From Paludibacteraceae bacterium (GTDB lineage: Bacteria > Bacteroidota > Bacteroidia > Bacteroidales > Paludibacteraceae): 64,000 nucleotides of DNA. The stretch's first letter is position 1. The number at the start of each line of letters is the position of its first letter. Made by a program: the position numbers and the translations under genes. Positions 1 through 64,000 of this stretch are shown here, piece by piece. The stretch lies in contig JAEEMG010000019.1 in the NCBI GenBank assembly GCA_016283095.1, positions 1 to 64,000 on the forward strand. The letters run 5' to 3'. The notes under the pieces were generated by a model. It worked only from the letters and a program-made list of their open reading frames with translations, searched no databases and was not told the origin of the DNA.

Positions 1-564
1 GTCGATATTTTCCATACGTCCTAAATTTTTGAAGAAGTCAAACCAAATGTCCCTTTGGGTTATGTTGTTGACATCCAAAGAGAACTGTGGCAAAGATACG
101 AAATATTTTCGATGTCTGTCCCAAAATATTTTTCCTGTATCCAAATCACACTCTGCGGTACGTGTCACCGCCTTGTCGATATCAGCCATGTTCTTGCCCA
201 TGATGAAGATGCCGATGATTTTTGGAATGTCTTTCTTCATCTTCCTCCAAGAGAATCCTCTTTTGATTTTGCTGTCCATAAGTTTGTAGACGTAGAAGTT
301 AGCACGTGTCTTGAAGAATTTCTGACACGAGTTCTGCATCTCAATTAAGATGGAAGCTCCTTTGTTTGTGATACAGAGAAGGTCGAATGTGACACCTCGT
401 TTGTCTTTTTGGGAGGCTGTTTTCTCCACATTCTCAAACTTTACTCTTGTAATTGTGTCCTCGTCGCCATCCAAAATGGCATTTAGAAATGATTTCATGA
501 TGATCGGGTCTGACATGCAATACTTGAACCCGAAATCACATCGTAGATCGATGAATTTGCCCAT
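1..564 (-). CDS. Rpn-family (PD-(D/E)XK) nuclease / putative transposase, 3' end beyond window
   Basis: An open frame of 188 codons runs from an ATG at 564-562 to the first base of the window without a stop, so the C-terminus is missing. The N-terminus (MGKFIDLRCDFGFKYCMSD) is the start typical of Bacteroidales Rpn/PDDEXK_2 (YhgA-like) proteins. The nuclease core is visible as VTFDLLC followed by a strand ending ILIEMQ, that is the Asp and the Glu-x-Gln of this family. Known members are DNA endonucleases that stimulate RecA-independent recombination, and many are annotated as transposases although mobility is unproven. A TATATTTG box lies upstream. The family call is confident; a mobile role is inference. 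Confidence 0.85.
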   Translation of the reverse strand, partial: MGKFIDLRCDFGFKYCMSDPIIMKSFLNAILDGDEDTITRVKFENVEKTASQKDKRGVTFDLLCITNKGASILIEMQNSCQKFFKTRANFYVYKLMDSKIKRGFSWRKMKKDIPKIIGIFIMGKNMADIDKAVTRTAECDLDTGKIFWDRHRKYFVSLPQFSLDVNNITQRDIWFDFFKNLGRMENID

Positions 565-627
565 TATTTATTTGTTTTTATTTTTTGTACTATGTCTAAT
601 CATGAAATGACTAAACAATTTTGAATG

Positions 628-635
628 CAAATATA
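628..635 (-). promoter_or_regulatory. Bacteroidota -7 box for the Rpn-like gene
   Basis: TATATTTG on the minus strand matches the TAnnTTTG -7 element and lies about 65 nt upstream of the ATG at 564. No TTTG is seen at the expected -33 spacing, so this is half a promoter by sequence. Confidence 0.4.
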
Positions 636-757
636 TATAAATTCATACAATGCCATACTCCAAAGCATGCAAACTTTTATGTTAAACATATGTTAAAATA
701 AATCCAAATAAACCATTCAATCCAACGTTTGTGACATACAATCTGCAGCAAATTGAC

Positions 758-765
758 TAATTTTG
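758..765 (+). promoter_or_regulatory. Bacteroidota -7 box upstream of the DUF5686 gene
   Basis: TAATTTTG fits TAnnTTTG. A TTTG lies at 728-731, but the 26-bp gap is longer than the usual 19-21. The box argues for the ATG start at 786. Confidence 0.4.
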
Positions 766-785
766 CGACAATATTTTACAGATCA

Positions 786-3347
786 ATGACAAACAAGATT
801 TTTTCATACATAATTCTGGTTCTTTTTTGTTTGATTGGATTCTCTTCTAATCTTACAGCTCAAAGCATATATACATACAGTGGCATCGTGACCGACTCCA
901 CAAGTGCGGAAAGCGTCCCATACGCCAGTGTATTCGTGGCTGGCACCACAATCGGAACGACTACCGATATTGAAGGCCGTTTCACTCTGAAAAGTGAGAC
1001 TCCTCTCCAGACAATCACTTTCGCATTCATCGGATATAAAGACAAAACAATAAAGATCCGCCATGAAGGATTGGTCGGCAACATCAGATTAGTTCCCGAC
1101 AATATGCTTCAAGAGGTGGTGGTGAAAAGACAGAGAGTGCACTACCGCAGAAAAAACAATCCCGCCGTCACACTAGTCAAGAGGATTCTTGAGAAAAAGG
1201 ATTCCTTAGACCCTCGCAATGCAGACTATTTCTATAACCGATGCTACACAAAGCAGACGTTGGGAATGACAAACATCGACGATATGATCGAGCGACGCAG
1301 GGCTAGAGGCAAGGACGTGTCCGCTTTGGAATCTTCCGCCGACACGTCAGAAGCAACCGGAGCCGTATATATTCCACTATTCCTCGAAGAGCAAATTTCT
1401 GACAACACTCACACTGGTAAAAGGAAAGTGCAGAATGACGTGGTTGCGACCAAAAGCACAACCATCATTGAGGTGATTCCGGAAGAGGCTTTCTCAACTT
1501 TGATGGCGGATGCAGCACAGGAAATAAACATCTACGACAACGATTTCCGTCTGCTGTTTACTGACTTCACGTCGCCAATAGCCAAATATGGCACGGCTTT
1601 CTACCACTACTACATCACCGACACTATCAAAAACTACAATAACGAAGGCAGAGATTATATAAAAGTCAACTTTGCCCCCGCACTGAAAGAGAATTTCGGA
1701 TTCGTAGGCCATATGCTTGTGGCGAAGGATAGCTCATATGGTGTGCGCCACATCGACATGAAACTTACTGAGAATTCACGCATCAATTTTGTGCAGGCGA
1801 TGAGAATATGGCAGGACTTTGAAGAGACAGAGAACGGATACTGGACTTTGACGAACAGCACTCTTGCCATGGAAGGCAATCCTTTGGAAAGTGCACAAAG
1901 AATAAAAGGATTGTTCGCAAAAATCGAGCGTTACTACTCCCCTACTGAATTCACAAAACAAGAAAGCATCACAACTGCTAACGGCAACAATTCAGAAGAG
2001 GATTGGAATTCATTATTGCCAGACAATGTTCCAGAAGAGGCAATGAAAAACATTGACTCTCTCAAAGCAAAAGCTCACTCTAACAAGATGATGCGTTTCG
2101 CGAATTTTTCCGCACGAACTATCCTTGACGGCTATATACCTGTGGGAGGCATCAAAAAACCATGGCTTCACATAGGTCCTATTTTCAGCATCATCTCAAC
2201 CAACCACCTTGAAGGCCCCCGCATTCTGCTTGGGGCCCAGACGGGCACTGGTCTGTCAAAACGATGGTTTATAGGGGGATATACCGCTTACGGATTCCGA
2301 GACGAAAAGATCAAATACATGGGGGAGGCAGAATACTCATTTATCGACAAAGACAAAAGCCGACTCGAGTTTCCACGCAGAAGCATACATGCAAGCTACA
2401 CTTTCGACTGTGATATGCCTGGCAACCGTTTCACAAGAAGTCGTCAGGGAAACCTGTTAGGAAGTTTCAGATGGGAGAATCCTAACCAGTTCGCATACTT
2501 CCGTCGCTCGGAAATAACGCACACCTATGAATTCAAAAACGGAATCAGCTATTCTCTTTCCGTGCGTCATAACACAGAAGAGGCCGCAGACGAGCTTGAG
2601 TACCGTCACAACAAGACATATGAATTGGTAGACAATTTCAAGACTACCGATTTCTCCGTAGAAATATCATTCACTCCGGTGGAATACCATCAGATTGGAT
2701 TGACTCGCTATACACTCACGAACCAACATCCGCATATAAGCCTTTCCTTCAGCGGAGCCTCCAAAAAAATATGGTCAGACTACTCGTACAACAGAGTGGA
2801 ATTGTGCTACGACCAACGATTTTCACTGGCTCCGATCGGATATCTTGATGTATTTGCCAAGGGAGGCAAGGTGTTCCAGAAAGTGCCATACCCACTGCTC
2901 TTCATGCCAGCCACTAATCTGTCGTATTTCGTCAGCAGCGAATCATTCTATCTGATGAGCAACATGGAATTCATCAACGACCAATACTGCAGTTTGGAGC
3001 TCAAGCACTGTCTTGACGGATGGCTGTTGTCGAGAATACCGTTGATCAACAAACTTAAATTGCGTGAGTTCTGGTCATTCCGTATGCTGTATGGAGGTGT
3101 ATCCGACGAGAATAACCCCCGCGTCAACACTGATGACGAGACTCTGTTTATTTTGCCAGAAAATTCAAGGATTTTGTCCGACAAGAAAATCCCATACATG
3201 GAAGCGAGCATCGGACTGTATAACATCCTTAAGATTTTCCAGGTAGAAGTGGTGCGACGTATCACATATCTGGATTTTGACGAGAATTATCCGGATGCCC
3301 ATCCAAACAAATGGGGCATAAGGTTTGGAACCAAGATCACATTCTAG
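786..3347 (+). CDS. DUF5686 outer-membrane protein with carboxypeptidase-regulatory-like domain
   Basis: A protein of 853 aa. I start it at the ATG at 786: the frame opens at a TTG at 753, but a TAATTTTG promoter box at 758-765 would place transcription initiation after that codon. The N-terminus is a signal peptide (hydrophobic stretch ending LTAQS). Residues about 30-110 are a CarboxypepD_reg-like beta-sandwich (YSGIVTDST, then GTTTDIEGRFTL), common in TonB-linked and DUF5686 proteins. The rest has the alternating aromatic and charged strands of an outer-membrane barrel and ends in a beta-strand (KWGIRFGTKITF). DUF5686 proteins are outer-membrane proteins of unknown function widespread in Bacteroidota. 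It appears monocistronic. Confidence 0.85.
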   Translation: MTNKIFSYIILVLFCLIGFSSNLTAQSIYTYSGIVTDSTSAESVPYASVFVAGTTIGTTTDIEGRFTLKSETPLQTITFAFIGYKDKTIKIRHEGLVGNIRLVPDNMLQEVVVKRQRVHYRRKNNPAVTLVKRILEKKDSLDPRNADYFYNRCYTKQTLGMTNIDDMIERRRARGKDVSALESSADTSEATGAVYIPLFLEEQISDNTHTGKRKVQNDVVATKSTTIIEVIPEEAFSTLMADAAQEINIYDNDFRLLFTDFTSPIAKYGTAFYHYYITDTIKNYNNEGRDYIKVNFAPALKENFGFVGHMLVAKDSSYGVRHIDMKLTENSRINFVQAMRIWQDFEETENGYWTLTNSTLAMEGNPLESAQRIKGLFAKIERYYSPTEFTKQESITTANGNNSEEDWNSLLPDNVPEEAMKNIDSLKAKAHSNKMMRFANFSARTILDGYIPVGGIKKPWLHIGPIFSIISTNHLEGPRILLGAQTGTGLSKRWFIGGYTAYGFRDEKIKYMGEAEYSFIDKDKSRLEFPRRSIHASYTFDCDMPGNRFTRSRQGNLLGSFRWENPNQFAYFRRSEITHTYEFKNGISYSLSVRHNTEEAADELEYRHNKTYELVDNFKTTDFSVEISFTPVEYHQIGLTRYTLTNQHPHISLSFSGASKKIWSDYSYNRVELCYDQRFSLAPIGYLDVFAKGGKVFQKVPYPLLFMPATNLSYFVSSESFYLMSNMEFINDQYCSLELKHCLDGWLLSRIPLINKLKLREFWSFRMLYGGVSDENNPRVNTDDETLFILPENSRILSDKKIPYMEASIGLYNILKIFQVEVVRRITYLDFDENYPDAHPNKWGIRFGTKITF

Positions 3348-3442
3348 GGAAGACGATTGTAAGCTCCATCTATGCATTGAGAAAAGAATATGTACCCTTT
3401 TTGTGTTTTTCAACAAGTCATTCTATTTTTAACCATAATCAA

Positions 3443-3474
3443 TTTGGAATAACAGCCTCACTGCACTAAATTTG
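3443..3474 (+). promoter_or_regulatory. Bacteroidota promoter, TTTG-N20-TAAATTTG
   Basis: TTTG at 3443-3446 and TAAATTTG at 3467-3474 have exactly 20 bp between them, a full match to the sigma-ABfr consensus. Transcription would begin near 3481, about 35 nt before the GTG start of the next gene. Confidence 0.7.
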
Positions 3475-3516
3475 AAGAAATGGATTTAATATAAGGTTTA
3501 ACAAAAATTTAGGGCA

Positions 3517-4158
3517 GTGAAAAAATATTTATCATTATTATCAGGACTATTTCTGGCTGGATTAACGACTATTTATGCCCAGACCTTGTCGGGGACACTC
3601 AATGGTCACGAATACATTGACCTTGGGCTTCCTAGTGGGACCAAATGGGCCACAATGAACATAGGAGCTGACTCTAATAATATTTCAGGAGGATATTTTG
3701 CCTGGGGGGAAGTGTCAACAAAAGCAGAGTATGGGAAAGATGTCCAAAGCTATAACAAAGGAGCGTCGGCATTGCTTGACGCCAATATCATCAACGAAGA
3801 GGGACTTCTGACATCAAAATATGACGCCGCCACAAAAAACTGGGGCGAAGGTTGGAGGATGCCAAGCAAAAAGGAGTTTGACGAGTTGATTGAGAATTGT
3901 GAATGGGAATGGGACAAGGAAAGAGTTGGCTACAATGTCATAGGCAAAAACGGCAACAGCATATTCCTGCCAGCCGCAGGAAACTATTTTGGAAGTTCAC
4001 AGAAAGAGGCTGGTTACGGCAGATATTGGTGCGCGTCAATAGATGAAAGCAACTCATTCCGTTCATGGTGTCTATGTTTCCACTCAATTTCAAAGTATAT
4101 GAGCAATGGAAGCTACGGACGTTATTACGGCAGACCGATCAGACCCGTGACCGATTAG
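3517..4158 (+). CDS. Secreted FISUMP/DUF1566-like protein
   Basis: A 213-aa protein starting at a GTG (3517), supported by the consensus promoter just upstream. Residues 1-21 are a signal peptide ending TIYAQ. The mature part begins with GHEYIDLGLPSGTKWATMN, followed by a GGYFAWGE motif, a WRMPSKKEFDEL motif and a C-terminal GRPIRPV. This is the recurrent layout of Fibrobacter-succinogenes-major-paralogue (FISUMP) proteins abundant in Bacteroidales. They are exported and of unknown role, possibly carbohydrate- or surface-binding. No T9SS tail is visible. It is a single gene followed by a strong terminator. Confidence 0.75.
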   Translation: MKKYLSLLSGLFLAGLTTIYAQTLSGTLNGHEYIDLGLPSGTKWATMNIGADSNNISGGYFAWGEVSTKAEYGKDVQSYNKGASALLDANIINEEGLLTSKYDAATKNWGEGWRMPSKKEFDELIENCEWEWDKERVGYNVIGKNGNSIFLPAAGNYFGSSQKEAGYGRYWCASIDESNSFRSWCLCFHSISKYMSNGSYGRYYGRPIRPVTD

Positions 4159-4170
4159 TTTAAATCTTAT

Positions 4171-4199
4171 AAAAGACGCGATGATTCGCGTCTTTTTTT
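4171..4199. terminator. Bidirectional intrinsic terminator between convergent genes
   Basis: An 11-bp stem (AAAAGACGCGA, loop TGAT, TCGCGTCTTTT) has T runs on both strands. It serves the plus-strand gene ending at 4158 and the minus-strand gene ending at 4225. Confidence 0.9.
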
Positions 4200-4224
4200 A
4201 TTTTTCTTCTGGATTGAATGACAT

Positions 4225-4896
4225 TTACTTTAATTCCGACTTTTCCCTAAATTTAAATCTGTTGCCCCACTCTTTTTTATAACTATCAAGACTACCTACT
4301 GGAATATAAACTGTCTTGATGCTTTTTATTTTATTAAACGCTTTCCGTCCGAGACGTGGGGCTATTGGAGCTTTTGATGTGATCGTTTTCAAATTGTGGA
4401 TGAGAGAGAATGCATCATCACCTATCTCCTTCAAACTCTGTGGAAGTGTGAGATTCTCAACATACAAATCAAAATAGGAAAAGGCTTTTTCGTTAATTTT
4501 TGAAATACCTTCAGTAACAACCAAGTCTACAATTCCTTGAGCTATTCCTTTTTTATAAATAGAGCCATCACGACGAATATAAAAGCCTGAGCCATCACGA
4601 CAAAATGACTTTATCACATTAATCGTATCCGCCTGAGGATCATATTTTTCCACATATAGCTTATAAGGGTATCCCTCTTCATAATAAAAGTTAGTGAATC
4701 CACCACAGAAGACTTCCCATTTTGCAGTATCTTTTCTGCTGATTCCTTTCCTTATCAAATAGCAACGTTTATCATCAACTTTGATTTTTTGATTCCCTAC
4801 CGTCATCCATTCCCATTCTGAATTTTGAGCACAGATATTTGCGACACTCAGCAGCAACGTCGCAAAAACAAATATAGTTAAGATAGAATGTTTCAT
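4225..4896 (-). CDS. Secreted BspA-like (LRR_5) protein, short
   Basis: 223 aa from the ATG at 4896. A signal peptide covers residues 1-23 (ends ANICAQ). The C-terminal half holds about two BspA-type leucine-rich repeats: ISKINEKAFSYF, then LPQSLKEIGDDAF and TVYIPVGSLDSYKKEWG, the last being the usual closing repeat of these proteins. The N-terminal 110 residues match no domain I know. BspA-like repeats mediate adhesion in several oral and gut bacteria; a role here is unknown. There is no T9SS tail. It is transcribed divergently from purB. Confidence 0.7.
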   Translation of the reverse strand: MKHSILTIFVFATLLLSVANICAQNSEWEWMTVGNQKIKVDDKRCYLIRKGISRKDTAKWEVFCGGFTNFYYEEGYPYKLYVEKYDPQADTINVIKSFCRDGSGFYIRRDGSIYKKGIAQGIVDLVVTEGISKINEKAFSYFDLYVENLTLPQSLKEIGDDAFSLIHNLKTITSKAPIAPRLGRKAFNKIKSIKTVYIPVGSLDSYKKEWGNRFKFREKSELK

Positions 4897-4935
4897 AAAA
4901 TCTCGTTATCTGTTACGTTTTTATGTCGGTTTGGG

Positions 4936-4968
4936 CAAATATAACAAAAGTCCATCGTCGTAATACAA
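4936..4968 (-). promoter_or_regulatory. Probable promoter of the LRR gene
   Basis: On the minus strand TATATTTG (4943-4936) follows a TTG (4968-4966) after 22 bp, close to the Bacteroidota consensus. The start codon is 40 nt further on. Confidence 0.45.
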
Positions 4969-4988
4969 CCAAACTCAAATAAATTGCT

Positions 4989-4996
4989 TATCTTTG
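4989..4996 (+). promoter_or_regulatory. Bacteroidota -7 box for purB
   Basis: TATCTTTG matches TAnnTTTG and lies 33 nt before the purB ATG at 5030. No clear -33 TTTG is seen. Its position rules out the TTG at 4994 as start codon. Confidence 0.5.
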
Positions 4997-5029
4997 CAGG
5001 GTTTTTATACATCAAATAAAAAGTCAAGT

Positions 5030-6379
5030 ATGAATTTACAGGAATTGACCGCTATATCTCCAGTAGACGGAAGATATAGAAGCAAAGCAGACGCATTAGC
5101 AGAATATTTTTCAGAGTTCGCTCTAATAAAGTATAGAGTGCGTGTAGAAGTGGAGTATTTTATCGCATTGTGCGAGATTCCATTGCCAGCACTTAAAAAC
5201 ATCGACAGCAAGGTGTTTGCTGATTTGAGAAAGATCTACGCAAACTTCTCTATCGAGGATGCCAACCGTATCAAGGAAATCGAAAGCGTAACAAACCACG
5301 ACGTAAAGGCTGTAGAGTACTTCTTGAAAGAGAAGTTCGAGGCTCTTGGTCTAAAGGAAGACAAGGAGTATATCCACTTTGGTTTGACAAGCCAGGACAT
5401 CAACAACACTTCTATCCCAATGTCAATGCGTGAGGCACTTAACGAGGTGTTCATTCCTGAGGTTGAAGGACTTATCGCAAAACTTGATGAGTTTGCTACA
5501 GAGTGGAAAGACATCGCAATGTTGGCAAAGACACACGGTCAGCCAGCATCTCCTACACGTCTTGGAAAAGAGATCAAGGTATTCGTATCTCGTCTACAGG
5601 TACAGCTTGCAGAGTTGAAGACAATGAAGATGCCAGCCAAGTTCGGTGGAGCGACAGGTAACTTCAACGCCCACAACGTGGCATTTCCAAATATTGACTG
5701 GATCGCATTCGGCAACAAGTTCACAGCTGAGAAGCTTGGTGTTGAGCGTGAGGCTTACACGACTCAGATTTCCAACTACGACAATTTGAGCCGCGTATTC
5801 GACAGCATCAAGAGAATCAACGTGATCATGATCGACCTTTGCCGTGACTTCTGGATGTACATCATGATGGAGTATTTCAAGCAGAAGATCAAGAAAGGTG
5901 AGGTTGGTTCATCAGCTATGCCTCACAAGGTCAACCCAATCGACTACGAGAATGCTGAGGGTAACCTTGGAATCGCAAACGCTATCCTTGAGCATTTGTC
6001 AGCAAAGCTTCCTGTATCTCGTTTGCAGAGAGACTTGACAGACTCAACTGTTTTAAGAAACATCGGTGTGCCTTTGGCTCACTCAATCATCTCAATCAAG
6101 TCGATCCAGAAAGGTCTTGGCAAACTTCTTCTTAACGAAGATGCTATCGCAGCTGAATTGGAGAAGAACTGGGCAGTTGTTGCGGAAGGAATCCAGACAA
6201 TCCTACGTCGTGAAAACTATCCAAACCCATACGAGACATTGAAAGAGTTGACTCGTACAAACCAGAAGATCAACGAAAAGACAATCGCTGATTTCATCGA
6301 GACTCTTAATGTAGACGAGAAGGTGAAGGCTGAGCTACGCGCCATAAAGCCAAGCACTTATACTGGTATCTATAAATAA
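5030..6379 (+). CDS. purB: Adenylosuccinate lyase
   Basis: PurB (449 aa) catalyses two beta-eliminations releasing fumarate: SAICAR to AICAR in de novo purine synthesis and adenylosuccinate to AMP. The start is the ATG at 5030 (MNLQELTAISPVDGRY, the expected N-terminus). The fumarase/aspartase superfamily signature GSSAMPHKVNP is at about residues 292-302, containing the catalytic serine on a mobile loop; TSQDINNT and KTHGQPASPT are the other conserved segments. Length is normal for the Bacteroidota/E. coli type. The stop lies 5 nt before the ABC exporter start, so the two are co-transcribed. Confidence 0.97.
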   Translation: MNLQELTAISPVDGRYRSKADALAEYFSEFALIKYRVRVEVEYFIALCEIPLPALKNIDSKVFADLRKIYANFSIEDANRIKEIESVTNHDVKAVEYFLKEKFEALGLKEDKEYIHFGLTSQDINNTSIPMSMREALNEVFIPEVEGLIAKLDEFATEWKDIAMLAKTHGQPASPTRLGKEIKVFVSRLQVQLAELKTMKMPAKFGGATGNFNAHNVAFPNIDWIAFGNKFTAEKLGVEREAYTTQISNYDNLSRVFDSIKRINVIMIDLCRDFWMYIMMEYFKQKIKKGEVGSSAMPHKVNPIDYENAEGNLGIANAILEHLSAKLPVSRLQRDLTDSTVLRNIGVPLAHSIISIKSIQKGLGKLLLNEDAIAAELEKNWAVVAEGIQTILRRENYPNPYETLKELTRTNQKINEKTIADFIETLNVDEKVKAELRAIKPSTYTGIYK

Positions 6380-6384
6380 TCTGC

Positions 6385-8202
6385 GTGAAGACACCACAGT
6401 TTATATCTCTGATAAAAAGATTCGCCGTCCGATATAAAGGGCACATTGCACTGAACATTCTGTGCAATGTGTTGGCGACACTTTTCTCAATATTTTCTTT
6501 CGCAGTACTTATTCCGATACTGCAGATTCTGTTTAAGACAGAGCATACCGTTTATGAGTTCCAGCCTTGGACTTTAGACAGTATCAAAAACAACTGCTAC
6601 TATTTTGTTCAACAGTATATAGAACATAACGGAGGAATAAGCACACTCCTCCTTCTTTCCGTAGTGCTTATATTCATGACGCTGTTGAAGACCGGCACTA
6701 CATATCTGGCGTCGTACTTTATCATTCCTATGCGTACAGGTCTGGTCCGCGACATCCGTCGTGACATGTATGCGAAAATCGTCGACCTCAATCTCGGCTT
6801 CTACGACAAGCAGAAGAAGGGAGATATCATGGCTAGAATGCTGTCCGACGTGGGGGAAGTGGAGGCTTCCATCATGAGTTCAATCGAACTGTTGAGCAAG
6901 AACCCAATAATGATCGTCTTCTATCTTGGCGTAATGCTTATGCTGAGTTGGGAGCTAACTTTGTTTGTGCTTCTGGTTTTGCCGATAGCAGGCTTTTTGA
7001 TGGGACGAATCGGACGAAGCCTGAAAAGGAAATCAGTCGTCGGGCAAGAGCAGCAAGGCAGTCTGACATCAATCATCGAAGAGACACTCAACGGATTGCG
7101 TATAATCAAAGCGTTCAATGCAGAAGAGCACGTCTGCAACAGATTCGGAGAGTTGAACAACCAGTTGAGAAAGACGACGAATAAGATCAACCGTCGCTAC
7201 ATGTTAGCCCACCCAATGAGCGAGTTTTTGGGGACATTAATGATAGCGATCGTATTGTATTTCGGTGGATCCCTGATTCTTAGCGACAAAAGTTCACTCA
7301 ACGCAGGAGAGTTCATCTATTACCTTGTCATATTCTACAGTATCATCAATCCAGCCAAAGACTTGTCGAAAGCCATGTACAGCATCGAGAAAGGCAAAGC
7401 ATCTTTGGCGAGAATCGACATGGTGCTGATGGCAAACAATCCTTTGAAAGTAGTCGACGACCCTGTTAAAGCTGAGCCATTCGAAAAAGAGATCTCATTC
7501 AAAGACGTATGGTTTAAATATGATGAAGAGTGGATTCTGAAAGGAATCTCCCTCGACATCAAGAAAGGTCAGACAATCGCATTGGTCGGAGCCTCCGGTT
7601 CCGGAAAATCCACTATGGTAGACCTACTGCCAAGATTCTACGATGTGCAGAAAGGAGAAATCACGATCGACGGAACAGACATCCGTCATTTCACACTGCA
7701 TGATCTACGCGGATATATGGGCAACGTGAACCAGGATCCGATCCTCTTCAACGACACCATATACAACAATATAAAGTTTGGTACAGATAATGCGACGGAA
7801 GAGGACATCATCAACGCCGCAAAGATAGCCAACGCCCACAATTTCATCATGGAGACGGAAGACGGCTATCAGACCAACATCGGCGACCACGGAGGCAGAC
7901 TATCCGGCGGACAGCGACAGAGACTGAGCATCGCGCGTGCCATTCTGAAAAATCCGTCGATACTGATTCTCGATGAAGCAACGTCGGCACTTGACACTGA
8001 AAGCGAGAAACTTGTGCAGGCTGCGCTTGAGGAGCTGATGAAAAACCGCACAACAATCGTGATTGCCCACCGTCTGTCCACAATCAAGAAAGCAGATCTG
8101 ATCTGCGTGCTCGAAAAAGGAGAAATAGTGGAAAAAGGGACACACGAAGAGCTGATCCAAAAAGGCGGTTTGTACAATAAACTCTACTCTATGCAAAAGT
8201 AA
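6385..8202 (+). CDS. MsbA-like ABC exporter (fused permease-ATPase)
   Basis: 605 aa, starting at a GTG 5 nt after the purB stop. Residues about 15-330 form a type IV (exporter) transmembrane domain. The ATPase domain follows, with Walker A GASGSGKST near 402, signature LSGGQRQR near 505, Walker B ILILDEATSALD near 526 and an IAHRLST switch histidine. This is the half-transporter layout of MsbA-type lipid flippases and multidrug exporters, which dimerise in the inner membrane. MsbA-like lipid A or lipid export is plausible for the single purB-linked copy; substrate cannot be read from sequence. Confidence 0.88.
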   Translation: MKTPQFISLIKRFAVRYKGHIALNILCNVLATLFSIFSFAVLIPILQILFKTEHTVYEFQPWTLDSIKNNCYYFVQQYIEHNGGISTLLLLSVVLIFMTLLKTGTTYLASYFIIPMRTGLVRDIRRDMYAKIVDLNLGFYDKQKKGDIMARMLSDVGEVEASIMSSIELLSKNPIMIVFYLGVMLMLSWELTLFVLLVLPIAGFLMGRIGRSLKRKSVVGQEQQGSLTSIIEETLNGLRIIKAFNAEEHVCNRFGELNNQLRKTTNKINRRYMLAHPMSEFLGTLMIAIVLYFGGSLILSDKSSLNAGEFIYYLVIFYSIINPAKDLSKAMYSIEKGKASLARIDMVLMANNPLKVVDDPVKAEPFEKEISFKDVWFKYDEEWILKGISLDIKKGQTIALVGASGSGKSTMVDLLPRFYDVQKGEITIDGTDIRHFTLHDLRGYMGNVNQDPILFNDTIYNNIKFGTDNATEEDIINAAKIANAHNFIMETEDGYQTNIGDHGGRLSGGQRQRLSIARAILKNPSILILDEATSALDTESEKLVQAALEELMKNRTTIVIAHRLSTIKKADLICVLEKGEIVEKGTHEELIQKGGLYNKLYSMQK

Positions 8203-8268
8203 ATTGCAGAAATATCCAATAAAATCGAAAATAATTGCCATTATTTTAGTTTTTGGATAAAAAAAGTG

Positions 8269-8276
8269 TAGATTTG
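8269..8276 (+). promoter_or_regulatory. Bacteroidota -7 box for pnp
   Basis: TAGATTTG matches TAnnTTTG, 32 nt before the pnp ATG. A TTTG at 8252-8255 is only 13 bp away, so the -33 part is uncertain. Confidence 0.4.
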
Positions 8277-8308
8277 TAGCAGATATTTTGACGAAAAAAG
8301 AAGATAAG

Positions 8309-10534
8309 ATGTTAAATGTAATTACAAAATCGGTCAAACTCCCTGACGGCAGAGAGATTACGATCGAGACAGGCAAATTAGCTAAGCAGGCCGACGGAGC
8401 AGTCGTAGTTCGCCTTGGCAAGACAATGTTGCTAGCGACAGTCTGCACAGCATCTGACGCAGTGCCTGGCACAGATTTTATGCCGTTGACAGTAGAATAC
8501 AAGGAAAAATACGGAGCCTACGGCCGTTTCCCTGGTGGATTCACAAAGAGAGAGGGTAAGGCATCCGACTATGAGATACTTACTGCCCGTTTGGTGGACC
8601 GCGCACTACGTCCATTGTTCCCAGACGATTATCACGCAGAGACATTCGTAAATGTATTGATGATTTCAGCTGACGGTGTTGACCAGCCAGACAGTTTGGC
8701 AGGTCTTGCAGCTTCTGCAGCATTGGCAGTATCAGACATTCCATTCAACGGACCAATCTCAGAGGTTCGTGTGATCTTGAAGGATGGCAAGTTCATCATC
8801 AACCCTACATTCGACCAGATGAAGGGTAACGACCTTGATATCATGGTAGCCGCAACATATGAGAACATCATGATGGTTGAGGGTGAGATGAACGAGGTTT
8901 CAGAGGCCACAATGCTTGAGGCATTGAAGGTAGCTCACGAAGCAATCAAGACAGCATGTCTTGTTCAGAAAGAGTTGATGGAGGCTGTCGGCAAGACAGT
9001 TAAGCGTGAGTACAACCACGAAGACAACGATGAGGATTTGAAGAAAGATGTATGGGCTAAGTGTTATGACAAGGCTTACGCATTCGCGTCTTCAGCAAAT
9101 ACAGACAAGCACGACCGTGAGGCTAAGTTCCGCAGCGTAAAGGAGGAGTATATCGCATCTCTTAACCTTTCAGATGACGAGCTAGAGGCTAAGGCCGGCA
9201 TGATCGACAGATACTACCACGCAGTAGAGAAAGAGGCTATGCGTCGTTCTATCCTAGACGAGGGCAAGCGTCTTGACGGACGTAAGACTACTGAGATCCG
9301 TCCAATCTGGTGTGAGGTTGACTATTTGCCAGGTGCACACGGTTCAGCCATCTTCACTCGTGGAGAGACTCAGTCGTTGACAACTTGTACACTAGGAACA
9401 AAGCAGGATGAGAAACTTGTCGATGATGTTTTGAATCAGGGCAAGGAAAGATTCCTTCTTCACTATAACTTCCCTCCATTCTCAACAGGAGAGGCTAAGG
9501 CACAGAGAGGCGTTGGTCGTCGTGAGATCGGACACGGACACTTGGCATGGAGAGCTCTTAAGGGCATGATTCCTGAAGATTATCCATACTGCGTACGTGT
9601 AGTTTCAGACATCATGGAGAGTAACGGTTCTTCATCAATGGCAACAGTTTGTGCTGGTACGCTTTCATTGATGGATGCCGGAGTTAAGATCAAGAAACCA
9701 GTTGCAGGTATCGCAATGGGACTTATCGCAGACGGTGGAAACTGCTACGGTAAGTACGCTATCCTTTCAGATATCCTTGGAGATGAGGACCACCTAGGTG
9801 ATATGGACTTCAAGGTAACAGGTACTAAGGATGGTATCACAGCGACACAGATGGATATCAAGGTAGACGGATTGTCTTACGAGGTTATCGAGAAAGCACT
9901 TGCACAGGCTAAGGAAGGAAGACTTCACATCCTAGGCAAGATTCTTGAGACAATTCCAGAGGTACGTCCAGATCTTAAGGAGCATGCACCACGCATCGTC
10001 ACTATGGACATTCCTAAGGAGCTTATCGGTGCAGTGATCGGACCTGGTGGAAAGATTATCCAGGACATCCAGGAGAAGTCTGGCGCTGTAGTTTCTATCG
10101 ATGAAGTAGACGGTAAGGGACACATCGAAGTAAGTGCTTCTAACAAGACAGCTATCGACGCAGCATTGAGCAGAATCAAGGCTATCGTAGCAGTTCCAGA
10201 GGTTGGCGAGACATACGACGCAAAGGTTAAGAGCATCATGCCATACGGAGCATTCGTAGAGTTTATGCCAGGTAAGGAAGGACTTCTTCACATCTCAGAG
10301 ATCGAGTGGAAGAGATTCGAGACAATGGAGCAGACAGGCATCAAGGAAGGCGACACAATCTCAGTCAAGCTTCTTGACATCGACCAGAAGAGTGGCAAGT
10401 TCAAGCTTTCACACAAAGCATTGCTTCCACGTCCAGAGCGTGTTGAGGGAGAGCGTCCAGAGAGAGGCGACCGTCCTGAGCGACCTCACCACCATCACCA
10501 CAATAACAACAATGGTGGCGGAGATCAAGGATAA
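8309..10534 (+). CDS. pnp: Polyribonucleotide nucleotidyltransferase (PNPase)
   Basis: PNPase is the phosphorolytic 3'-5' exoribonuclease of mRNA turnover, a ring-shaped trimer. The ATG at 8309 gives 741 aa; an upstream TTG in frame is not needed. Order: first RNase PH domain (about 10-140), alpha-helical linker, second RNase PH domain (about 325-550), KH domain with [17 protein letters not shown], and S1 domain with [20 protein letters not shown]. The C-terminal tail after the S1 domain is unusual: an Arg/Glu-rich linker ([19 protein letters not shown]) leads to five His, four Asn and GGGDQG. The family call is certain; the tail's role is unknown. Confidence 0.98.
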
Positions 10535-10556
10535 TTGATATTTCTTCATATAGAAA

Positions 10557-10585
10557 GGCATCAGAGCAATCTGATGCCTTTTTTT
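10557..10585 (+). terminator. Intrinsic terminator of pnp
   Basis: A 9-bp stem GGCATCAGA / TCTGATGCC with GCAA loop and seven T lies 22 nt after the pnp stop. Confidence 0.93.
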
Positions 10586-10590
10586 GTTTT

Positions 10591-10654
10591 ATGCGTCTGG
10601 AAGACGCTATCTCTGTAACCCCGTACATACGCAGCGGAGCGTAGTATGTGCGGG
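10591..10654. repeat. Structured dispersed repeat, copy 1
   Basis: The unit begins ATGCGTCTGGAAGACGC (a 6-bp hairpin GCGTCT-gga-AGACGC), then TATCTCTGTAA, then a long hairpin whose arms are CCCCGTACATAC and GTATGTGCGGGG (12 bp with one G-T), capped by CGC / GCG around AGCGGA. It lies just after the pnp terminator. Copies 2-4 are at 10694, 16594 and 16686. No coding or transposase frame is linked to it. Confidence 0.8.
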
Positions 10655-10693
10655 GAGATGCGGTGGATGTGAGGATAGAGAGCCCATGCCCCC

Positions 10694-10766
10694 ATGCGTC
10701 TGGAAGACGCTATCTCTGTAACCCCGTACATACGCAGCGGAGCGTAGTATGTGCGGGGAGATGCGG
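10694..10766. repeat. Structured dispersed repeat, copy 2
   Basis: Same two-hairpin unit as copy 1, identical through the long hairpin. It is followed by a degenerate GATGCGGAGTATG..GCGGGG motif repeated at about 10760 and 10789. Nothing recognisable lies from 10830 to the next gene start at 11000. Confidence 0.8.
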
Positions 10767-10999
10767 AGTATGCGGGGGATGTGAGGGGATGCGGAGTATG
10801 TGCGGGGCCATTATCCCCCACCGTCCTTCCAAACGAAAAAATCAATTATCGTTTGTGTATAAAAAAACTTTTATATAATTTTCCGTTAACAAAATGGACA
10901 ATGGTCATCCTTATTTTACAAAGATGCGAAAACCACACACTTGTATACCGATGATCATTTTTGAAAAAACAAAAGAATTTAATATAAAACTTAAACTAC

Positions 11000-12712
11000 A
11001 TGTCTGACTTTAAAATCAAACGCGCTGATGGCAAAACGCGCGAAATTTCGGGTTACATCTATAGTGCCCCAAACGCAAATGTAAAAAACTTCCGTTCCAC
11101 ACGATATAGTGCGAGCCAACTTCCTAAAAAGGTCGATTTGCGTCCCTACATGACCAGAGTCGAAGACCAAGGTCAAGTAGGCAGCTGTACTGCCAATGCC
11201 GTCGCCGGTGCTTACGAATATCTCGTGAAAAAGAACCAAGGGTTGGAAGACGACTACGACGTAAGCCGCCTGTTCATCTACTACGGTGCACGTGCAAAAC
11301 AAGGCAATGAGAAGAAAGATTCAGGCTCGGCAATTTCCGATGCGGTCTCTCTTCTGGAGGAGACGGGAGCCTGTTCGGAATACACATGGCCATATTCCGA
11401 GCAAAAATCTGTGGTGTTTGCCAAACCTAGTAAAGAAGCTTTTGAAGAGGCAAGCAGACACAAAATCACCGAAGCTGAAATCATTCCGACCACACTCCAG
11501 GCGTGGAAGAGCGCTTTGGCTGAAGGATTCCCTATCATCTTCGGAATATCACTATTCAAATCATTTGACAATCAGAGGAAAAGAGGTTTCGTGCCCAACC
11601 CCTCGTCGACAGAAGCCGCACGTGGTTCACATAGCAGCCACGCAATGCTCTGCGTAGGTTATTCAGACGTCGACAGGGTCTTCATCGTCCGCAATTCATG
11701 GGGAGACAGATGGGGAGACAACGGATATTGCTACATTTCTTACGACTATATCATGAACAAGAAGTATAATCATGGCGACACATGGATCATTCGTGATGCG
11801 GAAGAGGTGGAAGGCAACGAAGACTCCTGGTTTGACGATGACGAGTCGGTATTGACCGATCTTAACGAAGAGTTCGCAAACATGGACGAGGAGACATGGG
11901 AAGAGATGAACGAAAGAATGGGAGATTATCCGTTTCCGCACCGTCTCGGACTACTTTTCACAGCCGCCGCAATTGCGGATGGCGAGTTTTCAGAAGAGGA
12001 GCAGGAAGTGGCGATCGAGCATATAGGCAACGCATTGGAATTGTTTGGCTATGACGATCTTGATCCTGAAGGAGTGTTTGAATATGCGTCTGAGGTAATT
12101 GATGAAAACGAGAATATACTTAACGAGACAGTCGAACTTTTTGGTGAATATTTGTCGGGAGAAGCACTTGCCACAATCCTGCAGCAGATGCGAGAGATTG
12201 CAGGTGCGGATGAACTAGACGAAGAGGAATCCGACTTCATCGACACTGTGGAATCAGCTTGGATGGGAGGCGACGACGATGAAGACGAGGATGAGGAAGA
12301 ATGTGATTGTGATGACGACGAGGAAAGCGAGTGCGACGAAGATGAAGAAGACGAAGATCTTGATGAGTACGAGACCTTCACCGTCACTTTAGGAGGACCG
12401 AATTCTGATGAGCCGTCATACCTTTCCATCTGCGATCAAGAAGCCTATTCGGAAGATGACGACGACGATTGTCTTGAGAATGTGGAAATCGTCTTTACAG
12501 GAACTAAATTCGTGACCGCTAGCAAAGCGAAAAACGACATTGTGGCCGAGAATGAGAACGAAGCAGAGATTGAGACATTGAAGAAAGGATGCGACTATTC
12601 ATTCGTCACCAACACAGGATATGAAGGACGTATCATTGTGGAAGACGGTGAGATGGATGGCAAAGACGCAGAGATAGAAGTCACTGTATACTATTGCGAA
12701 TCAGATGATTAA
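11000..12712 (+). CDS. Cytosolic papain-like (C1) cysteine protease with TerB-like and acidic domains
   Basis: 570 aa with no signal peptide (MSDFKIKRADGK). The N-terminal 280 residues are a C1-family peptidase with all catalytic elements: the oxyanion Gln and Cys in EDQGQVGSCTANA (Cys63), His in SHAMLCVGY (about 214) and Asn in VRNSWGDRWGDNGY (about 231). Residues about 310-400 resemble a TerB-like helical domain (GLLFTAAAIADGEFSEEEQ). A run of Asp/Glu with interspersed Cys follows (about 420-460), then a roughly 110-residue C-terminal domain I do not recognise (begins FTVTLGGPNSDEPSYLS). Most bacterial C1 peptidases are exported, so the cytosolic layout is odd. The substrate is unknown. Confidence 0.8.
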   Translation: MSDFKIKRADGKTREISGYIYSAPNANVKNFRSTRYSASQLPKKVDLRPYMTRVEDQGQVGSCTANAVAGAYEYLVKKNQGLEDDYDVSRLFIYYGARAKQGNEKKDSGSAISDAVSLLEETGACSEYTWPYSEQKSVVFAKPSKEAFEEASRHKITEAEIIPTTLQAWKSALAEGFPIIFGISLFKSFDNQRKRGFVPNPSSTEAARGSHSSHAMLCVGYSDVDRVFIVRNSWGDRWGDNGYCYISYDYIMNKKYNHGDTWIIRDAEEVEGNEDSWFDDDESVLTDLNEEFANMDEETWEEMNERMGDYPFPHRLGLLFTAAAIADGEFSEEEQEVAIEHIGNALELFGYDDLDPEGVFEYASEVIDENENILNETVELFGEYLSGEALATILQQMREIAGADELDEEESDFIDTVESAWMGGDDDEDEDEEECDCDDDEESECDEDEEDEDLDEYETFTVTLGGPNSDEPSYLSICDQEAYSEDDDDDCLENVEIVFTGTKFVTASKAKNDIVAENENEAEIETLKKGCDYSFVTNTGYEGRIIVEDGEMDGKDAEIEVTVYYCESDD

Positions 12713-12756
12713 ACAACAGATTATATAAAGAAAATCTGTCGTCAAAACCAACTATT

Positions 12757-12798
12757 CCCCAATCAGCTCCATCTTGAAAAAGGTGGGGCTGATTGGGT
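12757..12798 (+). terminator. Long hairpin downstream of the protease gene, probable terminator
   Basis: A stem of about 19 bp (CCCAATCAGC..CCATCTT against AAGGTGGGGCTGATTGGG, some G-T pairs) with a GAAA loop. It is followed by TATATATAT rather than a clean T run, so efficiency is uncertain. Confidence 0.55.
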
Positions 12799-12958
12799 AT
12801 ATATATCTACGAAAAATCTTATAGATTTAGTTTTTTTATTAATTTTGAGATGTTTTTTGTACTCTACAGAGCATACGTCTGGAAATGAGACATATGACGA
12901 TGGAGAATAAAGTGGAAAATACTTAATATATAATATAAATTAATTTGGATTTTTAGTC

Positions 12959-14788
12959 ATGTTTAATTTTATGAAAAAAGACACGAAAAAGAAAGCTATA
13001 AAAAAAGAAGAAAAAAACATTGTTAATAGTATAGTTGCTGCAGATTTGAAAAATAAGATATTGGAATATGTCAAAAAAGAAAACACTGATTACGCAATAA
13101 TGGTGAATGGGGATTGGGGAAGCGGAAAAACTTATTTCATAGAGAAAGAACTTAAAATTGAATCATCTAATTTATATAGAATAAGTCTATTTGGAATTGA
13201 GTCTATTCATGAGTTAACGAGAGAGATTGAAAAAAAAGTATTTCCTAATTATTATATCACGAAGGATTTTTTTGGTGTTTTATCAGGAACATTAAAAATA
13301 GATAAAAAATTTGATATTAATTCCGAAACGATAAATAATATAGTTCAGAAAGTATCTGATTATTTATCATATAAAAACAAAGTAATTGTATTTGATGATA
13401 TTGAAAGGCATTCTCCTAAATTGCATATGTCTGAAATATTAGGATTTGTCAATAATTTAGTAGAGAATCTATCTGCTAAAGTTATTGTTCTTTGTAATAG
13501 AAATCAGATTACAAAGGATGCAGAAACAATGGCATTGTATCAGGAAAAATCAATAAGAGAATGTTATTATCTTAAGCCAGATATTAATAAGGCATATAAT
13601 AGTTTAGTTATAGAAAACATAACAGACAAAGAAATCCAAGATATTTTCCTTAAAAACACAAAGGATTTCATGGCACCATTTATCATCTCAAATTGTGTTA
13701 ATATAAGGACATTAAAATACGTTTTTGAAAAATTTATTGAACTTCGTGATGCTATTGACAATAACGAGATAAAGAACAATGAGTTCATACTACAAATATT
13801 ATTTATTTCATTATCCGTATTTACAATAGAATATAAAAAAGGAAAAGACATTTCTTTTGCAGACATCGTTCCATCAAAACACAGATATTCAAACTTCAAT
13901 TTGTATATAAGCAACGATTCAAATAAAGAAAACAAGTTATCAGATAAATATAGACCACTCATTCGATATATCGAACCAATTAAAAGTATTGAAAATTTAG
14001 TAATTAATGGTGTTTTTGACAAAGAAGAATTTAATCAAAGATTGTTAGTTTATTGTCCATCTAGTGGAAAGACAAACGACGCCATGGTTAATTTATCGTT
14101 GTTATTTCATCCAACTGAAATTGATGACGATAAATTTTTTAACGTTATAGATAAAGTAAAACAATATATATCTGAAGGTAAATATTCCTTGAAAGAAATC
14201 TTTGAGATTTCGATGTGTTTTGATGATTTTGATTATTATAAATTATCTGGATTTAGTTATTCTTACGATTCTAATTTAAATATTAAAATATATAATGCGG
14301 CAGAAAAAGAACTTCAAAAATTTAATAAACATGACATAACGTCTGTACAATTATTTCTTAATGATTCATTCAAAAGCTCTAAAACTTTCACTAAGAATTT
14401 AGTGAGCCATATTAAAAATGAAGTTGAAAAAATAAAAAGCAATTTTGAGCAAAAAGAAATAGAATATTTTCTTAACCTTGTAAGAGACAATTCAACTGCA
14501 TCATTATCAGCTTACATGGAAGACATAAATAACCGTTTAATTATTACTTATCCAAAGTTCGATGTCAATGAGTTTTGCGAGAGTATTTATTCTGCAAATC
14601 AGTCAACACGAAGGGCCTTTGAGTTGGGATGTTATCGTTGGTTCCCAACAAGAATACAAGGAGAGGATACAAAATTCATAAAAAGGAAATTGGAAATAGC
14701 CCAAAACTTTGATCAATATGTGAAGGGACACCAACTTACTCCATCAAATCTAATATTAAAGAATATAATAGCAAGATTAAGATCATAG
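12959..14788 (+). CDS. KAP-type P-loop NTPase, AT-rich and probably acquired
   Basis: 609 aa. Walker A is NGDWGSGKTYF (GSGKT at 54-58) and Walker B is KVIVFDDIERHSP near 143, the pattern of KAP-family and related STAND-like P-loop NTPases, where the NTPase often serves in membrane- or phage-related functions. The C-terminal 400 residues are helical, Lys/Asn/Ile-rich and match no domain I know; I see no transmembrane segment. Base composition is far more AT-rich than both neighbours, suggesting horizontal acquisition. It stands alone, with a terminator after it and no partner gene on its strand. A defence role is possible but unproven. Confidence 0.7.
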   Translation: MFNFMKKDTKKKAIKKEEKNIVNSIVAADLKNKILEYVKKENTDYAIMVNGDWGSGKTYFIEKELKIESSNLYRISLFGIESIHELTREIEKKVFPNYYITKDFFGVLSGTLKIDKKFDINSETINNIVQKVSDYLSYKNKVIVFDDIERHSPKLHMSEILGFVNNLVENLSAKVIVLCNRNQITKDAETMALYQEKSIRECYYLKPDINKAYNSLVIENITDKEIQDIFLKNTKDFMAPFIISNCVNIRTLKYVFEKFIELRDAIDNNEIKNNEFILQILFISLSVFTIEYKKGKDISFADIVPSKHRYSNFNLYISNDSNKENKLSDKYRPLIRYIEPIKSIENLVINGVFDKEEFNQRLLVYCPSSGKTNDAMVNLSLLFHPTEIDDDKFFNVIDKVKQYISEGKYSLKEIFEISMCFDDFDYYKLSGFSYSYDSNLNIKIYNAAEKELQKFNKHDITSVQLFLNDSFKSSKTFTKNLVSHIKNEVEKIKSNFEQKEIEYFLNLVRDNSTASLSAYMEDINNRLIITYPKFDVNEFCESIYSANQSTRRAFELGCYRWFPTRIQGEDTKFIKRKLEIAQNFDQYVKGHQLTPSNLILKNIIARLRS

Positions 14789-14808
14789 AATATCCAAAAA
14801 CTTATCCC

Positions 14809-14834
14809 AAAGCATCCCCATCCGGATGCTTTTG
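14809..14834 (+). terminator. Terminator of the KAP NTPase gene
   Basis: A 9-bp stem AAAGCATCC / GGATGCTTT with a 6-nt loop, followed by TTGTTATT. Confidence 0.7.
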
Positions 14835-14977
14835 TTATTCATGGAAATTAAAGACAAATTGCTTCGTAAAATCATTGTTTTTTAGATAATGTTCCACTCC
14901 ATTCATGGCTGCTGTTTTCTTTTGCTCCATCCAATTGCATGAATGTGTGAGATTATCCATACAAGCCAAAAATTTGC

Positions 14978-14985
14978 TATATTTG
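14978..14985 (+). promoter_or_regulatory. -7 box for the first AAA/PD-(D/E)XK gene
   Basis: TATATTTG, 22 nt before the ATG at 15008; no clear -33 partner. Confidence 0.45.
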
Positions 14986-15007
14986 CATTATAAACATACA
15001 GAAAACG

Positions 15008-16555
15008 ATGAAATACCCGATTGGCATACAGACATTTGAAAAGATTATCACAGGGGGCTATACCTATGTGGATAAAACGGACTTGGTGTATAAACTGGTC
15101 TCGTCTGGAGATTATTATTTTCTGAGCCGTCCTCGTCGTTTCGGGAAAAGTCTTCTCACCACAACCATAGAAGCTTATTTTCAAGGCCGAAAAGACCTGT
15201 TCAAAGGTCTCGCCATGGAAAAACTTGAAAAAGATTGGATAGAATACCCTGTGTTCCATATTGACTTCTCAAGCGCTGACTATACCAATCCTACAACGCT
15301 GACTAACAGACTGAACACCTACTTGTCGCAATGGGAAAAAATATATGGGAAAAACGATGTGGAAATCGCTATCGGAGATCGTTTATATGGTGTTGTTAGC
15401 CGAGCAAAAGAAAAAACTGGCAAACATGTGGTCATTCTGGTAGACGAGTACGACAAACCGTTGACTGACGCTATCGGCATACCAGAAATTCAAGATGCAA
15501 ACAGAGCTTTGCTTCAAGAGGTATATGGCATCATGAAACGTGCTGACCGTCACATCCGTTTCGCTTTCCTGACCGGAGTCACCCGCTATGGAAAACTGGG
15601 AATATTCAGTGCGGCAAACAATCCTAGGGACATTTCCATGAGCAACGACTATGCTACCATTTGTGGAATAACAGAGACGGAATTGCACAGTTATTTTGAC
15701 AATGAAATCAAACAGTTTGCAGAAAAACAGAAAATCGATGAAACATCCATGTATAATATGCTTAAACATAAATATGATGGATATCATTTCTGTGAACACT
15801 CTGAAGATGTGTATAATCCATTCAGCGTACTAAACGCACTCTCCGACAAGCAGTTGTCTAACTATTGGTTTGCCACTGGCACCCCGACCTATCTGGTCAG
15901 AATGCTGCAAAAAAGCGACATCGACATCCCTGATTTTGAGGATGATCTGATGGCCACCGAAGAAATGCTTGCCACCTTCGGAAATGGAGATAGCAACGTC
16001 ATCGCAGCGTTGTATCAAAGTGGATACCTCACAATAAAAGGATTTCATGACAATTGCTATATACTCGGATTCCCTAACGATGAGGTTTCTGAGGGGTTGA
16101 CTCGTGTACTGATACCAAATTACGTGACTTCCTCTACAAGCGACAGAAAAGATCTCGACATCATCAAGTTGCGCCAACTTATTGACGCTGACAACATAGA
16201 TGGATTCATGACCCAAATGCAAATCATAATGAGCCAGATACCATTCGAAAGCAACAATCAGAAACTGATTGAAGCGAATTTCCGTAACATGCTGTATTTG
16301 ATGATACGAGCCACTGGCCACAAGGTGTCTGTTGAATATCCTGTGTTAGGCGGACGAATCGACGTCTTCTTCGAGACAAAAAAATGTGCATACATCATCG
16401 AATGCAAACGTAATCAATCGGCACAAGAGGCTTTGGATCAAATAGACGAGAAAAGATATGCAGAAAAGATATCCGCTCCAAACAAAATGATTGTGAAAAT
16501 AGGGGCTAACTTCAGCACAAACGAACGAAATCTGACTGAATGGAAGGTGGATTGA
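15008..16555 (+). CDS. AAA-ATPase-like / PD-(D/E)XK nuclease family protein (DUF1703 type), first copy
   Basis: 515 aa. The N-terminal AAA-ATPase-like domain has the family's YVDKTDLVYKL motif and the variant P-loop SRPRRFGKSLL, then VVILVDEYDKPLTDA as Walker B. The C-terminal DUF1703 nuclease-like domain shows GGRIDVFFETKKCAYIIECK, the Asp and Glu-x-Lys of PD-(D/E)XK enzymes. Such proteins occur in many copies in Bacteroidales; function is unknown, with nuclease and defence or mobile roles proposed. A second, divergent member follows at 16889. Repeat copies 3 and 4 lie directly downstream. Confidence 0.88.
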   Translation: MKYPIGIQTFEKIITGGYTYVDKTDLVYKLVSSGDYYFLSRPRRFGKSLLTTTIEAYFQGRKDLFKGLAMEKLEKDWIEYPVFHIDFSSADYTNPTTLTNRLNTYLSQWEKIYGKNDVEIAIGDRLYGVVSRAKEKTGKHVVILVDEYDKPLTDAIGIPEIQDANRALLQEVYGIMKRADRHIRFAFLTGVTRYGKLGIFSAANNPRDISMSNDYATICGITETELHSYFDNEIKQFAEKQKIDETSMYNMLKHKYDGYHFCEHSEDVYNPFSVLNALSDKQLSNYWFATGTPTYLVRMLQKSDIDIPDFEDDLMATEEMLATFGNGDSNVIAALYQSGYLTIKGFHDNCYILGFPNDEVSEGLTRVLIPNYVTSSTSDRKDLDIIKLRQLIDADNIDGFMTQMQIIMSQIPFESNNQKLIEANFRNMLYLMIRATGHKVSVEYPVLGGRIDVFFETKKCAYIIECKRNQSAQEALDQIDEKRYAEKISAPNKMIVKIGANFSTNERNLTEWKVD

Positions 16556-16593
16556 CTAAACAAATATATCACCGATTTAAATAGAAGTGTGTA

Positions 16594-16678
16594 GATGCGT
16601 CTGGAAGACGCTATCTCCGTAACCCCGTACATACACAGCGGAGTGTAGTATGTGCGGGGGATGCGAGGATAGAGAGCC
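16594..16678. repeat. Structured dispersed repeat, copy 3
   Basis: Same unit as copies 1 and 2. In the inner stem of the long hairpin CGC / GCG has become CAC / GTG, two changes that keep all pairs. Like copy 1 it is followed by GGATAGAGAGCC. Confidence 0.8.
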
Positions 16679-16685
16679 AACAACA

Positions 16686-16716
16686 ATGCGTCTGGAAGAC
16701 GCTATCTCCATAACCA
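16686..16716. repeat. Structured dispersed repeat, copy 4 (truncated)
   Basis: Only the first hairpin and the TATCTCCATAACC segment remain; the long hairpin is missing. It lies 25 nt before the dcu relic. Confidence 0.7.
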
Positions 16717-16740
16717 CACATAGTTATATGCGCGACGCCA

Positions 16741-16788
16741 TTAATAAATCATCATCGCCAGTGCGTAACCCACAATACATGATACCGT
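16741..16788 (-). pseudogene. Relic of a dcu-type transporter gene, last 15 codons
   Basis: The minus strand reads TVSCIVGYALAMMIY then TAA. The intact dcu gene ends TVSCIVGYALTMVIY. The two 48-nt ends match at 41 positions, and five of the seven differences are synonymous, so both ends evolved as coding sequence before this one was cut off. Similarity fades upstream of it. The stretch 16789-16834 shows nothing recognisable. Confidence 0.75.
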
Positions 16789-16834
16789 CAATATTCTGAC
16801 TTACGTTCCTCAGTATTCATGTCATCCCCAATAA

Positions 16835-16866
16835 TTTGTCCAAGAAATTGAAAATATCTATCTTTG
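16835..16866 (+). promoter_or_regulatory. Bacteroidota promoter, TTTG-N20-TATCTTTG
   Basis: TTTG 16835-16838 and TATCTTTG 16859-16866 with 20 bp between: a full consensus match, 22 nt before the ATG at 16889. Confidence 0.75.
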
Positions 16867-16888
16867 TGATAATTAAAATGTAGAAGTT

Positions 16889-18475
16889 ATGGGCTTATAT
16901 CTGAATCCGAATGCTGATGCGTTTCAAATGGGATTGAACAATGAAATATATGTGGACAAGTCTCTTATTCTGTCTGAGCTTAATAAGTTGGTAGGCAGTC
17001 AAGGAAATTTTGTCTGCATGTCCCGTCCACGCCGTTTCGGGAAGAGCATGGTTGGCAACATGATATCAGCCTACTACTCAAAAGGTTGCGACACTCGTGA
17101 GACGTTCAGCCAGATGAAGCTCGGACAAGTGCCTGATTATGATAAATATCTGAACAAAATCAATGTCATCAAACTGGATCTGAACGGATGGTATCAGAGA
17201 GCGATACAAATGAATCGAATAGAATCTCTGTTGACTGATATCCACGAGACTTTGGCAAATGAATTCAGATCTGCTTTCCCAAATTTGACATTCAACAAGG
17301 GAGTGACATTGGATCAGTGTATTTTGAATGTATATGCCAACATCGGTGAGAAATTTGTCATAATCATCGATGAATACGACGTTTTGGTGCGTGAACAGGT
17401 TTCACAATCTCTTTTCAATAACTATCTGAGCTTCCTTAACGGACTTTTCAAGGATACTACCCTCCGCCCTGCCATAGCTCTCGCCTACATCACCGGCATC
17501 ATTCCAATAGTCAGGGATAAGGTACAGTCGAAACTGAATGAGTTCACCGAATACACGATGATCCGTCCTCGTCAATTCGCAGGCATGATTGGATTTACAG
17601 AGGAGGATGTGAAAGATTTGTGTGAAAAATATGACATGGATTATGACGAGTGCCTAAGATGGTACGACGGATATAAGATGTCCGACACCATACGTGTTTG
17701 CAATCCGCTATCGGTAGTCAGTTCCATCCTCGACCGTGAGTTTGACAGTTACTGGTCGACCACAGGTTCATTTGAGGTGCTCCGCGACTATATCCTCATG
17801 GATTTCGAGGGCATCCGCCAAGACGTGATCAAAATGATTTCAGGAGGAAGTGTGCCAGTAAACGTTCTGAAATTCCAAAACACTCTTGAGAGTGTCAACT
17901 CTAAAGACAATGTTTTCACATATCTTATCCATCTGGGCTATCTGGCTTATAATCGAGCAGATAAGACATGTTATATTCCCAACGAGGAGGTCCGTATCGA
18001 GTGGGTCAACTCCATAGAAGATTCCGCTGATTACAAAAAGGTAATGGCTGTGGTCAACGCTTCCAAGAAACTTCTCGATGCCACTGTCGACGGCAATGAG
18101 GAGGCTGTGGCAAAGGCTCTTGATGCCGCCCATACTGAGGTGACTAATCCGTTGACCTACAATGATGAGCATTGTTTCCAGAGTGCGATCTGTCTGGCTT
18201 ACTTTTTCGCCAACACCCGCTACACTCTCGTCAAGGAGCTGCCTACTGGCAAAGGCTACGCAGACTTGGTATTAATTCCATACCTGCCTAACATCCCGGC
18301 TATGGTTATAGAGCTGAAGCACAACAAAAGTGCGGATAGTGCGTTGCGACAGATAAAAGAAAAAAATTATTGTCAGGCTCTCAACCAATACAAAGGCGAT
18401 CTACTTTTTGTCGGCATCAGTTATGATGAGAAGACTAAGGAGCATCAGTGCAAGATAGAACGTTTGGTGAACTAA
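16889..18475 (+). CDS. AAA-ATPase-like / PD-(D/E)XK nuclease family protein, second copy
   Basis: 528 aa with its own consensus promoter. P-loop variant MSRPRRFGKSMV at about 46-57, Walker B FVIIIDEYDVLV near 152, and a C-terminal nuclease-like domain with GKGYADLVLIPYLPNIPAMV followed by the Glu-x-Lys of VIELKHNKS. It is the same family as the gene at 15008 but clearly diverged, so not a recent duplicate. It lies between the relic and the intact 3' end of dcu genes, as if inserted there or left after a deletion between tandem dcu copies. Confidence 0.87.
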   Translation: MGLYLNPNADAFQMGLNNEIYVDKSLILSELNKLVGSQGNFVCMSRPRRFGKSMVGNMISAYYSKGCDTRETFSQMKLGQVPDYDKYLNKINVIKLDLNGWYQRAIQMNRIESLLTDIHETLANEFRSAFPNLTFNKGVTLDQCILNVYANIGEKFVIIIDEYDVLVREQVSQSLFNNYLSFLNGLFKDTTLRPAIALAYITGIIPIVRDKVQSKLNEFTEYTMIRPRQFAGMIGFTEEDVKDLCEKYDMDYDECLRWYDGYKMSDTIRVCNPLSVVSSILDREFDSYWSTTGSFEVLRDYILMDFEGIRQDVIKMISGGSVPVNVLKFQNTLESVNSKDNVFTYLIHLGYLAYNRADKTCYIPNEEVRIEWVNSIEDSADYKKVMAVVNASKKLLDATVDGNEEAVAKALDAAHTEVTNPLTYNDEHCFQSAICLAYFFANTRYTLVKELPTGKGYADLVLIPYLPNIPAMVIELKHNKSADSALRQIKEKNYCQALNQYKGDLLFVGISYDEKTKEHQCKIERLVN

Positions 18476-18513
18476 TAAGGATAGATGGTCATTCCACCGT
18501 CGCCAACATAATT

Positions 18514-18547
18514 AAAAAGCCGTGACTGAGTTTCAGTCACGGCTTTC
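18514..18547. terminator. Bidirectional terminator between AAA gene and dcu
   Basis: Stem GCCGTGACTGA / TCAGTCACGGC flanked by AAAAA and TTT, between convergent genes ending at 18475 and 18565. Its core resembles the hairpin at 20033-20066. Confidence 0.85.
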
Positions 18548-18564
18548 ATATTAAAATGTCTCAT

Positions 18565-19929
18565 TTAATAAATCACCATCGTCAACGCATATCCCACAAT
18601 ACATGACACCGTCACACTGATTAGTCCAGGCATCATGAATGAGTGGTTTAACAGATATTTTCCGATGACAGTTGTGCCAGAACGGTCGAAATTCACCGTA
18701 GCAATATCCGACGGATAATTAGGGATGAAGAAATATCCGTAGACTGACGGAAGTAGTCCAAGCAACACTGGTCCAGGAATGCCCAGAGAATATGCGAGCG
18801 GAAGCATCGACACGACCACCGCACCCTGCGAATTAATAAGCACTGACACTGCAAAGAAAACGAGTGCTATCGCCCATGGATATTGCTCCACTATGCTGCC
18901 CAACGCCTCTTTCATCTCTCCCAAATAATTTCCGAAATAGGTGTCGGCAAGCCATGCGATTCCATATATGGCGACGACGGCGACCATTCCCGACTGCCAA
19001 ACTGAACCCTGCATCGCCTTTTTAGGTTCTGCTTTTGCGACGAGAATCATCAACGCAGCTGCAGCAATCATCACAATCTGGATAATGATGTTCATTCCAA
19101 TCGGAACCATCTTCTCTACCCCATCCTTCACAACTGGGAATGATGGACGAATGTCATGACCTAGGATTTGGCATACAGAGAACAAAACGATCAAAGCGAG
19201 AGCACCCATGAAGATGTATACGCTCCATTTAGCCTCTTTGCTGATCTCTTTGTCGAGCAATGTGGCATTGTTGCCATACATGTATTTGTAGGTCTCAGGA
19301 TCCTTGCAGCGTGCCTGAAATTGAGGATCTTTGTCAAGGTCCAATCCTCGTTTGTAAGACGCTGCTGCTGCGCACATCAATCCACACAGACAAGCCGGAA
19401 TCGTGATGGCGATCACTTCAAGGTTGCTGATCTCAAAACCAGCCGCATGGGAGATAGTCACAAACGACGCTACAGCCGCTGCGATAGGAGAACATGTTAT
19501 ACCAACCTGACTCGCGATAGAAGCCACACCACAAGGTCGCTCCGGACGAATTCCTTGTTTCAACGAGATATCACAAATGATCGGCATCAAAGTATAGACG
19601 ACGTGACCGGTTCCAACCATCACTGTCAGGAAGAACGTACAGATAGGAGCAAGGAATGTGATGCTGTTTGGACGGCTTCGCAAAACTTTTTCCGCCAATT
19701 GAATCATCCAGTCCATACCTCCAGCAGCTTGCAACATACCCGCGCAAGTGACAGCCGCAATAATTATATAGATCACATCTGTAGGAGGAGTTCCAGGTTT
19801 TAGATTAAAGCCCAAAACAAGAATAGCCAGGCCTATACCCGAAATAGCTCCTAGTGCCAAAGAGCCGTATCTGGAGCCCACATATAGAGCTATCAATACG
19901 ACCAATAGTTGAAGAATCATTAATATCAT
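18565..19929 (-). CDS. dcuB: Anaerobic C4-dicarboxylate transporter, Dcu family
   Basis: 454 aa (452 if the second Met at 19920 is used; E. coli DcuA/DcuB are 433-446). Highly hydrophobic throughout, with the family's GMLQAAGGMDWMI, VMVGTGHVVYTLMPII and GITCSPIAAAVASF segments. Dcu carriers in the inner membrane exchange fumarate, malate or aspartate for succinate during fumarate respiration, a central energy route in Bacteroidales. The A/B subtype is a guess. Single gene with its own terminator. Confidence 0.9.
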   Translation of the reverse strand: MILMILQLLVVLIALYVGSRYGSLALGAISGIGLAILVLGFNLKPGTPPTDVIYIIIAAVTCAGMLQAAGGMDWMIQLAEKVLRSRPNSITFLAPICTFFLTVMVGTGHVVYTLMPIICDISLKQGIRPERPCGVASIASQVGITCSPIAAAVASFVTISHAAGFEISNLEVIAITIPACLCGLMCAAAASYKRGLDLDKDPQFQARCKDPETYKYMYGNNATLLDKEISKEAKWSVYIFMGALALIVLFSVCQILGHDIRPSFPVVKDGVEKMVPIGMNIIIQIVMIAAAALMILVAKAEPKKAMQGSVWQSGMVAVVAIYGIAWLADTYFGNYLGEMKEALGSIVEQYPWAIALVFFAVSVLINSQGAVVVSMLPLAYSLGIPGPVLLGLLPSVYGYFFIPNYPSDIATVNFDRSGTTVIGKYLLNHSFMMPGLISVTVSCIVGYALTMVIY

Positions 19930-19956
19930 AGCATTAGAATTTAGGTTTCACATACT

Positions 19957-19987
19957 CAAATATCACAAATTCAATTTTAATCTCAAA
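19957..19987 (-). promoter_or_regulatory. Near-consensus promoter for dcu
   Basis: Minus strand TTTG (19987-19984), 19 bp, then GATATTTG (19964-19957), one base off TAnnTTTG. It lies about 30 nt upstream of the start. Confidence 0.4.
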
Positions 19988-20032
19988 ATTTTTCAGCAGG
20001 AAAATATTAGCCAAACACAAATAAAAAATCCG

Positions 20033-20066
20033 TGACTGAAATTCAATCACGGATTTAAACTTATCA
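20033..20066 (-). terminator. Terminator of the LRR/T9SS gene
   Basis: Stem AAATCCGTGATTGA / TCAGTCACGGATTT (minus strand) followed by a T run, about 140 nt after the LRR stop. The 20067-20207 interval holds nothing else I recognise. Confidence 0.8.
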
Positions 20067-20207
20067 ATTAACTTTTGCAAAATCACCCAACATACGGCAT
20101 TTCAGAATCACCTCCGTCTATGCCACGTGGATTTTTCTCGCATTTATAAAATCACACACTATATCGATCTGCTCTGCGATGGACGACCCGATTATCAATC
20201 ATAAATA

Positions 20208-22166
20208 TCAAGTCACAATAACAATTCTCTTAACATCTCCCACCTTCACAATATATGTTCCTGATTTAATTGGAATCCGTATTTGCTGTCGAACATTCGG
20301 ATATGACATTATCAACTGTCCGTTCATATCAAATACAAATACATTTTCCGATGCATTTTCAATAACGATTGTATTCTTTAACCCTAATATTATCACTTTT
20401 GAAGACTGATTGGATGATAATAAAATCTCATTGTTTGTCACAAAACATGTTGAATTCCACACAACCTTGCAACTGTCTGGATTCCAATCTCTATCCCATC
20501 CACTTGGTTGTTCCTCCGCCTGACAATAGATCGCATTCTCAAATATTTGTCCATCACGCAAGCCAACACTGTCTTGGTGTTCTACCATAGATGTGCAACC
20601 GACAAAGACATTATACCCCATGTCTGTAACAGAAGCAGGTATATACACTTTTGAAAGATTTGTACAATAACCGAAAGCTTCACTACCAATAGAAATCACC
20701 GAGTCTGGGATATCTATGAATGACAAGCCACTACAATACCAAAATGCATGATAATCGATAGATTTTACAGAAGAAGGAATTGAGACAGTTTTGACCCAAT
20801 CACAATTGGAAAAAGAACCATATCCAATGTTTTTAACATTATCAGGAATAATAACAGAGGAGTCTGTTCCTATATATCCTACTAAAGTCTCCTTTGTTTC
20901 ATCTTCATATACAAAGTCACCATCTATAACAGTGCCCACAATATGTCGTTTAGCTCCCCACGGACTATTAGATGATTTTCCATTATAAATAACAGTATGT
21001 GTTCCTTTAAATACTTTCTCTCCTATTATTTCTACATCATCAGGAACGATAACCACAGATTTCGGACCTACATATGCAGCAATTCTCTTCTTTGTTTCAT
21101 CACCATACCAAAAATTATCTTCAAAATAAGACCCTCTTATGAGATGTCTCGCACCCCACGGACTTCCTGTATAATAAGAGCCTCCATAAATAATTGTATC
21201 AACTCCAGAAAATGAATACAGCCCAATATTTTCAACAGATTCTGGTATGACGAAAGGAGATAATTTATGACATCTTTGAAATGCTTCATTCTCAATTTTG
21301 GAAACATTTTTCGGAATATTAACAGATTGCAAATTCTCACAAGAATGAAACAAACGAGTCGGAATTACATCTATTGAATCAGGAAGCACTACAGATGTCA
21401 AACTCGTACAGCTTTGAAATGTGGTTGCACCTATCGACTTGACTGAGTTAGGGATGTTTAATGAGGCTAAGCTGTCACATTCAACGAATACAGATTTCCC
21501 AATGGAGATTAAGGAAGAAGAAGACAAAAAGTCCACAGAAGCCAAACGGGAGCACTGAGAAAATGCAAAATCACCTATAGAAGTGACCGAACTTGGAATT
21601 GTAACTGACCTCAGATTTGCACAGTGGCGGAATAAACTGGAAGATATTTCTTTTAAAGAATCTGGAATATTGACAGTTGTCAAATTTATACAAAACATAA
21701 AAGCTGCGTTTCCAATTGAAGTGACAGAAGATGGAATTTCTATAGAAGTCAACTTATAACAACTGTGGAATGCTTCGGCACCTATTGAAGTGACTGATGA
21801 AGGTATTTCTATTGATTTTAAATTTTGGCAATATAAAAATGCAGTATTACCAATAGAGTCAACAGAGGGAGGAATAACAACAGATACAATTTTATCACAT
21901 TGTCCGAAATGGCCGACAGTCGTAACAGTATACTCTATACCATCAAGTTGTACTTTTTCTGGTATAATAATATTTTTTCCCGTCACATAATGACAATTTG
22001 CAGTTACACAAACTGTTTGTTTCACAGAATCCATCACTGTGTATGTCAACCCATCAATGAGAGCTGATTTCGCCATAGATGGATTAGTCAACGACAAAAA
22101 ATACATCAGACATAAAATCAGTCTGTAACCAATTGTATTATTTATTGAATCTTTTCTATTTTTCAT
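20208..22166 (-). CDS. BspA-like leucine-rich-repeat protein with T9SS sorting tail
   Basis: 652 aa from the ATG at 22166; the frame opens two codons earlier at a TTG. A signal peptide ends near NPSMA. There are about a dozen LRR_5 repeats in two blocks (about 60-330 and 400-520) with the recurrent SIEIPSSVTSIGAEAFHSC pattern, separated by two VGYIGTDSSVIIPD-like blocks. The last 70 residues (ENVFVFDMNGQLIMSYP ... SGTYIVKVGD) form a type A T9SS C-terminal signal. It is predicted to be carried across the outer membrane by the T9SS and anchored at the surface, possibly for adhesion. Confidence 0.88.
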   Translation of the reverse strand: MKNRKDSINNTIGYRLILCLMYFLSLTNPSMAKSALIDGLTYTVMDSVKQTVCVTANCHYVTGKNIIIPEKVQLDGIEYTVTTVGHFGQCDKIVSVVIPPSVDSIGNTAFLYCQNLKSIEIPSSVTSIGAEAFHSCYKLTSIEIPSSVTSIGNAAFMFCINLTTVNIPDSLKEISSSLFRHCANLRSVTIPSSVTSIGDFAFSQCSRLASVDFLSSSSLISIGKSVFVECDSLASLNIPNSVKSIGATTFQSCTSLTSVVLPDSIDVIPTRLFHSCENLQSVNIPKNVSKIENEAFQRCHKLSPFVIPESVENIGLYSFSGVDTIIYGGSYYTGSPWGARHLIRGSYFEDNFWYGDETKKRIAAYVGPKSVVIVPDDVEIIGEKVFKGTHTVIYNGKSSNSPWGAKRHIVGTVIDGDFVYEDETKETLVGYIGTDSSVIIPDNVKNIGYGSFSNCDWVKTVSIPSSVKSIDYHAFWYCSGLSFIDIPDSVISIGSEAFGYCTNLSKVYIPASVTDMGYNVFVGCTSMVEHQDSVGLRDGQIFENAIYCQAEEQPSGWDRDWNPDSCKVVWNSTCFVTNNEILLSSNQSSKVIILGLKNTIVIENASENVFVFDMNGQLIMSYPNVRQQIRIPIKSGTYIVKVGDVKRIVIVT

Positions 22167-22198
22167 AATCAAAGTAAATTTACAAAAGCACGTACAAT

Positions 22199-22228
22199 AA
22201 AAAAAGGCAAATTTTACTTTGCCTTTTT
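22199..22228 (-). terminator. Terminator of the trpDC-dedA operon, overlapping the dedA 3' end
   Basis: Minus strand stem GGCAAA / TTTGCC with a GTAAAA loop and a T7 run. The last Lys codons and the stop of dedA form the 5' arm and loop. Confidence 0.8.
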
Positions 22229-22840
22229 CTTATTCTTATATATCATATATCCGACGAATCCGACGAACACTACAATTATCACCAGCAAAAACTCATGGCT
22301 GTAGTGCTGGACTTTCTCTATCAGCTCATCTTTGTTCATCACTCCGTGAAATGCATATCCTATACATGCCAAAATGATGTTCCACGCTCCAGCTCCCAAG
22401 AATGTGAAGAAGGCGAACTTGCCAAAATTCATCTTCGATAGTCCGGCTGGAATAGAAATCAACTGACGGACTGCAGGAATCAGACGTCCGATCAACGTCG
22501 CCAACACTCCTCTCTTACGGAAATACTCCTCGGCGTATGCCACTTTTTCACTGTCCAACAAACATAGATGTCCTAACTTACTGTCAGCGAAAGCATATAT
22601 TATCTTTCTGCCCAATGTATACGACAATACATAATTGATTGTGGCACCAAGCAATCCTCCGATTGTGGCAAACAATATAACCAATGGCAAACTCATCGTT
22701 CCCTCTGCCGCCATAAACGCAGCCGGAATAACCACAACCTCTGATGGGAAAGGAATGAATGAGCTCTCAATCATCATGAAAAATGTAACCCAAAAATAGT
22801 TTAGGTTCTCCAACGCTCCTTGAAATAGTTCTGCAATCAT
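22214..22840 (-). CDS. DedA family membrane protein
   Basis: 208 aa, about five hydrophobic segments, with the DedA/SNARE-associated signature (FIPFPSEVVVIPA, GGLLGATINYVLSYTLGRKI, FRKRGVLATLIGRLIPAVRQ). DedA proteins are inner-membrane proteins linked to undecaprenyl-phosphate or phospholipid flipping and membrane homeostasis. Last gene of the trpD-to-dedA operon, 1 nt after trpF. Confidence 0.92.
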   Translation of the reverse strand: MIAELFQGALENLNYFWVTFFMMIESSFIPFPSEVVVIPAAFMAAEGTMSLPLVILFATIGGLLGATINYVLSYTLGRKIIYAFADSKLGHLCLLDSEKVAYAEEYFRKRGVLATLIGRLIPAVRQLISIPAGLSKMNFGKFAFFTFLGAGAWNIILACIGYAFHGVMNKDELIEKVQHYSHEFLLVIIVVFVGFVGYMIYKNKKKAK

Positions 22841-22841
22841 T

Positions 22842-23465
22842 TTATTCTCTTATTACGCTTAAAAATGTTTTTACCTTATCAATATCTTTATTCGCAGGCG
22901 AAATCTCAAACTTACTGTTCACATCCACTCCTGCAAACTTGGGATGACGTATGTTTTTCACTGCCTCAGCATCATCGGCTCCGACGCCACCACTCAACAG
23001 GAACGGTATATTCAATGTGTATTCATCCAACACAGCCCAGTCGAACTGCTGTCCACTGCCTCCGTAGCCTACACATTTGTAGTCGAAAAGCATGTAGTCG
23101 GCGACACTCTCCCACTCTGTCGGGATATTCCTCACGTCGTCTACACCTGACACACTCGCCACTTTAATTATCTTGACTCCCGTCTTCTCTATCAGCTGGC
23201 GAGCATAATCAATATCCTCACCTCCATGCAACTGGACAAACGAAAGATTATATTTCTTCACACATGATGCCACAGTGTCGATATCCGCTTTAACAAACAC
23301 TCCCACTTTGGCTATTTTCTGTGGCAGACTGCATGGACAAGATCCTTCCGTCTCCACATATCTTGGACTCTTCGGGAAAAAGATCATCCCCATCAAATCG
23401 ACACCCATATCCTCAAGTGCCTGCATCTGACGAGGGTCACGCATACCGCATACCTTTACTATCAT
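22842..23465 (-). CDS. trpF: Phosphoribosylanthranilate isomerase
   Basis: TrpF performs the Amadori rearrangement of PRA to CdRP, step 3 of tryptophan synthesis. The start is the ATG at 23465 (MIVKVCGMRDP), giving 207 aa; the frame runs up to a TTG at 23492 inside porT. The general base Cys is in KVCGMRD, and FVQLHGGE and LLSGGVGADDA are the expected TIM-barrel phosphate and active-site motifs. Separated from trpC by three genes, 1 nt from porT and 1 nt from dedA. Confidence 0.95.
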   Translation of the reverse strand: MIVKVCGMRDPRQMQALEDMGVDLMGMIFFPKSPRYVETEGSCPCSLPQKIAKVGVFVKADIDTVASCVKKYNLSFVQLHGGEDIDYARQLIEKTGVKIIKVASVSGVDDVRNIPTEWESVADYMLFDYKCVGYGGSGQQFDWAVLDEYTLNIPFLLSGGVGADDAEAVKNIRHPKFAGVDVNSKFEISPANKDIDKVKTFLSVIRE

Positions 23466-23466
23466 A

Positions 23467-24210
23467 TTATTCAAAGTTGAATGAGATAGCAAAAATTCGT
23501 GAAGTCAACTTAGAGAATACTCCCTTTCCTCCTGACTCTCCACCAGAGAATTTCAGATCTTCCACATTAGCAATATCCGGTCTGTCACGATTTATCACGT
23601 CGCTCAAACCAAAGAATGCCTTAAATTCAGGACATAATTTGAAGTATGGCAAATAAATATCAAATCCGAAACCTATCTCCGGACCATAGTCTGTGGTTTT
23701 CAACATGATAGGAGCCTCTTTGTCTCGTCCGACAGCGATAGTCCCAGCAAAACCTCCAAGGAAATATGGGCGGACGTTGCGAGCTCTCTGTCCACGAATT
23801 TTGAACAGCAATGGCAATGAAATCAAATTGGATTTCACTGACACATCTCCACCATCTCTCTCATTTCCATCTTTATCGACGAATCTCAATGTGCGTTCAC
23901 CGAAATACAACACCGGACAGAAACGCATGTCAAGATGCTCGGCAAGACGCAAATCGGAGATGATACCGATAGAAAATCCGACTTCAAAATTGATATCTTC
24001 ACCATACCATATTTTTCCGTCTTCCAAAATCTCACCACTTTGATATGGGTTGAAATCAAGAGTGTTCAATCCAAGGATAAATCCGAAATGGTATGACTTA
24101 TTATCCGAATTAACAAGATTAGGGACCTCACCGACATTGTATCTTTGAGCAGACAATGTCAGCAAAGACAATAACAAACAGATTAATAATGAAATTTGTC
24201 TCTTTATCAT
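23467..24210 (-). CDS. porT: PorT/SprT-type T9SS outer-membrane protein
   Basis: 247 aa with a signal peptide (ends TLSAQ). The body is an eight-strand-like outer-membrane barrel with the PorT pattern YHFGFILGLN ... VGFSIGIISDLRLAEHLD ... FGERTLRF ... SNLISLPLLFKIR ... IYLPYFKLCPE and a terminal Phe (ISFNFE). PorT (SprT in Flavobacterium) is required for T9SS-dependent secretion. Three genes here encode proteins with T9SS tails. Its place inside a trp operon, 18 nt after DMP19 and 1 nt before trpF, is unusual. Confidence 0.85.
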   Translation of the reverse strand: MIKRQISLLICLLLSLLTLSAQRYNVGEVPNLVNSDNKSYHFGFILGLNTLDFNPYQSGEILEDGKIWYGEDINFEVGFSIGIISDLRLAEHLDMRFCPVLYFGERTLRFVDKDGNERDGGDVSVKSNLISLPLLFKIRGQRARNVRPYFLGGFAGTIAVGRDKEAPIMLKTTDYGPEIGFGFDIYLPYFKLCPEFKAFFGLSDVINRDRPDIANVEDLKFSGGESGGKGVFSKLTSRIFAISFNFE

Positions 24211-24228
24211 ATCACTTATTTTTCTTTT

Positions 24229-24744
24229 TTATGGCAGAATCTCAGCGAACTCTTCAATATGCTCATCAATGTAGTAAGCCAAGAGTTTCTTCTCCTGCTC
24301 GGAAATTTCTATTATCTCTTCTTCTATCGGATCAAACGCTTCATACTCCTCGAAAGAGGCTATGAAATCATCATCACTCTTATCTCTCTCCAGATCCTCT
24401 TTGTTGGCGGCATAAATGTCGTGAGCGCTATAAAGGAGTTTGGATGTTCTGACAGCTCCGAATGACTTCAACATTTTAGCCACAGGATTCTTAAAGAAGT
24501 ATCCTCCAAAGCCATTCTGTATCAAACCGACAAATCCCTCCTCATCCAGCTCCTCCAAAAGAAGATGATAAGCCCAGATAGTGTGCTGCGACGCGTTAAG
24601 CTTCGCCATCGCCTCGGCAGTGTATCCATCCTTGAACACCTGTGCGTAATGCGACACAAACAAATCAAAGAAAGCCAAGATGTCACCATCTTTCAAAGCC
24701 TCCTTTATCTCACTGTCTTTTATCTTAACGAAATTTTCAGCCAT
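24229..24744 (-). CDS. DMP19 family protein (DUF4375)
   Basis: 171 aa, acidic, no signal peptide. It has the DMP19/DUF4375 pattern: NASQHTIWAYHLLLEELDEEGFVGLIQNGFGGYFF. DMP19 was first described as a DNA-mimic protein in Neisseria; function in Bacteroidota is not established. Operon member, 24 nt from the HU/SPOR gene. Confidence 0.75.
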   Translation of the reverse strand: MAENFVKIKDSEIKEALKDGDILAFFDLFVSHYAQVFKDGYTAEAMAKLNASQHTIWAYHLLLEELDEEGFVGLIQNGFGGYFFKNPVAKMLKSFGAVRTSKLLYSAHDIYAANKEDLERDKSDDDFIASFEEYEAFDPIEEEIIEISEQEKKLLAYYIDEHIEEFAEILP

Positions 24745-24768
24745 ATTATTGTGCTATTGCCAACCTTT

Positions 24769-25629
24769 TTATTCGACCTCTACTTCTCTGCACAACACAA
24801 ACGGCATCACAACATTAGTCATGCTGTCACGCACTGTGTAAAGAGATGATATCACCTGTTTCCAATTATCGGTTTCTGAGAAGACTGCAAGGTATTCATC
24901 ACCCTGCTCTATCACCTTAACAGTATCTGAGTTCACCATCATCTGCTGCTGCACAGCAAATGAGTCAGCCTCAGCCTTTGTCTCAAATCTTGATAAGACG
25001 ACACTGTATTTGGTCACTTTCTCCACCGATTGTGAGCTGACCCAGTTGCATGGAGTGTCGAGTATCAACGAAGCCTGGTATGAATTGATACTGTCACGGT
25101 GGACTGGCTGCGCGAAGAAGCAGAACAGCAGAACCGCAGCAGCCGCGATTACAGAGAAACCTGTCGACTTCTCTGTTGGACGGTAGACATTGCGTCGCTC
25201 TACCTCAGCCTCATCCAATTCAGGAAAATAAAACTCCTGCAAACCGTATGCGTCAACATTCTCCACTACTCTTGGCTGAGAATGGAAGATGATGTTTCTG
25301 CCATCTTTTTCAAGAACTCCAAGTCCAGACAGGTCAAATTTATGTTCCTTTGCCAACGCCGACATCACTCTCGCAACCTCATCTTTAATCAGTTGCTCTG
25401 CATCATTGGCAGAGAATCCTTCCGTCTCCACAAGAGCAGACTGAAGGAGACCGTCGTTGTGCTGCAAACGTTGGTTGAACAGCACCTCCACAGACGGAGG
25501 AGTGAATTTTCCGCTTTTCTTGTCGATTCGTGCACTCGCTTTATTACACACAAAGCCGCCCAGTCCGGGAACGATCACCAGACTGTGCTCACAAAGTAAA
25601 TCTCGAACAATCAAAAAAAGCGGTTTCAT
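24769..25629 (-). CDS. HU-CCDC81-like / SPOR-like membrane protein
   Basis: 286 aa. Residues 1-130 are the bacterial HU-CCDC81 tandem domains (VIVPGLGGFVCNKASARID; SGKFTPPSVEVLFNQRL; LSGLGVLEKDGRNIIF). A single transmembrane segment follows (FSVIAAAAVLLFCFFAQPV), then a C-terminal SPOR-like fold (YSVVLSRFETKAEADSFA; VIEQGDEYLAVFSE). This architecture, cytosolic HU-like domain plus periplasmic SPOR, is common in Bacteroidota and suggests a peptidoglycan or division link. 11 nt after trpC. Confidence 0.82.
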   Translation of the reverse strand: MKPLFLIVRDLLCEHSLVIVPGLGGFVCNKASARIDKKSGKFTPPSVEVLFNQRLQHNDGLLQSALVETEGFSANDAEQLIKDEVARVMSALAKEHKFDLSGLGVLEKDGRNIIFHSQPRVVENVDAYGLQEFYFPELDEAEVERRNVYRPTEKSTGFSVIAAAAVLLFCFFAQPVHRDSINSYQASLILDTPCNWVSSQSVEKVTKYSVVLSRFETKAEADSFAVQQQMMVNSDTVKVIEQGDEYLAVFSETDNWKQVISSLYTVRDSMTNVVMPFVLCREVEVE

Positions 25630-25640
25630 ATTCTCTTTTT

Positions 25641-26420
25641 TTATTTCTTCAACTCATCGATGAATTCTTTCAAAGCGGCTCCCGGATTCTGAGTCTTCAT
25701 GAAATTTTCTCCGATCAAGAATCCTTGGAATCCCTTCTCACGAAGCATCTTTATGGTGTCGGGACTTGAGATTCCACTCTCAGAGATACGCACCATATCA
25801 TTAGGAAGCTGCGACATCAAGTCGATAGATGCCTGCAAATCAACCTCGAAAGTCTTCAAATTACGATTGTTGATACCTACGATATCAACATTCTTATTGA
25901 TATGGCCAAGTTCGTCAGCGGAATGAAGTTCCAAAAGCACCTCAAGACCAAGACGCTTAGCCTCCTCAGCCAATTCAGCCACACGCTCAGGTGTGAGACA
26001 AGCTGCGATAAGCAACACCACATCAGCACCACAACTCTTTGCCAAGTGAAGCTGGATCTCATCGATCACAAACTCCTTGAACAAAATCGGAATCTCCACA
26101 AGTTCACGAGCGATACGTATATCTTTTGGAGCACCTGCGAAGAAATCAGTGTCTGCCAAGACGGAGATGCCTGCCGCTCCAGCCTTCTCGTAGAATGGGA
26201 CAACCTCGTCTACCTTGGCATTCTCATTGATAAATCCTTTCGACGGGCTTTTTCTCTTGAACTCCGAAATAATTCCCGTTGATGAAGCCAACAAGCTTCT
26301 GCGCAATGAGTAACATACACGAGTATAGATTTCCGACTCCATGAAGTCACTCATTCTGATCGTACGCTTCAACTCAGCAACCTCTTCTTCCTTACGCGCT
26401 ATAATTTTGTCTAGATACAT
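25641..26420 (-). CDS. trpC: Indole-3-glycerol phosphate synthase
   Basis: TrpC (259 aa) closes the indole ring: CdRP to indole-3-glycerol phosphate. Conserved EFKRKSPSKG (substrate-binding Lys), VLADTDFFAGAPKDI, ILFKEFVIDEIQ and VGINNRNLKTFEVD are present, then ISESGISSPDTI. Normal length, single-function (not fused to trpF as in E. coli). 42 nt after trpD. Confidence 0.96.
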   Translation of the reverse strand: MYLDKIIARKEEEVAELKRTIRMSDFMESEIYTRVCYSLRRSLLASSTGIISEFKRKSPSKGFINENAKVDEVVPFYEKAGAAGISVLADTDFFAGAPKDIRIARELVEIPILFKEFVIDEIQLHLAKSCGADVVLLIAACLTPERVAELAEEAKRLGLEVLLELHSADELGHINKNVDIVGINNRNLKTFEVDLQASIDLMSQLPNDMVRISESGISSPDTIKMLREKGFQGFLIGENFMKTQNPGAALKEFIDELKK

Positions 26421-26462
26421 ACAATACTACTACAATAATACAATCCTAATATTTTTTATGTC

Positions 26463-27458
26463 TTACGAGTTTAATCTAATGTAATTCTCCAATGCTTTCT
26501 TTGCTTTTCCACTCTCAACGCTCTCTTTTGCCAAAGCAAGACACTCTTCCATAGAAAGAGATGAGTCGTAGACACGCATAGCAGCAGCAGCGTTGATAAG
26601 CACAACGTTCTTCTGACTTTCTGTCGCATTGTTTGTCAACACATCATCAAAAATCTTCTTTGCCTCCTCTTTTGTAGATCCACCATATATCTCCTCTGGC
26701 TTGATTGTCTTCAATCCGAAATCTGCTGGAGAGTAAACCTTCTCCAAACCAGCGGCAGTGATCTTGAAATCAGATGTCAAAGAGATCTCATCATATCCGT
26801 CCTCACTTGTCACGATCGCATAATCCATCTTCATCTTCTGGAAGACATTGGCATACAATCTCATCTGCTCCAGATTAGCAGTACCCAAGCACTGACACTG
26901 TGGACGGCAAGGGTTAATCATCGGGCCAAGAAGGTTGAAAAGAGTTGGCACCTGAAGAGCTTTTCTTACAGGCACAACGTTCTTCATTCCCTTCGCAAAC
27001 AAAGGAGCGTGCATGTAGCAGAAGTTTGATCCATCCAAACTGCGACGTAGATCAGCACTGTCATTAGTGAATTTCACACCATGACCTTCAAGCACATTAC
27101 TTGCGCCCGACACAGATGTCGCAGCATAGTTACCATGCTTTGCAACCTTGAAACCTGCACCCGCCAAAACGAAACAAGCACAAGTAGAGATGTTGAATGT
27201 GTTTTTGCCATCACCACCAGTACCTACGATATCAACCACTCTTACACCACCCAAATCAACAGGAACTCCAGTTTCCAACATACCCTGACGAACACCGAGC
27301 AACTCGTCTACGGTGATTCCTCTTGTCTGCATTATAGCCAGACACGCTGCAATCTGCTCGTTGCAATAACGGCCCTCAGCGATACCCAACATCACATTTT
27401 TTGCCTCCTCCTGAGTCAATGTATATTGGGTGTAAAGTTTACTTAATATCTCTTTCAT
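26463..27458 (-). CDS. trpD: Anthranilate phosphoribosyltransferase
   Basis: TrpD (331 aa from the ATG at 27458; the frame extends to a TTG that overlaps the promoter) joins anthranilate to PRPP. The PRPP-binding motif VDIVGTGGDGKNTFNIST and KHGNYAATSVSGASNVLE are intact, as is the LFNLLGPMINPCRP anthranilate-site segment. First gene of the trpD-trpC-HU-DMP19-porT-trpF-dedA operon. Confidence 0.96.
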   Translation of the reverse strand: MKEILSKLYTQYTLTQEEAKNVMLGIAEGRYCNEQIAACLAIMQTRGITVDELLGVRQGMLETGVPVDLGGVRVVDIVGTGGDGKNTFNISTCACFVLAGAGFKVAKHGNYAATSVSGASNVLEGHGVKFTNDSADLRRSLDGSNFCYMHAPLFAKGMKNVVPVRKALQVPTLFNLLGPMINPCRPQCQCLGTANLEQMRLYANVFQKMKMDYAIVTSEDGYDEISLTSDFKITAAGLEKVYSPADFGLKTIKPEEIYGGSTKEEAKKIFDDVLTNNATESQKNVVLINAAAAMRVYDSSLSMEECLALAKESVESGKAKKALENYIRLNS

Positions 27459-27494
27459 ATCGTTTTTGTCGAATGTGACTGTCCCAAAATTTGC

Positions 27495-27526
27495 CAAAAA
27501 TAATCAATGTTGGCCTATTAATGAAA
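27495..27526 (-). promoter_or_regulatory. Probable promoter of the trpD operon
   Basis: Minus strand TTTC (27526-27523), 20 bp, TATTTTTG (27502-27495); one base off consensus. The 5' UTR would be about 30 nt, too short for an attenuator. No Trp-rich leader frame is visible in the 27503-27668 interval, which otherwise shows nothing I recognise. Confidence 0.5.
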
Positions 27527-27668
27527 TTATTTTCCGCTTTTTTGAAATTTTGGATATGGATTAATACAACCAATAGTACTGAGCATACGCAAGTGTAGAT
27601 CTTAAAGACGGGTGATTTTATCTTAGACACAGAAGTCACTTTAATTACAAAAGCGCTCTCCTACCACC

Positions 27669-28099
27669 TTATTTCTTATTATAAATCAGATCTAATCCCT
27701 GACTCACATAAAACAAAAACTTATGATCACTTGAAATCAAAGACATTTTTTCTGTCATTGCATGCGATATTATCACATGATCCGATGGATCAAAATGCTC
27801 CTGTGATTCATTGATTTGCAAACGAGAATAGGTAATTAAATGCTCTCTAGACAAAGGAAGTACTGTCACACAAAACATATCCTCAATATCTCTTATCATG
27901 TCTTCCGATGATTTCCAAATCTTTTTCAAAAGTCGTTTATTTCGATAAGCGACTATCAATTCCCTTAACGTTTCTGCACTGACACATAAAATAGAATCGT
28001 AATCCTCTAAAACTGACAAAACATTCTGGCTTAAACTTGATTTATCAGACATGTAATAAATCAATATATTCGTATCTAAGTATCTAAAAGATATCTCAT
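27669..28099 (-). pseudogene. VapC-like PIN-domain toxin gene broken by an 8-bp tandem duplication
   Basis: The PIN protein reads well from YLDTNILIYYMSDK onward, with the acidic residues of the fold (Asp in DTN, Glu in AETLRELI, Asp in FDPSDHVI and ISSDHKF). In the reading frame carrying this sequence there is no ATG, GTG or TTG before DTN. The likely start, ATG at 28099, begins 2 nt after the antitoxin stop, reads MRYLLDT and then hits TAG. Between them lies a perfect tandem octamer, GTATCTAA twice (28072-28079 and 28080-28087, plus strand). Removing one copy joins ATG to the PIN frame as MRYLLDTNILIYY. An internal start at 28064 would lose the first catalytic Asp. Confidence 0.82.
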
Positions 28100-28101
28100 G
28101 G

Positions 28102-28293
28102 TCAAAGTGAATCCAATGAAATTCTCACATTATGATTCTCACGAAATTTTGATATCGCCCATGCTGAAATGTTTGTCCGTTTTTCATTTCCAATATCATC
28201 TATCAGATAATAATAGGTCTCTTCTCTACCATTTTCGTCCACGAACACTTTCTTGTTTGTGGTCTTTGTTTTTTCTTCCATTACTAATTTCAT
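28102..28293 (-). CDS. Putative antitoxin of the VapC-like pair
   Basis: 63 aa, charged, ending 2 nt before the toxin ATG, the usual antitoxin-toxin coupling. It contains VFVDENGREETYYYLIDDIGN and a C-terminal SKFRENHNVRIS. I recognise no DNA-binding fold. The assignment rests on position. Confidence 0.6.
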   Translation of the reverse strand: MKLVMEEKTKTTNKKVFVDENGREETYYYLIDDIGNEKRTNISAWAISKFRENHNVRISLDSL

Positions 28294-28315
28294 ACCTAAA
28301 AAATTTAATTCTATG

Positions 28316-28323
28316 CAAATATA
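28316..28323 (-). promoter_or_regulatory. -7 box of the toxin-antitoxin pair
   Basis: Minus strand TATATTTG, 23 nt upstream of the antitoxin ATG; no -33 TTTG seen. Confidence 0.4.
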
Positions 28324-28410
28324 TGAAAAAAATAGTTTTCCATTATTTTGTGAATGACTTTACACTTTTTTTCACAGGAAAAGTCGTTTTTTTCCATGAA
28401 TTTAGCTAAC

Positions 28411-28433
28411 GGGCAGGATTGAAACACCTGCCC
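28411..28433 (-). terminator. Hairpin after folC, weak terminator candidate
   Basis: Stem GGGCAGG / CCTGCCC with a 9-nt loop, 11 nt after the folC stop, without a T run. Confidence 0.35.
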
Positions 28434-28444
28434 ATACAATCTTT

Positions 28445-29656
28445 TCACACCACTTCCCCCACTACATAGCAAGAGCCGAACACAAGGATGAAATCATCCG
28501 CATCAGCCTCTCTCTTCGCTGTTTCAAGTGCGTTCTGAACAGATCCGCAACTCTTACCAGAAAGTCCGTGTTCAGCGGCCATTTCCTTCATCTTGTCAGA
28601 CGGAATGGCTCGTTTAGTTGTGGCAGCGGCAAAGTAGTATACCGCATTTTTAGGAAGCAGGTTGAGGATTTCCGCCACATCTTTGTCGCCACACGCTCCA
28701 AACACAATTCGCAGTGTCTTATACTTCTGGCGTCCGATCTCATGCACAGCCTTCTTGATTCCATCCTCATTATGCGCGCAATCAGCTATGACGAGAGGAT
28801 TGGTAGACAATGTCTGCCATCTTCCTGAGAAATTAGTGTTATGATGCACATTGGCGAAACCACGCTCCACAGCCTCATCCGACACGTTGTAGCCAAGATT
28901 CCGCAACTCTTTGACCGCAGTTCGCACTGTATTGCGGTTTTCAATCTGATAGTCTGGGATATCCACGTCGACAGCATCCTTGATATCACAGAATATAGCT
29001 TTGGCTCCCGTCTGAGCCGCACACTCCTCGAACACCCTCTTCACACCACCGTCGGCACGGCCAATCACGCAAGGAGTATTCTTTTTCATTATTCCTGCCT
29101 TCTCGTATGCGATCTTTTCAAGAGTGTCGCCAAGAAGATTCATATGGTCGTAACTGATATTTGTCACCACACTCAAAAGTGGGGAAATGACATTGGTGCT
29201 ATCCAGACGTCCGCCAAGACCGACCTCAATAACCGCAAAATCGACCTTTTGACGTGAGAAATACCAGAATGCCATAGCTGTGGTCACCTCAAAGAAAGAT
29301 GGGAGCAACGCTTCAAGGAACGTTCTGTATGTTTCCACGAACTCGCAAACCTCAGCCTCAGAGATCATCTCACCATTCACCTTGATACGCTCACGGAAAT
29401 CACGAAGATGGGGAGACGTGAACAGTCCAACCTTATTTCCGTCTTCCATCAGAATACTGCAAAGATTATTGCAGACACTACCCTTTCCATTGGTTCCAGC
29501 CACATGGATAGTCTTTATATTCTTATGTGGAGAGCCAAGAAAAGCGTCAAGCAGACGCATCGAATCCATACCTGGTTTATAGCCCGAACGCCCTACCATC
29601 TGGAACGGCGGCATACATTTATAAAGCCACTCAACACACTCTTTATAGTCCATCAC
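28445..29656 (-). CDS. folC: Bifunctional dihydrofolate / folylpolyglutamate synthase
   Basis: 403 aa. FolC adds L-Glu to dihydropteroate and then further Glu to folates, in the cytosol. The P-loop is HVAGTNGKGSV (about 51-61), followed by LFTSPHLRDFRERI, FAVIEVGLGGRLDSTNV and the central TNISYDHMNLLGDTLEKIAYEKAGI, all standard Mur-ligase-like FolC motifs. Starts at ATG 29656 or the next codon. Single gene divergent from phoH. Confidence 0.95.
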   Translation of the reverse strand: MMDYKECVEWLYKCMPPFQMVGRSGYKPGMDSMRLLDAFLGSPHKNIKTIHVAGTNGKGSVCNNLCSILMEDGNKVGLFTSPHLRDFRERIKVNGEMISEAEVCEFVETYRTFLEALLPSFFEVTTAMAFWYFSRQKVDFAVIEVGLGGRLDSTNVISPLLSVVTNISYDHMNLLGDTLEKIAYEKAGIMKKNTPCVIGRADGGVKRVFEECAAQTGAKAIFCDIKDAVDVDIPDYQIENRNTVRTAVKELRNLGYNVSDEAVERGFANVHHNTNFSGRWQTLSTNPLVIADCAHNEDGIKKAVHEIGRQKYKTLRIVFGACGDKDVAEILNLLPKNAVYYFAAATTKRAIPSDKMKEMAAEHGLSGKSCGSVQNALETAKREADADDFILVFGSCYVVGEVV

Positions 29657-29690
29657 AACTTTTTTCTATTCAAATATGTTAACTAACACA

Positions 29691-29698
29691 CAAAAGTA
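29691..29698 (-). promoter_or_regulatory. -7 box for folC
   Basis: Minus strand TACTTTTG, 35 nt upstream of the start; no clear -33 element. Confidence 0.35.
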
Positions 29699-29738
29699 AA
29701 AAAAGAGAAAAAAATTACATGGAATTAACCCTTTTTTT

Positions 29739-29768
29739 TTTGTCGTATCAAAAAGAGTTTTAATTTTG
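29739..29768 (+). promoter_or_regulatory. Promoter of phoH, TTTG-N18-TAATTTTG
   Basis: TTTG 29739-29742 and TAATTTTG 29761-29768. The gene also has an AAGGAG at 29803-29808, 8 nt before the ATG, a strong Shine-Dalgarno that is rare in this phylum. Confidence 0.6.
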
Positions 29769-29816
29769 AGATAGGCTTAAAATTAAGTTGAAACTAAAAT
29801 ATAAGGAGATATTGAT

Positions 29817-31133
29817 ATGAAAAAGAATTTCGTTTTGGACACCAACGTGCTTTTGCACGACAGTGGCAGCATTTATAGATTCCAAGAGAACGACATATAC
29901 CTACCAATCGCAGTATTGGAAGAACTAGACAAATTTAAGAAAGGAGCTGAGCAGATCAATTATAACGCGCGCTCAGTGGTAAGAGATTTGGACACACTTG
30001 CTACAGACGGAATCAAGGGAGGTATTCCATTGGGTGAAGGTTTGGGCAAGCTATACATTGTGACAGACACTGTCTATCCAAAGAAATTGTCAGACTCATT
30101 CTCAGAGAGAATCCCTGATCACCGCATCATGGCAGTCGCACTTAATCTAATAGAGAAAGACGCGAAGACTCCTACAATATTGGTGACAAAGGATGTCAAT
30201 CTACGTATGAAGGCAAAGGCTCTCAATATTCCGGTTGAGGATTACGAGAACGACAAGGTAACCAACGTAGACATCTTCGACAAGGCTCAGGAGGAGATTG
30301 AGGTAGACGCGGATTTGATAGACAAGCTATATTCAGCGCCAAACAGCATTCTGCTAAGCGAAAGCGGACTCAACCGCACATTCGCCGCAAACGAGTGCTT
30401 CATACTAAAGAGCAACCGTGCTACAATATTGGCTCGTTATGATGCAGACACTCAGTCTGTAGTAAGAGTCAAGGAGGATTTGAAAGCATACGGAATCAGC
30501 GGAAGAAGCGCAGAGCAGAAGTTTGCTTTGGACGCTCTATTGAACAACGACATCAAGCTTGTGGCTATCTCAGGTAAGGCAGGTACAGGTAAGACATTGT
30601 TGGCACTTGCAGCGGCATTGCAGCAGAACAAGGACTACAAGCAGATTCTGTTGGCACGTCCTATCGTAGCGATGAGCAACAAAGACCTAGGATTCCTACC
30701 TGGAGACCAGAAGCAGAAAGTAGCTCCATACATGCAGCCTCTATTCGATAATCTGAACGTCATCAAACGTCAGTTTGGAGCAAACAGCAAAGAGATTGCG
30801 TTGCTCGACGAGATGCAGAAAGAGGAGAGATTGGTGATTGAGGCATTGGCATTCATCCGTGGACGAAGCCTTTCCGACACATATGTAATCGTGGATGAGG
30901 CACAGAACCTGACACCACATGAGATCAAGACAATCATCACACGTGCAGGTGAAGGATGTAAGATGGTCTTCACAGGAGACGTTCAGCAGATCGATGCTCC
31001 ATACCTTGACATGCAGAGCAACGGTCTGGCTTACATGATCGACAAGATGAAAGGACAGGAAATATTCCAGCACGTCAACCTTGTCAAGGGTGAGCGAAGC
31101 AAGTTGAGCGAGATCGCAAGTAAATTGTTATAA
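29817..31133 (+). CDS. phoH: PIN-PhoH family ATPase
   Basis: 438 aa. An N-terminal PIN nuclease domain (MKKNFVLDTNVLLHD; PIAVLEELDKFKKG; PDHRIMAVAL) is fused to a PhoH-type P-loop ATPase (ISGKAGTGKTLLALAA near 251; TYVIVDEAQNLTPHEIKTI near 355; FTGDVQQIDAPYLD). The PIN-PhoH arrangement (YlaK/PhoH2 type) is associated with RNA helicase and nuclease activity in other bacteria. It keeps the leading Asp of its PIN domain, unlike the broken VapC nearby. Single gene with two terminators downstream. Confidence 0.92.
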   Translation: MKKNFVLDTNVLLHDSGSIYRFQENDIYLPIAVLEELDKFKKGAEQINYNARSVVRDLDTLATDGIKGGIPLGEGLGKLYIVTDTVYPKKLSDSFSERIPDHRIMAVALNLIEKDAKTPTILVTKDVNLRMKAKALNIPVEDYENDKVTNVDIFDKAQEEIEVDADLIDKLYSAPNSILLSESGLNRTFAANECFILKSNRATILARYDADTQSVVRVKEDLKAYGISGRSAEQKFALDALLNNDIKLVAISGKAGTGKTLLALAAALQQNKDYKQILLARPIVAMSNKDLGFLPGDQKQKVAPYMQPLFDNLNVIKRQFGANSKEIALLDEMQKEERLVIEALAFIRGRSLSDTYVIVDEAQNLTPHEIKTIITRAGEGCKMVFTGDVQQIDAPYLDMQSNGLAYMIDKMKGQEIFQHVNLVKGERSKLSEIASKLL

Positions 31134-31140
31134 TCACGTA

Positions 31141-31170
31141 GAGACGCACGGATGTGCGTCTCTTTTTTTT
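31141..31170 (+). terminator. Primary terminator of phoH
   Basis: 9-bp stem GAGACGCAC / GTGCGTCTC, GGAT loop, eight T; 8 nt after the stop. Confidence 0.93.
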
Positions 31171-31189
31171 AACAACAATAACAAATATA

Positions 31190-31217
31190 AAGGTGAAACC
31201 AATGGCTTCACCTTTTT
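31190..31217 (+). terminator. Second hairpin-T terminator after phoH
   Basis: Stem AAAGGTGAA / TTCACCTTT with a T run. It lies between the first terminator and the J-protein start, so it may insulate or attenuate the next gene. Confidence 0.7.
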
Positions 31218-31249
31218 TGTAATATTGCAGACGAATCAAAACAAATGAA

Positions 31250-32587
31250 ATGATCGAATTTATTTTATTATTCGCCACAATAATATTGATTCCTTTTCTT
31301 GTCGTAAAGATAACTAACTGGATGGAGTTTCTATTACACCAGTGGTCAGCGAAGAGAGAAATGGAATACGACTCGCTATGCATAAAACTGGTTGTCTTCA
31401 CTGCTTATTGGAGTGGCAAAGACAGTATTGAAGAAGAAACTTTACACGAACTGAAAAATTTAGTTTCATTGAGAGTCTATAAAAGTGAGGAAGAGAAAAC
31501 AAAACAATTAGAAAAGATAACAGAAGAGATAAACGAGTATTTCAAAACTGCAGCTGAAAAAGTCATCGATAAATCCGACATAATACGGTTGTGCAATAAA
31601 ATTGTCGAATGCAACTTTGATAAAAATTTGCATTTAAGTAAAGCCCTATCCACAGCGGCATTCCTAACAGACAAATTCAATCCTGTACTTCCTGAGATTT
31701 TTGACAAACTAAGAATATACCCTTGGATGATAAAAGATCTTCATAAAAATCATACAAAAAAACACAAAAAAAAGAATTCCCGTAAATCCGACAAAAAAGA
31801 GAATACGTCAAATAACACCACCAACAAAAAAGAAGAAAAGAATAAAAGGGAAAAGAAGACGGAATACAATAATAATCAGCAAAACTATAAAGACAATTCA
31901 TTTGAGACCCTGACACTTGAACTATTGGTGGAGGCTATGAAAGTGGACCGGTCGAAAATGGTGTGTGAGCTCGACGTCATAAAGGCATTCATTCTTAAAC
32001 ATGACAAGAAGAATTTCCAGAAAAGAGTGCTGGAGGTGAAAAAATACCTGAGCTATGAATATATAGAAGTGCATGTGGAAGAAATATGCACCAATATCTA
32101 CAAACAATTCCGTCAAGACAATCAAAAAAGAGAGGATATATTAAAACTTTTATTTGAACTCATATATGCAGACGAGACTTGTACCAACACAGAATATAAT
32201 TTCCTGAAAAAGGTAGCAGAAAGACTGAAAGTTTCAAAGTCCGCCTTTGATTTCATGAGGATGAAATACGAAAACAGAAAAAATAATAGCAAGCAGAAAA
32301 GCAAACAACAGAGCAATAGACAAAACGGTAATTCTCAGGAGGATAATAATCAAAGCCATTCACAGCCTAAATACACAAGTGAATTGGAGAAAGCTTATGC
32401 CGCACTCGGAATCTCCCAAGACGCCACTGACAAAGAGCTTAGTGCAACCTGGAGAAACTTGATGCGCGTCTACCATCCGGATTTAATGGAAAAAAAAGGA
32501 GCGGAAGCCATCAAAAAAGCGACTGCCAAATGTCAAGAAATCAACAAAGCTTTTGAAATCATAAAGGCTAGCAGAGGAATGAGATGA
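31250..32587 (+). CDS. Membrane-anchored J-domain protein with TerB-like region, copy 1
   Basis: 445 aa. One N-terminal transmembrane segment (about 3-20), a helical region (about 40-165) unlike known domains, and a Lys/Asn-rich low-complexity linker (about 170-215). A TerB/DjlA-like helical domain follows (LTLELLVEAMKVDRSKMVCELDVI), then a Gln/Asn/Ser linker and a C-terminal J domain with intact HPD (VYHPDLMEK). The layout recalls DjlA (TM-TerB-J), a DnaK co-chaperone; a DnaK partner role is inferred. The 3' quarter is almost identical to the next gene. Confidence 0.78.
   Translation: MIEFILLFATIILIPFLVVKITNWMEFLLHQWSAKREMEYDSLCIKLVVFTAYWSGKDSIEEETLHELKNLVSLRVYKSEEEKTKQLEKITEEINEYFKTAAEKVIDKSDIIRLCNKIVECNFDKNLHLSKALSTAAFLTDKFNPVLPEIFDKLRIYPWMIKDLHKNHTKKHKKKNSRKSDKKENTSNNTTNKKEEKNKREKKTEYNNNQQNYKDNSFETLTLELLVEAMKVDRSKMVCELDVIKAFILKHDKKNFQKRVLEVKKYLSYEYIEVHVEEICTNIYKQFRQDNQKREDILKLLFELIYADETCTNTEYNFLKKVAERLKVSKSAFDFMRMKYENRKNNSKQKSKQQSNRQNGNSQEDNNQSHSQPKYTSELEKAYAALGISQDATDKELSATWRNLMRVYHPDLMEKKGAEAIKKATAKCQEINKAFEIIKASRGMR
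32230..32587 (+). repeat. Near-identical tract shared by the two J-protein genes (copy 1)
   Basis: About 358 nt matching 33755-34111. It opens with a run of roughly 95 identical bases through the Asn/Lys/Gln linker, then only scattered differences to the stop. Upstream the genes diverge strongly. Confidence 0.9.
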
Positions 32588-32602
32588 GATGTGGAATTTC
32601 AT

Positions 32603-32610
32603 TACATTTG
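32603..32610 (+). promoter_or_regulatory. -7 box upstream of J-protein copy 2
   Basis: TACATTTG, 70 nt before the ATG; no -33 TTTG at the right distance. Confidence 0.3.
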
Positions 32611-32680
32611 TATTGAAAAAGTCAACAACCAAACTTTTTTAACAAACTAAAAACAAACCAAATAAAAAACTGATTGAAAA

Positions 32681-34111
32681 ATGAACCTACACAAAACATT
32701 CATAGTATGGTTGCCATGCACAATTATTATAATGTTACTGACATTAGATCAAAAAAATATAGTGCTTATTATATTACTTAGTTTGATGTTAGTCGGAGAA
32801 TTGGCATATTTATTGGGTTATTATAGTGGAAAAATCATTGAAGAAGACAACAAAATAAAAATCAAATCAAATAAAAAATCAGAAAAAGAGTCAGACAAAA
32901 AAACTGAAGAAGACGACGACAATGATGATTTTCTGTTCTGTTGCATCAAACTGATGGTATATACCGCTAAATACTGTGGATGCAATGGTATAGACGATAT
33001 AACAAGAGTCAAGATCAGAAAGTTTATAATAAAAAATGAGCCACAAAACCTCTCTACAAGATTGAAAGAGCTTGACAACTTAGCCATCCATATATCTGAC
33101 AATGAAGTTTCCAATTTCGACATCTTTTTATTATGTGAAATGATAAAGAGAAAACTTAACAGCAACAACAACCCATCATGGATATTTAGTAATCGGAACT
33201 TAATTTTAGATATTCTATTTTCAGTAGTATATCAGTCCAAGAATTCCCCATTTATTCTAGAATACATTTCAAAAATCATTGGAGACGAATATTTGTTTGA
33301 AACTAAAAGAAAAGAATACGAAAGAAAATATTCAAAAAAAGCAGATACGAACAACGAGAACAACAAAAATGATAAAGATGGAAATAACAACAAAAAGAAT
33401 AAGAATAAAGACACTAAAAGGCAATTTGTCACCCTAACACTTGAATTGCTAGCGGAGGCTATGAAAGTGGACCGGTCAAAAATGGTGTGTGAACTCGACG
33501 TCATAAAGTCCTTTATCATGAAATATGACAAGGATAATTTCCAGGAGAGATTGTTGGAGGTGAAAAAATACCTGAGCATTGAATACACCGAAGTGAACGT
33601 GGAAGGTACATGCTCAAGAATCAACAAACAATTCCGTCAAAACTACCAGAAAAGAGAGGAAACCTTAAAAATACTGGTTGATCTCATCTATGCCGACGAC
33701 ACCTGCACCAACGCAGAATATAATTTTCTGAAAAAGGTGGCTGAAAGATTGAATGTTTCAAAGTCCGCCTTTGATTTCATGAGGATGAAATACGAAAACA
33801 GAAAAAATAATAGCAAGCAGAAAAGCAAACAACAGAGCAATAGACAAAACGATAATTCTCAGGAAGATGAGAATCAAAGCAATTCACAGCCTAAATACAC
33901 AAGTGAATTGGAGAAAGCTTATGCCGCACTCGGAATCTCCCAAGACGCCACTGACAAAGAGCTTAGTGCAACCTGGAGAAACCTGATGCGCGTCAACCAT
34001 CCGGATTTAATGGAAAAACAGGGAGCAGAAGCAATCAGAAAAGCTACTGCCAAATGTCAGGAAATCAACAAAGCTTTTGAAATCATAAAGGCTAGCAGAG
34101 GAATGAGATGA
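32681..34111 (+). CDS. Membrane-anchored J-domain protein with TerB-like region, copy 2
   Basis: 476 aa, paralogue of the preceding gene. Two hydrophobic N-terminal segments (about 6-22 and 28-47), a divergent helical region that still shares the CIKLMVYTAKYCG motif (copy 1 CIKLVVFTAYWSG), a Lys/Asp/Asn linker, the TerB-like domain (about 75% like copy 1 by eye) and a J domain with HPD (VNHPDLMEK). The gap of 93 nt and the shared strand suggest co-expression, perhaps as a pair on the membrane. Confidence 0.78.
   Translation: MNLHKTFIVWLPCTIIIMLLTLDQKNIVLIILLSLMLVGELAYLLGYYSGKIIEEDNKIKIKSNKKSEKESDKKTEEDDDNDDFLFCCIKLMVYTAKYCGCNGIDDITRVKIRKFIIKNEPQNLSTRLKELDNLAIHISDNEVSNFDIFLLCEMIKRKLNSNNNPSWIFSNRNLILDILFSVVYQSKNSPFILEYISKIIGDEYLFETKRKEYERKYSKKADTNNENNKNDKDGNNNKKNKNKDTKRQFVTLTLELLAEAMKVDRSKMVCELDVIKSFIMKYDKDNFQERLLEVKKYLSIEYTEVNVEGTCSRINKQFRQNYQKREETLKILVDLIYADDTCTNAEYNFLKKVAERLNVSKSAFDFMRMKYENRKNNSKQKSKQQSNRQNDNSQEDENQSNSQPKYTSELEKAYAALGISQDATDKELSATWRNLMRVNHPDLMEKQGAEAIRKATAKCQEINKAFEIIKASRGMR
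33755..34111 (+). repeat. Near-identical tract shared by the two J-protein genes (copy 2)
   Basis: Partner of 32230-32587; covers the linker and the J domain. Confidence 0.9.
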
Positions 34112-34274
34112 CAACGACGTCATATTTAATCCCAAAAATCGTGGATTATTTATGGCTGTTAATGTTTGCCATTCAATGTAAGCAACACCAATGCTTACCT
34201 GTTATACTTGTTAATAAAACATAAAAAGCCACGAAATACTGACAACACTTATTTTTCTCATCCATATAATAGTT

Positions 34275-34282
34275 TATCTTTG
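34275..34282 (+). promoter_or_regulatory. -7 box of the NlpC/P60-like gene
   Basis: TATCTTTG, 87 nt before the ATG at 34370. The 34112-34274 interval shows nothing else. Confidence 0.4.
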
Positions 34283-34369
34283 TAAAAATAATAACAAAAT
34301 CAATTTGGCTGTTTTCTTTATCAAGCCAACTTAATTGAGAGTGTACAAATGATTAAAATATGAATATTT

Positions 34370-34951
34370 ATGAGAAAGGTATTATTTATTGGCTTAGTAT
34401 GTTCTGGTTTGGCTTTGACTGTAAATTCATGTAGCGGATCGTCTGAATCTCCATCAAAAACAGAATCTGAAAGCACAACAGTAGAAGCGTCTGACAAACC
34501 AGTCAAAAAAGTCAGATACGCAAGTTTGGAATTGGACAGGCTATCCACCACATTAGGAGTCACTGTAGGGCAGGATGATGATGTTGAACTATTCCGTGAA
34601 GTTGCGACGTGGGTAGGGACACCATATAAAAGTTCAGGTACCGACAAGAATGGAGCCGACTGCTCAGGATTTGTGAATGCCGTCTACGACAAGGTATACG
34701 ACATAAGTCTACCACGTCAGACTTCAAAAATTTACGAAAAATCAAGAAGAATCGATTTGGAAGACGCAGAGTCTGGCGATTTGGTTTTCTTCCGTACAGA
34801 TGGAAAGACGAATCAGACGCCGAACTATATGGGTATTTACTTGAAAGAAAACCGTTTTGTAGTAATGTCTTCAAAAGGTTTGAAATTCGAAAGTATGTCT
34901 TCATCGTACTACAAAAAGAATTTCGTTTGCGCTGCGACAATAAAGGAGTAA
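34370..34951 (+). CDS. NlpC/P60-like lipoprotein lacking the catalytic histidines
   Basis: 193 aa. A lipoprotein signal ends at VNSC (Cys about 22) followed by a Ser-rich spacer. The NlpC/P60 fold is clear: WVGTPYKSSGTDKNGADCSGFV with the nucleophile Cys, then SGDLVFFRTDG and YMGIYLKENRFVVMSS. In active members (for example Spr) the last segment reads H-V-G-I-Y ... F-x-H; here Tyr and Val occupy the two His positions. It probably does not cut peptidoglycan and may bind it. Outer-membrane or periplasmic anchoring is predicted. Confidence 0.8.
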   Translation: MRKVLFIGLVCSGLALTVNSCSGSSESPSKTESESTTVEASDKPVKKVRYASLELDRLSTTLGVTVGQDDDVELFREVATWVGTPYKSSGTDKNGADCSGFVNAVYDKVYDISLPRQTSKIYEKSRRIDLEDAESGDLVFFRTDGKTNQTPNYMGIYLKENRFVVMSSKGLKFESMSSSYYKKNFVCAATIKE

Positions 34952-34975
34952 ATCTGATTTAAATATAATTTGAAA

Positions 34976-35006
34976 TTGCAAAGTTCTATTCAATTTGCTA
35001 TGTTTG
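34976..35006 (+). promoter_or_regulatory. Promoter of the MNT/HEPN pair
   Basis: TTG 34976-34978, 20 bp, TATGTTTG 34999-35006; 17 nt before the ATG at 35023. Confidence 0.55.
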
Positions 35007-35022
35007 CAAAAAAAGAATAAGC

Positions 35023-35346
35023 ATGCTAACAAGAAATGAAGTCATATCTGTTTTAGAAAAAAACAAAGAGGAACTCCAGAATCAATTTGGAGTGGAAAAG
35101 CTTGTGCTTTTTGGATCCTTTGCAAGAAACCAACAAACAGAAGAAAGTGACATAGACGTCTTTGTTACCATGCCAGCCAAATTATTTTTGGTAATTGCAG
35201 TCAAGCAATATCTAGAAGACATCATAGGCTTAAAAGTTGATGTTGTTAGGAACCACAAGCGACTGAATGAATTATTGTTAAAGGAAATTCAAAAAGATGG
35301 AATCAATATCTTCGAATGTAAAGGAATTGGTAATAGGGTTACTTAA
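35023..35346 (+). CDS. MntA-type minimal nucleotidyltransferase antitoxin
   Basis: 107 aa. The nucleotidyltransferase signature GS-x10-DxD is exact: GSFARNQQTEESDID. Such MntA proteins neutralise the partner HEPN RNase by AMPylating a Tyr next to its active site. Its 3' end overlaps the HEPN gene by 50 nt, the normal order for this system. Confidence 0.9.
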   Translation: MLTRNEVISVLEKNKEELQNQFGVEKLVLFGSFARNQQTEESDIDVFVTMPAKLFLVIAVKQYLEDIIGLKVDVVRNHKRLNELLLKEIQKDGINIFECKGIGNRVT

Positions 35347-35716
35347 TCAAATTGATGCCGCTATAACAGATATTCTGGTTTGGAATCAAACAATATGTTG
35401 TGCAGAAGACTATTTATCATCTGTTGATGGCTCACGTAATTTAGCTGCCACAAGTATGATGTTGGAGGCTATTGGAGAAGGATGCAAAAGAATAGACAAA
35501 CTGACAAATGGAGAATTGTTTGTACTAAAACCCAATATACCTTGGAAACAAGTAAAAGGCCTTAGAGACCAGATTGCTCATGGATATTTTGATATTGATG
35601 AAGATATCATTTGGCAAGTGGTTGACGAGGATCTCGTTCCACTGCAATGTGCTATTCGCGAGCTCAAAGAATTCATTAGTGGATTACCTAGCAACAATAA
35701 AAATAAGTTCATTTAA
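35297..35716 (+). CDS. HepT-type HEPN RNase toxin
   Basis: 139 aa, helical HEPN fold, with the R-x4-H-x-Y motif intact (RDQIAHGY), giving catalytic Arg/His and the Tyr that MntA modifies. Pairing with the MNT gene supports an active type VII-like toxin-antitoxin module. Ends convergent to the trp operon terminator. Confidence 0.88.
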   Translation: MESISSNVKELVIGLLNQIDAAITDILVWNQTICCAEDYLSSVDGSRNLAATSMMLEAIGEGCKRIDKLTNGELFVLKPNIPWKQVKGLRDQIAHGYFDIDEDIIWQVVDEDLVPLQCAIRELKEFISGLPSNNKNKFI

Positions 35717-35751
35717 ATCAGCTTATTTCCACATATTTATATAAAACAGGC

Positions 35752-35785
35752 AAAAAAGAGAAGACGGAGTTTCCCCCGTCTTCTC
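35752..35785 (-). terminator. Terminator of the trpBAEG operon
   Basis: Minus strand stem GAGAAGACGG / CCGTCTTCTC followed by six T, 24 nt after the trpG stop. It shows that trpD, 8 kb further on, is not in this transcript. Confidence 0.9.
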
Positions 35786-35808
35786 CCAATAATAATAAAC
35801 TGTTCGTT

Positions 35809-36372
35809 TTAGTGTTCCAACCAGTTCTTTATCATCTGCTTACCATCTGGTGTAAGCACTGATTCTGGATGGAACTGAATGCCTCTGATATCAAATGTCT
35901 TGTGACGTAACGCCATCACCTGTCCTTCTCCAGACACTGCTGTGATTTCCAAATCTGCTGGGAATCCTTTAGCGTCGACTACCCATGAATGGTATCTTCC
36001 GACTGGAATTCGTCTGTTCAAACCGGCAAACACATAATCATCTACAGTGATGTCGATATCTGTCTGTACTCCATGGAACACATCTGACAGATTCGTCAAT
36101 GTGCCTCCAAAACTTTCTCCGATAGCCTGATGTCCAAGACATACTCCAAGAATTGGCTTTTTTCCCTTGTACTCGGCAATCACATCCATAAGCAGTCCGG
36201 CTTCTGTAGGGATACCTGGACCTGGGCTTAAAATTATTTTATCAAACTGCTGCAAATCAGACAATTTGAACTGATCGTTTCTATACACTGTAACGTCTGC
36301 ACCCAATGCTTTGACCAAGTGCGAGAGGTTGTATGTGAATGAATCGTAGTTGTCTATAATTACTATTTTCAT
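35809..36372 (-). CDS. trpG: Anthranilate synthase glutamine amidotransferase subunit
   Basis: TrpG (187 aa) supplies ammonia from Gln to TrpE. Class I amidotransferase triad: Cys78 in ILGVCLGHQAIG, His168 and Glu170 in IQFHPES. Not fused to trpD. 23 nt after trpE. Confidence 0.96.
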   Translation of the reverse strand: MKIVIIDNYDSFTYNLSHLVKALGADVTVYRNDQFKLSDLQQFDKIILSPGPGIPTEAGLLMDVIAEYKGKKPILGVCLGHQAIGESFGGTLTNLSDVFHGVQTDIDITVDDYVFAGLNRRIPVGRYHSWVVDAKGFPADLEITAVSGEGQVMALRHKTFDIRGIQFHPESVLTPDGKQMIKNWLEH

Positions 36373-36395
36373 ATAATCTACATTTAAACAGCTTC

Positions 36396-37790
36396 TTAAA
36401 TTTCCTCAGCAAGTGTGATGGCACGACGCAATGCGCCCAACTTATTGTTCACCTCCTGCAACTCATACTCCTCGTTGCTCTTGGCAACAATTCCACCACC
36501 AGCTTGGAACCATAATTCACCGCCACGGCTCACAAATGTACGGATTGTGATCGCCTGGTTCAACGACTTGTTCAAGCCGATAAATCCAATACATCCACCA
36601 TACGCTCCACGATTATGTGGCTCGTACTCTGAAATCAACTGCATCGCTCTCACCTTTGGTGCTCCAGAAAGTGTTCCTGCTGGGAATGTGTCGATAAACG
36701 CCTTGATTGGATCAGCATCCTTGTCGAGTGTACCACGAACACGGCTAACCAAGTGGATAACATGGCTGTAATACTGCATCTCCTTGTACTTCTCCACATA
36801 CACGTCGTGACAATTGCGTGACAAATCGTTACGGGCAAGATCCACAAGCATCACATGCTCTGCGTTCTCCTTTGGATCATCATGAAGATACTGGGCATTC
36901 TTGGCATCCTGTGCAGCGTCGCCTGTACGTTTTGTTGTGCCCGCAATCGGATCGATATAAGCCTGATCACCATCTATACGGCAGTGTGTCTCTGGACTTG
37001 ATCCGAAGATTCTGAAACCGCCGAAATCGAAATAGAATAGGTATGGCGACGGGTTGATGCTTCTCAACGCACGATACAACTTGAAATCGTCTCCCTCATA
37101 CTTCTGGATGAAACGTCTCGACAACACAATCTGGAAGACATCACCTCGCATACAGTGAGCGATACCCTTACGGATATTTGCCTTATGCTCCTCGTCTGTC
37201 AACGGACTTGAAGTCTCACCGATCGCATGGAACTCATAATTGTTGATCTTACCTCCACGGATCGCTGTGCGGACTCTCTCGATTCCACTTTTCTCTCCAT
37301 CCTGAACCATCTCCACAATCATCATCTCATTATTGAAATCGTTGAAGACGATGATGTAACGATACAATATATACAGCATATCTGGAGCGTCGGCCAACGG
37401 ATTAACCTCATCCTTAACCTTGATATCCTCAAAATAGCGGACAGCGTTGAATGAAGTATATCCATATAATCCACAGAAGTTGGAACATTCACCGTCTACA
37501 GAAATCTCTTTCAAAAAATCATTGATGGCATGATCAGAACGATAAGAATGGTCTACAACATGCTCACGTCTGCTTCCATCTGGGAATCTCATATATGATT
37601 TTCCATGGCTGATAGACACGCTTGCAATAGGCTCCAATCCGATGAATGAACGGTTGTTCTCACCGCCATGGTAATCAGAACTTTCCATCAATGCACTTTG
37701 TGAATATAGGTCGCGGACACGAAGATATGTCTCGACGGGAGTGTGCATATCTCCCAAAAGAGTCACGACATTTGTTTTGAACTTATACAT
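36396..37790 (-). CDS. trpE: Anthranilate synthase component I
   Basis: TrpE (464 aa) converts chorismate to anthranilate, the committed step. Chorismate-binding motifs GSSPETHCRIDGD, PIAGTTKRTGD, LVDLARNDLSRN and FPAGTLSGAPKVRAMQLI are intact. The N-terminal LMESSDYHGGENNRSF contains the LLES-like element that binds inhibitory Trp, so feedback inhibition is likely. 4 nt after trpA. Confidence 0.96.
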   Translation of the reverse strand: MYKFKTNVVTLLGDMHTPVETYLRVRDLYSQSALMESSDYHGGENNRSFIGLEPIASVSISHGKSYMRFPDGSRREHVVDHSYRSDHAINDFLKEISVDGECSNFCGLYGYTSFNAVRYFEDIKVKDEVNPLADAPDMLYILYRYIIVFNDFNNEMMIVEMVQDGEKSGIERVRTAIRGGKINNYEFHAIGETSSPLTDEEHKANIRKGIAHCMRGDVFQIVLSRRFIQKYEGDDFKLYRALRSINPSPYLFYFDFGGFRIFGSSPETHCRIDGDQAYIDPIAGTTKRTGDAAQDAKNAQYLHDDPKENAEHVMLVDLARNDLSRNCHDVYVEKYKEMQYYSHVIHLVSRVRGTLDKDADPIKAFIDTFPAGTLSGAPKVRAMQLISEYEPHNRGAYGGCIGFIGLNKSLNQAITIRTFVSRGGELWFQAGGGIVAKSNEEYELQEVNNKLGALRRAITLAEEI

Positions 37791-37794
37791 AACC

Positions 37795-38568
37795 TCAACC
37801 TTTAATTTTCTTGATTAATGAACTTACCGCTTCTTCGATTGTCGGATTCGCATCAAGTTCTTTGATAAACTGGCTTCCCACGATAGCTCCACAAGAATTG
37901 TCGGCAGCAGCACGGAATGTCTCATGGTTTGAGACTCCGAATCCCACCAAAGTAGGGTTCTTCAAATTCATTGCCTTGATTCTCTTGAAATAATCCTGTT
38001 TGCTCTGCTCAAAACTGCTCTGTGCACCTGTTGTGCTTGCCGACGAAACCATGTATACGAAGCCTGAACTTGCCTCGTCGATCTTACGGATTCTCTCCTC
38101 GCTTGTCTCTGGAGTGATCAAGTGTATAAAATCAAGTCCATATTTCTCCACAATCGGACGATACTCAGCGTTATACTCGTCAAGAGGAAGGTCTGGAAGG
38201 ATAATTCCGTCGATACCGATCTCTTTTGCCTTCTTGCAGAAATCATCAAAACCAAACTGCATAGCACAATTGATATAACCCATAAGAATCAACGGAATAT
38301 CTGTCACCTTACGGATATCCTTGATCTGCTCAAAAAGCAATTTCTGTGAGATACCATTCTTCAAAGCGATAGAGTTACTACGCTGAATAACAGGACCGTC
38401 AGCCAACGGATCTGAGAATGGAATTCCAATTTCAATCATGTCCACACCAGCATCAGACAATGCCTTGATGATTCGTGGAGCCGAGTCTACTGTGGGATAA
38501 CCAGATGAAAAGTAGACCGAAAGTATATCTTTGCCTTTTTCTTTGAAAAGACGTGAAATCCTAGTCAT
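37795..38568 (-). CDS. trpA: Tryptophan synthase alpha subunit
   Basis: TrpA splits indole-3-glycerol phosphate and passes indole to TrpB. The start is the ATG at 38568 (MTRISRLFKEKGKDI), giving 257 aa; 17 further upstream codons in frame lie in the AT-rich spacer and are not conserved. Catalytic Glu46 and Asp57 are in EIGIPFSDPLADG. Position directly after trpB is unusual for Bacteroidota, where trpA often closes the operon. Confidence 0.95.
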   Translation of the reverse strand: MTRISRLFKEKGKDILSVYFSSGYPTVDSAPRIIKALSDAGVDMIEIGIPFSDPLADGPVIQRSNSIALKNGISQKLLFEQIKDIRKVTDIPLILMGYINCAMQFGFDDFCKKAKEIGIDGIILPDLPLDEYNAEYRPIVEKYGLDFIHLITPETSEERIRKIDEASSGFVYMVSSASTTGAQSSFEQSKQDYFKRIKAMNLKNPTLVGFGVSNHETFRAAADNSCGAIVGSQFIKELDANPTIEEAVSSLIKKIKG

Positions 38569-38579
38569 AATCGTATAGA

Positions 38580-38652
38580 AGTTAATGATTAATGGTGAAT
38601 AGTCAATAGTCATCTTCAATTCTTAACTATTAACTATTAATTCTTAATTAAA
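38580..38652. repeat. AT-rich imperfect inverted repeat between trpB and trpA
   Basis: Short TTAA/ACTATTA-type words recur (TTAATGATTAATGG, then TTAACTATTAACTATTAATT). The two halves are imperfect inverted copies. It could form a weak hairpin in the mRNA; no T run follows, so not a terminator. Confidence 0.5.
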
Positions 38653-39840
38653 TCACTTAAGATGCTTTAAATAAGTCTGCATATCCTTGTCGCCACGTCC
38701 AGAGACTGTCAAAACAACGACATCGTCTTTCTTGAACTTATCCTTCATTCTTGGAAGAAGAGCCAAAGCGTGAGCACTCTCAAGAGCAGGGATGATACCT
38801 TCAAGTTTAGTAAGTTCGAACGCAGCATCAAGAGCCTCCTGGTCAGTGATTGGAAGAACCTTGCTTCTGCCATCCTTGAACATTTGGCAATGCATAGGTC
38901 CGACGCCAGGATAATCGAGTCCGGCAGAGATTGAATATGGCTCAATGATCTGTCCATCCTCAGTCTGCATCACATACATTTTAGAACCGTGAAGGATTCC
39001 GACTGTACCGATATTCAAAGACGCTGCAGTCTCACCAGTCTCTACACCAAGACCGCCAGCCTCAGCAAGAACGATGTTTACTCTCTCGTCTCCTTTATAA
39101 TGATAGATAGTACCCGCAGCATTTGATCCACCACCGATGCAAGCCATCAGATAGTCTGGATAATCCCTACCCTCTTTCTCCTTGATCTGCCACTTAATCT
39201 CTTCACTGATAACACTCTGCATTCTTGCCACCATCTCAGGATATGGGTGAGGTCCCATCGTACTACCGATGATGTAGAAAGTGTCACGTGGATTGCAACA
39301 CCAGTCACGGATAGCCTCATTGCAGGCATCCTTTAGAGTCTTGTTACCACTCTGTACAGGCACCACAGTCGCACCCAACATCTTCATTCTCTCCACATTA
39401 GGTTTCTGACGCTCAACATCAGTAGCACCCATATACACGACGCATGGAAGATTCATAAGGGCACAAGCTGTTGCAGTAGCCACACCATGCTGGCCGGCTC
39501 CCGTCTCACAAATAATTCGCGTCTTTCCCATTTTCTTAGCAAGAAGGATTTGGCCAAGAGAGTTGTTAATTTTATGAGCTCCAGTGTGATTCAAATCCTC
39601 ACGTTTAAGGTAAATCCTGCAACCGTATTTTTCGCTCAAACGGCTTGCATAGTAAAGCGGAGAAGGACGACCAACATAATCTTTTAGAAGAGCATGAAAC
39701 TCTTCCTTGAAATCCTTGCTGTTCATGATCGCCTCATACTGCTCCTGAAGGTCATAAACCACCTTGTGAAGAATCTCCGGAATATAGCTTCCTCCGAATT
39801 CTCCGTAGTAACCATCTTTGCTTACTTCGTAATTTTTCAT
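38653..39840 (-). CDS. trpB: Tryptophan synthase beta subunit
   Basis: TrpB (395 aa) condenses indole with L-Ser using PLP. The PLP Lys is Lys90 in [21 protein letters not shown] binds the PLP phosphate and [13 protein letters not shown] is the Ser/indole loop. TrpB1 type, normal length. First structural gene behind the trp leader. Confidence 0.97.
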
Positions 39841-39871
39841 ATATGTAAATCTTTTTTATTTTTTCGAACAT

Positions 39872-39907
39872 AAAAAAAGGCTGTCTCACATTAAGTGAAA
39901 CAGCCTT
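39872..39907 (-). terminator. trp attenuator terminator (3:4 hairpin)
   Basis: Minus strand: arm AAGGCTGTTTCAC (39907-39895), loop TTAAT, arm GTGAGACAGCCTT (39889-39877), a 13-bp stem with one G-U, and a T7 tract. It stands 31 nt before the trpB ATG and downstream of the only promoter, so it must be bypassed for expression. Confidence 0.9.
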
Positions 39908-40066
39908 ATGCTATCATTCAGTTACCTCTATACATAAACACAAAAAAATCATTATCAGATTCGCGCCTTGAAGAATCCGACAATGAACCGCAAAATCATT
40001 TGCGTAAGCTTTTTGAATAGGCGACTGCTTCACTTCTTAATTTCTCTGAAGAAAGCCACCATCGCC
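39893..40066 (-). promoter_or_regulatory. trp attenuator alternative stems (1:2 and 2:3)
   Basis: Segment 1 (40066-40048) overlaps the Trp codons and pairs with segment 2 (40036-40020): CTTC with GAAG, GCTT with AAGC, GGCGA with TCGCC, 13 bp in all. Segment 2 can instead pair 40035-40025 with 39903-39893 of the terminator 5' arm (AAGTGAAGCAG with CTGTTTCACTT, 11 bp, one G-U), which blocks the terminator. The 121-nt gap between segments 2 and 3 holds a CGCAAA/TTTGCG hairpin around the leader stop codon. Pairing was done by eye. Confidence 0.72.
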
Positions 40067-40094
40067 AATACCTATGTATTATCTGGTAATTCAT
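39996..40094 (-). CDS. trpL: trp leader peptide (32 aa, three Trp codons)
   Basis: ATG at 40094-40092, TGA at 39998-39996. Residues 9-13 are YWRWW; the Trp codons are 40067-40065, 40061-40059 and 40058-40056. The peptide starts MNYQIIHR and ends SKSLRK. It is too short for usual gene calling. Stalling at the Trp codons when charged tRNA-Trp is scarce would cover segment 1 and free segment 2 to form the antiterminator. The start is about 16-20 nt after the predicted transcription start. Confidence 0.82.
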   Translation of the reverse strand: MNYQIIHRYWRWWLSSEKLRSEAVAYSKSLRK

Positions 40095-40116
40095 AAATAT
40101 CAATGGTTTTCACATG

Positions 40117-40147
40117 CAAAATTAGATAAGTTTATTAAAATCACAAA
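40117..40147 (-). promoter_or_regulatory. trp operon promoter, TTTG-N19-TAATTTTG
   Basis: Minus strand TTTG (40147-40144), 19 bp, TAATTTTG (40124-40117): a full consensus match. Transcription would start near 40110, giving a leader of about 270 nt before trpB. The 40148-40300 interval shows nothing else. Confidence 0.8.
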
Positions 40148-40300
40148 ACATTTGAAGATTTTTTTGAAAAACTTTTGAAATATCAGTTCCACGTAACCAA
40201 TCAATAAAAGCCTAACATATACCATATTAGCAAACACATAGCTCAACCATAGACATATAACAAAGAAAAATGCACATGCATTATCTGTTGTCTCTTAGCA

Positions 40301-40336
40301 AAAAAATAAGGAGACGCAATTGCTCACGTCTCCTTA
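40301..40336 (-). terminator. Terminator of the GH74 gene
   Basis: Minus strand 10-bp stem TAAGGAGACG / CGTCTCCTTA, 10-nt loop, T6 run; 43 nt after the stop. It separates this gene from the trp promoter. Confidence 0.9.
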
Positions 40337-40379
40337 CTAAAAAATATAATTAATATTGTCTAGTTAGTTATAATAAATT

Positions 40380-43352
40380 TCATTTCTTCACCACCTTATA
40401 AGCCTCGTCATTCATTTTCAAGAAGTAGATGCCCGAAGGAAGGTTAGCACCGAATGTCTGACCTGACTCAGCTTTGCCCGACGCGATTGTCTGACCTATC
40501 ACAGAAACCAACTCATATTCTCCACCTACAGCGAATGTGAAATCAGAGTTTGATGGATTTGGATATACAACCATTGTATTCTCAGCCTCAATATTGTCTG
40601 CATCAGAAGCATCACACTTGTCACTCACCACTGAAGTGCATTCCCATGTGTGAGGAACAGCTGTTGCAGTTTCCTCTCCGTAAATGATTCCAAGACCGAT
40701 CGAACTCATATAGAAACGTCCGAACACGTTCTGATCACCCTCTAGGAACTGACCATTACCTGGGCCTCCAAACTGATGTTTTGAATCACTTAGCAACTGC
40801 CATGTCTTTCCTTCGTCAAGAGAACGGAAGAATCCATTACCGTCGCCAGCTGAGCCATAGATATAGAGAGCAAACTCACCATCTTTCTTTCCCTTTCCAC
40901 AACCAACAGCCTCACAACTCTCGATACCAGACAATTTCTTGAATGTTGAGCCATGATCTGTTGAGACCATTATACCGTTGCCTGCACATGGAGCATAGAT
41001 CAAGCCCTCACGACCAGGAACCACACATAAACGTGTGTATGCGCTCTGCCATCCGAATGTGTTCTGGATTGCGACATCTTCGAATGTCTTACCGTAATCA
41101 TCACTTACCATAATCACACCCATACCAGAAGCGTATAGATAAGCATCATTTTTAGGATCAGTCACGATACGGATTGCTTTCTCTGTACCAGCAATTGAAG
41201 TCCAAGTCTTACCCTCGTCGTCGGAATAGAAAATACCACTACCCGATCCATTACCGTCAGGGTCTGGAATTGGAATCACGAAGAAACGATATTTTCCATC
41301 CACCTTTGTGATAGCACACTTACCCTCGTTTGATGCCATCGGACCACATGACGGGCAGTATGGATTGTTGTATTCAGCGGATGTCTTCGACACCTGTTTC
41401 CAACCTGACTCACCTGATGTTGTGATATAAAAACCTGTGTTAGCCACACGCATCATCACATCCGGATCCTGCGGATAATAGCAGATTCCACCTGTTGTGC
41501 CAGGAGCAGGATCATGGATTGCAGGGAACTCATGGATATCATTGTGTATGAATCCAGTGTAATCTCCGATCACAGAAAGAGTGTTTCTGCCAGGGATAGA
41601 CACGATATCAAGAGGCACCGTCTCCTCTAATCCATTCACATCAAAATAGAATTTTGGTTCCGGGCACCATATCTGATCACATGTGAAGATTCCGTTACCA
41701 GAAGTGAAAGAAGCTTTGTTCTCATCAGTAGGGTCAATACAGATAGATCCACACCAGTGAAGAGCATATCCTTTCACCCAAGTGACACCACTATTGTAAA
41801 GTGTCATCTTATTCTGTAGAGAAGTCCATGTCTTACCACCATCAATTGTAGTCCAAATGATATCTCCATTCGCACTCAAACCACCGTCCCATTTCTGAGG
41901 AATCCAAGTATTGTTTGTAGAAACAACCATTCTATCTGGATCAGACGGCGCGATGTCAAATCCTCCAAGTGCAGGAGCGTTAGACGGAGTAATATCTGTG
42001 ATTTTATCACCAGCGATATCATACTTGTACATCTTACCCTTAGAACCACCCACACACTTGTCGGCACAACAAATGATAAGTTCACCTCTCTTATTCATCT
42101 TCATACGGCAAGGAATGAAACTATTGTCCGTTCCCTTCAAAGCCGACCATGTAGATCCTGCGTCTTCACTGACATATATATTATCAGCACCAGTACGAGA
42201 AATACCGACGAAAATACGTTGAGTCTTTCCATTCTTTACAGAACTCTTGTCAAATACAACACAAGTTGTACCGTTCTCATCAGCAGTTGTGGCAACCTTT
42301 GTGCTCTCCCAAGAAGGCCAGTTCACAGTTGTGCCATATGCTTCAGCAGGGAATGAAGCGACCTTGCTCCACTTTTTACCACCGTCGACTGACATGATCA
42401 AAGGAGTGCCAGCACGTCCACCCGCATAAACGATATCACTGTTGTTTGGATCGACGGCAATTCGCTCACCACAGTTACGACCGTTACCATTTCCATGTAC
42501 ACGGATAAGATCAGTTACAGGAATAATATCAAAGTTTTTACCACCGTCTTTACTTATCATCATAGCAGTCTTGGTGCTTGAGAAATACTGGCAACCACCA
42601 AGAAGATAGATGTTTTTATGATTTGACGGATCGATAGCAGCAGCCTCGATCGAATACAATCCCTTATCCTCCTCCGAAATAAAGTCGGTGATTGGCTCCC
42701 ATGAGCAGTCAGCATGGTTACGGATGTATGCACCGCCCACGTCTGTACGTGCGATCATTGTGGATCCTTCAGCCACGATTCCAGCGACAAATCCGCCACC
42801 GCCAATCTTAACACGACCGAAAGTGTAATCCACATCAGCCTTTTTCTCTTCCTTTGTACAGTCATACTCAGTAGGCATTGTAGATGTCACTTTGATATTG
42901 TCGATATAGAAAGGAGACGATGACCTGCCAAAATAGACCATCTGATTGTCGGAAATAGACTCAAAAGAACGTGTATCGAAAGCGACTCTGTTCCACACAC
43001 CACCCTTGATAGAAACTACCACGTTATTGTTCGTGTCATCAGTATTCTGCATGTTGTCGCGCATAGTGATATCGCCATCCTTATTCATGAAGATATCAGC
43101 GACAATGAATTCGGTGCCACGATTGTACTCGATCCACACACCAGTCATACCCCATGCCTCATCTGGTTCCACCAACTCACATTTGGCAGAATTGTTTCCA
43201 CACTTCACAGGATTGTCTACGATATACTCCGTCATATTCCAACCAGAGCCTGTAGTCTCGCCGTCTTCGAAATCCATCACAACCTTATCAGCCAACGCAT
43301 CCATAGAAAACGCGGCTAGAAAAGCAAACGGAAATAAATGTTTTAGTCTCAT
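40380..43352 (-). CDS. Secreted GH74-type glycoside hydrolase (xyloglucanase-like) with T9SS tail
   Basis: 990 aa. A signal peptide ends SMDALA. Residues about 22-165 are a beta-sandwich, probably carbohydrate-binding (VVMDFEDGETTGSGWN). Then two seven-bladed beta-propellers of the GH74/BNR type: VKIGGGGFVAGIVAEG, ARTDVGGAYIR with the conserved Asp, repeated SxDGGKxW blades (MISKDGGKNF, MSVDGGKKWSKV, TIDGGKTWTSL, SDDEGKTWTSI). The last 75 residues (VVYPNPSNSDFTF ... LPSGIYFLKMND) are a type A T9SS signal. GH74 enzymes are endo- or oligo-xyloglucanases, so plant-derived substrates are likely. Single gene. Confidence 0.87.
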   Translation of the reverse strand: MRLKHLFPFAFLAAFSMDALADKVVMDFEDGETTGSGWNMTEYIVDNPVKCGNNSAKCELVEPDEAWGMTGVWIEYNRGTEFIVADIFMNKDGDITMRDNMQNTDDTNNNVVVSIKGGVWNRVAFDTRSFESISDNQMVYFGRSSSPFYIDNIKVTSTMPTEYDCTKEEKKADVDYTFGRVKIGGGGFVAGIVAEGSTMIARTDVGGAYIRNHADCSWEPITDFISEEDKGLYSIEAAAIDPSNHKNIYLLGGCQYFSSTKTAMMISKDGGKNFDIIPVTDLIRVHGNGNGRNCGERIAVDPNNSDIVYAGGRAGTPLIMSVDGGKKWSKVASFPAEAYGTTVNWPSWESTKVATTADENGTTCVVFDKSSVKNGKTQRIFVGISRTGADNIYVSEDAGSTWSALKGTDNSFIPCRMKMNKRGELIICCADKCVGGSKGKMYKYDIAGDKITDITPSNAPALGGFDIAPSDPDRMVVSTNNTWIPQKWDGGLSANGDIIWTTIDGGKTWTSLQNKMTLYNSGVTWVKGYALHWCGSICIDPTDENKASFTSGNGIFTCDQIWCPEPKFYFDVNGLEETVPLDIVSIPGRNTLSVIGDYTGFIHNDIHEFPAIHDPAPGTTGGICYYPQDPDVMMRVANTGFYITTSGESGWKQVSKTSAEYNNPYCPSCGPMASNEGKCAITKVDGKYRFFVIPIPDPDGNGSGSGIFYSDDEGKTWTSIAGTEKAIRIVTDPKNDAYLYASGMGVIMVSDDYGKTFEDVAIQNTFGWQSAYTRLCVVPGREGLIYAPCAGNGIMVSTDHGSTFKKLSGIESCEAVGCGKGKKDGEFALYIYGSAGDGNGFFRSLDEGKTWQLLSDSKHQFGGPGNGQFLEGDQNVFGRFYMSSIGLGIIYGEETATAVPHTWECTSVVSDKCDASDADNIEAENTMVVYPNPSNSDFTFAVGGEYELVSVIGQTIASGKAESGQTFGANLPSGIYFLKMNDEAYKVVKK

Positions 43353-43386
43353 AGCGTAAGATTTATAATAACCCTTTTGTCTTCAT

Positions 43387-43409
43387 TTGTGTAATACACA
43401 ACAAAAGTA
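43387..43409 (-). promoter_or_regulatory. GH74 gene -7 box followed by a 15-bp palindrome
   Basis: Minus strand TACTTTTG (43409-43402) is the only -7-like box. Immediately downstream, at the expected start site, lies the perfect odd palindrome TTGTGTAATACACAA (43387-43401), which could bind a dimeric regulator. Confidence 0.45.
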
Positions 43410-43554
43410 GCTAAAACAAGATGGAATAAAATTGAATTCTGTTTCAAAAACATGGAGATTTGTTTCAAACGTTTGATCATCAAATCATAAAAAGTCCATT
43501 TCATCGACTTTTTTAGCACTTATTCGCATCAACAATCAAAACAAATGAATTCAG

Positions 43555-43595
43555 AAAAAAAGAATCGGTGATCAAAAGACCACCGATTCTTTTTT
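43555..43595. terminator. Terminator of the giant adhesin gene
   Basis: 10-bp stem AGAATCGGTG / CACCGATTCT with A/T runs on both sides; 26 nt after the giant gene's stop on the minus strand. The 43410-43552 interval holds nothing I recognise. Confidence 0.9.
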
Positions 43596-43615
43596 ATACA
43601 AAACTCAATAATTTA

Positions 43616-46600
43616 TCACTTAAAGTAGACAACCTCAACAGAACCCTTTCGAGTAGAGCCATCCTTCATAGTAACCACGTAGTAGTAGACGGTAGGATCC
43701 GCAAGTTCGCCACGGATTGTTCCATCCCATCCATCTTCACCCTCAAACACTTTGTTGCCATAACGGTTGAAAATCACAACCGGGAAGCCTGGCATGAACA
43801 TATCATTCATACCTACAGAGTTATGAGGTGTGATTGCAGTAGGGATAAAGTCGTAAGTATCTACTTTAACCACATTACTTGCCGCCGACGTACATACATT
43901 ATCTGTTACAACGACGTAGAACAATGCAGTATCCAACAAGTTCTCATAGAAGTATGATCCGAAGTCTGGATCAGAAATAGACGACACAGCCAACAACTCA
44001 TCAGCATCATCAAGAGGATTTATATAATCCTCCAAAACGTTGCCATAGCCATCAAACATCTGACTTGACGCATCCATGTCGCCAACAACCTGATACCAAT
44101 GGTATTCTATACCCTTGTCCTTATAGATCGACTTCATGTCTAGAGACACACTCTCTCCGACCCATACACGAGCACGTCCATCAAATCTAGCAGTAAGAAG
44201 CATACTGTCAGGGTCGATCTTCTGGTGAACCTTCAATGGAGCACCGCTAGACACTGTATCCTTCATCATCTGTGCTGTTGTAAGGTCAGACACGAATGTT
44301 CCATCCTCACGATTGTATACATAGTCACAACGCCAAGCTGGTGAACTGTCGGAAGATGTCATACCACACTCATTGACAGCATAATATATCATACGAGTTC
44401 CATTATGTACATGCGAAATAGGTTCACCATTATACTTAGCTCCACCTATCATCCAGCCTTCCTCTATGATTTCAGAACCCATATTCTCAACACATACGTT
44501 AAGGATATCCTTATAGTCTCCAGCCATTCCGTTGACAGCCAACGCCTGATATTCACAAGCCTCAACTGTATCAACACTTGACATAGCGACACGAGGACGC
44601 TGACGGATGCCGACATAAGCGGATACTGTATCCATACATCCAGTATTCAAATCCTGAGCGACGTAATAATATGTTCCAGTCTGAGTAAGGTTGTCTATTG
44701 CCGTGTACGCAGCCACCTTGGCAGGATCAGAAGAGAATCTCAAGCCAAATGTAGTCTTATTATTACTGTAAACAAGAGTCGGAACAGAAATTGAGTCTTT
44801 GTAGACATCGAATACAATGTTGGACTCTACTTCCTTGTAAGTGCCATCATCCTGCAACATGTTAGTCTTACCTGTTGCCGTGATAATTGTATCAGACATC
44901 AAGTTCACATCAAGTTCTGTGCCTTCACACTTGACAAAATCCTTAGCCATAGCAGTAACAATATCCTCACGTTTAGGAACCGTAATTTCCTTTTCGTATA
45001 TGAACTTGTTGCCACAAACATCTGTCAATATCATCTGAGCAGTGAAGTCGTCCATGACAGAAGTTCCAGGGATAGGATATTGGCTATAAGTCAACACAGA
45101 CCTACCTGCACATGGATCATATTTATTCAAAGCGAACTCTTCCAAGTCTGGAACCAACATCAAGCACTCGCCATTCGACTTAGCTGACACCACTCCGTCG
45201 GCGAACCAATCAGGGACATCGAAATGAGGATTGTTTGTATCACGGTAAGAAAGAACCATTCTGAATGTATCATTGTTGACGTTACCACAAACATCAACAG
45301 CAGTATAAACGAATGTATTCTCATAGTTGTAGTAGTCACATTTCGACGGATTATCACCTCTATTGTTGAATCTGTCAAATTTCACATCACTATTGTTACA
45401 AGCATCCTCCGCAGTTGGAATTGCCCAATTTGCACTTGAAGCATCACAACTCAAATGAATAGTATCAGTCATCAATCCAGAGGCGAATCCAGTTCTCCAT
45501 ACTGGAGGCACAGTATCCTTAATATTGATTATATTAGCACAAGAAGAAGAACCACCAAAGATGTCGTAAATAGTGTAGGTACGAGTAATCTCTCCTTCAC
45601 AACTATTACCGGCAGTGTCATCCTTTACCGTCAACTTTTCAGGAATCATGTTTTGAGCATCCAAAACATTTCCATACAAATATTTCTTGAACTCAGTGAA
45701 ATTCTTAGGTATATAAATTTTATCATTCACATCGTCAATACAAGCAAAGGCCTTTTCGTAATCATGAGGACAGATAAGAACAGGCTTGATTGAATCCAAC
45801 ACGATCAAATTCTGCTCACAATAGTGAGTGTTAGATGCCTTATCTGTAAACGAAGTATACAAGATTGTTGTGTCGTTAGAAGGATAGATATCCATGAATA
45901 CATTCTTGCCATCCTCTCTGATAAATGACGGTTTCAAAGTTTCACTACATCTATCCTCAAAAATGATTGACGTATCAAGTCCGACATCCTCAAACTTCTC
46001 GAATGTAGCCTCATCTCCATGGTTATGAAGAACAACAACCAAATCCTTAGGCAACGTACTACAATCAAACTTAGGAGCTATAGTATCATAAGCCACTATA
46101 GTAAGGTTTTCTGATGAAGAATTTCCACTTTCATCAGTCACCGTCCATGTAATATTCTTTATGTCTCCATCTAATAGAGAGAATTCGAACTTGCCATCCA
46201 TAGGCACAGGTCTGGTAACACCATCCAAAGTGTAAGAAATTGTTGTATTCTTATCACAATCTATGATATTCAACATTCTCTCAATCTCCTCACGAGTCTT
46301 TGAATATGTACACTTGCACTCCGACTCTTCATAATATAGTTTGACTGTATCCTGAGATGTGATCTTAGGAGCTGTCGTATCAGCAGCGACAAATGTCAAG
46401 CTACATGTATTCTCATTACCAGAAGAATCACGCACCGCGAACTCCATAGTCACAGTCTCTCCATATTGTACATCAACGACAACCTCATCTTTCTCTACAT
46501 ATGATTCGCCATCCTTAACTAGAAGGTGTACCGTCTCACCACAATCATGAGTCACGGTTTCCTTCTCAGCGTCGTTGATCATGCCATACAAATCTACACC

Positions 46601-49600
46601 CATGACCTTCTTCAACGAATCATCGTTGATTGCTGGAAGTACCGCACCGGCACGCATCATGGCGATAACCTGTTCGTCTGTCATAGAGATTCTAGCATGA
46701 CAATCGTCATCCATAGGCAACTTGATCGGATCTGTCGGACATGCCACAGACGGAGCTATATGATCCACCTTATTAACAGTCTCAACTACCTCAGTGAAAT
46801 TGCCAAACGCATCCTCGATCGTCCACTTGATTGTCTCATTGCCAATCTCGCTGTCAAAGTCTGGATATGTCATCTTGTTTTCCAATTCCGCCTTTTCTCC
46901 ATCAATCTCATAATAAACTTTCATACTGCTACAATCTGCAGCATCAAGTCTATTCAAGAAATCACTCTTCGTATTAGAGTATGTGTACTGGCAATTAACA
47001 CCTCTCTCAACCGTAGATGTGAACTCGTTCTTAGAAACGTATGGTTTCTCCTCATCAACCGGTTTATAAGTCACAGTGCAGAAACTTTCATTTCCTAGGT
47101 CATCATAGACACGATATGTCACGACGACCTCCTTGCCAATCTCAAATGTGAATGATCCATCTGGATTAAGAGGAACGTCAACATCAGAATCAAGTTTCAA
47201 ATCATTTCCACAATCACTCTTATGAAGCAAATCGTCAACCTCAGAATCAGTCATGCCATTCAAGATATTTCCTTCAGCATCAATGATACCCTTATCAATC
47301 AAGACACCACGACGCAAATCAGCGATCACCTTATTCGCCTCAATCTTATATGATGCATTGCAGTCATTCTCTCTTGTAATCGGAACCTTAATCACTGATG
47401 GTTCACAGACAATTGCTGGTGGATTATTAATAATATTGATTATCTGTGGACAGAAATCAGAATTTCCAGCCTCGTCCGTAAATGTCCAGTTGACAGTTGT
47501 AGAGCCGACCACGAATGGAGCAGATAGATCGGCCTGATCTCCATTGTTCTTTCCATCCGAACGTTTAGAAGTAACCACAATATCTTCGAAATCAGTACAA
47601 TTATCCTTAATCCAACGCTCGTCACCAGATTTCAATCCTGTGAACAAATTCTTGTGGTTGATTAGATAATCATTATCTATACATATACCAGCAGCTATCT
47701 CATTGCTTGTGATCTCGATATTCTTGACCAATTTATCACAGTCAATCGCAGGAGCTTTCTTATCAACGATTTCAACCTCCTGTCTTACTGAATTGACATT
47801 CTGGAACTTATCTGTCGCAATCCACTCAATCACGTCGCCATCATTCAATGTCTCTTTGAACTTATAGAATGCGTCATTCTCAACTTTCTTAGCCGACGTT
47901 GTTGTACCGTCTTCATGAACGATCACATAAGAGATCTCCGTCTCACTACAATCACTTATATTAAGCATATTTGAGATCGTATTATAAGAAAGGTCTGACA
48001 CTCCCTGACATTTGCTGTCGCCATCAGTTCCATCAAGTTTCAAGACATCCAAAGACTGAGCAATTTCTGGCTTAGTCGAATCTTTTGGAGCAACAAGAGT
48101 AGAACATCTTGAAGCATTGTCATACACATCCTTCAATGTCCAATAAACATATGTGTCATTATCATCCAATGAGACACTCACGTCTACAGAAGATTTTTCC
48201 TCTTCCTTAGTCAATCCGACAAAGAACGACAACTCCTTACCACACTCATCATATACTTTGTCGACGTTGCCATCTCCATCCTTTGTATATGCGTATGGAA
48301 TATTGTTTTCATTAGTTGCGGTTGTGATTTCTGTTGCAGACGCTTCGTTTGCCTTAACATAAGCATCCTTCAACATCTGAACTGTCACTGTCGAATCCGA
48401 CTTACAACCGTTGCTTGGCTGAACATAGACATCAAAGTCGGCAAGACATTCAATAGTTGGAGCCACATTGTCAACCACATTGACTTTTTGAGTGACGGTT
48501 GAAGTTTTGCCTGTCACATCTGTCACAGTATACTTGATTTCGTGTTCTCCAGGAGTAAGGTCACTTATCACAACATCTCCAGAAGACAATGTAATGTCTG
48601 TTCCTCCGTCAACAGCGTATGTTATTGTGTAATCTGAACACTCCTTGATATCCAACGCTGTCTTTATTGAGCTGTTGGTTATTGTTGTGTCTCCAGCACA
48701 CTTGTCTGTAGAGCTGCTTGTGTGTATAGTGATTGCGTCTGGAGTAACCACCTCTGGTCTTGTTGTATCCTTAGCAGTGACAACTGTTGAACAAGATGAC
48801 ATGTTATAGCCATCACTCATTGTCCAATTGATTGTCTGGCTTTCACCAACGCCAAGAGTGAACTGTTTGTCTGTCTCATCAAATGAAGTGTTGTCCAACG
48901 AGCTTTCTACCTTTAGAGTGACACCACACTCATCCTTAATCGACTCTATTGTCTTACTATCTCCACTCAATGAGATTCTATTTGGATCAACGACTGAGAA
49001 TGTTCCGTCCGCATTCTTTGTCGCGATGTTGTTCGCTATGACATACTGTTCGTAGATAGAGTCTTTAGCAGCAGTCTCGATCACCTTACAATCATTGTTT
49101 GGCTGAACATAAATGTCGTAATCAGCAAGACATTCAATTGTTGGAGGCACATTGTCAACCACAGTAACCTTCTGGGATACAGTCGTCTTCTTGCCTGTCG
49201 CATCCTCAACTACATATGTGATCTCATGTTCACCTATAGTAAGTCCATTAGCAATCACATTGTTAGTAGTCAATGGCACACTTGTATTTCCATCAACAGA
49301 ATATGTCACTGTATATGACGAACAATCCTTGATATTCAACGCTGTCTTGATATCATCATTTGCTATAGATGTATCACCGATACACTTGTCTGCAGAGCTA
49401 TTTGTGTGGACAGTGATTGCATCAGGTATACTTACAACTGGACGCATCGTATCTACAGCAGAGACAGTCGACTTGCACTGAGTTGAATTATTAGTGCCAT
49501 CAGACAATGTCCAATATACATCCTTTGTAAGATGATCATTATCCAATGAAACATTCAAATGATCCTCAGAACCAACGCCATCAGTCTCGGAAACCATGAT

Positions 49601-52600
49601 TGACAAATCAGTATTACATCCATCATAGATATTTGTGATTGTCTTCTTGTCCGCACTCAACTTGAAGTAAGCTTCGTCTCCAGGATTCTTGGCTGAGATT
49701 TCGCCAGTTGTCTTGTCAACCACAATCTTATCAGCCAAATAGCCAAGAGCGAACTGATGCATATCCATATCTATAGAAGCCTCACAATTGGCATCCATCG
49801 GAACTTCCACATCAGCACATGTGATTTCAGGAGCGACATTGTCAGCCACTTCGATTTTATGGTTGTCAACCACTTCTGATGTATTGTTCAAGTCGACCGC
49901 ATTCCAAGTGATTGTATAATCACCAGGGACAAGGTCCTCAGAGAATGAAGTTGAGCCATCTGGTTTGACAGATCCAGTAACCTTCTCACCTGTTGATTTC
50001 TTGATCTCATACTGCAATTCAGTGACAGGAGAGCACTCTACATACTCTTTACCATAAATCTCTTTATATACTTCTGCAAATGTCTTCGTGTATTCAACCG
50101 AACACTTCTCTTTTCCAGAAGCATCCTTTCCAGTAACAAGACCTGTCTCATCAGCAAGAGCACTTGAATTTATAATCTGAGGAGCTCCGACCAAAGTATA
50201 TGTACATTCAGTAGGATTACCAGAAGCATCAGCAACAATTATTGTGATCTGTTTTTCCTCCTTATACTTGATAGTTATACTTTCGTTGTTGTCGATAGGA
50301 TCTCCATCTGGAACAAACACTCCAGCGTCGTTCTTAGTAGATACCACAAACTTAGTTGAAAGTGGCTCTCCACAATCATTGCTCATTGCATTCTTCTGTT
50401 CATCCTCAAAGTCGTAATTAGTCTTGAATATAGACTTTTCGATATCATCAGAAGATTCATAATCAATCTCAACGCCATTTTTGTCCTTAGCAGCAGATCC
50501 TAACAAGTTATCGGCACGAGACGCATAAAGAAGGCGTTCTATATCAAGGTCGACGGTAGCATTACAATCATCTCCGACTGGCACTTGAATCTCCTTGTCG
50601 TTATAGCATGTTATCTCTGGAGCTATATCATCCGACACTGATAGATTCTGATTTATAGTAGCCTTATCTCCCTTATGGTCTACCACCTCATACTCTATCA
50701 CATAATCACCATGAGAAAGATTTGTCAAATCCATCTCGCTTACAGATTCATCACTAACAACAGAACCAGATGTGATCTGATTGCCTGACTTATCCTTCAC
50801 TACATAGTTGACATCTTTAATACCTGAACAATTCTGGATTTTGTCTAACCATGTCTGGATTTCACTTACTGTCCACTTGTAAGATGCACTACATTTGTCT
50901 ATATTGTCAGAATATTTCTTCTCAACATCAGCCAATGTCGCGCCACTTAAATCCAAACCAGAATTATCCACAGCAGTGACAACAGTCGAACAAGATGTGT
51001 TGTTGATGCCATCGCTCATTGTCCAATTGATTGTCTGACTTTCTCCAACACCAAGAGTAAACGGCTTGTCAGTCTCATCAAATGAAGTGTTATTCAATGA
51101 ACTTTCTACCTTTAGAGTGACACCACACTCATCCTTAATCGACTCAATTGTCTTGCTATCTCCACTCAATGTGATTCTATTTGGATCAACAACTGAGAAT
51201 GTGCCGTCGGCATTCTTTGTCGCAATATTGTTTTTCACAACATACTGCTCATAAATTGAGTCTATTGCAGCGATTTCTGTTGCCTTACATCCATCAGCAG
51301 GATTGACATCGATCTCATAATCAGCAAGACATTCAATTGTTGGAGCCACATCATCAACAATAGTAATTACCTGTACCTTGTCTACAGACTCGTTTGTTCC
51401 ATCTGTAGCAGTATAGACAATCTCATACTGACCATGAGAAAGATCTTCAGTAGCGATTGGTTTATAAGAACCATTCTCAAATACCTTACCTGTTGAGATG
51501 CAATCAGTCTTGCCAAGTTCGCGCAAACAATAAGAGACCTCTCTCAAAGAACAATCCTCAATACCAAGCAAAGATTCAACATCATCATTTGTGTAATTAG
51601 CTCCACAAGTTTTTGTTTGGTCACTATATTTGATTGTCTCATCTATATTGTTAGACGCAAATACAGGAGACTTATCATCAACAGCCTTTATTGTCTGCTC
51701 ACATACCACCGGAGCAATCTCTGCATAATCAGTAGAGAATTTCCACATTATAGTCTTCTGTCTCTCATTGTTTGTCAAAGTATACTCGAATGGCGTATTA
51801 TTGTAAGAAGATCCATTGTCAATAGAGTACTCTACCTTGACATTTGAATTTGGAGAACAAAGCAGAGCATCTACACTATTTTTCATAGCAATTCCAGTCA
51901 ACGAAATTGCTTTCTCACAATTTTCATCAAGAGGAACTACGATTCCCTTCAAATTGCCACATGTGATATTCAAGTCTGAAGACGCAGGTATATATTCAAC
52001 TGTTTGAGTTGCAACACATCCGTTCTTGTCTGTCAGTGTTGCAGTCAATTTAGCTGTAGAAATACCATCAGCCAAAGTGAATATTCCGTCAGCATAAGAA
52101 ACGACAGTCTCATTGTCAGAGTATGAAACCTCATACTTGTCATCGAAGTATAGTTTAGATGGATCAAGATTATCAACTTGAGTACCGCCACTCACATTGC
52201 TGATATTTACCTTATTGTAATTCTTATCACATGGAGTAGTACCAGTTGCGTAATCCATCGAGATCAACAACTGATCAGGCTCTGTGATCTCAAATGTTTT
52301 TTCTTGTTTAATGTCAGGATTTGCATTAAGAACATACAGCACTTTATAAGTGCCAGTCGTCAAACCAGTAAATTCAGCGACATGTTCACCTCCTACTTCT
52401 GAAGATACCACATCAGAATAACCTGACGCAGGCTCTATCATCTTGATAGTAAATGCTCCAGAAGAAGACGTTGCCTTAACGCTACCCAATTTAGCTGGAT
52501 CGTTAGTATTGACTCCATTACATAGTGCATCTGTTATGTTCCAATCAACATTTGGCTCATCTGGATTTGGTATAGTAACCGTCACTGGGATTTCACAACC

Positions 52601-55600
52601 ATGCTTATCTACTATTGTATAATAGTAGTTTCCAGCAGCGACATCAGACACTGAAATCTTGCTTTCCGCTCCTGTCACAGGGACAACTGCATCTGGAGTA
52701 CAATACGCAGTTTCGGAAGTCTTTTCACAATACTTGTAATCGCCATAACCACCATTAATTGTTATAGAATAACTTCCATCACTCAATCCGTAAACAGATG
52801 GACTATTCTCTGATTTCACAACTGTAAGATCTGAAGCAGGTTGAGTGACAGTGAATGTCTCTGGCTCTGAAGTACAATTATTAGCATCAGTAACAGTCAA
52901 TGAATACTCAACGACGCCATGCTCATCAGCAGTTGTCATTGACGCTGAGTTGTCGCCATAAGTTTCACCAGCTTTCTTCCATGAATATGTGTTCGCTGTA
53001 ATGTTCGCAGTGATCACCTTCGTCTCTCCATAACACAAAGTGACATCCGCAATATTCGGAACAACTGGTTTTGCATTGACAACAAATTCAAAATTCTTGC
53101 TTTCTGTCAATCCACACTCATTCTTCACTTTATATGTGAATGTATAAGTGTTGGCTGTCAAATCCTTGATATAGTCGGAAGTGACTGCGACATCTCCATT
53201 ATACCAACCCTGCTCTCGTGCAGGAGTTCCAGCATCGGCATCATTCCATGTCAAGCCAGGAGTCGGCAACTCAACATCTGTAGTGCCGACACAGACTGCT
53301 GACAATGTGACGTCACCGATAACAGGTGCAGAATACTCTTCAACTTTGAATGTCTTCGCTTCACTTGTACAGCCATACTTATCAGTAACTGTAGCTGAGT
53401 AATTGCCCTTGCCAAGTAAGAACTCGTCACTTGTCTGAGGATTGACAGTTGACACATTATATGTATATTCTCCTTCTGTTGCTGTCGCAAGTGTCAAAGT
53501 GAAATTAGCCTTAGCATCCACACATACCGTCTGATCCGCAATGTCGTCAAGCACGGGCAACGGATGAAGCTCTACTGAGAATTTCTCAGATATAGCCTTA
53601 CAATTATTGTCGTCTGTCACTTCCACTGTGTAATCACCAGCAGTTGTCGCATCTATCGTAGCAGTTGTCGCTGCTGTGCTCCACTCGTAACTCTTATATT
53701 CTTCTGATGTCTTCAATGTCAATGCATTTCCATCAGCACACAAATAATCATTTGCATCAACCTTGACAATCTGTGGTGTTGGCAATGAGTGGAACTCAAC
53801 TGTCATTGCATCTGTTGAATCGATGCAGTTCTGAGCCGTAGTCGCAATCACCTTATAATCACCAGCCTCTGCAACACTGATTGTCGTTCCTGTTCCGGCA
53901 GTGACAAATTCTGTTGATGTTCCGTCCTTCTGCTTCCATTCGTAAGAATAACCATCAACCGTATTGGTCAAGTTCAATGTCGCATCCTGGCCAACACATG
54001 TCTTTGTGTATGATATTGTAGGCAGTGTGACACCAGAGATTGTGATTGTCTCACTAACCACAGAGGATGGACACTCATGGTTGTCTGAATATTTCTCAGT
54101 TATTACCAAATCATATGTTCCAGCCTCGTTAGCGACTATTGTGCTTTCGCTGCCAATCTTCGTTCTACTCCATGCATACGAGTAAGCATTTCCAGTCAAG
54201 TTAGCTGACAATGTGTAAGAACACTGACCAAGTTCGGAAATTATGTTTGCAACAGGTGGAATATATGCTTTTCCAGTAGCGTTTGCAGTTTCACTCTCAC
54301 ATCCGTTGGCATTCTTCACTTTCACATACCATGTCGCCGACTGGATCTTGTCTCCATTGGCATTATATGTCAACGTCTTTGTTGATTCTCCAGCCACAAA
54401 TGTTCCGTCAGCTGTATTGCTCCATAGATATGTCTCTCCTGTGTTTGCTCCAGATGCTGTGAATGTCACGTCTCCACCACAAACTGTTCCTGCAGTCAAT
54501 GAAGGTGTAGATGGATTAGCGTTTACTACAGCATTCACTTCATTGCTGTAATTCTCACCACATCCATTAGTAGCCACATACTGCAACTTATGAGTTCCAG
54601 CCACTGGAGCTGACATGACATCAAAGTCAATCCACTCGCCTGCTCCCTTGACCTTAATCTGCCATTTTCCAGTTCCAACAATATCACTGCCATTGTTAAC
54701 AATAACAGGATCAGACAAAGTAAACGCAACACCTTCACAAACTGGGTTCGGAGCTGAGATTGTGATTGTCGGTTTATCGTTTACCGTAACAGTTACCGTT
54801 GGTTCTATAGATGAACATTGACCATTTTCTACTTTCAACGTATATGTTGAAGTTGTGACAGGGCTTGTCTCCAATATGTTTCCATTAGCAGTCAAACCGC
54901 CATAAGACGTAATTGTACCAACAAGACCTGAGTATGAGATATTAGCAGTCTCTCCCTTACAGATTGTAACAGGAGTCAATGACAATGCCGGAGTTCCGTA
55001 AACAGTAGCTGTCGCTGTTGCAGGAGCACTCTCACATCCAGTCGTATTATCTTTGATTACAACTGTCCATGTAGCAGACTCACTGACTTTACCTGCAGAT
55101 ATTGACAATGTTTTCGAAGTTTCTGAACCATATCCAGAACCATTCCAATTGTATTCAAACTTAGTATTGTCTGCTGGTGTCGGAATGAACGTTGTTGTTT
55201 CACAAGCATCGTCAGCAGACAATGAAACCACTGGCAATGAATTAAAGTCAACTGACAAAGACGCTTGGTTTGTACAACCATTTGCATCCTTAACATAAAC
55301 GGTATGACTTCCAGCCTCAGTCACAGAAAGTGTATTTGTCGTGCCATATGCGATCTCACTATCCCACTTATACTCTACTGAAGATGTTGATGTTGCGGAA
55401 AGGTTCGCTGTAGCACCAATACAAACCTTCGTGTAGTCAAGAGTGATATTTGGAATATTCTTTGCTGACACTTCGATTGAAGTTTCATTTGTACAATTAG
55501 ATCCCATTACCACCTCAACAAAATATTTTCCTGCACTGCTTACCGTCAATGTGTTGCTTGTGCCAAGACAAGTTTCCTTTGCACCTTCTTTATACCAAGA

Positions 55601-58600
55601 ATATCTATAACCAGCATTCTCTGTTGCTGTCAAAACGGAATTCTGCTTCACCGTCGTACCGTCGACACATAATGAAGAAGACTCCTCTACTTCAAGAGTT
55701 GGTCGTCCTGATGCCGACATTGTGGCCTTTATCTCTGACGATTCTGCACATACTCCATTAGTCACAGTCGCAGAAATATGATATATATCACTCTCGTCAC
55801 TAATCTTCTGAGTGATTTTGCCGTCAGTAATTGTAGCCAGAGTCTTGTTTGCCACATCATCTCCCTTCCATATATATGCTGTGACAATTCCCGCAACATT
55901 AGAAACAGTAACGACAGCATCATTACCTGGACATACTGTCACGTTCTCAGGAGAGAACTCAGCATATGAAGCGAGATATGACGTTGCCGATTTAGAATCA
56001 GGAGATTCACTTTCACATTCAGTGACCGAATTCTTCACCTTAACATACCATGTCTTCGACAATTCAGTATAAGGTCTTACTGCAGTCAATGTCTGTATAT
56101 TGTTTTTAGCAGTATTCTCTGCATAAACACCTGTTTCTGTCTCACTCCACAAATACTGGATGTTCTCAGTGACAACAGTTTCTCCTACCTTAGCAGTAGC
56201 TGTGAATGTAACGTCTCCACATGCATCTGATGCTGCAAGTTCGACTGTCGGATTTGCATTTACAACAAATTCAAAATTCTTGCTTTCTGTCAATCCACAC
56301 TCATTCTTCACTTTATACGTGAATGTATAAGTGTTGGCAGTCAAATTCTTGATATAGTCGGAAGTGACCGCGTCATCTCCATTATACCAGCCCTGCTCTC
56401 GTGCAGGAGATCCCGCATTGGCGTCATTCCATGTCAAGTCTGGAGTTGGCAACTCAACATTTGTCACGCCGACACAGACTGCTGGCAATGTGACGTCACC
56501 GATAACAGGTGCTGAATAGACATCAACTGTAGCCGATGCGTCTTTCTCATCACAAGCTCCGTTCTTGACAGTCACGACATAAGTCGTCTTTTCTGAAATT
56601 GCAGGAAGAGTGATCTTCTTTCCTGTTATGTCATAAGCATAATCAGTCTGATCGAGAGCGACACCATTCGCAGTGATCTTTGTAATATTTCCTGTAATGC
56701 TTGTCACATTCAATACCGGCTGGATATCTTTACAGATTTTCGCTGTCTGTGGAATCACTGCAATTGCAGACGCAGCAGAAACCTCAACAGTCTGACCAAG
56801 TTCACGTTCAGCCGTTCCACAACCGTTTGTTACAGCATATTTCAATGTATAGCTGCCTGGTTGTAAATTGTTGTTTACAAAATCCTTCCATACTCCACCA
56901 TCATTGTATTTCCAACCTTCAGAAGTGATCACACTTCCGTTAGCTACAGAAGATACTATAGGCAAAATGAACGAACTTCCTTCACATACAGCAGACGGTG
57001 CTGTCAGATCAGAAATTGTAGGAGCAGCGTTTATTGTCAATGTATATGTCAAATTATCTGTCTTGCCTTTTGTACAAGCATCATTAACTATAACATTGTA
57101 TGTGTATGTGCCGACCTCTTCTACTGCAGGTGTATGAGTATTACCTGTTGACGATGAGCTGTTATCTGCAGCTGGCAATATCCATGTGTAAGTCAAACTG
57201 CCTGCCGATCCATTTGTTGTAGCATTAATTGTGATAGCTGACAAATCGGACAAATTCTCCTTACATATTGTCTGCGACGAAGATGCAAGAGTCGCTGCTG
57301 TCCAAGCATACTCTTCAACCTTGAATGACTTCGCTTCACTTGTACATCCATACTTGTCAGTCACTGTTGCTGAGTAATTACCCTTGCCAAGTGAGAACGC
57401 GTCACTTGTCTGAGGATTGACAGTTGACACATTATATGTATATTCTCCTTCTGTCGTTGTCGCAAGTGTCAAAGTGAAATTAGCCTTAGCATCCACACAT
57501 ACCGTCTGATCCGCAATCTCGTCAAGCACTGGCAACGAATGAAGCGCTACTGAGAATTTTTCAGATGTAGCCTTACAATTATTGTCGTCTGTCACTTCCA
57601 CTGTATAATCACCAGCTGTTGTGACATCTATCATAGCTGTTGTCGCTGTTGTGCTCCACTTGTAGCTCTCATACTCATCTGATGTCTTCAATGTCAATGC
57701 TTTTCCGTCAGCACACAAATAATCATTTGCATCAACCTTGACAATCTGAGGTGTTGGCAATGAGTGGAACTCAACTGCAATGGCATCTGTTGTTTTTGTA
57801 CAGTTCTGTGCAGATGTCACTTTCACTCTATACTCTCCTGCATCTTTCGTATTGATAGAAAGACCTGTTCCAGCAGAGACGAATGTTGTTGATGTTCCGA
57901 CCTTCTTCTCCCAATCGTATGTATAACCATCAACCGTATTAGTCAAGTTCAATGTCGCATTCTGGCCAACACATGCCTTTGTGTACGATATTGTAGGCAT
58001 AGTGACATCAGAGATTGTTATTGTCTCACTAACCTTAGTGGATGAACACTCATGGTTGTCTGAATATTTCTCTGTTATTACCAAATCATATGTTCCAGAC
58101 TCGTCTGCGACTATCGTGCTTTCGTTGCCATCCTTCTTTCCACTCCATACATAAGAGTAAGCATTTCCTGTCAAGTTAGCTGACAATGTGTAAGAACACT
58201 GACCAAGTGCGGATGCAATGGTTGCAACAGGTGGAACATACGTCTTTCCAGTGGCATTTGTGGCTTCACTCTCACATCCGTTGGCATTCTTCACTTTCAC
58301 ATACCATGTCGCCGACTGGATCTTGTCTCCATTGGCATTATAAGTCAACTTCTTAGTTGATTCTCCAGCCACAAATGTTCCGTCAGCAGTATTGCTCCAT
58401 AGATATGTCTCTCCCGTGTTTGCTCCAGATGCTGTGAATGTCACATCTTCACCACAAACAGTTTCCGCAGTCAACGAAGGTGCAGAAGGAGCGACAGGAG
58501 TAATAATCTTAACTGTCTTAGAAATCTCATTGCCACAGAAATCTGTCGCTGTAACAGTGACCACATCTCCATTCTCACTCTGTGAAACCTCAGGTATGAT

Positions 58601-61600
58601 ATCACAGTTTTGTGTTGCTGTGTATGTGAATGTAGGAGTTGTGAATTCACATTTGTCAGATGTCAATGTGAACTCATAGTCTGTTGTTGATCCTGATTTC
58701 AAGCCATCGGTCGTCAATGACAATGCCAAAGCATTTGTCAACTTGATTTCCAGACTCTTTTCAATCTTTGTCGAACATCCTGTTGCGATATTAGTCACTG
58801 TTGCACTATATGCTTTAGTTCCGCTACAATCTCCACCTGCGATAGTTGCTTTTGTCTGGTCAGAACCGTCTTTTGTCGCTCCTGTCCATACAACGCTGTA
58901 ACCTGTCGATGGAGTCACACTTGAAACAGATATTGCATAATTCTCTGTATTTGTCTTTGGACACTGCTCACCAAGTTCCGACAAAGTGAATGTAGGATTT
59001 GGATTGATTATGTGTTTGTAATCAAGATTCTTCGACGTACCAGAGCATCCATCCGACACGGTTACCACATATTCGTATGTGCCAGGATCTGTCTCATTCG
59101 AAGTAAACTTATCAGAAGTTCCTAATACATCATCACTACCCTTCTTTGTCCACTTATAAGTTATGCAATTCGAACAAGACTTAGCAGATGCAGAACCTAC
59201 AACTTTAACTTCAGGATTTGACAAACCAGCACAAACATTTGTCTCTGATTTATCAAGAGAACCTGATGTGAAGTCAGAAGGCTTAGTGATCACCACATTA
59301 GATACAGAAGTTACCTTACAATCATTTTGATCTGTAACCTCCACAGAATATGAACCCTGACTCTTTGAAATAGTTGCAGATGATATTCCGTCTCCCATAG
59401 ACACCACGTCATCTGTATTTACCTTATAGCGATAAGGAGCCGTTCCGCCAGACACTTTCAATGTGATATCAGCGTTATTCCCTGCACATACTTCTGCATT
59501 TGCAGCCGACCAAACATCAATCTTAAGTTCTGTAGGGATGGTGATTATCACACCATCTTTAGTCACAACACATCCATTGCCATCTGTAATCGTCACAGTA
59601 TAAGAACCCGCAGCAACATCAGCAAATGTGTGGTTGGCATCAGACTTTTCAACCGGAGTGCCGGCATTCAACACATATTGATAATCAGCAGCACCGTCTT
59701 TCACCTTAACCTCAATTGAACCCAATCCAGAATGACATTTTGGATTGACCGCAGTCACAGATTCAATTGCGAAAGCACTCTTTGAGATGACGTGAGCCAC
59801 TGATGTATTCGTACAATGATCATCAGTCACTGTTAGAGTATAACTGCCTGGTGCAGTAGCTGTATATTTCTTTTCTGTTCCGACAACAGTTCCATCTTTC
59901 TTCCAAGAGTAAGTGTTGAAATCAGCATTAGAGCTTAATTCTCCACTCAACGAGCCTTGTTCACATAGTGTTGTCACATCACCGACAATCGAAACAGCAG
60001 GTTTCTTATAAACATATCCTGTTGCCTCTTTCACATCACTTTCACATCCTTGATCATTCTTAGCTTTCACATACCAAGTGACGGAAGTATTTGCGTCTAC
60101 ATAATTTAAAGTCTTAGAAGCCTCGGCACTATACTCAGACCAAGTCTCATTATTTTTCTTCCATGAATATGAAGTTGCAGAAGCCGACGTTGCTGTGAAT
60201 GTCACAGTCTCCTCACACTTGAATCCATCCTGTGTCAGTGTCACTTCTGGTCTCTTCAGGATTGTAGCTGTAGCCGACGTCGCATCACTTATACATCCGT
60301 GGCCATCCTTGACTTTCACATACCAAGTCTCTGAACATTCTGTTTTTCCGTTCCAATCAATCGGAGCCGTCACTGTTTTTGAAGCTCCGGCATTAAACGT
60401 TGAATATGCACCATCGGCAGGTGTGTCATTAGATTTAACCCATGAATAAATCACTGTAGGTGCGGCATTTGCATTCGGTTTTGCTGTCAAAGTAACTGAA
60501 TTGCCTTCACAAACAGAAGCGGCGCCAGTAATAGTCACATCAGGCTTATCAAACTCAGAGACCGTAAGTGTCTTAACAACACTACAATCATTATTGTCTT
60601 TGACAGTGATTGTGTATTCTCCTTTTTTCAATCCACTGACCGTAGATTTTCCTTCAGACACCGCCGACACAGTCGCGCCATCAACAGTCACAGAGTATGG
60701 AGCCGTACCACCTGAAATATCAGTGATAACGATGCTTCCATCAGTCGCTCCCGGACATACAGAAAGTGCAGTTGGAATTGTGGCAGTAAATGGAGTTGGC
60801 TGAGAGACCTTGATATTTGAATTTGTCAACGAGCATCCATTAGCATCCACTACCTTACCTGAATAAGTGCCGACAGGAACATTCATGAATTCTCCGCTTG
60901 TATTGCCGACAGAATTCTGATTATTGTCAATCAAATAATAAGTGTATCCATCACTTGTCATTCCAGCGACAGATAGAGAGACCTCTCCATTGTCGCTTCC
61001 ATTACACTTCACATTCTTCACACTAGCAGAAAGAGTCTTTCCTGACAAATTGTTCGAAGGCACATTCAACGTCACTTCCTTAGTCACCGAAGTTCCACAC
61101 AAGTCTGTTGCTGTGACAACAATTTTCTTTGAGCCTGCGATAACGTCTCCTGCAGATACTGACTGAGTGATGGTAGCTGTTTTAATATCACAAATTGTAC
61201 TAAATGTACATTTGGTTGTAACTTCTGGAACCCTGAAAATACAATCCGTACCAACCAGATCATAAACATCAGGATTTATAGTCAGATTCAAATCAGAAGC
61301 TTCACTCTTCTTCGTTGTGAATGAGCCTGGCAGAGTTGTCTTACAATGAATATCTTCGACAGAGACATTGAATGAATAAGTGTATCCACATTGATCAGAA
61401 GCCTTATTGATTGTTGCCTTAGTCGGTGTCTGGTTGTCTGGTATGACATTGCTAGACCAAGTCACCGAATAATTATTCTCAGCAGCATAACCGACATTGA
61501 TTGACAATGGATAATTATCTGCAGTAGGACAAGCTTCTGTAGGGACAATTATATCAAATGTTGGCTTCTTATAAATTGTTGCCTTCTTTGTAGCTGCCTG

Positions 61601-64000
61601 TTCACTTAGACACCCCTTGGAATCCTTAATTTGGACAGTCCATTCTCCAATTACAGCTTGCGTGTTTTCTCCACCAACATAATCAATATGCGTAGTAGAA
61701 GACGTTATATTTTTAGGTTCTCCATTATGTTTCCACACATAAGTCTCACCGGTCTTCGCTCCAGATGCAGTGAATATAATTCTCTCTTCACAAGAAGTCT
61801 CCTTGCTTACTGTCAAAGTAGGATTTGCAGGACGAGAGTTCATCGATATTGTCTTGCTTGCTGAAGCAGAACACTCTCCTAATGTAACCTTTACAGAATA
61901 AGTTCCACTTGTTGTGACCGTCAACGTTTCAGCTGTTGATTTGTCATTCCACTTAAACTCATATGGTTCATTTCCAACTTTATTAGTCACAGTAGACAAC
62001 ACGACATCACTTCCATCACAATTAGATCCCTCTGGGACTGTGATTTCCACAGTAGGCTTCTTATTGATAGTAAACACGTAAGGTTCATTTATATCATACG
62101 TTTTCTTCGTACATCCATCATATACCGATACAGTATATTTGTATACTCCGACAGCAGTCTCTAATGGAGTATGTGTAGGAAGATTATTATCAATAATGAC
62201 ACTATCTTTTTTCCATGTATATGTCAACGCATCATCTTTATATGAAGAAGCGGTAACAGAAATTTGTTTCTTAATCTGACCCTCACAGATTGTCTGCGAC
62301 GCAGGGTCATTCACAAACTGGGCAGCTGATTTCAAACCAACATACTCACTTATTGTGACAGACGAAGATGTTGTGTAAGAACAATTTTTTGAATCCACAA
62401 CTTCCGCAGTATACGTGTTGGCAGTCAGATCAAACACAAACTCTGTCTGTGTCGCATCTCCTACAATTGTCTGTGTTGCCACGGTTACAGTATATGGAGC
62501 CGTTCCACCTGAGACAACGACCTTGACTGGAGATGTCTCGTCCTTACATACTGTAGCATTTCCGGAAATAGTAGCAGACAAAGACTTCGCAGGTTCAGAA
62601 ACAGTCAAAGGAATATCTATTATACATCCGTTGACATCTCTTGCAGTCATTGTATATGCACCTGCCTTCAAATTATCGAACATGTTGCTTGACTGCCATT
62701 CTTCTTCTCCAGTCTCACGCGGTGACTTTGAATAATAATAAGGTTCACCTCCTCCTTTCACAGACAATGTGATCTGACCAGTAGAATTACCCTTACAATC
62801 AACATCAACAATAGTCTGATCTCCATTCCATTCCAATGGAGACGGTGCTTTTAGAGATACTGTTGTGTGAACCTCTCTGTCACATCCATCGGTAACTGTA
62901 ACCAAAACATCCATGTCGGAATTGATTCTCGTATCAGAATTAACTTCCGTTCCTGCAATCTTAAACGACCAGTTTGATGCGATCAAGCCACAAGATGTCT
63001 GGAACCCAACAGCATTTTTAATCGCATCAAATGGAATTGCGAATTCACAATTGGCTCCATTAGTCAAAGTTATCGGACTAATATCAGCCGCATCCTTGAT
63101 TGTCGATTCCGATATTGAAGTTGTGAATGAACCACTCTTCACCGCACTCACACATCCACTTTCTGTATTCTTCACACTCACAGAATAGTTATAGACAGCG
63201 CCACAACTATTCTTTTCTGGAATCACTGCAGCACTTGAATTACCAAACGACTGATCTCCATTCTTCCATGTGTACTGGTTTTCACCAATTGTATATCCAC
63301 CTTTTAGATTAACCGAAACATTGTAGTATTCCTTATTTGCACACAAATCTGACGGATTAACAAAATCTCCAAGTACAGGGGATGCATAGATTGTTGCAGA
63401 AGCGGATGCCGGCTCACTCTCACATCCTTGAGCTCTAACGACAACACTTAACGAAACATTCAAACTTGCCGTCGCTACAGGAAGAGAGTATGTCTTTTCG
63501 TTTATATTTCCAAAACCATCTTCATCATCATTCCAATCATACTGGTATGACACACCTGTATTTGCTCCAAATGGCATAGCAGTGAAGACAACATCCTGAT
63601 CACAACTCTTCTCCGAAGACGGACTTAGTACTACACCAGGCTGCGGTTTGATCACAACTACAGCAGGAAGAGAAACTGTTCCACATTCCTGATCCTCCTC
63701 GTCGAGTACCGTAACCGTATATGTATACGTACCAGGAATATACTTGCCATTCTCTTTAGGCAAAGACGGTGTATAACTTGCTTCAGTTCCTAAAACAGTC
63801 GTTTCTGTTCCCTTTGTCCATTTATAAATATAATTCTTTGATCCGCCACTCGGAGCTGTTTCGAACTCAAATTTAGGAGTCACGTCTTCATTTGAACAGA
63901 ACGATGTGACAGGCTTCAACGAACCAGCATTTAATGCACTTCGAGAAGCAATAACCAATCCGTCAACACTATTCTTACATCCATTATTATCTGTGACTTC
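43616..64000 (-). CDS. Giant SprB/HYR/PKD-like surface adhesin with T9SS type B tail, 5' end beyond window
   Basis: The frame is open from the window edge to the stop at 43616: 6,794 codons visible, with no signal peptide, so the true start lies beyond 64000. From N to C: (1) about 64.0-52.0 kb, Ig/PKD-like repeats with a VCxG..x..YxWxxxG core mixed with SprB repeats (VTDNNGC, ITDGNGCVVTK); (2) about 52.0-45.2 kb, alternating HYR-type modules (DNVAPTIEC ... C) and a second module type (DKCxxx ... LNIKDCS); (3) a further Ig-like stretch; (4) the last 70 residues (IPTAITPHNSVGMNDMFMPG ... VVYFK), the gliding-motility-associated CHU_C domain, a T9SS type B signal. SprB-like adhesins drive gliding or attachment; motility here is not implied. 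Confidence 0.9.
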   Translation of the reverse strand, partial: EVTDNNGCKNSVDGLVIASRSALNAGSLKPVTSFCSNEDVTPKFEFETAPSGGSKNYIYKWTKGTETTVLGTEASYTPSLPKENGKYIPGTYTYTVTVLDEEDQECGTVSLPAVVVIKPQPGVVLSPSSEKSCDQDVVFTAMPFGANTGVSYQYDWNDDEDGFGNINEKTYSLPVATASLNVSLSVVVRAQGCESEPASASATIYASPVLGDFVNPSDLCANKEYYNVSVNLKGGYTIGENQYTWKNGDQSFGNSSAAVIPEKNSCGAVYNYSVSVKNTESGCVSAVKSGSFTTSISESTIKDAADISPITLTNGANCEFAIPFDAIKNAVGFQTSCGLIASNWSFKIAGTEVNSDTRINSDMDVLVTVTDGCDREVHTTVSLKAPSPLEWNGDQTIVDVDCKGNSTGQITLSVKGGGEPYYYSKSPRETGEEEWQSSNMFDNLKAGAYTMTARDVNGCIIDIPLTVSEPAKSLSATISGNATVCKDETSPVKVVVSGGTAPYTVTVATQTIVGDATQTEFVFDLTANTYTAEVVDSKNCSYTTSSSVTISEYVGLKSAAQFVNDPASQTICEGQIKKQISVTASSYKDDALTYTWKKDSVIIDNNLPTHTPLETAVGVYKYTVSVYDGCTKKTYDINEPYVFTINKKPTVEITVPEGSNCDGSDVVLSTVTNKVGNEPYEFKWNDKSTAETLTVTTSGTYSVKVTLGECSASASKTISMNSRPANPTLTVSKETSCEERIIFTASGAKTGETYVWKHNGEPKNITSSTTHIDYVGGENTQAVIGEWTVQIKDSKGCLSEQAATKKATIYKKPTFDIIVPTEACPTADNYPLSINVGYAAENNYSVTWSSNVIPDNQTPTKATINKASDQCGYTYSFNVSVEDIHCKTTLPGSFTTKKSEASDLNLTINPDVYDLVGTDCIFRVPEVTTKCTFSTICDIKTATITQSVSAGDVIAGSKKIVVTATDLCGTSVTKEVTLNVPSNNLSGKTLSASVKNVKCNGSDNGEVSLSVAGMTSDGYTYYLIDNNQNSVGNTSGEFMNVPVGTYSGKVVDANGCSLTNSNIKVSQPTPFTATIPTALSVCPGATDGSIVITDISGGTAPYSVTVDGATVSAVSEGKSTVSGLKKGEYTITVKDNNDCSVVKTLTVSEFDKPDVTITGAASVCEGNSVTLTAKPNANAAPTVIYSWVKSNDTPADGAYSTFNAGASKTVTAPIDWNGKTECSETWYVKVKDGHGCISDATSATATILKRPEVTLTQDGFKCEETVTFTATSASATSYSWKKNNETWSEYSAEASKTLNYVDANTSVTWYVKAKNDQGCESDVKEATGYVYKKPAVSIVGDVTTLCEQGSLSGELSSNADFNTYSWKKDGTVVGTEKKYTATAPGSYTLTVTDDHCTNTSVAHVISKSAFAIESVTAVNPKCHSGLGSIEVKVKDGAADYQYVLNAGTPVEKSDANHTFADVAAGSYTVTITDGNGCVVTKDGVIITIPTELKIDVWSAANAEVCAGNNADITLKVSGGTAPYRYKVNTDDVVSMGDGISSATISKSQGSYSVEVTDQNDCKVTSVSNVVITKPSDFTSGSLDKSETNVCAGLSNPEVKVVGSASAKSCSNCITYKWTKKGSDDVLGTSDKFTSNETDPGTYEYVVTVSDGCSGTSKNLDYKHIINPNPTFTLSELGEQCPKTNTENYAISVSSVTPSTGYSVVWTGATKDGSDQTKATIAGGDCSGTKAYSATVTNIATGCSTKIEKSLEIKLTNALALSLTTDGLKSGSTTDYEFTLTSDKCEFTTPTFTYTATQNCDIIPEVSQSENGDVVTVTATDFCGNEISKTVKIITPVAPSAPSLTAETVCGEDVTFTASGANTGETYLWSNTADGTFVAGESTKKLTYNANGDKIQSATWYVKVKNANGCESEATNATGKTYVPPVATIASALGQCSYTLSANLTGNAYSYVWSGKKDGNESTIVADESGTYDLVITEKYSDNHECSSTKVSETITISDVTMPTISYTKACVGQNATLNLTNTVDGYTYDWEKKVGTSTTFVSAGTGLSINTKDAGEYRVKVTSAQNCTKTTDAIAVEFHSLPTPQIVKVDANDYLCADGKALTLKTSDEYESYKWSTTATTAMIDVTTAGDYTVEVTDDNNCKATSEKFSVALHSLPVLDEIADQTVCVDAKANFTLTLATTTEGEYTYNVSTVNPQTSDAFSLGKGNYSATVTDKYGCTSEAKSFKVEEYAWTAATLASSSQTICKENLSDLSAITINATTNGSAGSLTYTWILPAADNSSSSTGNTHTPAVEEVGTYTYNVIVNDACTKGKTDNLTYTLTINAAPTISDLTAPSAVCEGSSFILPIVSSVANGSVITSEGWKYNDGGVWKDFVNNNLQPGSYTLKYAVTNGCGTAERELGQTVEVSAASAIAVIPQTAKICKDIQPVLNVTSITGNITKITANGVALDQTDYAYDITGKKITLPAISEKTTYVVTVKNGACDEKDASATVDVYSAPVIGDVTLPAVCVGVTNVELPTPDLTWNDANAGSPAREQGWYNGDDAVTSDYIKNLTANTYTFTYKVKNECGLTESKNFEFVVNANPTVELAASDACGDVTFTATAKVGETVVTENIQYLWSETETGVYAENTAKNNIQTLTAVRPYTELSKTWYVKVKNSVTECESESPDSKSATSYLASYAEFSPENVTVCPGNDAVVTVSNVAGIVTAYIWKGDDVANKTLATITDGKITQKISDESDIYHISATVTNGVCAESSEIKATMSASGRPTLEVEESSSLCVDGTTVKQNSVLTATENAGYRYSWYKEGAKETCLGTSNTLTVSSAGKYFVEVVMGSNCTNETSIEVSAKNIPNITLDYTKVCIGATANLSATSTSSVEYKWDSEIAYGTTNTLSVTEAGSHTVYVKDANGCTNQASLSVDFNSLPVVSLSADDACETTTFIPTPADNTKFEYNWNGSGYGSETSKTLSISAGKVSESATWTVVIKDNTTGCESAPATATATVYGTPALSLTPVTICKGETANISYSGLVGTITSYGGLTANGNILETSPVTTSTYTLKVENGQCSSIEPTVTVTVNDKPTITISAPNPVCEGVAFTLSDPVIVNNGSDIVGTGKWQIKVKGAGEWIDFDVMSAPVAGTHKLQYVATNGCGENYSNEVNAVVNANPSTPSLTAGTVCGGDVTFTASGANTGETYLWSNTADGTFVAGESTKTLTYNANGDKIQSATWYVKVKNANGCESETANATGKAYIPPVANIISELGQCSYTLSANLTGNAYSYAWSRTKIGSESTIVANEAGTYDLVITEKYSDNHECPSSVVSETITISGVTLPTISYTKTCVGQDATLNLTNTVDGYSYEWKQKDGTSTEFVTAGTGTTISVAEAGDYKVIATTAQNCIDSTDAMTVEFHSLPTPQIVKVDANDYLCADGNALTLKTSEEYKSYEWSTAATTATIDATTAGDYTVEVTDDNNCKAISEKFSVELHPLPVLDDIADQTVCVDAKANFTLTLATATEGEYTYNVSTVNPQTSDEFLLGKGNYSATVTDKYGCTSEAKTFKVEEYSAPVIGDVTLSAVCVGTTDVELPTPGLTWNDADAGTPAREQGWYNGDVAVTSDYIKDLTANTYTFTYKVKNECGLTESKNFEFVVNAKPVVPNIADVTLCYGETKVITANITANTYSWKKAGETYGDNSASMTTADEHGVVEYSLTVTDANNCTSEPETFTVTQPASDLTVVKSENSPSVYGLSDGSYSITINGGYGDYKYCEKTSETAYCTPDAVVPVTGAESKISVSDVAAGNYYYTIVDKHGCEIPVTVTIPNPDEPNVDWNITDALCNGVNTNDPAKLGSVKATSSSGAFTIKMIEPASGYSDVVSSEVGGEHVAEFTGLTTGTYKVLYVLNANPDIKQEKTFEITEPDQLLISMDYATGTTPCDKNYNKVNISNVSGGTQVDNLDPSKLYFDDKYEVSYSDNETVVSYADGIFTLADGISTAKLTATLTDKNGCVATQTVEYIPASSDLNITCGNLKGIVVPLDENCEKAISLTGIAMKNSVDALLCSPNSNVKVEYSIDNGSSYNNTPFEYTLTNNERQKTIMWKFSTDYAEIAPVVCEQTIKAVDDKSPVFASNNIDETIKYSDQTKTCGANYTNDDVESLLGIEDCSLREVSYCLRELGKTDCISTGKVFENGSYKPIATEDLSHGQYEIVYTATDGTNESVDKVQVITIVDDVAPTIECLADYEIDVNPADGCKATEIAAIDSIYEQYVVKNNIATKNADGTFSVVDPNRITLSGDSKTIESIKDECGVTLKVESSLNNTSFDETDKPFTLGVGESQTINWTMSDGINNTSCSTVVTAVDNSGLDLSGATLADVEKKYSDNIDKCSASYKWTVSEIQTWLDKIQNCSGIKDVNYVVKDKSGNQITSGSVVSDESVSEMDLTNLSHGDYVIEYEVVDHKGDKATINQNLSVSDDIAPEITCYNDKEIQVPVGDDCNATVDLDIERLLYASRADNLLGSAAKDKNGVEIDYESSDDIEKSIFKTNYDFEDEQKNAMSNDCGEPLSTKFVVSTKNDAGVFVPDGDPIDNNESITIKYKEEKQITIIVADASGNPTECTYTLVGAPQIINSSALADETGLVTGKDASGKEKCSVEYTKTFAEVYKEIYGKEYVECSPVTELQYEIKKSTGEKVTGSVKPDGSTSFSEDLVPGDYTITWNAVDLNNTSEVVDNHKIEVADNVAPEITCADVEVPMDANCEASIDMDMHQFALGYLADKIVVDKTTGEISAKNPGDEAYFKLSADKKTITNIYDGCNTDLSIMVSETDGVGSEDHLNVSLDNDHLTKDVYWTLSDGTNNSTQCKSTVSAVDTMRPVVSIPDAITVHTNSSADKCIGDTSIANDDIKTALNIKDCSSYTVTYSVDGNTSVPLTTNNVIANGLTIGEHEITYVVEDATGKKTTVSQKVTVVDNVPPTIECLADYDIYVQPNNDCKVIETAAKDSIYEQYVIANNIATKNADGTFSVVDPNRISLSGDSKTIESIKDECGVTLKVESSLDNTSFDETDKQFTLGVGESQTINWTMSDGYNMSSCSTVVTAKDTTRPEVVTPDAITIHTSSSTDKCAGDTTITNSSIKTALDIKECSDYTITYAVDGGTDITLSSGDVVISDLTPGEHEIKYTVTDVTGKTSTVTQKVNVVDNVAPTIECLADFDVYVQPSNGCKSDSTVTVQMLKDAYVKANEASATEITTATNENNIPYAYTKDGDGNVDKVYDECGKELSFFVGLTKEEEKSSVDVSVSLDDNDTYVYWTLKDVYDNASRCSTLVAPKDSTKPEIAQSLDVLKLDGTDGDSKCQGVSDLSYNTISNMLNISDCSETEISYVIVHEDGTTTSAKKVENDAFYKFKETLNDGDVIEWIATDKFQNVNSVRQEVEIVDKKAPAIDCDKLVKNIEITSNEIAAGICIDNDYLINHKNLFTGLKSGDERWIKDNCTDFEDIVVTSKRSDGKNNGDQADLSAPFVVGSTTVNWTFTDEAGNSDFCPQIINIINNPPAIVCEPSVIKVPITRENDCNASYKIEANKVIADLRRGVLIDKGIIDAEGNILNGMTDSEVDDLLHKSDCGNDLKLDSDVDVPLNPDGSFTFEIGKEVVVTYRVYDDLGNESFCTVTYKPVDEEKPYVSKNEFTSTVERGVNCQYTYSNTKSDFLNRLDAADCSSMKVYYEIDGEKAELENKMTYPDFDSEIGNETIKWTIEDAFGNFTEVVETVNKVDHIAPSVACPTDPIKLPMDDDCHARISMTDEQVIAMMRAGAVLPAINDDSLKKVMGVDLYGMINDAEKETVTHDCGETVHLLVKDGESYVEKDEVVVDVQYGETVTMEFAVRDSSGNENTCSLTFVAADTTAPKITSQDTVKLYYEESECKCTYSKTREEIERMLNIIDCDKNTTISYTLDGVTRPVPMDGKFEFSLLDGDIKNITWTVTDESGNSSSENLTIVAYDTIAPKFDCSTLPKDLVVVLHNHGDEATFEKFEDVGLDTSIIFEDRCSETLKPSFIREDGKNVFMDIYPSNDTTILYTSFTDKASNTHYCEQNLIVLDSIKPVLICPHDYEKAFACIDDVNDKIYIPKNFTEFKKYLYGNVLDAQNMIPEKLTVKDDTAGNSCEGEITRTYTIYDIFGGSSSCANIINIKDTVPPVWRTGFASGLMTDTIHLSCDASSANWAIPTAEDACNNSDVKFDRFNNRGDNPSKCDYYNYENTFVYTAVDVCGNVNNDTFRMVLSYRDTNNPHFDVPDWFADGVVSAKSNGECLMLVPDLEEFALNKYDPCAGRSVLTYSQYPIPGTSVMDDFTAQMILTDVCGNKFIYEKEITVPKREDIVTAMAKDFVKCEGTELDVNLMSDTIITATGKTNMLQDDGTYKEVESNIVFDVYKDSISVPTLVYSNNKTTFGLRFSSDPAKVAAYTAIDNLTQTGTYYYVAQDLNTGCMDTVSAYVGIRQRPRVAMSSVDTVEACEYQALAVNGMAGDYKDILNVCVENMGSEIIEEGWMIGGAKYNGEPISHVHNGTRMIYYAVNECGMTSSDSSPAWRCDYVYNREDGTFVSDLTTAQMMKDTVSSGAPLKVHQKIDPDSMLLTARFDGRARVWVGESVSLDMKSIYKDKGIEYHWYQVVGDMDASSQMFDGYGNVLEDYINPLDDADELLAVSSISDPDFGSYFYENLLDTALFYVVVTDNVCTSAASNVVKVDTYDFIPTAITPHNSVGMNDMFMPGFPVVIFNRYGNKVFEGEDGWDGTIRGELADPTVYYYVVTMKDGSTRKGSVEVVYFK
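48776..49150 (-). repeat. HYR module repeat in the giant gene, copy 2
   Basis: Highly similar to 50986-51345. Both encode NRI(T/S)LSGDSKTIESIKDECG and GVGESQTINWTMSDG. Unit length is about 120 residues. Confidence 0.8.
50986..51345 (-). repeat. HYR module repeat in the giant gene, copy 1
   Basis: Partner of 48776-49150, nearer the N-terminus. Confidence 0.8.
53069..53339 (-). repeat. Giant gene block A, second copy (fused to block B)
   Basis: About 90% like 56251-56518 by eye. Encodes YSAPVIGDVTL ... EQGWYNGDVAVTSDYIKDL ... NECGLTESKNFEFVVNA. Here it directly follows block B. Confidence 0.85.
53337..54515 (-). repeat. Giant gene block B, second copy
   Basis: About 1.18 kb matching 57311-58490. 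Encodes GESTKTLTYNANGDKIQ, PTPQIVKVDANDYLCADG and DKYGCTSEAK segments. Confidence 0.85.
56251..56518 (-). repeat. Giant gene block A, first copy
   Basis: Partner of 53069-53339; separated from block B (first copy) by about 0.8 kb of other Ig-like modules. Confidence 0.85.
57311..58490 (-). repeat. Giant gene block B, first copy
   Basis: Partner of 53337-54515, nearer the N-terminus. Confidence 0.85.

Follow-up and report, generated by a model that had tools for sequence, protein, structure and literature searches.

The gene at positions 11000–12712 of the window (the whole 64,000-nucleotide stretch analysed here, from a gut-type bacterium) is best explained, at a probability that we put at about 0.4, as coding for a cytosolic xylellain-type cysteine peptidase that would be regulated in cis by the C-terminal half of the protein. 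What leads us to this reading is the strict conservation, in relatives from three phyla, of the catalytic residues and of two acidic pairs in a TerB-like domain, the hyperacidic tail and the lack of a visible signal peptide in most of these proteins, their grouping in one clade, the purifying selection acting on both domains and the TerB-type structures that head the list of matches to the predicted model. Papain-type proteases are mainly familiar as lysosomal or extracellular enzymes; a clade from three phyla in which one stays intracellular, joined to a TerB-like domain and an acidic tail, would provide a self-contained system for studying regulated cytosolic proteolysis and for finding out what TerB domains sense. 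New here are the single clade of C1-TerB/acid-tail peptidases and a C-terminal domain (CTD) of Paludibacteraceae that is also found on an HExxH protein and on lipoproteins.

Gene and domain organisation

The open reading frame starts with ATG and codes for 570 aa, laid out as a C1A peptidase domain (41–268), a TerB-like domain (284–422), an acidic tract and a beta-rich CTD (457–570), the last corresponding to the extra C-terminal domain of the original prediction. An 18-bp hairpin lies 3' of the gene (z −7.5 for a 118-base stretch), and the gene is apparently transcribed alone. The features are as follows.

11000..12712, + strand: whole gene, 570 aa, strong hairpin after the stop
11000..11119, + strand: N-terminal segment, residues 1–40, with the family motif DG at 10–11 and GY at 18–19 (12 C1-TerB proteins)
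11120..11803, + strand: C1A (xylellain-type) peptidase domain, residues 41–268 (PF00112 and 3ois matches)
11168..11170, + strand: oxyanion-hole Gln57 (alignment)
11186..11188, + strand: catalytic Cys63 (alignment)
11639..11641, + strand: catalytic His214 (alignment)
11693..11695, + strand: catalytic Asn232 in the NSWG motif (alignment)
11849..12265, + strand: TerB-like helical domain, residues 284–422 (PF05099 match of the region; 2h5n and 2ou3 first)
11978..12001, + strand: first invariant acidic pair, D327-x6-E334 (12/12)
12209..12229, + strand: second invariant acidic pair, D404-x5-E410 (12/12)
12269..12367, + strand: hyperacidic tract, residues 424–456, with three Cys (D/E counts)
12368..12709, + strand: CTD, residues 457–570, common to a metalloprotease-like protein and family lipoproteins (locus reading)
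12758..12797, + strand: 18-bp hairpin, a possible terminator with no long T run, absent from the terminator scan list

The ATG is separated from an in-frame stop upstream by four codons only and, as judged from the sequence, the protein has no hydrophobic N-terminal stretch; a Sec signal is therefore not visible, as had been claimed before. The N-terminal residues D10, G11, G18 and Y19 are invariant in all 12 aligned C1-TerB proteins. The net charge (K+R minus D+E) is +2 for residues 1–268 and −97 for residues 269–570. Both the C1 and the TerB-like domains are under purifying selection: against four close orthologues dN/dS is 0.02–0.03 for C1, 0.04–0.06 for TerB and 0.05–0.20 for the CTD, synonymous sites being mostly saturated in the comparison with more distant orthologues.

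The peptidase domain

Residues 41–249 match Peptidase_C1 (PF00112) at E 6.5e-19 and 69.3 bits, against a Pfam cut-off of 20.7. The best PDB match of the protein is xylellain of Xylella fastidiosa (3ois; E 7.5e-45 over residues 12–266), and we class the domain as xylellain-type, as this alignment, starting from residue 12, takes in part of the N-terminal segment. In xylellain-type peptidases an N-terminal segment occludes the active site. Xylellain and our protein have the same type of catalytic domain; xylellain, however, is a single-domain protein, whereas ours has several domains. The expectation of an intact papain-family active site held, since Q57, C63, H214 and N232 are all present, as is W234, and all 12 aligned C1-TerB proteins, which come from three phyla, keep the catalytic Q, C, H and N. 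The C1A domain reaches a VIA Z of 9.0 on a low-confidence model, the full-length AlphaFold2 prediction (10 sequences) having a mean pLDDT of 50 and most of its protease part lying below 50.

PMC12090721 proposes plant proteins as targets of the xylellain-like peptidases that plant pathogens carry, and it states that the substrate of xylellain is unknown. Sections of PMC10380794 report xylellain-type peptidases in viruses and describe signal peptides in extracellular prokaryotic C1A peptidases and none in the intracellular ones, which agrees with the cytosolic location proposed here.

The TerB-like domain

The TerB profile (PF05099) matches residues 320–418 of the whole protein at E 0.0011 and 19.7 bits and the isolated 157-aa region at E 9.4e-5 and 23.1 bits, both scores being under the curated cut-off of 24.4, and the domain is therefore filed here as TerB-like only. 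At E 0.1 a TerB match is obtained for seven of the 12 C1-TerB members and none for the other five, and all clade members with a TerB score shown are under the Pfam cut-off. These scores, together with the outcome of Foldseek given below, count against the gated cytosolic reading.

In the AlphaFold2 model of residues 271–570 (nine sequences) the stretch 291–420 is all-helical, with block pLDDT values of 84–93. VIA-align of this model places 2h5n (PG1108) first (Z 8.3, rmsd 3.6, 107 residues aligned) and 2ou3 second (Z 6.9, rmsd 5.3, 117 aligned; the next row scores 5.5), with the tool's caution that a Z of 7–8 among helical bundles can reflect chance or a common arrangement only. The TerB-like region of the full-length model gives the same two entries, 2h5n and 2ou3, with Z 8.4 and 6.9. 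By its title 2ou3 is a tellurite resistance protein of COG3793, i.e., TerB-type, and 2h5n is of that type as well. Foldseek alone found no match for the TerB-CTD model at E <=0.001 (best E 0.23, to another fold). A PDB sequence search with the TerB profile returned no TerB entry, the best hit being a designed helical barrel (E 0.015); this search is a weak one for TerB, because the TerB region of a J-protein from the window retrieved no TerB entry either.

Taking the profile scores and the predicted structure together, residues 284–422 are probably TerB-like, in line with the original prediction. The likeness to TerB/COG3793 proteins lies in the helical fold match (Z 6.9–8.4), while the differences are the Pfam score below cut-off, the fusion to a peptidase and the failure to find TerD in the genome. 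PMC7824862 describes TerB as possibly the domain with which Ter stress systems, found in jumbo phages as well, sense signals.

A link between this domain and two J-proteins of the same window had been suggested, and it was not supported. Both proteins do carry TerB and DnaJ domains: they are adjacent paralogues (31250–32587 and 32681–34111) with TerB matches at E 1.3e-9 and 4.7e-10 and a C-terminal DnaJ domain, the C-terminal part of both resembling DjlA below the DjlA cut-off. Kinship of our TerB-like domain with that of one J-protein was rejected, as a thin six-row profile showed no similarity (hhalign probability 0.3%).

Relatives and phylogeny

Some match to the protease is present in 24 of 61 genomes (its own and 60 relatives), and the whole protein in six (G000, G001, G002, G003, G006 and G011), which amounts to 5/9 genomes of the genus plus one from a different genus. 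Of the four congeners that lack the gene, G005 is 91% complete and the remaining three only 64–78%. A pattern scan of species genomes, a method that detects close relatives only, gave nine loci: four at 98–99% identity, two at 80–82%, Candidatus Physcocola equi at 65%, a Spirochaetaceae MAG (L038) at 46% over residues 6–425 and a Saprospiraceae MAG at 46% over 2–277. Some records appear under two names (L031=G002, L032=G006, L033=G003, L034=G001, L035=G067 and L037=G093=G570).

Among plasmids, 41 records match, and one of the 25 matches listed, from Deinococcus sp. KNUC1210, extends into TerB; eight phage records match, none past query residue 264. The Deinococcus protein (WP_239052112.1) is 46.7% identical over residues 4–424 and has the same C1 domain, TerB-like domain and hyperacidic tail with no visible signal peptide, but its tail is built of DEEDI repeats and it has no CTD. 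With this protein as the query, 39 of 247 Spirochaetota genomes match at E 1e-15, and seven of the 247, including that of L038, align through TerB at 40–52% identity to the query. In the window's own phylum 77 of 395 genomes match at E 1e-10, and none aligns past query residue 301, the window's own gene aside. The C1-TerB design is thus found in three phyla, its representatives outside the window's family being 44–50% identical to our protein in the 12-protein alignment.

A tree built from 29 C1 domains places the 12 C1-TerB proteins in one group with L039, L070 and L075 (support 100/99); 14 short xylellain-type rows lie outside it. By these sequences the C1-TerB/acid-tail peptidases form one clade. 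The 29 rows were chosen by hand (L104, L105, L111–L116 and L118 among them) and xylellain itself is not in the tree; the protein set behind it omits identical proteins and the loci of the window's own gene (L001, L045 and L074). L039, L070 and L075 are acid-tailed relatives with no TerB match, and their place inside the clade speaks against the gated cytosolic reading; on this tree the TerB label takes two changes, either a loss in these three or more than one gain. A signal peptide is visible in only one of the 12 C1-TerB proteins, the lipoprotein-like L038 (LLSSC), whose apparent export is a further point against that reading, while the other 11 have a Met within a few residues of the conserved N-terminal motif.

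The description of this fusion as an unusual design was only partly right. The same fusion occurs in the three phyla, and it is not new, since 'short bacterial C1-terB peptidases' (C1A plus TerB by name, and probably the same group) are named once in the text of PMC10380794 as the source of a transfer to Ascomycota. The main text of that paper, as far as it covers these proteins, gives no fuller description, and its lone use of 'acidic' concerns pH. Passages of PMC8123226 hold nothing on C1-TerB. In searches of one open-access library we found neither acid-tailed C1-TerB peptidases, nor the clade, nor a CTD common to proteases.

The acidic tract and proposed control of the peptidase

The predicted acidic tract is borne out by 27 Asp/Glu among the 37 residues at 421–457, with three Cys within. 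The best 40-residue stretch of the protease holds 28 D/E, that of the next window ORF 17 and those of the other 28 ORFs 13 or fewer (the control set comprises the 30 non-overlapping, ATG-started window ORFs of at least 150 aa). The pLDDT of the blocks at 421–450 is 29–44 in the full-length model and is low in the 271–570 model too. A Cys-based metal site in the tract, also suggested originally, was rejected on the poor conservation of these residues: the most acidic 30 residues contain three Cys in five of 17 proteins (ours and the four closest orthologues), one in L037 and none in 11, two of the latter being without a tract.

A C-terminal 30-residue stretch with at least 19 D/E occurs in 10 of the 12 C1-TerB proteins and is missing from L113 and L115, so that the tail is not essential to the design, and these two members weaken the gated cytosolic reading. 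The tails are unlike in sequence, consisting, for instance, of D/Y runs in L038. The tail would, we suggest, be a disordered polyanion acting as a cation sponge, a docking surface or an autoinhibitor, because its acidity is kept and its sequence is not.

In the mechanism that we propose, the N-terminal segment, the acidic half or both would keep the near-neutral catalytic domain inactive, the two conserved D/E pairs would let the TerB-like domain sense a divalent cation or another stress signal, and the resulting change would free the catalytic domain, or dock it, on a basic or damaged intracellular substrate. In Paludibacteraceae the tail would have been extended by a beta domain that recurs in a metalloprotease-like protein and in lipoproteins. 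Cytosolic activity, sensing, gating and substrate are what we infer here, and that the conserved acidic pairs would sense cations is likewise our inference. Calpains are cytosolic papain-fold proteases with acidic, possibly metal-binding regulatory parts; the analogy concerns the manner of working only, no calpain or EF-hand family being among the Pfam matches of our protein.

The same architecture could belong to a general peptidase for housekeeping or recycling, with TerB and the acidic tail only helping it to fold, stay soluble or oligomerise and no switch involved. The lack of a conserved neighbour across genera, the two tailless members and the repetitive Deinococcus tail, a sign of loose constraint, would all suit such an enzyme, as would the patchy presence of the whole gene within the genus, to be read with the low completeness of most of the genomes that lack it. 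The invariant TerB D/E pairs and the low dN/dS in that domain suggest, however, a specific role, and we consider such an enzyme unlikely.

The C-terminal domain and possible delivery

The CTD is predicted to be beta-rich, with low confidence (block pLDDT 31–66 in the 271–570 model). A PDB search with the CTD profile gave nothing convincing (best E 0.51), and the structural rows obtained from the low-confidence model are weak: 4ei0 (DUF4466, Parabacteroides) at Z 5.2 with 86 residues aligned, and 6r2h (PinO, Porphyromonas) at Z 4.7. The domain is present in 17 of 150 Paludibacteraceae genomes. It is carried by the C1-TerB protein in eight of these, by an HExxH protein in two (G012 and G110) and by other proteins only in six, the CTD-bearing gene of G092 being cut by the contig end; the CTD matches in G123, G110:C124 and G093:C11 were left out of this locus reading. 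The HExxH protein has its own acidic tract and no visible signal peptide, and its Pfam matches to M12-type metallopeptidases are weak and sub-cut-off (best E 0.0034 and 0.0072). In the five of these last six genomes whose loci were read (G004, G013, G068, G069 and G133) the CTD proteins look like lipoproteins, with acidic residues soon after the Cys. Two or three small lipoprotein-like CTD genes also stand in tandem at L043:4041-5647, L056:889-1977 and L058:539-1571, adjoining what we take to be a ychF-like GTPase gene. The CTD is probably a binding or anchoring part.

The CTD of the G012 HExxH protein shares 82% identity with its counterpart on the C1-TerB protein of G093, which belongs to the same genus, and 57% with the window protein's CTD, the G093 and window CTDs being 61% identical to each other. 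This ranking is consistent with the CTD having been copied from one of the two protease genes to the other inside that genus; in BLAST the HExxH and C1-TerB proteins have no other significant likeness beyond the CTD. The tract and the CTD thus end two unrelated protease-like proteins, both with no visible signal peptide, and the CTD occurs in addition in lipoproteins with signal peptides. These observations are consistent with a deployed enzyme, which would be released by lysis or by a route that needs no Sec signal and act on outside proteins, its tail and CTD serving as a delivery or anchoring module; the lipoprotein appearance of L038 and the plant-protein targets proposed for xylellain-like peptidases of plant pathogens (in the part of PMC12090721 concerned) point the same way. 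Spirochaetota, Deinococcus and Saprospiraceae, however, have acid tails but no CTD, which means that the tail did not evolve to serve a route specific to Bacteroidota.

NCBIfam holds models of the Type IX C-terminal sorting domain. The protein has no NCBIfam match up to E 1, and thus no curated domain of this type, which is another point against deployment, and we regard a deployed enzyme as somewhat unlikely. That the tract and the CTD form a portable C-terminal module sending or tethering signal-less papain-type and HExxH proteases to one place, for instance a cell surface that CTD-bearing lipoproteins may occupy, is a proposal that we hold to be quite improbable. If true, the module would be a novel Bacteroidota signal for targeting or secretion, and the presence of the CTD in two protease classes makes the targeting hypothesis directly testable.

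Genomic context

The gene sits after pnp in the window and in L031–L033, the L034 contig starting too close to tell, whereas in other genera it lies elsewhere and among other neighbours. Across the C1-TerB loci there is no common neighbour beyond pairs of near relatives. The stretch from the protease to a transporter gene at 18565 (window 12713–18564) is a variable spot with other gene sets in L031–L034. In the window it contains a KAP NTPase, which is a PADLOC candidate (PDC-S49, E 4.8e-53), and two AAA-ATPase_like/PDDEXK_9 genes.

Such surroundings could be expected of an anti-phage or conflict effector, i.e., a protease toxin unleashed by a TerB sensor. The candidate phage-defence gene just downstream and the exchange of gene sets at this spot would fit it, as would the possible signal-sensing role of TerB in Ter stress systems and their presence in jumbo phages (according to the section of PMC7824862 on these systems). 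The protease itself, however, matches no PADLOC family (0 families at E 0.01), and within the window's genus the gene stays while its downstream neighbours change, other genera having it in other places. We thus consider an effector of this kind very improbable, and the defence context originally suggested for the domain did not hold up, the neighbours varying between the genera examined and TerD not being found in the genome. The protease was rejected as a defence system, and membership in a Ter system was ruled out, TerD (PF02342) having no match in the own genome (G000) and being present in one of 13 genomes. A congener in which no C1-TerB gene was found, G004 (a draft genome, 77% complete), has three TerD matches in a row (L136 and L137, on G004:C237). 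The preferred reading remains that of a cytosolic peptidase controlled by its own C-terminal half.

Another C1 peptidase domain was met in a three-gene set at L132:7049-15045 (G005) and L133:348-8590 (G570), which comprises a vWA-like protein with an N-terminal signal, a Tubulin_2 protein (E 8e-52 in G005) and a protein of ~1140–1170 aa with a central C1 peptidase domain and apparent membrane segments. At the far end of the window (43616–63958, − strand) lies an open frame of 6780 codons, apparently coding for a giant repetitive surface protein.

Follow-up and report, generated by a model that had tools for sequence, protein, structure and literature searches.

A genus-specific variant of the Bacteroid-trp leader as the probable attenuator of trpBAEG in a Paludibacteraceae genome

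Layout of the trp locus and its leader

The window, a stretch of 64,000 nt from a Paludibacteraceae bacterium, carries an operon on the minus strand whose order, by profile matches, is trpB-trpA-trpE-trpG, preceded by a promoter and a short Trp-containing reading frame. The genes trpD and trpC adjoin on the same strand (27497-25641), and trpF lies at 23459-22860. Upstream of trpD-trpC, no second Trp leader of the trpBAEG type was seen. The features of the promoter, leader peptide and operon are as follows.

40144-40147, minus strand: TTTG (-33) element of a Bacteroidetes-type promoter, from the sequence, 19 nt from the -7 box
40117-40124, minus strand: TAATTTTG (-7) promoter element, from the sequence, fitting TAnnTTTG and kept in same-genus relatives
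39996-40094, minus strand: leader peptide ORF of 32 codons, MNYQIIHRYWRWWLSSEKLRSEAVAYSKSLRK and stop, from the sequence and from Trp-rich ORFs in relatives
40056-40067, minus strand: Trp codons 10, 12 and 13 (TGG CGA TGG TGG), invariant in the genus
38653-39840, minus strand: trpB (TIGR00263, 586.6 bits)
37795-38619, minus strand: trpA, a later ATG probably being the true start (TIGR00262, 224.4 bits)
36396-37790, minus strand: trpE (best match TIGR00564, 401 bits, under the model cut-off of 517.7)
35809-36372, minus strand: trpG (TIGR00566, 188 bits)

A preliminary description of this DNA had proposed a complete ribosome-mediated trp attenuator here, and its minus-strand promoter (TTTG, 19 nt, then the -7 box) and its 32-codon frame with YWRWW at residues 9-13 (ORF 40094-39996) are both present as claimed. 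A sigma-70 promoter scan is ill-suited to this phylum. The leader ATG lies 23 nt past the -7 box, the Trp codons occupy 40067-40065, 40061-40059 and 40058-40056, and the distance from the first of them to the stop codon is 72 nt. Upstream of the trp region (43616-63958, minus strand), the window is taken up by one open frame of about 6780 amino acids with repeated surface-protein-like domains and a gliding/sorting-like C-terminal end.

Alternative hairpins in the leader

The leader RNA can form several hairpins, three of which share strands.

40020-40066, minus strand: 1:2 hairpin (protector), fold -15.3 kcal/mol, 15 pairs invariant in 6 sequences
40023-40035, minus strand: segment 2, the antiterminator strand AAGTGAAGCAGTC, 13 bp with segment 3, -17.7 kcal/mol
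39893-39905, minus strand: segment 3, the terminator 5' arm plus two loop bases, pairing with segment 2 or 4
39877-39907, minus strand: 3:4 intrinsic terminator, 13 bp with loop TTAAT, -20.6 kcal/mol
39872-39878, minus strand: terminator T7 tract, from the sequence, its first two T within the stem
39989-40004, minus strand: small hairpin of 6 bp over the leader stop codon, with one compensatory change in the relative L036
39950-39985, minus strand: genus-specific gap hairpin, 13 bp with a 10-nt loop, -14.1 kcal/mol, kept in 6 sequences

The 1:2 stem on the Trp codons and the 2:3 stem that sets the same segment 2 against the terminator arm had been described with 13 and 11 bp; both exist, and both are longer than that. 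Segment 1 (40066-40048), which lies over the Trp codons, pairs with 40036-40020 in 15 pairs arranged in two blocks (6 + 9) with one bulge, while the 2:3 stem consists of 13 contiguous pairs, two of them G-U, between AAGUGAAGCAGUC and GGCUGUUUCACUU. The 13-bp terminator with its T7 tract stands as described, the T run ending at 39872 and being followed after 31 nt by trpB at 39840. Segments 2 and 3 are indeed far apart, although we measure a gap of 117 nt (about 115-117 nt) instead of 121, and this gap holds the extra hairpins. The larger of these is followed by a second T7 (39948-39942), and this unit (39942-39985), conserved in the genus, looks like an additional weak terminator or a site of pausing. 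An origin of the gap hairpin as a repeat or mobile element was ruled out, as the genome has no second copy.

Folding of the whole leader, a check suggested beforehand, gave z = -4.70, with 0 of 200 shuffles as good. Of 200 shuffles, none equalled the 2:3 pairing and 3 equalled the 1:2 pairing. The antiterminator excludes both the terminator and the Trp-codon hairpin, and the mutual exclusion that classical attenuation needs is borne out by the 13-bp 2:3 stem and the fold energies. If the RNA stops at segment 3, the fold energy is -63.1 kcal/mol for the 2:3 state vs -59.8 kcal/mol for the 1:2 state; the two are within 3.3 kcal/mol of each other, as close as a switch needs. When segment 4 is present in the fold, the terminator forms.

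Conservation within the genus and across Bacteroidales

The closest named relative is Candidatus Scybalocola fimicaballi, labelled Paludibacteraceae in the tree, with a trpB 97% identical to that of the window. In an alignment of 6 sequences, comprising the window and five same-genus relatives, every stem is kept and the Trp codons are unchanged. The terminator pairs are kept in 6/6 sequences with one-sided changes, and the stop-codon hairpin has one two-sided compensatory pair change (C-G to U-A, in L036). Stems 1:2 and 2:3 are identical throughout the genus, which leaves almost no covariation there, and such invariance means that covariation cannot confirm either stem at this level. The covarying stems that had been suggested as a check do occur across the order, for a differently wired antiterminator (see below).

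Beyond the genus, we retrieved 80 named trpB loci and analysed 78 upstream regions, including that of the window. A short ORF with W..W is found in 64 of the 78 regions, where shuffled sequence gives 2.95 on average, and a short ORF containing WW in 58 (0.8 expected from shuffles), so the Trp codons are not a product of chance. This answers the call of the preliminary description for conserved Trp codons upstream of relatives' trpB. Typical leader peptides of relatives read MKTMFVNTYWWWHPLQLRQS or MTLNSFNFWWWQSSELHNCE, with an intrinsic terminator 20-70 nt downstream in most cases; relatives that lose the Trp codons yet keep the hairpin are not the rule. Trp leaders of the classical, ribosome-read type precede trpB in most sampled Bacteroidales, which implies that usable transcription-translation coupling exists in Bacteroidota. 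One trpB clade of Prevotella and Hallella (L083, L097, L086, L079, L108) has upstream regions without a Trp-rich leader ORF, indicating loss or relocation of the attenuator in this clade.

Relation to the known family RF01692 and other systems

Whether such leaders had been described in this phylum was left as a question by the preliminary description, and they have: Rfam family RF01692 (Bacteroid-trp, ‘Bacteroidete tryptophan peptide leader RNA’) stems from Weinberg et al. 2010 (PMC2864571), so a trp leader attenuator is already known in the phylum. A later paper compares the Bacteroid-trp RNA to the Escherichia coli attenuator (PMC6414381). In Flavobacterium psychrophilum, leader-peptide attenuation before amino-acid biosynthesis operons has been reported and a Bacteroid-Trp RNA noted upstream of trp (PMC9723704, PMC6414381); these leaders are flavobacterial, yet follow the same Bacteroidota leader-peptide principle.

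In a sample of 149 genomes from the order, RF01692 exceeds the cut-off (gathering score 49 bits) in 7, rising to 27/149 at E up to 0.1. Among the species with a match above threshold immediately before trpB are Bacteroides clarus and Coprobacter secundus (matches adjoining trpB: L054, L056, L058, L061, L067, L073, L074). The window leader does not match RF01692 at the gathering threshold, nor at E up to 10, and a search across the window's genome gave nothing over the cut-off for this family. No Rfam family, T-box included, matches the leader at its gathering threshold. Matches at E up to 10, such as a Tetrahymena snoRNA (RF02322) over the terminator, were set aside as chance, as was one to BTnc231 (E 2.6).

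The window leader shares with RF01692 its phylum, its place directly upstream of trpB, a Trp-rich leader peptide, a hairpin over the Trp codons and a terminator downstream. It differs in having a 32-codon peptide, compared with about 15-20 codons, and in the 72 nt from its first Trp codon to its stop, compared with mostly 27-39 nt in relatives. The gap between segments 2 and 3 has a median of 37 nt in those relatives, and the partner of the window's segment 2 is the terminator 5' arm instead of the loop and 3' arm. The window leader therefore represents a known class of attenuator in a form specific to the genus, which the Rfam model misses.

In E. coli trpL, the Trp codons lie in segment 1, and the terminator 5' arm competes with segment 1 for segment 2. 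By comparison from general knowledge, the window leader has the same attenuation logic. Unlike trpL, it has its stop codon downstream of segment 2 (by about 25 nt), a long structured gap before segment 3, a Bacteroidetes-type promoter and an operon, trpBAEG, without D, C and F.

Two proposed wirings of the antiterminator

For each leader we compared two possible partners in the terminator, the 5' arm plus loop and the loop plus 3' arm, using native pairs and pairs swapped between species. In 42 typical leaders, native pairing with the loop and 3' arm averages -10.72 kcal/mol vs -9.27 +/- 0.34 kcal/mol for swapped pairs (0/2000 permutations), while the 5' arm plus loop shows a weaker excess (4/2000 permutations); relatedness is not accounted for in the permutations, and as the classes were set after this first set, a second set serves as the independent check. 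In that second set, 29 further unused leaders, the loop plus 3' arm result was replicated (1/5000 permutations), and the 5' arm plus loop showed no excess over swapped pairs (1877/5000). The terminator 5' arm alone was also tried as the antiterminator partner, and rejected for most relatives in favour of the loop plus 3' arm.

In nearly every case the loop and 3' arm pair with the sequence surrounding the leader's stop codon (AGTCGTAAG, ATTGTGAGTA), a strand that covaries with the terminator loop and upper 3' arm in most Bacteroidales trp leaders (L032-L131). The searchable parts of the papers hold no description of this pairing, and the searchable text on the F. psychrophilum attenuators (PMC9723704, PMC6414381) no comparison of antiterminator wiring.

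The window genus is different, its antiterminator partner being the 5' arm plus loop. In the window itself this pairing is better than chance (0/200), whereas the loop plus 3' arm lacks a better-than-chance leader partner (p = 0.52). The 5' arm plus loop is also the partner in the majority of the eight leaders from a Muribaculaceae-like group (5/2000 permutations). In the trpB tree, the window genus is sister, with strong support, to L037, which has the loop/3'-arm form. We find it reasonably probable that Bacteroid-trp antiterminators come in two wirings and that the window genus has been rewired with function kept. In most Bacteroidales, the stop-codon strand (GTCGTAAG or GTCGTGAG) would capture the loop and upper 3' arm, and a ribosome at the stop codon itself could mask the antiterminator. 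In the window genus and the distant Muribaculaceae-like group, it is the 5' arm that segment 2 would capture, following the E. coli pattern. The comparison suggests that the antiterminator has been rewired in evolution, and that the Rfam model misses the rewired form.

Proposed mechanism and alternative explanations

The conserved Trp-codon run and the exclusive stems kept in the genus support the reading proposed in the preliminary description, and judged on its sequence the window leader is very likely a ribosome-mediated attenuator of trpBAEG and, in position and logic, an orthologue of the Bacteroid-trp leaders found in other Bacteroidales. In this gut bacterium, it very probably lets transcription through only when tryptophan is short. 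We infer that the leader is translated, that ribosomes stall on it and that readthrough changes accordingly. With ample Trp-tRNA, the ribosome would complete the leader peptide and the Trp-codon strand would re-pair with segment 2 (1:2), leaving segment 3 free for the 3:4 terminator. With low Trp-tRNA, the ribosome would stall at the WRWW codons and cover segment 1, the freed segment 2 would pair with segment 3, and RNA polymerase would read through into trpBAEG. A ribosome at the stop codon would leave segment 2 uncovered, so the decision would rest on 1:2 re-forming behind the ribosome. As the ribosome-free equilibrium at segment 3 slightly favours 2:3, termination without leader translation would depend on folding kinetics. 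Our guess is that the extra gap hairpins shorten the effective distance between segments 2 and 3, pause the polymerase, or both.

We consider it highly improbable that the Trp-rich ORF arose as a chance frame, with the hairpin acting as a constitutive terminator or as a processing site for the upstream region: a terminator-like hairpin is certainly present, but the promoter sits between the upstream gene and the hairpin, Trp-codon ORFs in relatives are about 20 times as frequent as chance would give, and the complementarity of segment 2 to the terminator arm goes beyond that of shuffles. We give just as little credence to sensing of tryptophan by a TRAP-like protein, TrpR or a T-box, with the leader ORF only assisting or adding translation coupling. 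Although the long structured gap has room for a binding site, profile searches of the 99.9% complete genome found neither TrpR (PF01371) nor TRAP (PF02081), both recovered in control genomes, and the Rfam search above gave no T-box.

A further alternative accepts attenuation and places the antiterminator elsewhere than in the 13-bp 2:3 stem, in the gap hairpins or the stop-codon region. Most relatives, including the sister L037, do use the stop-codon strand as partner of the loop and 3' arm, and the gap hairpins are conserved with one covarying pair, yet the window's own loop and 3' arm find a partner only at chance level, whereas its 5' arm plus loop does far better. We regard this arrangement as unlikely, if somewhat less so than the other two, and retain the 2:3 stem as the antiterminator of the attenuator.

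The same genome contains a second probable attenuator shortly before hisG (G000:C98, locus L133, reverse complement of 1197-1340). It encodes a His-rich peptide, MRFRRLHKHHHEHCIENDASELCVCSAKH, followed by GGAGGCTTAC..GTAGGTCTCC and T6, and CAAGTGAGC can pair with GCTTACTTG of the terminator. We count this His-rich leader and its terminator in favour of the attenuation reading for trp.
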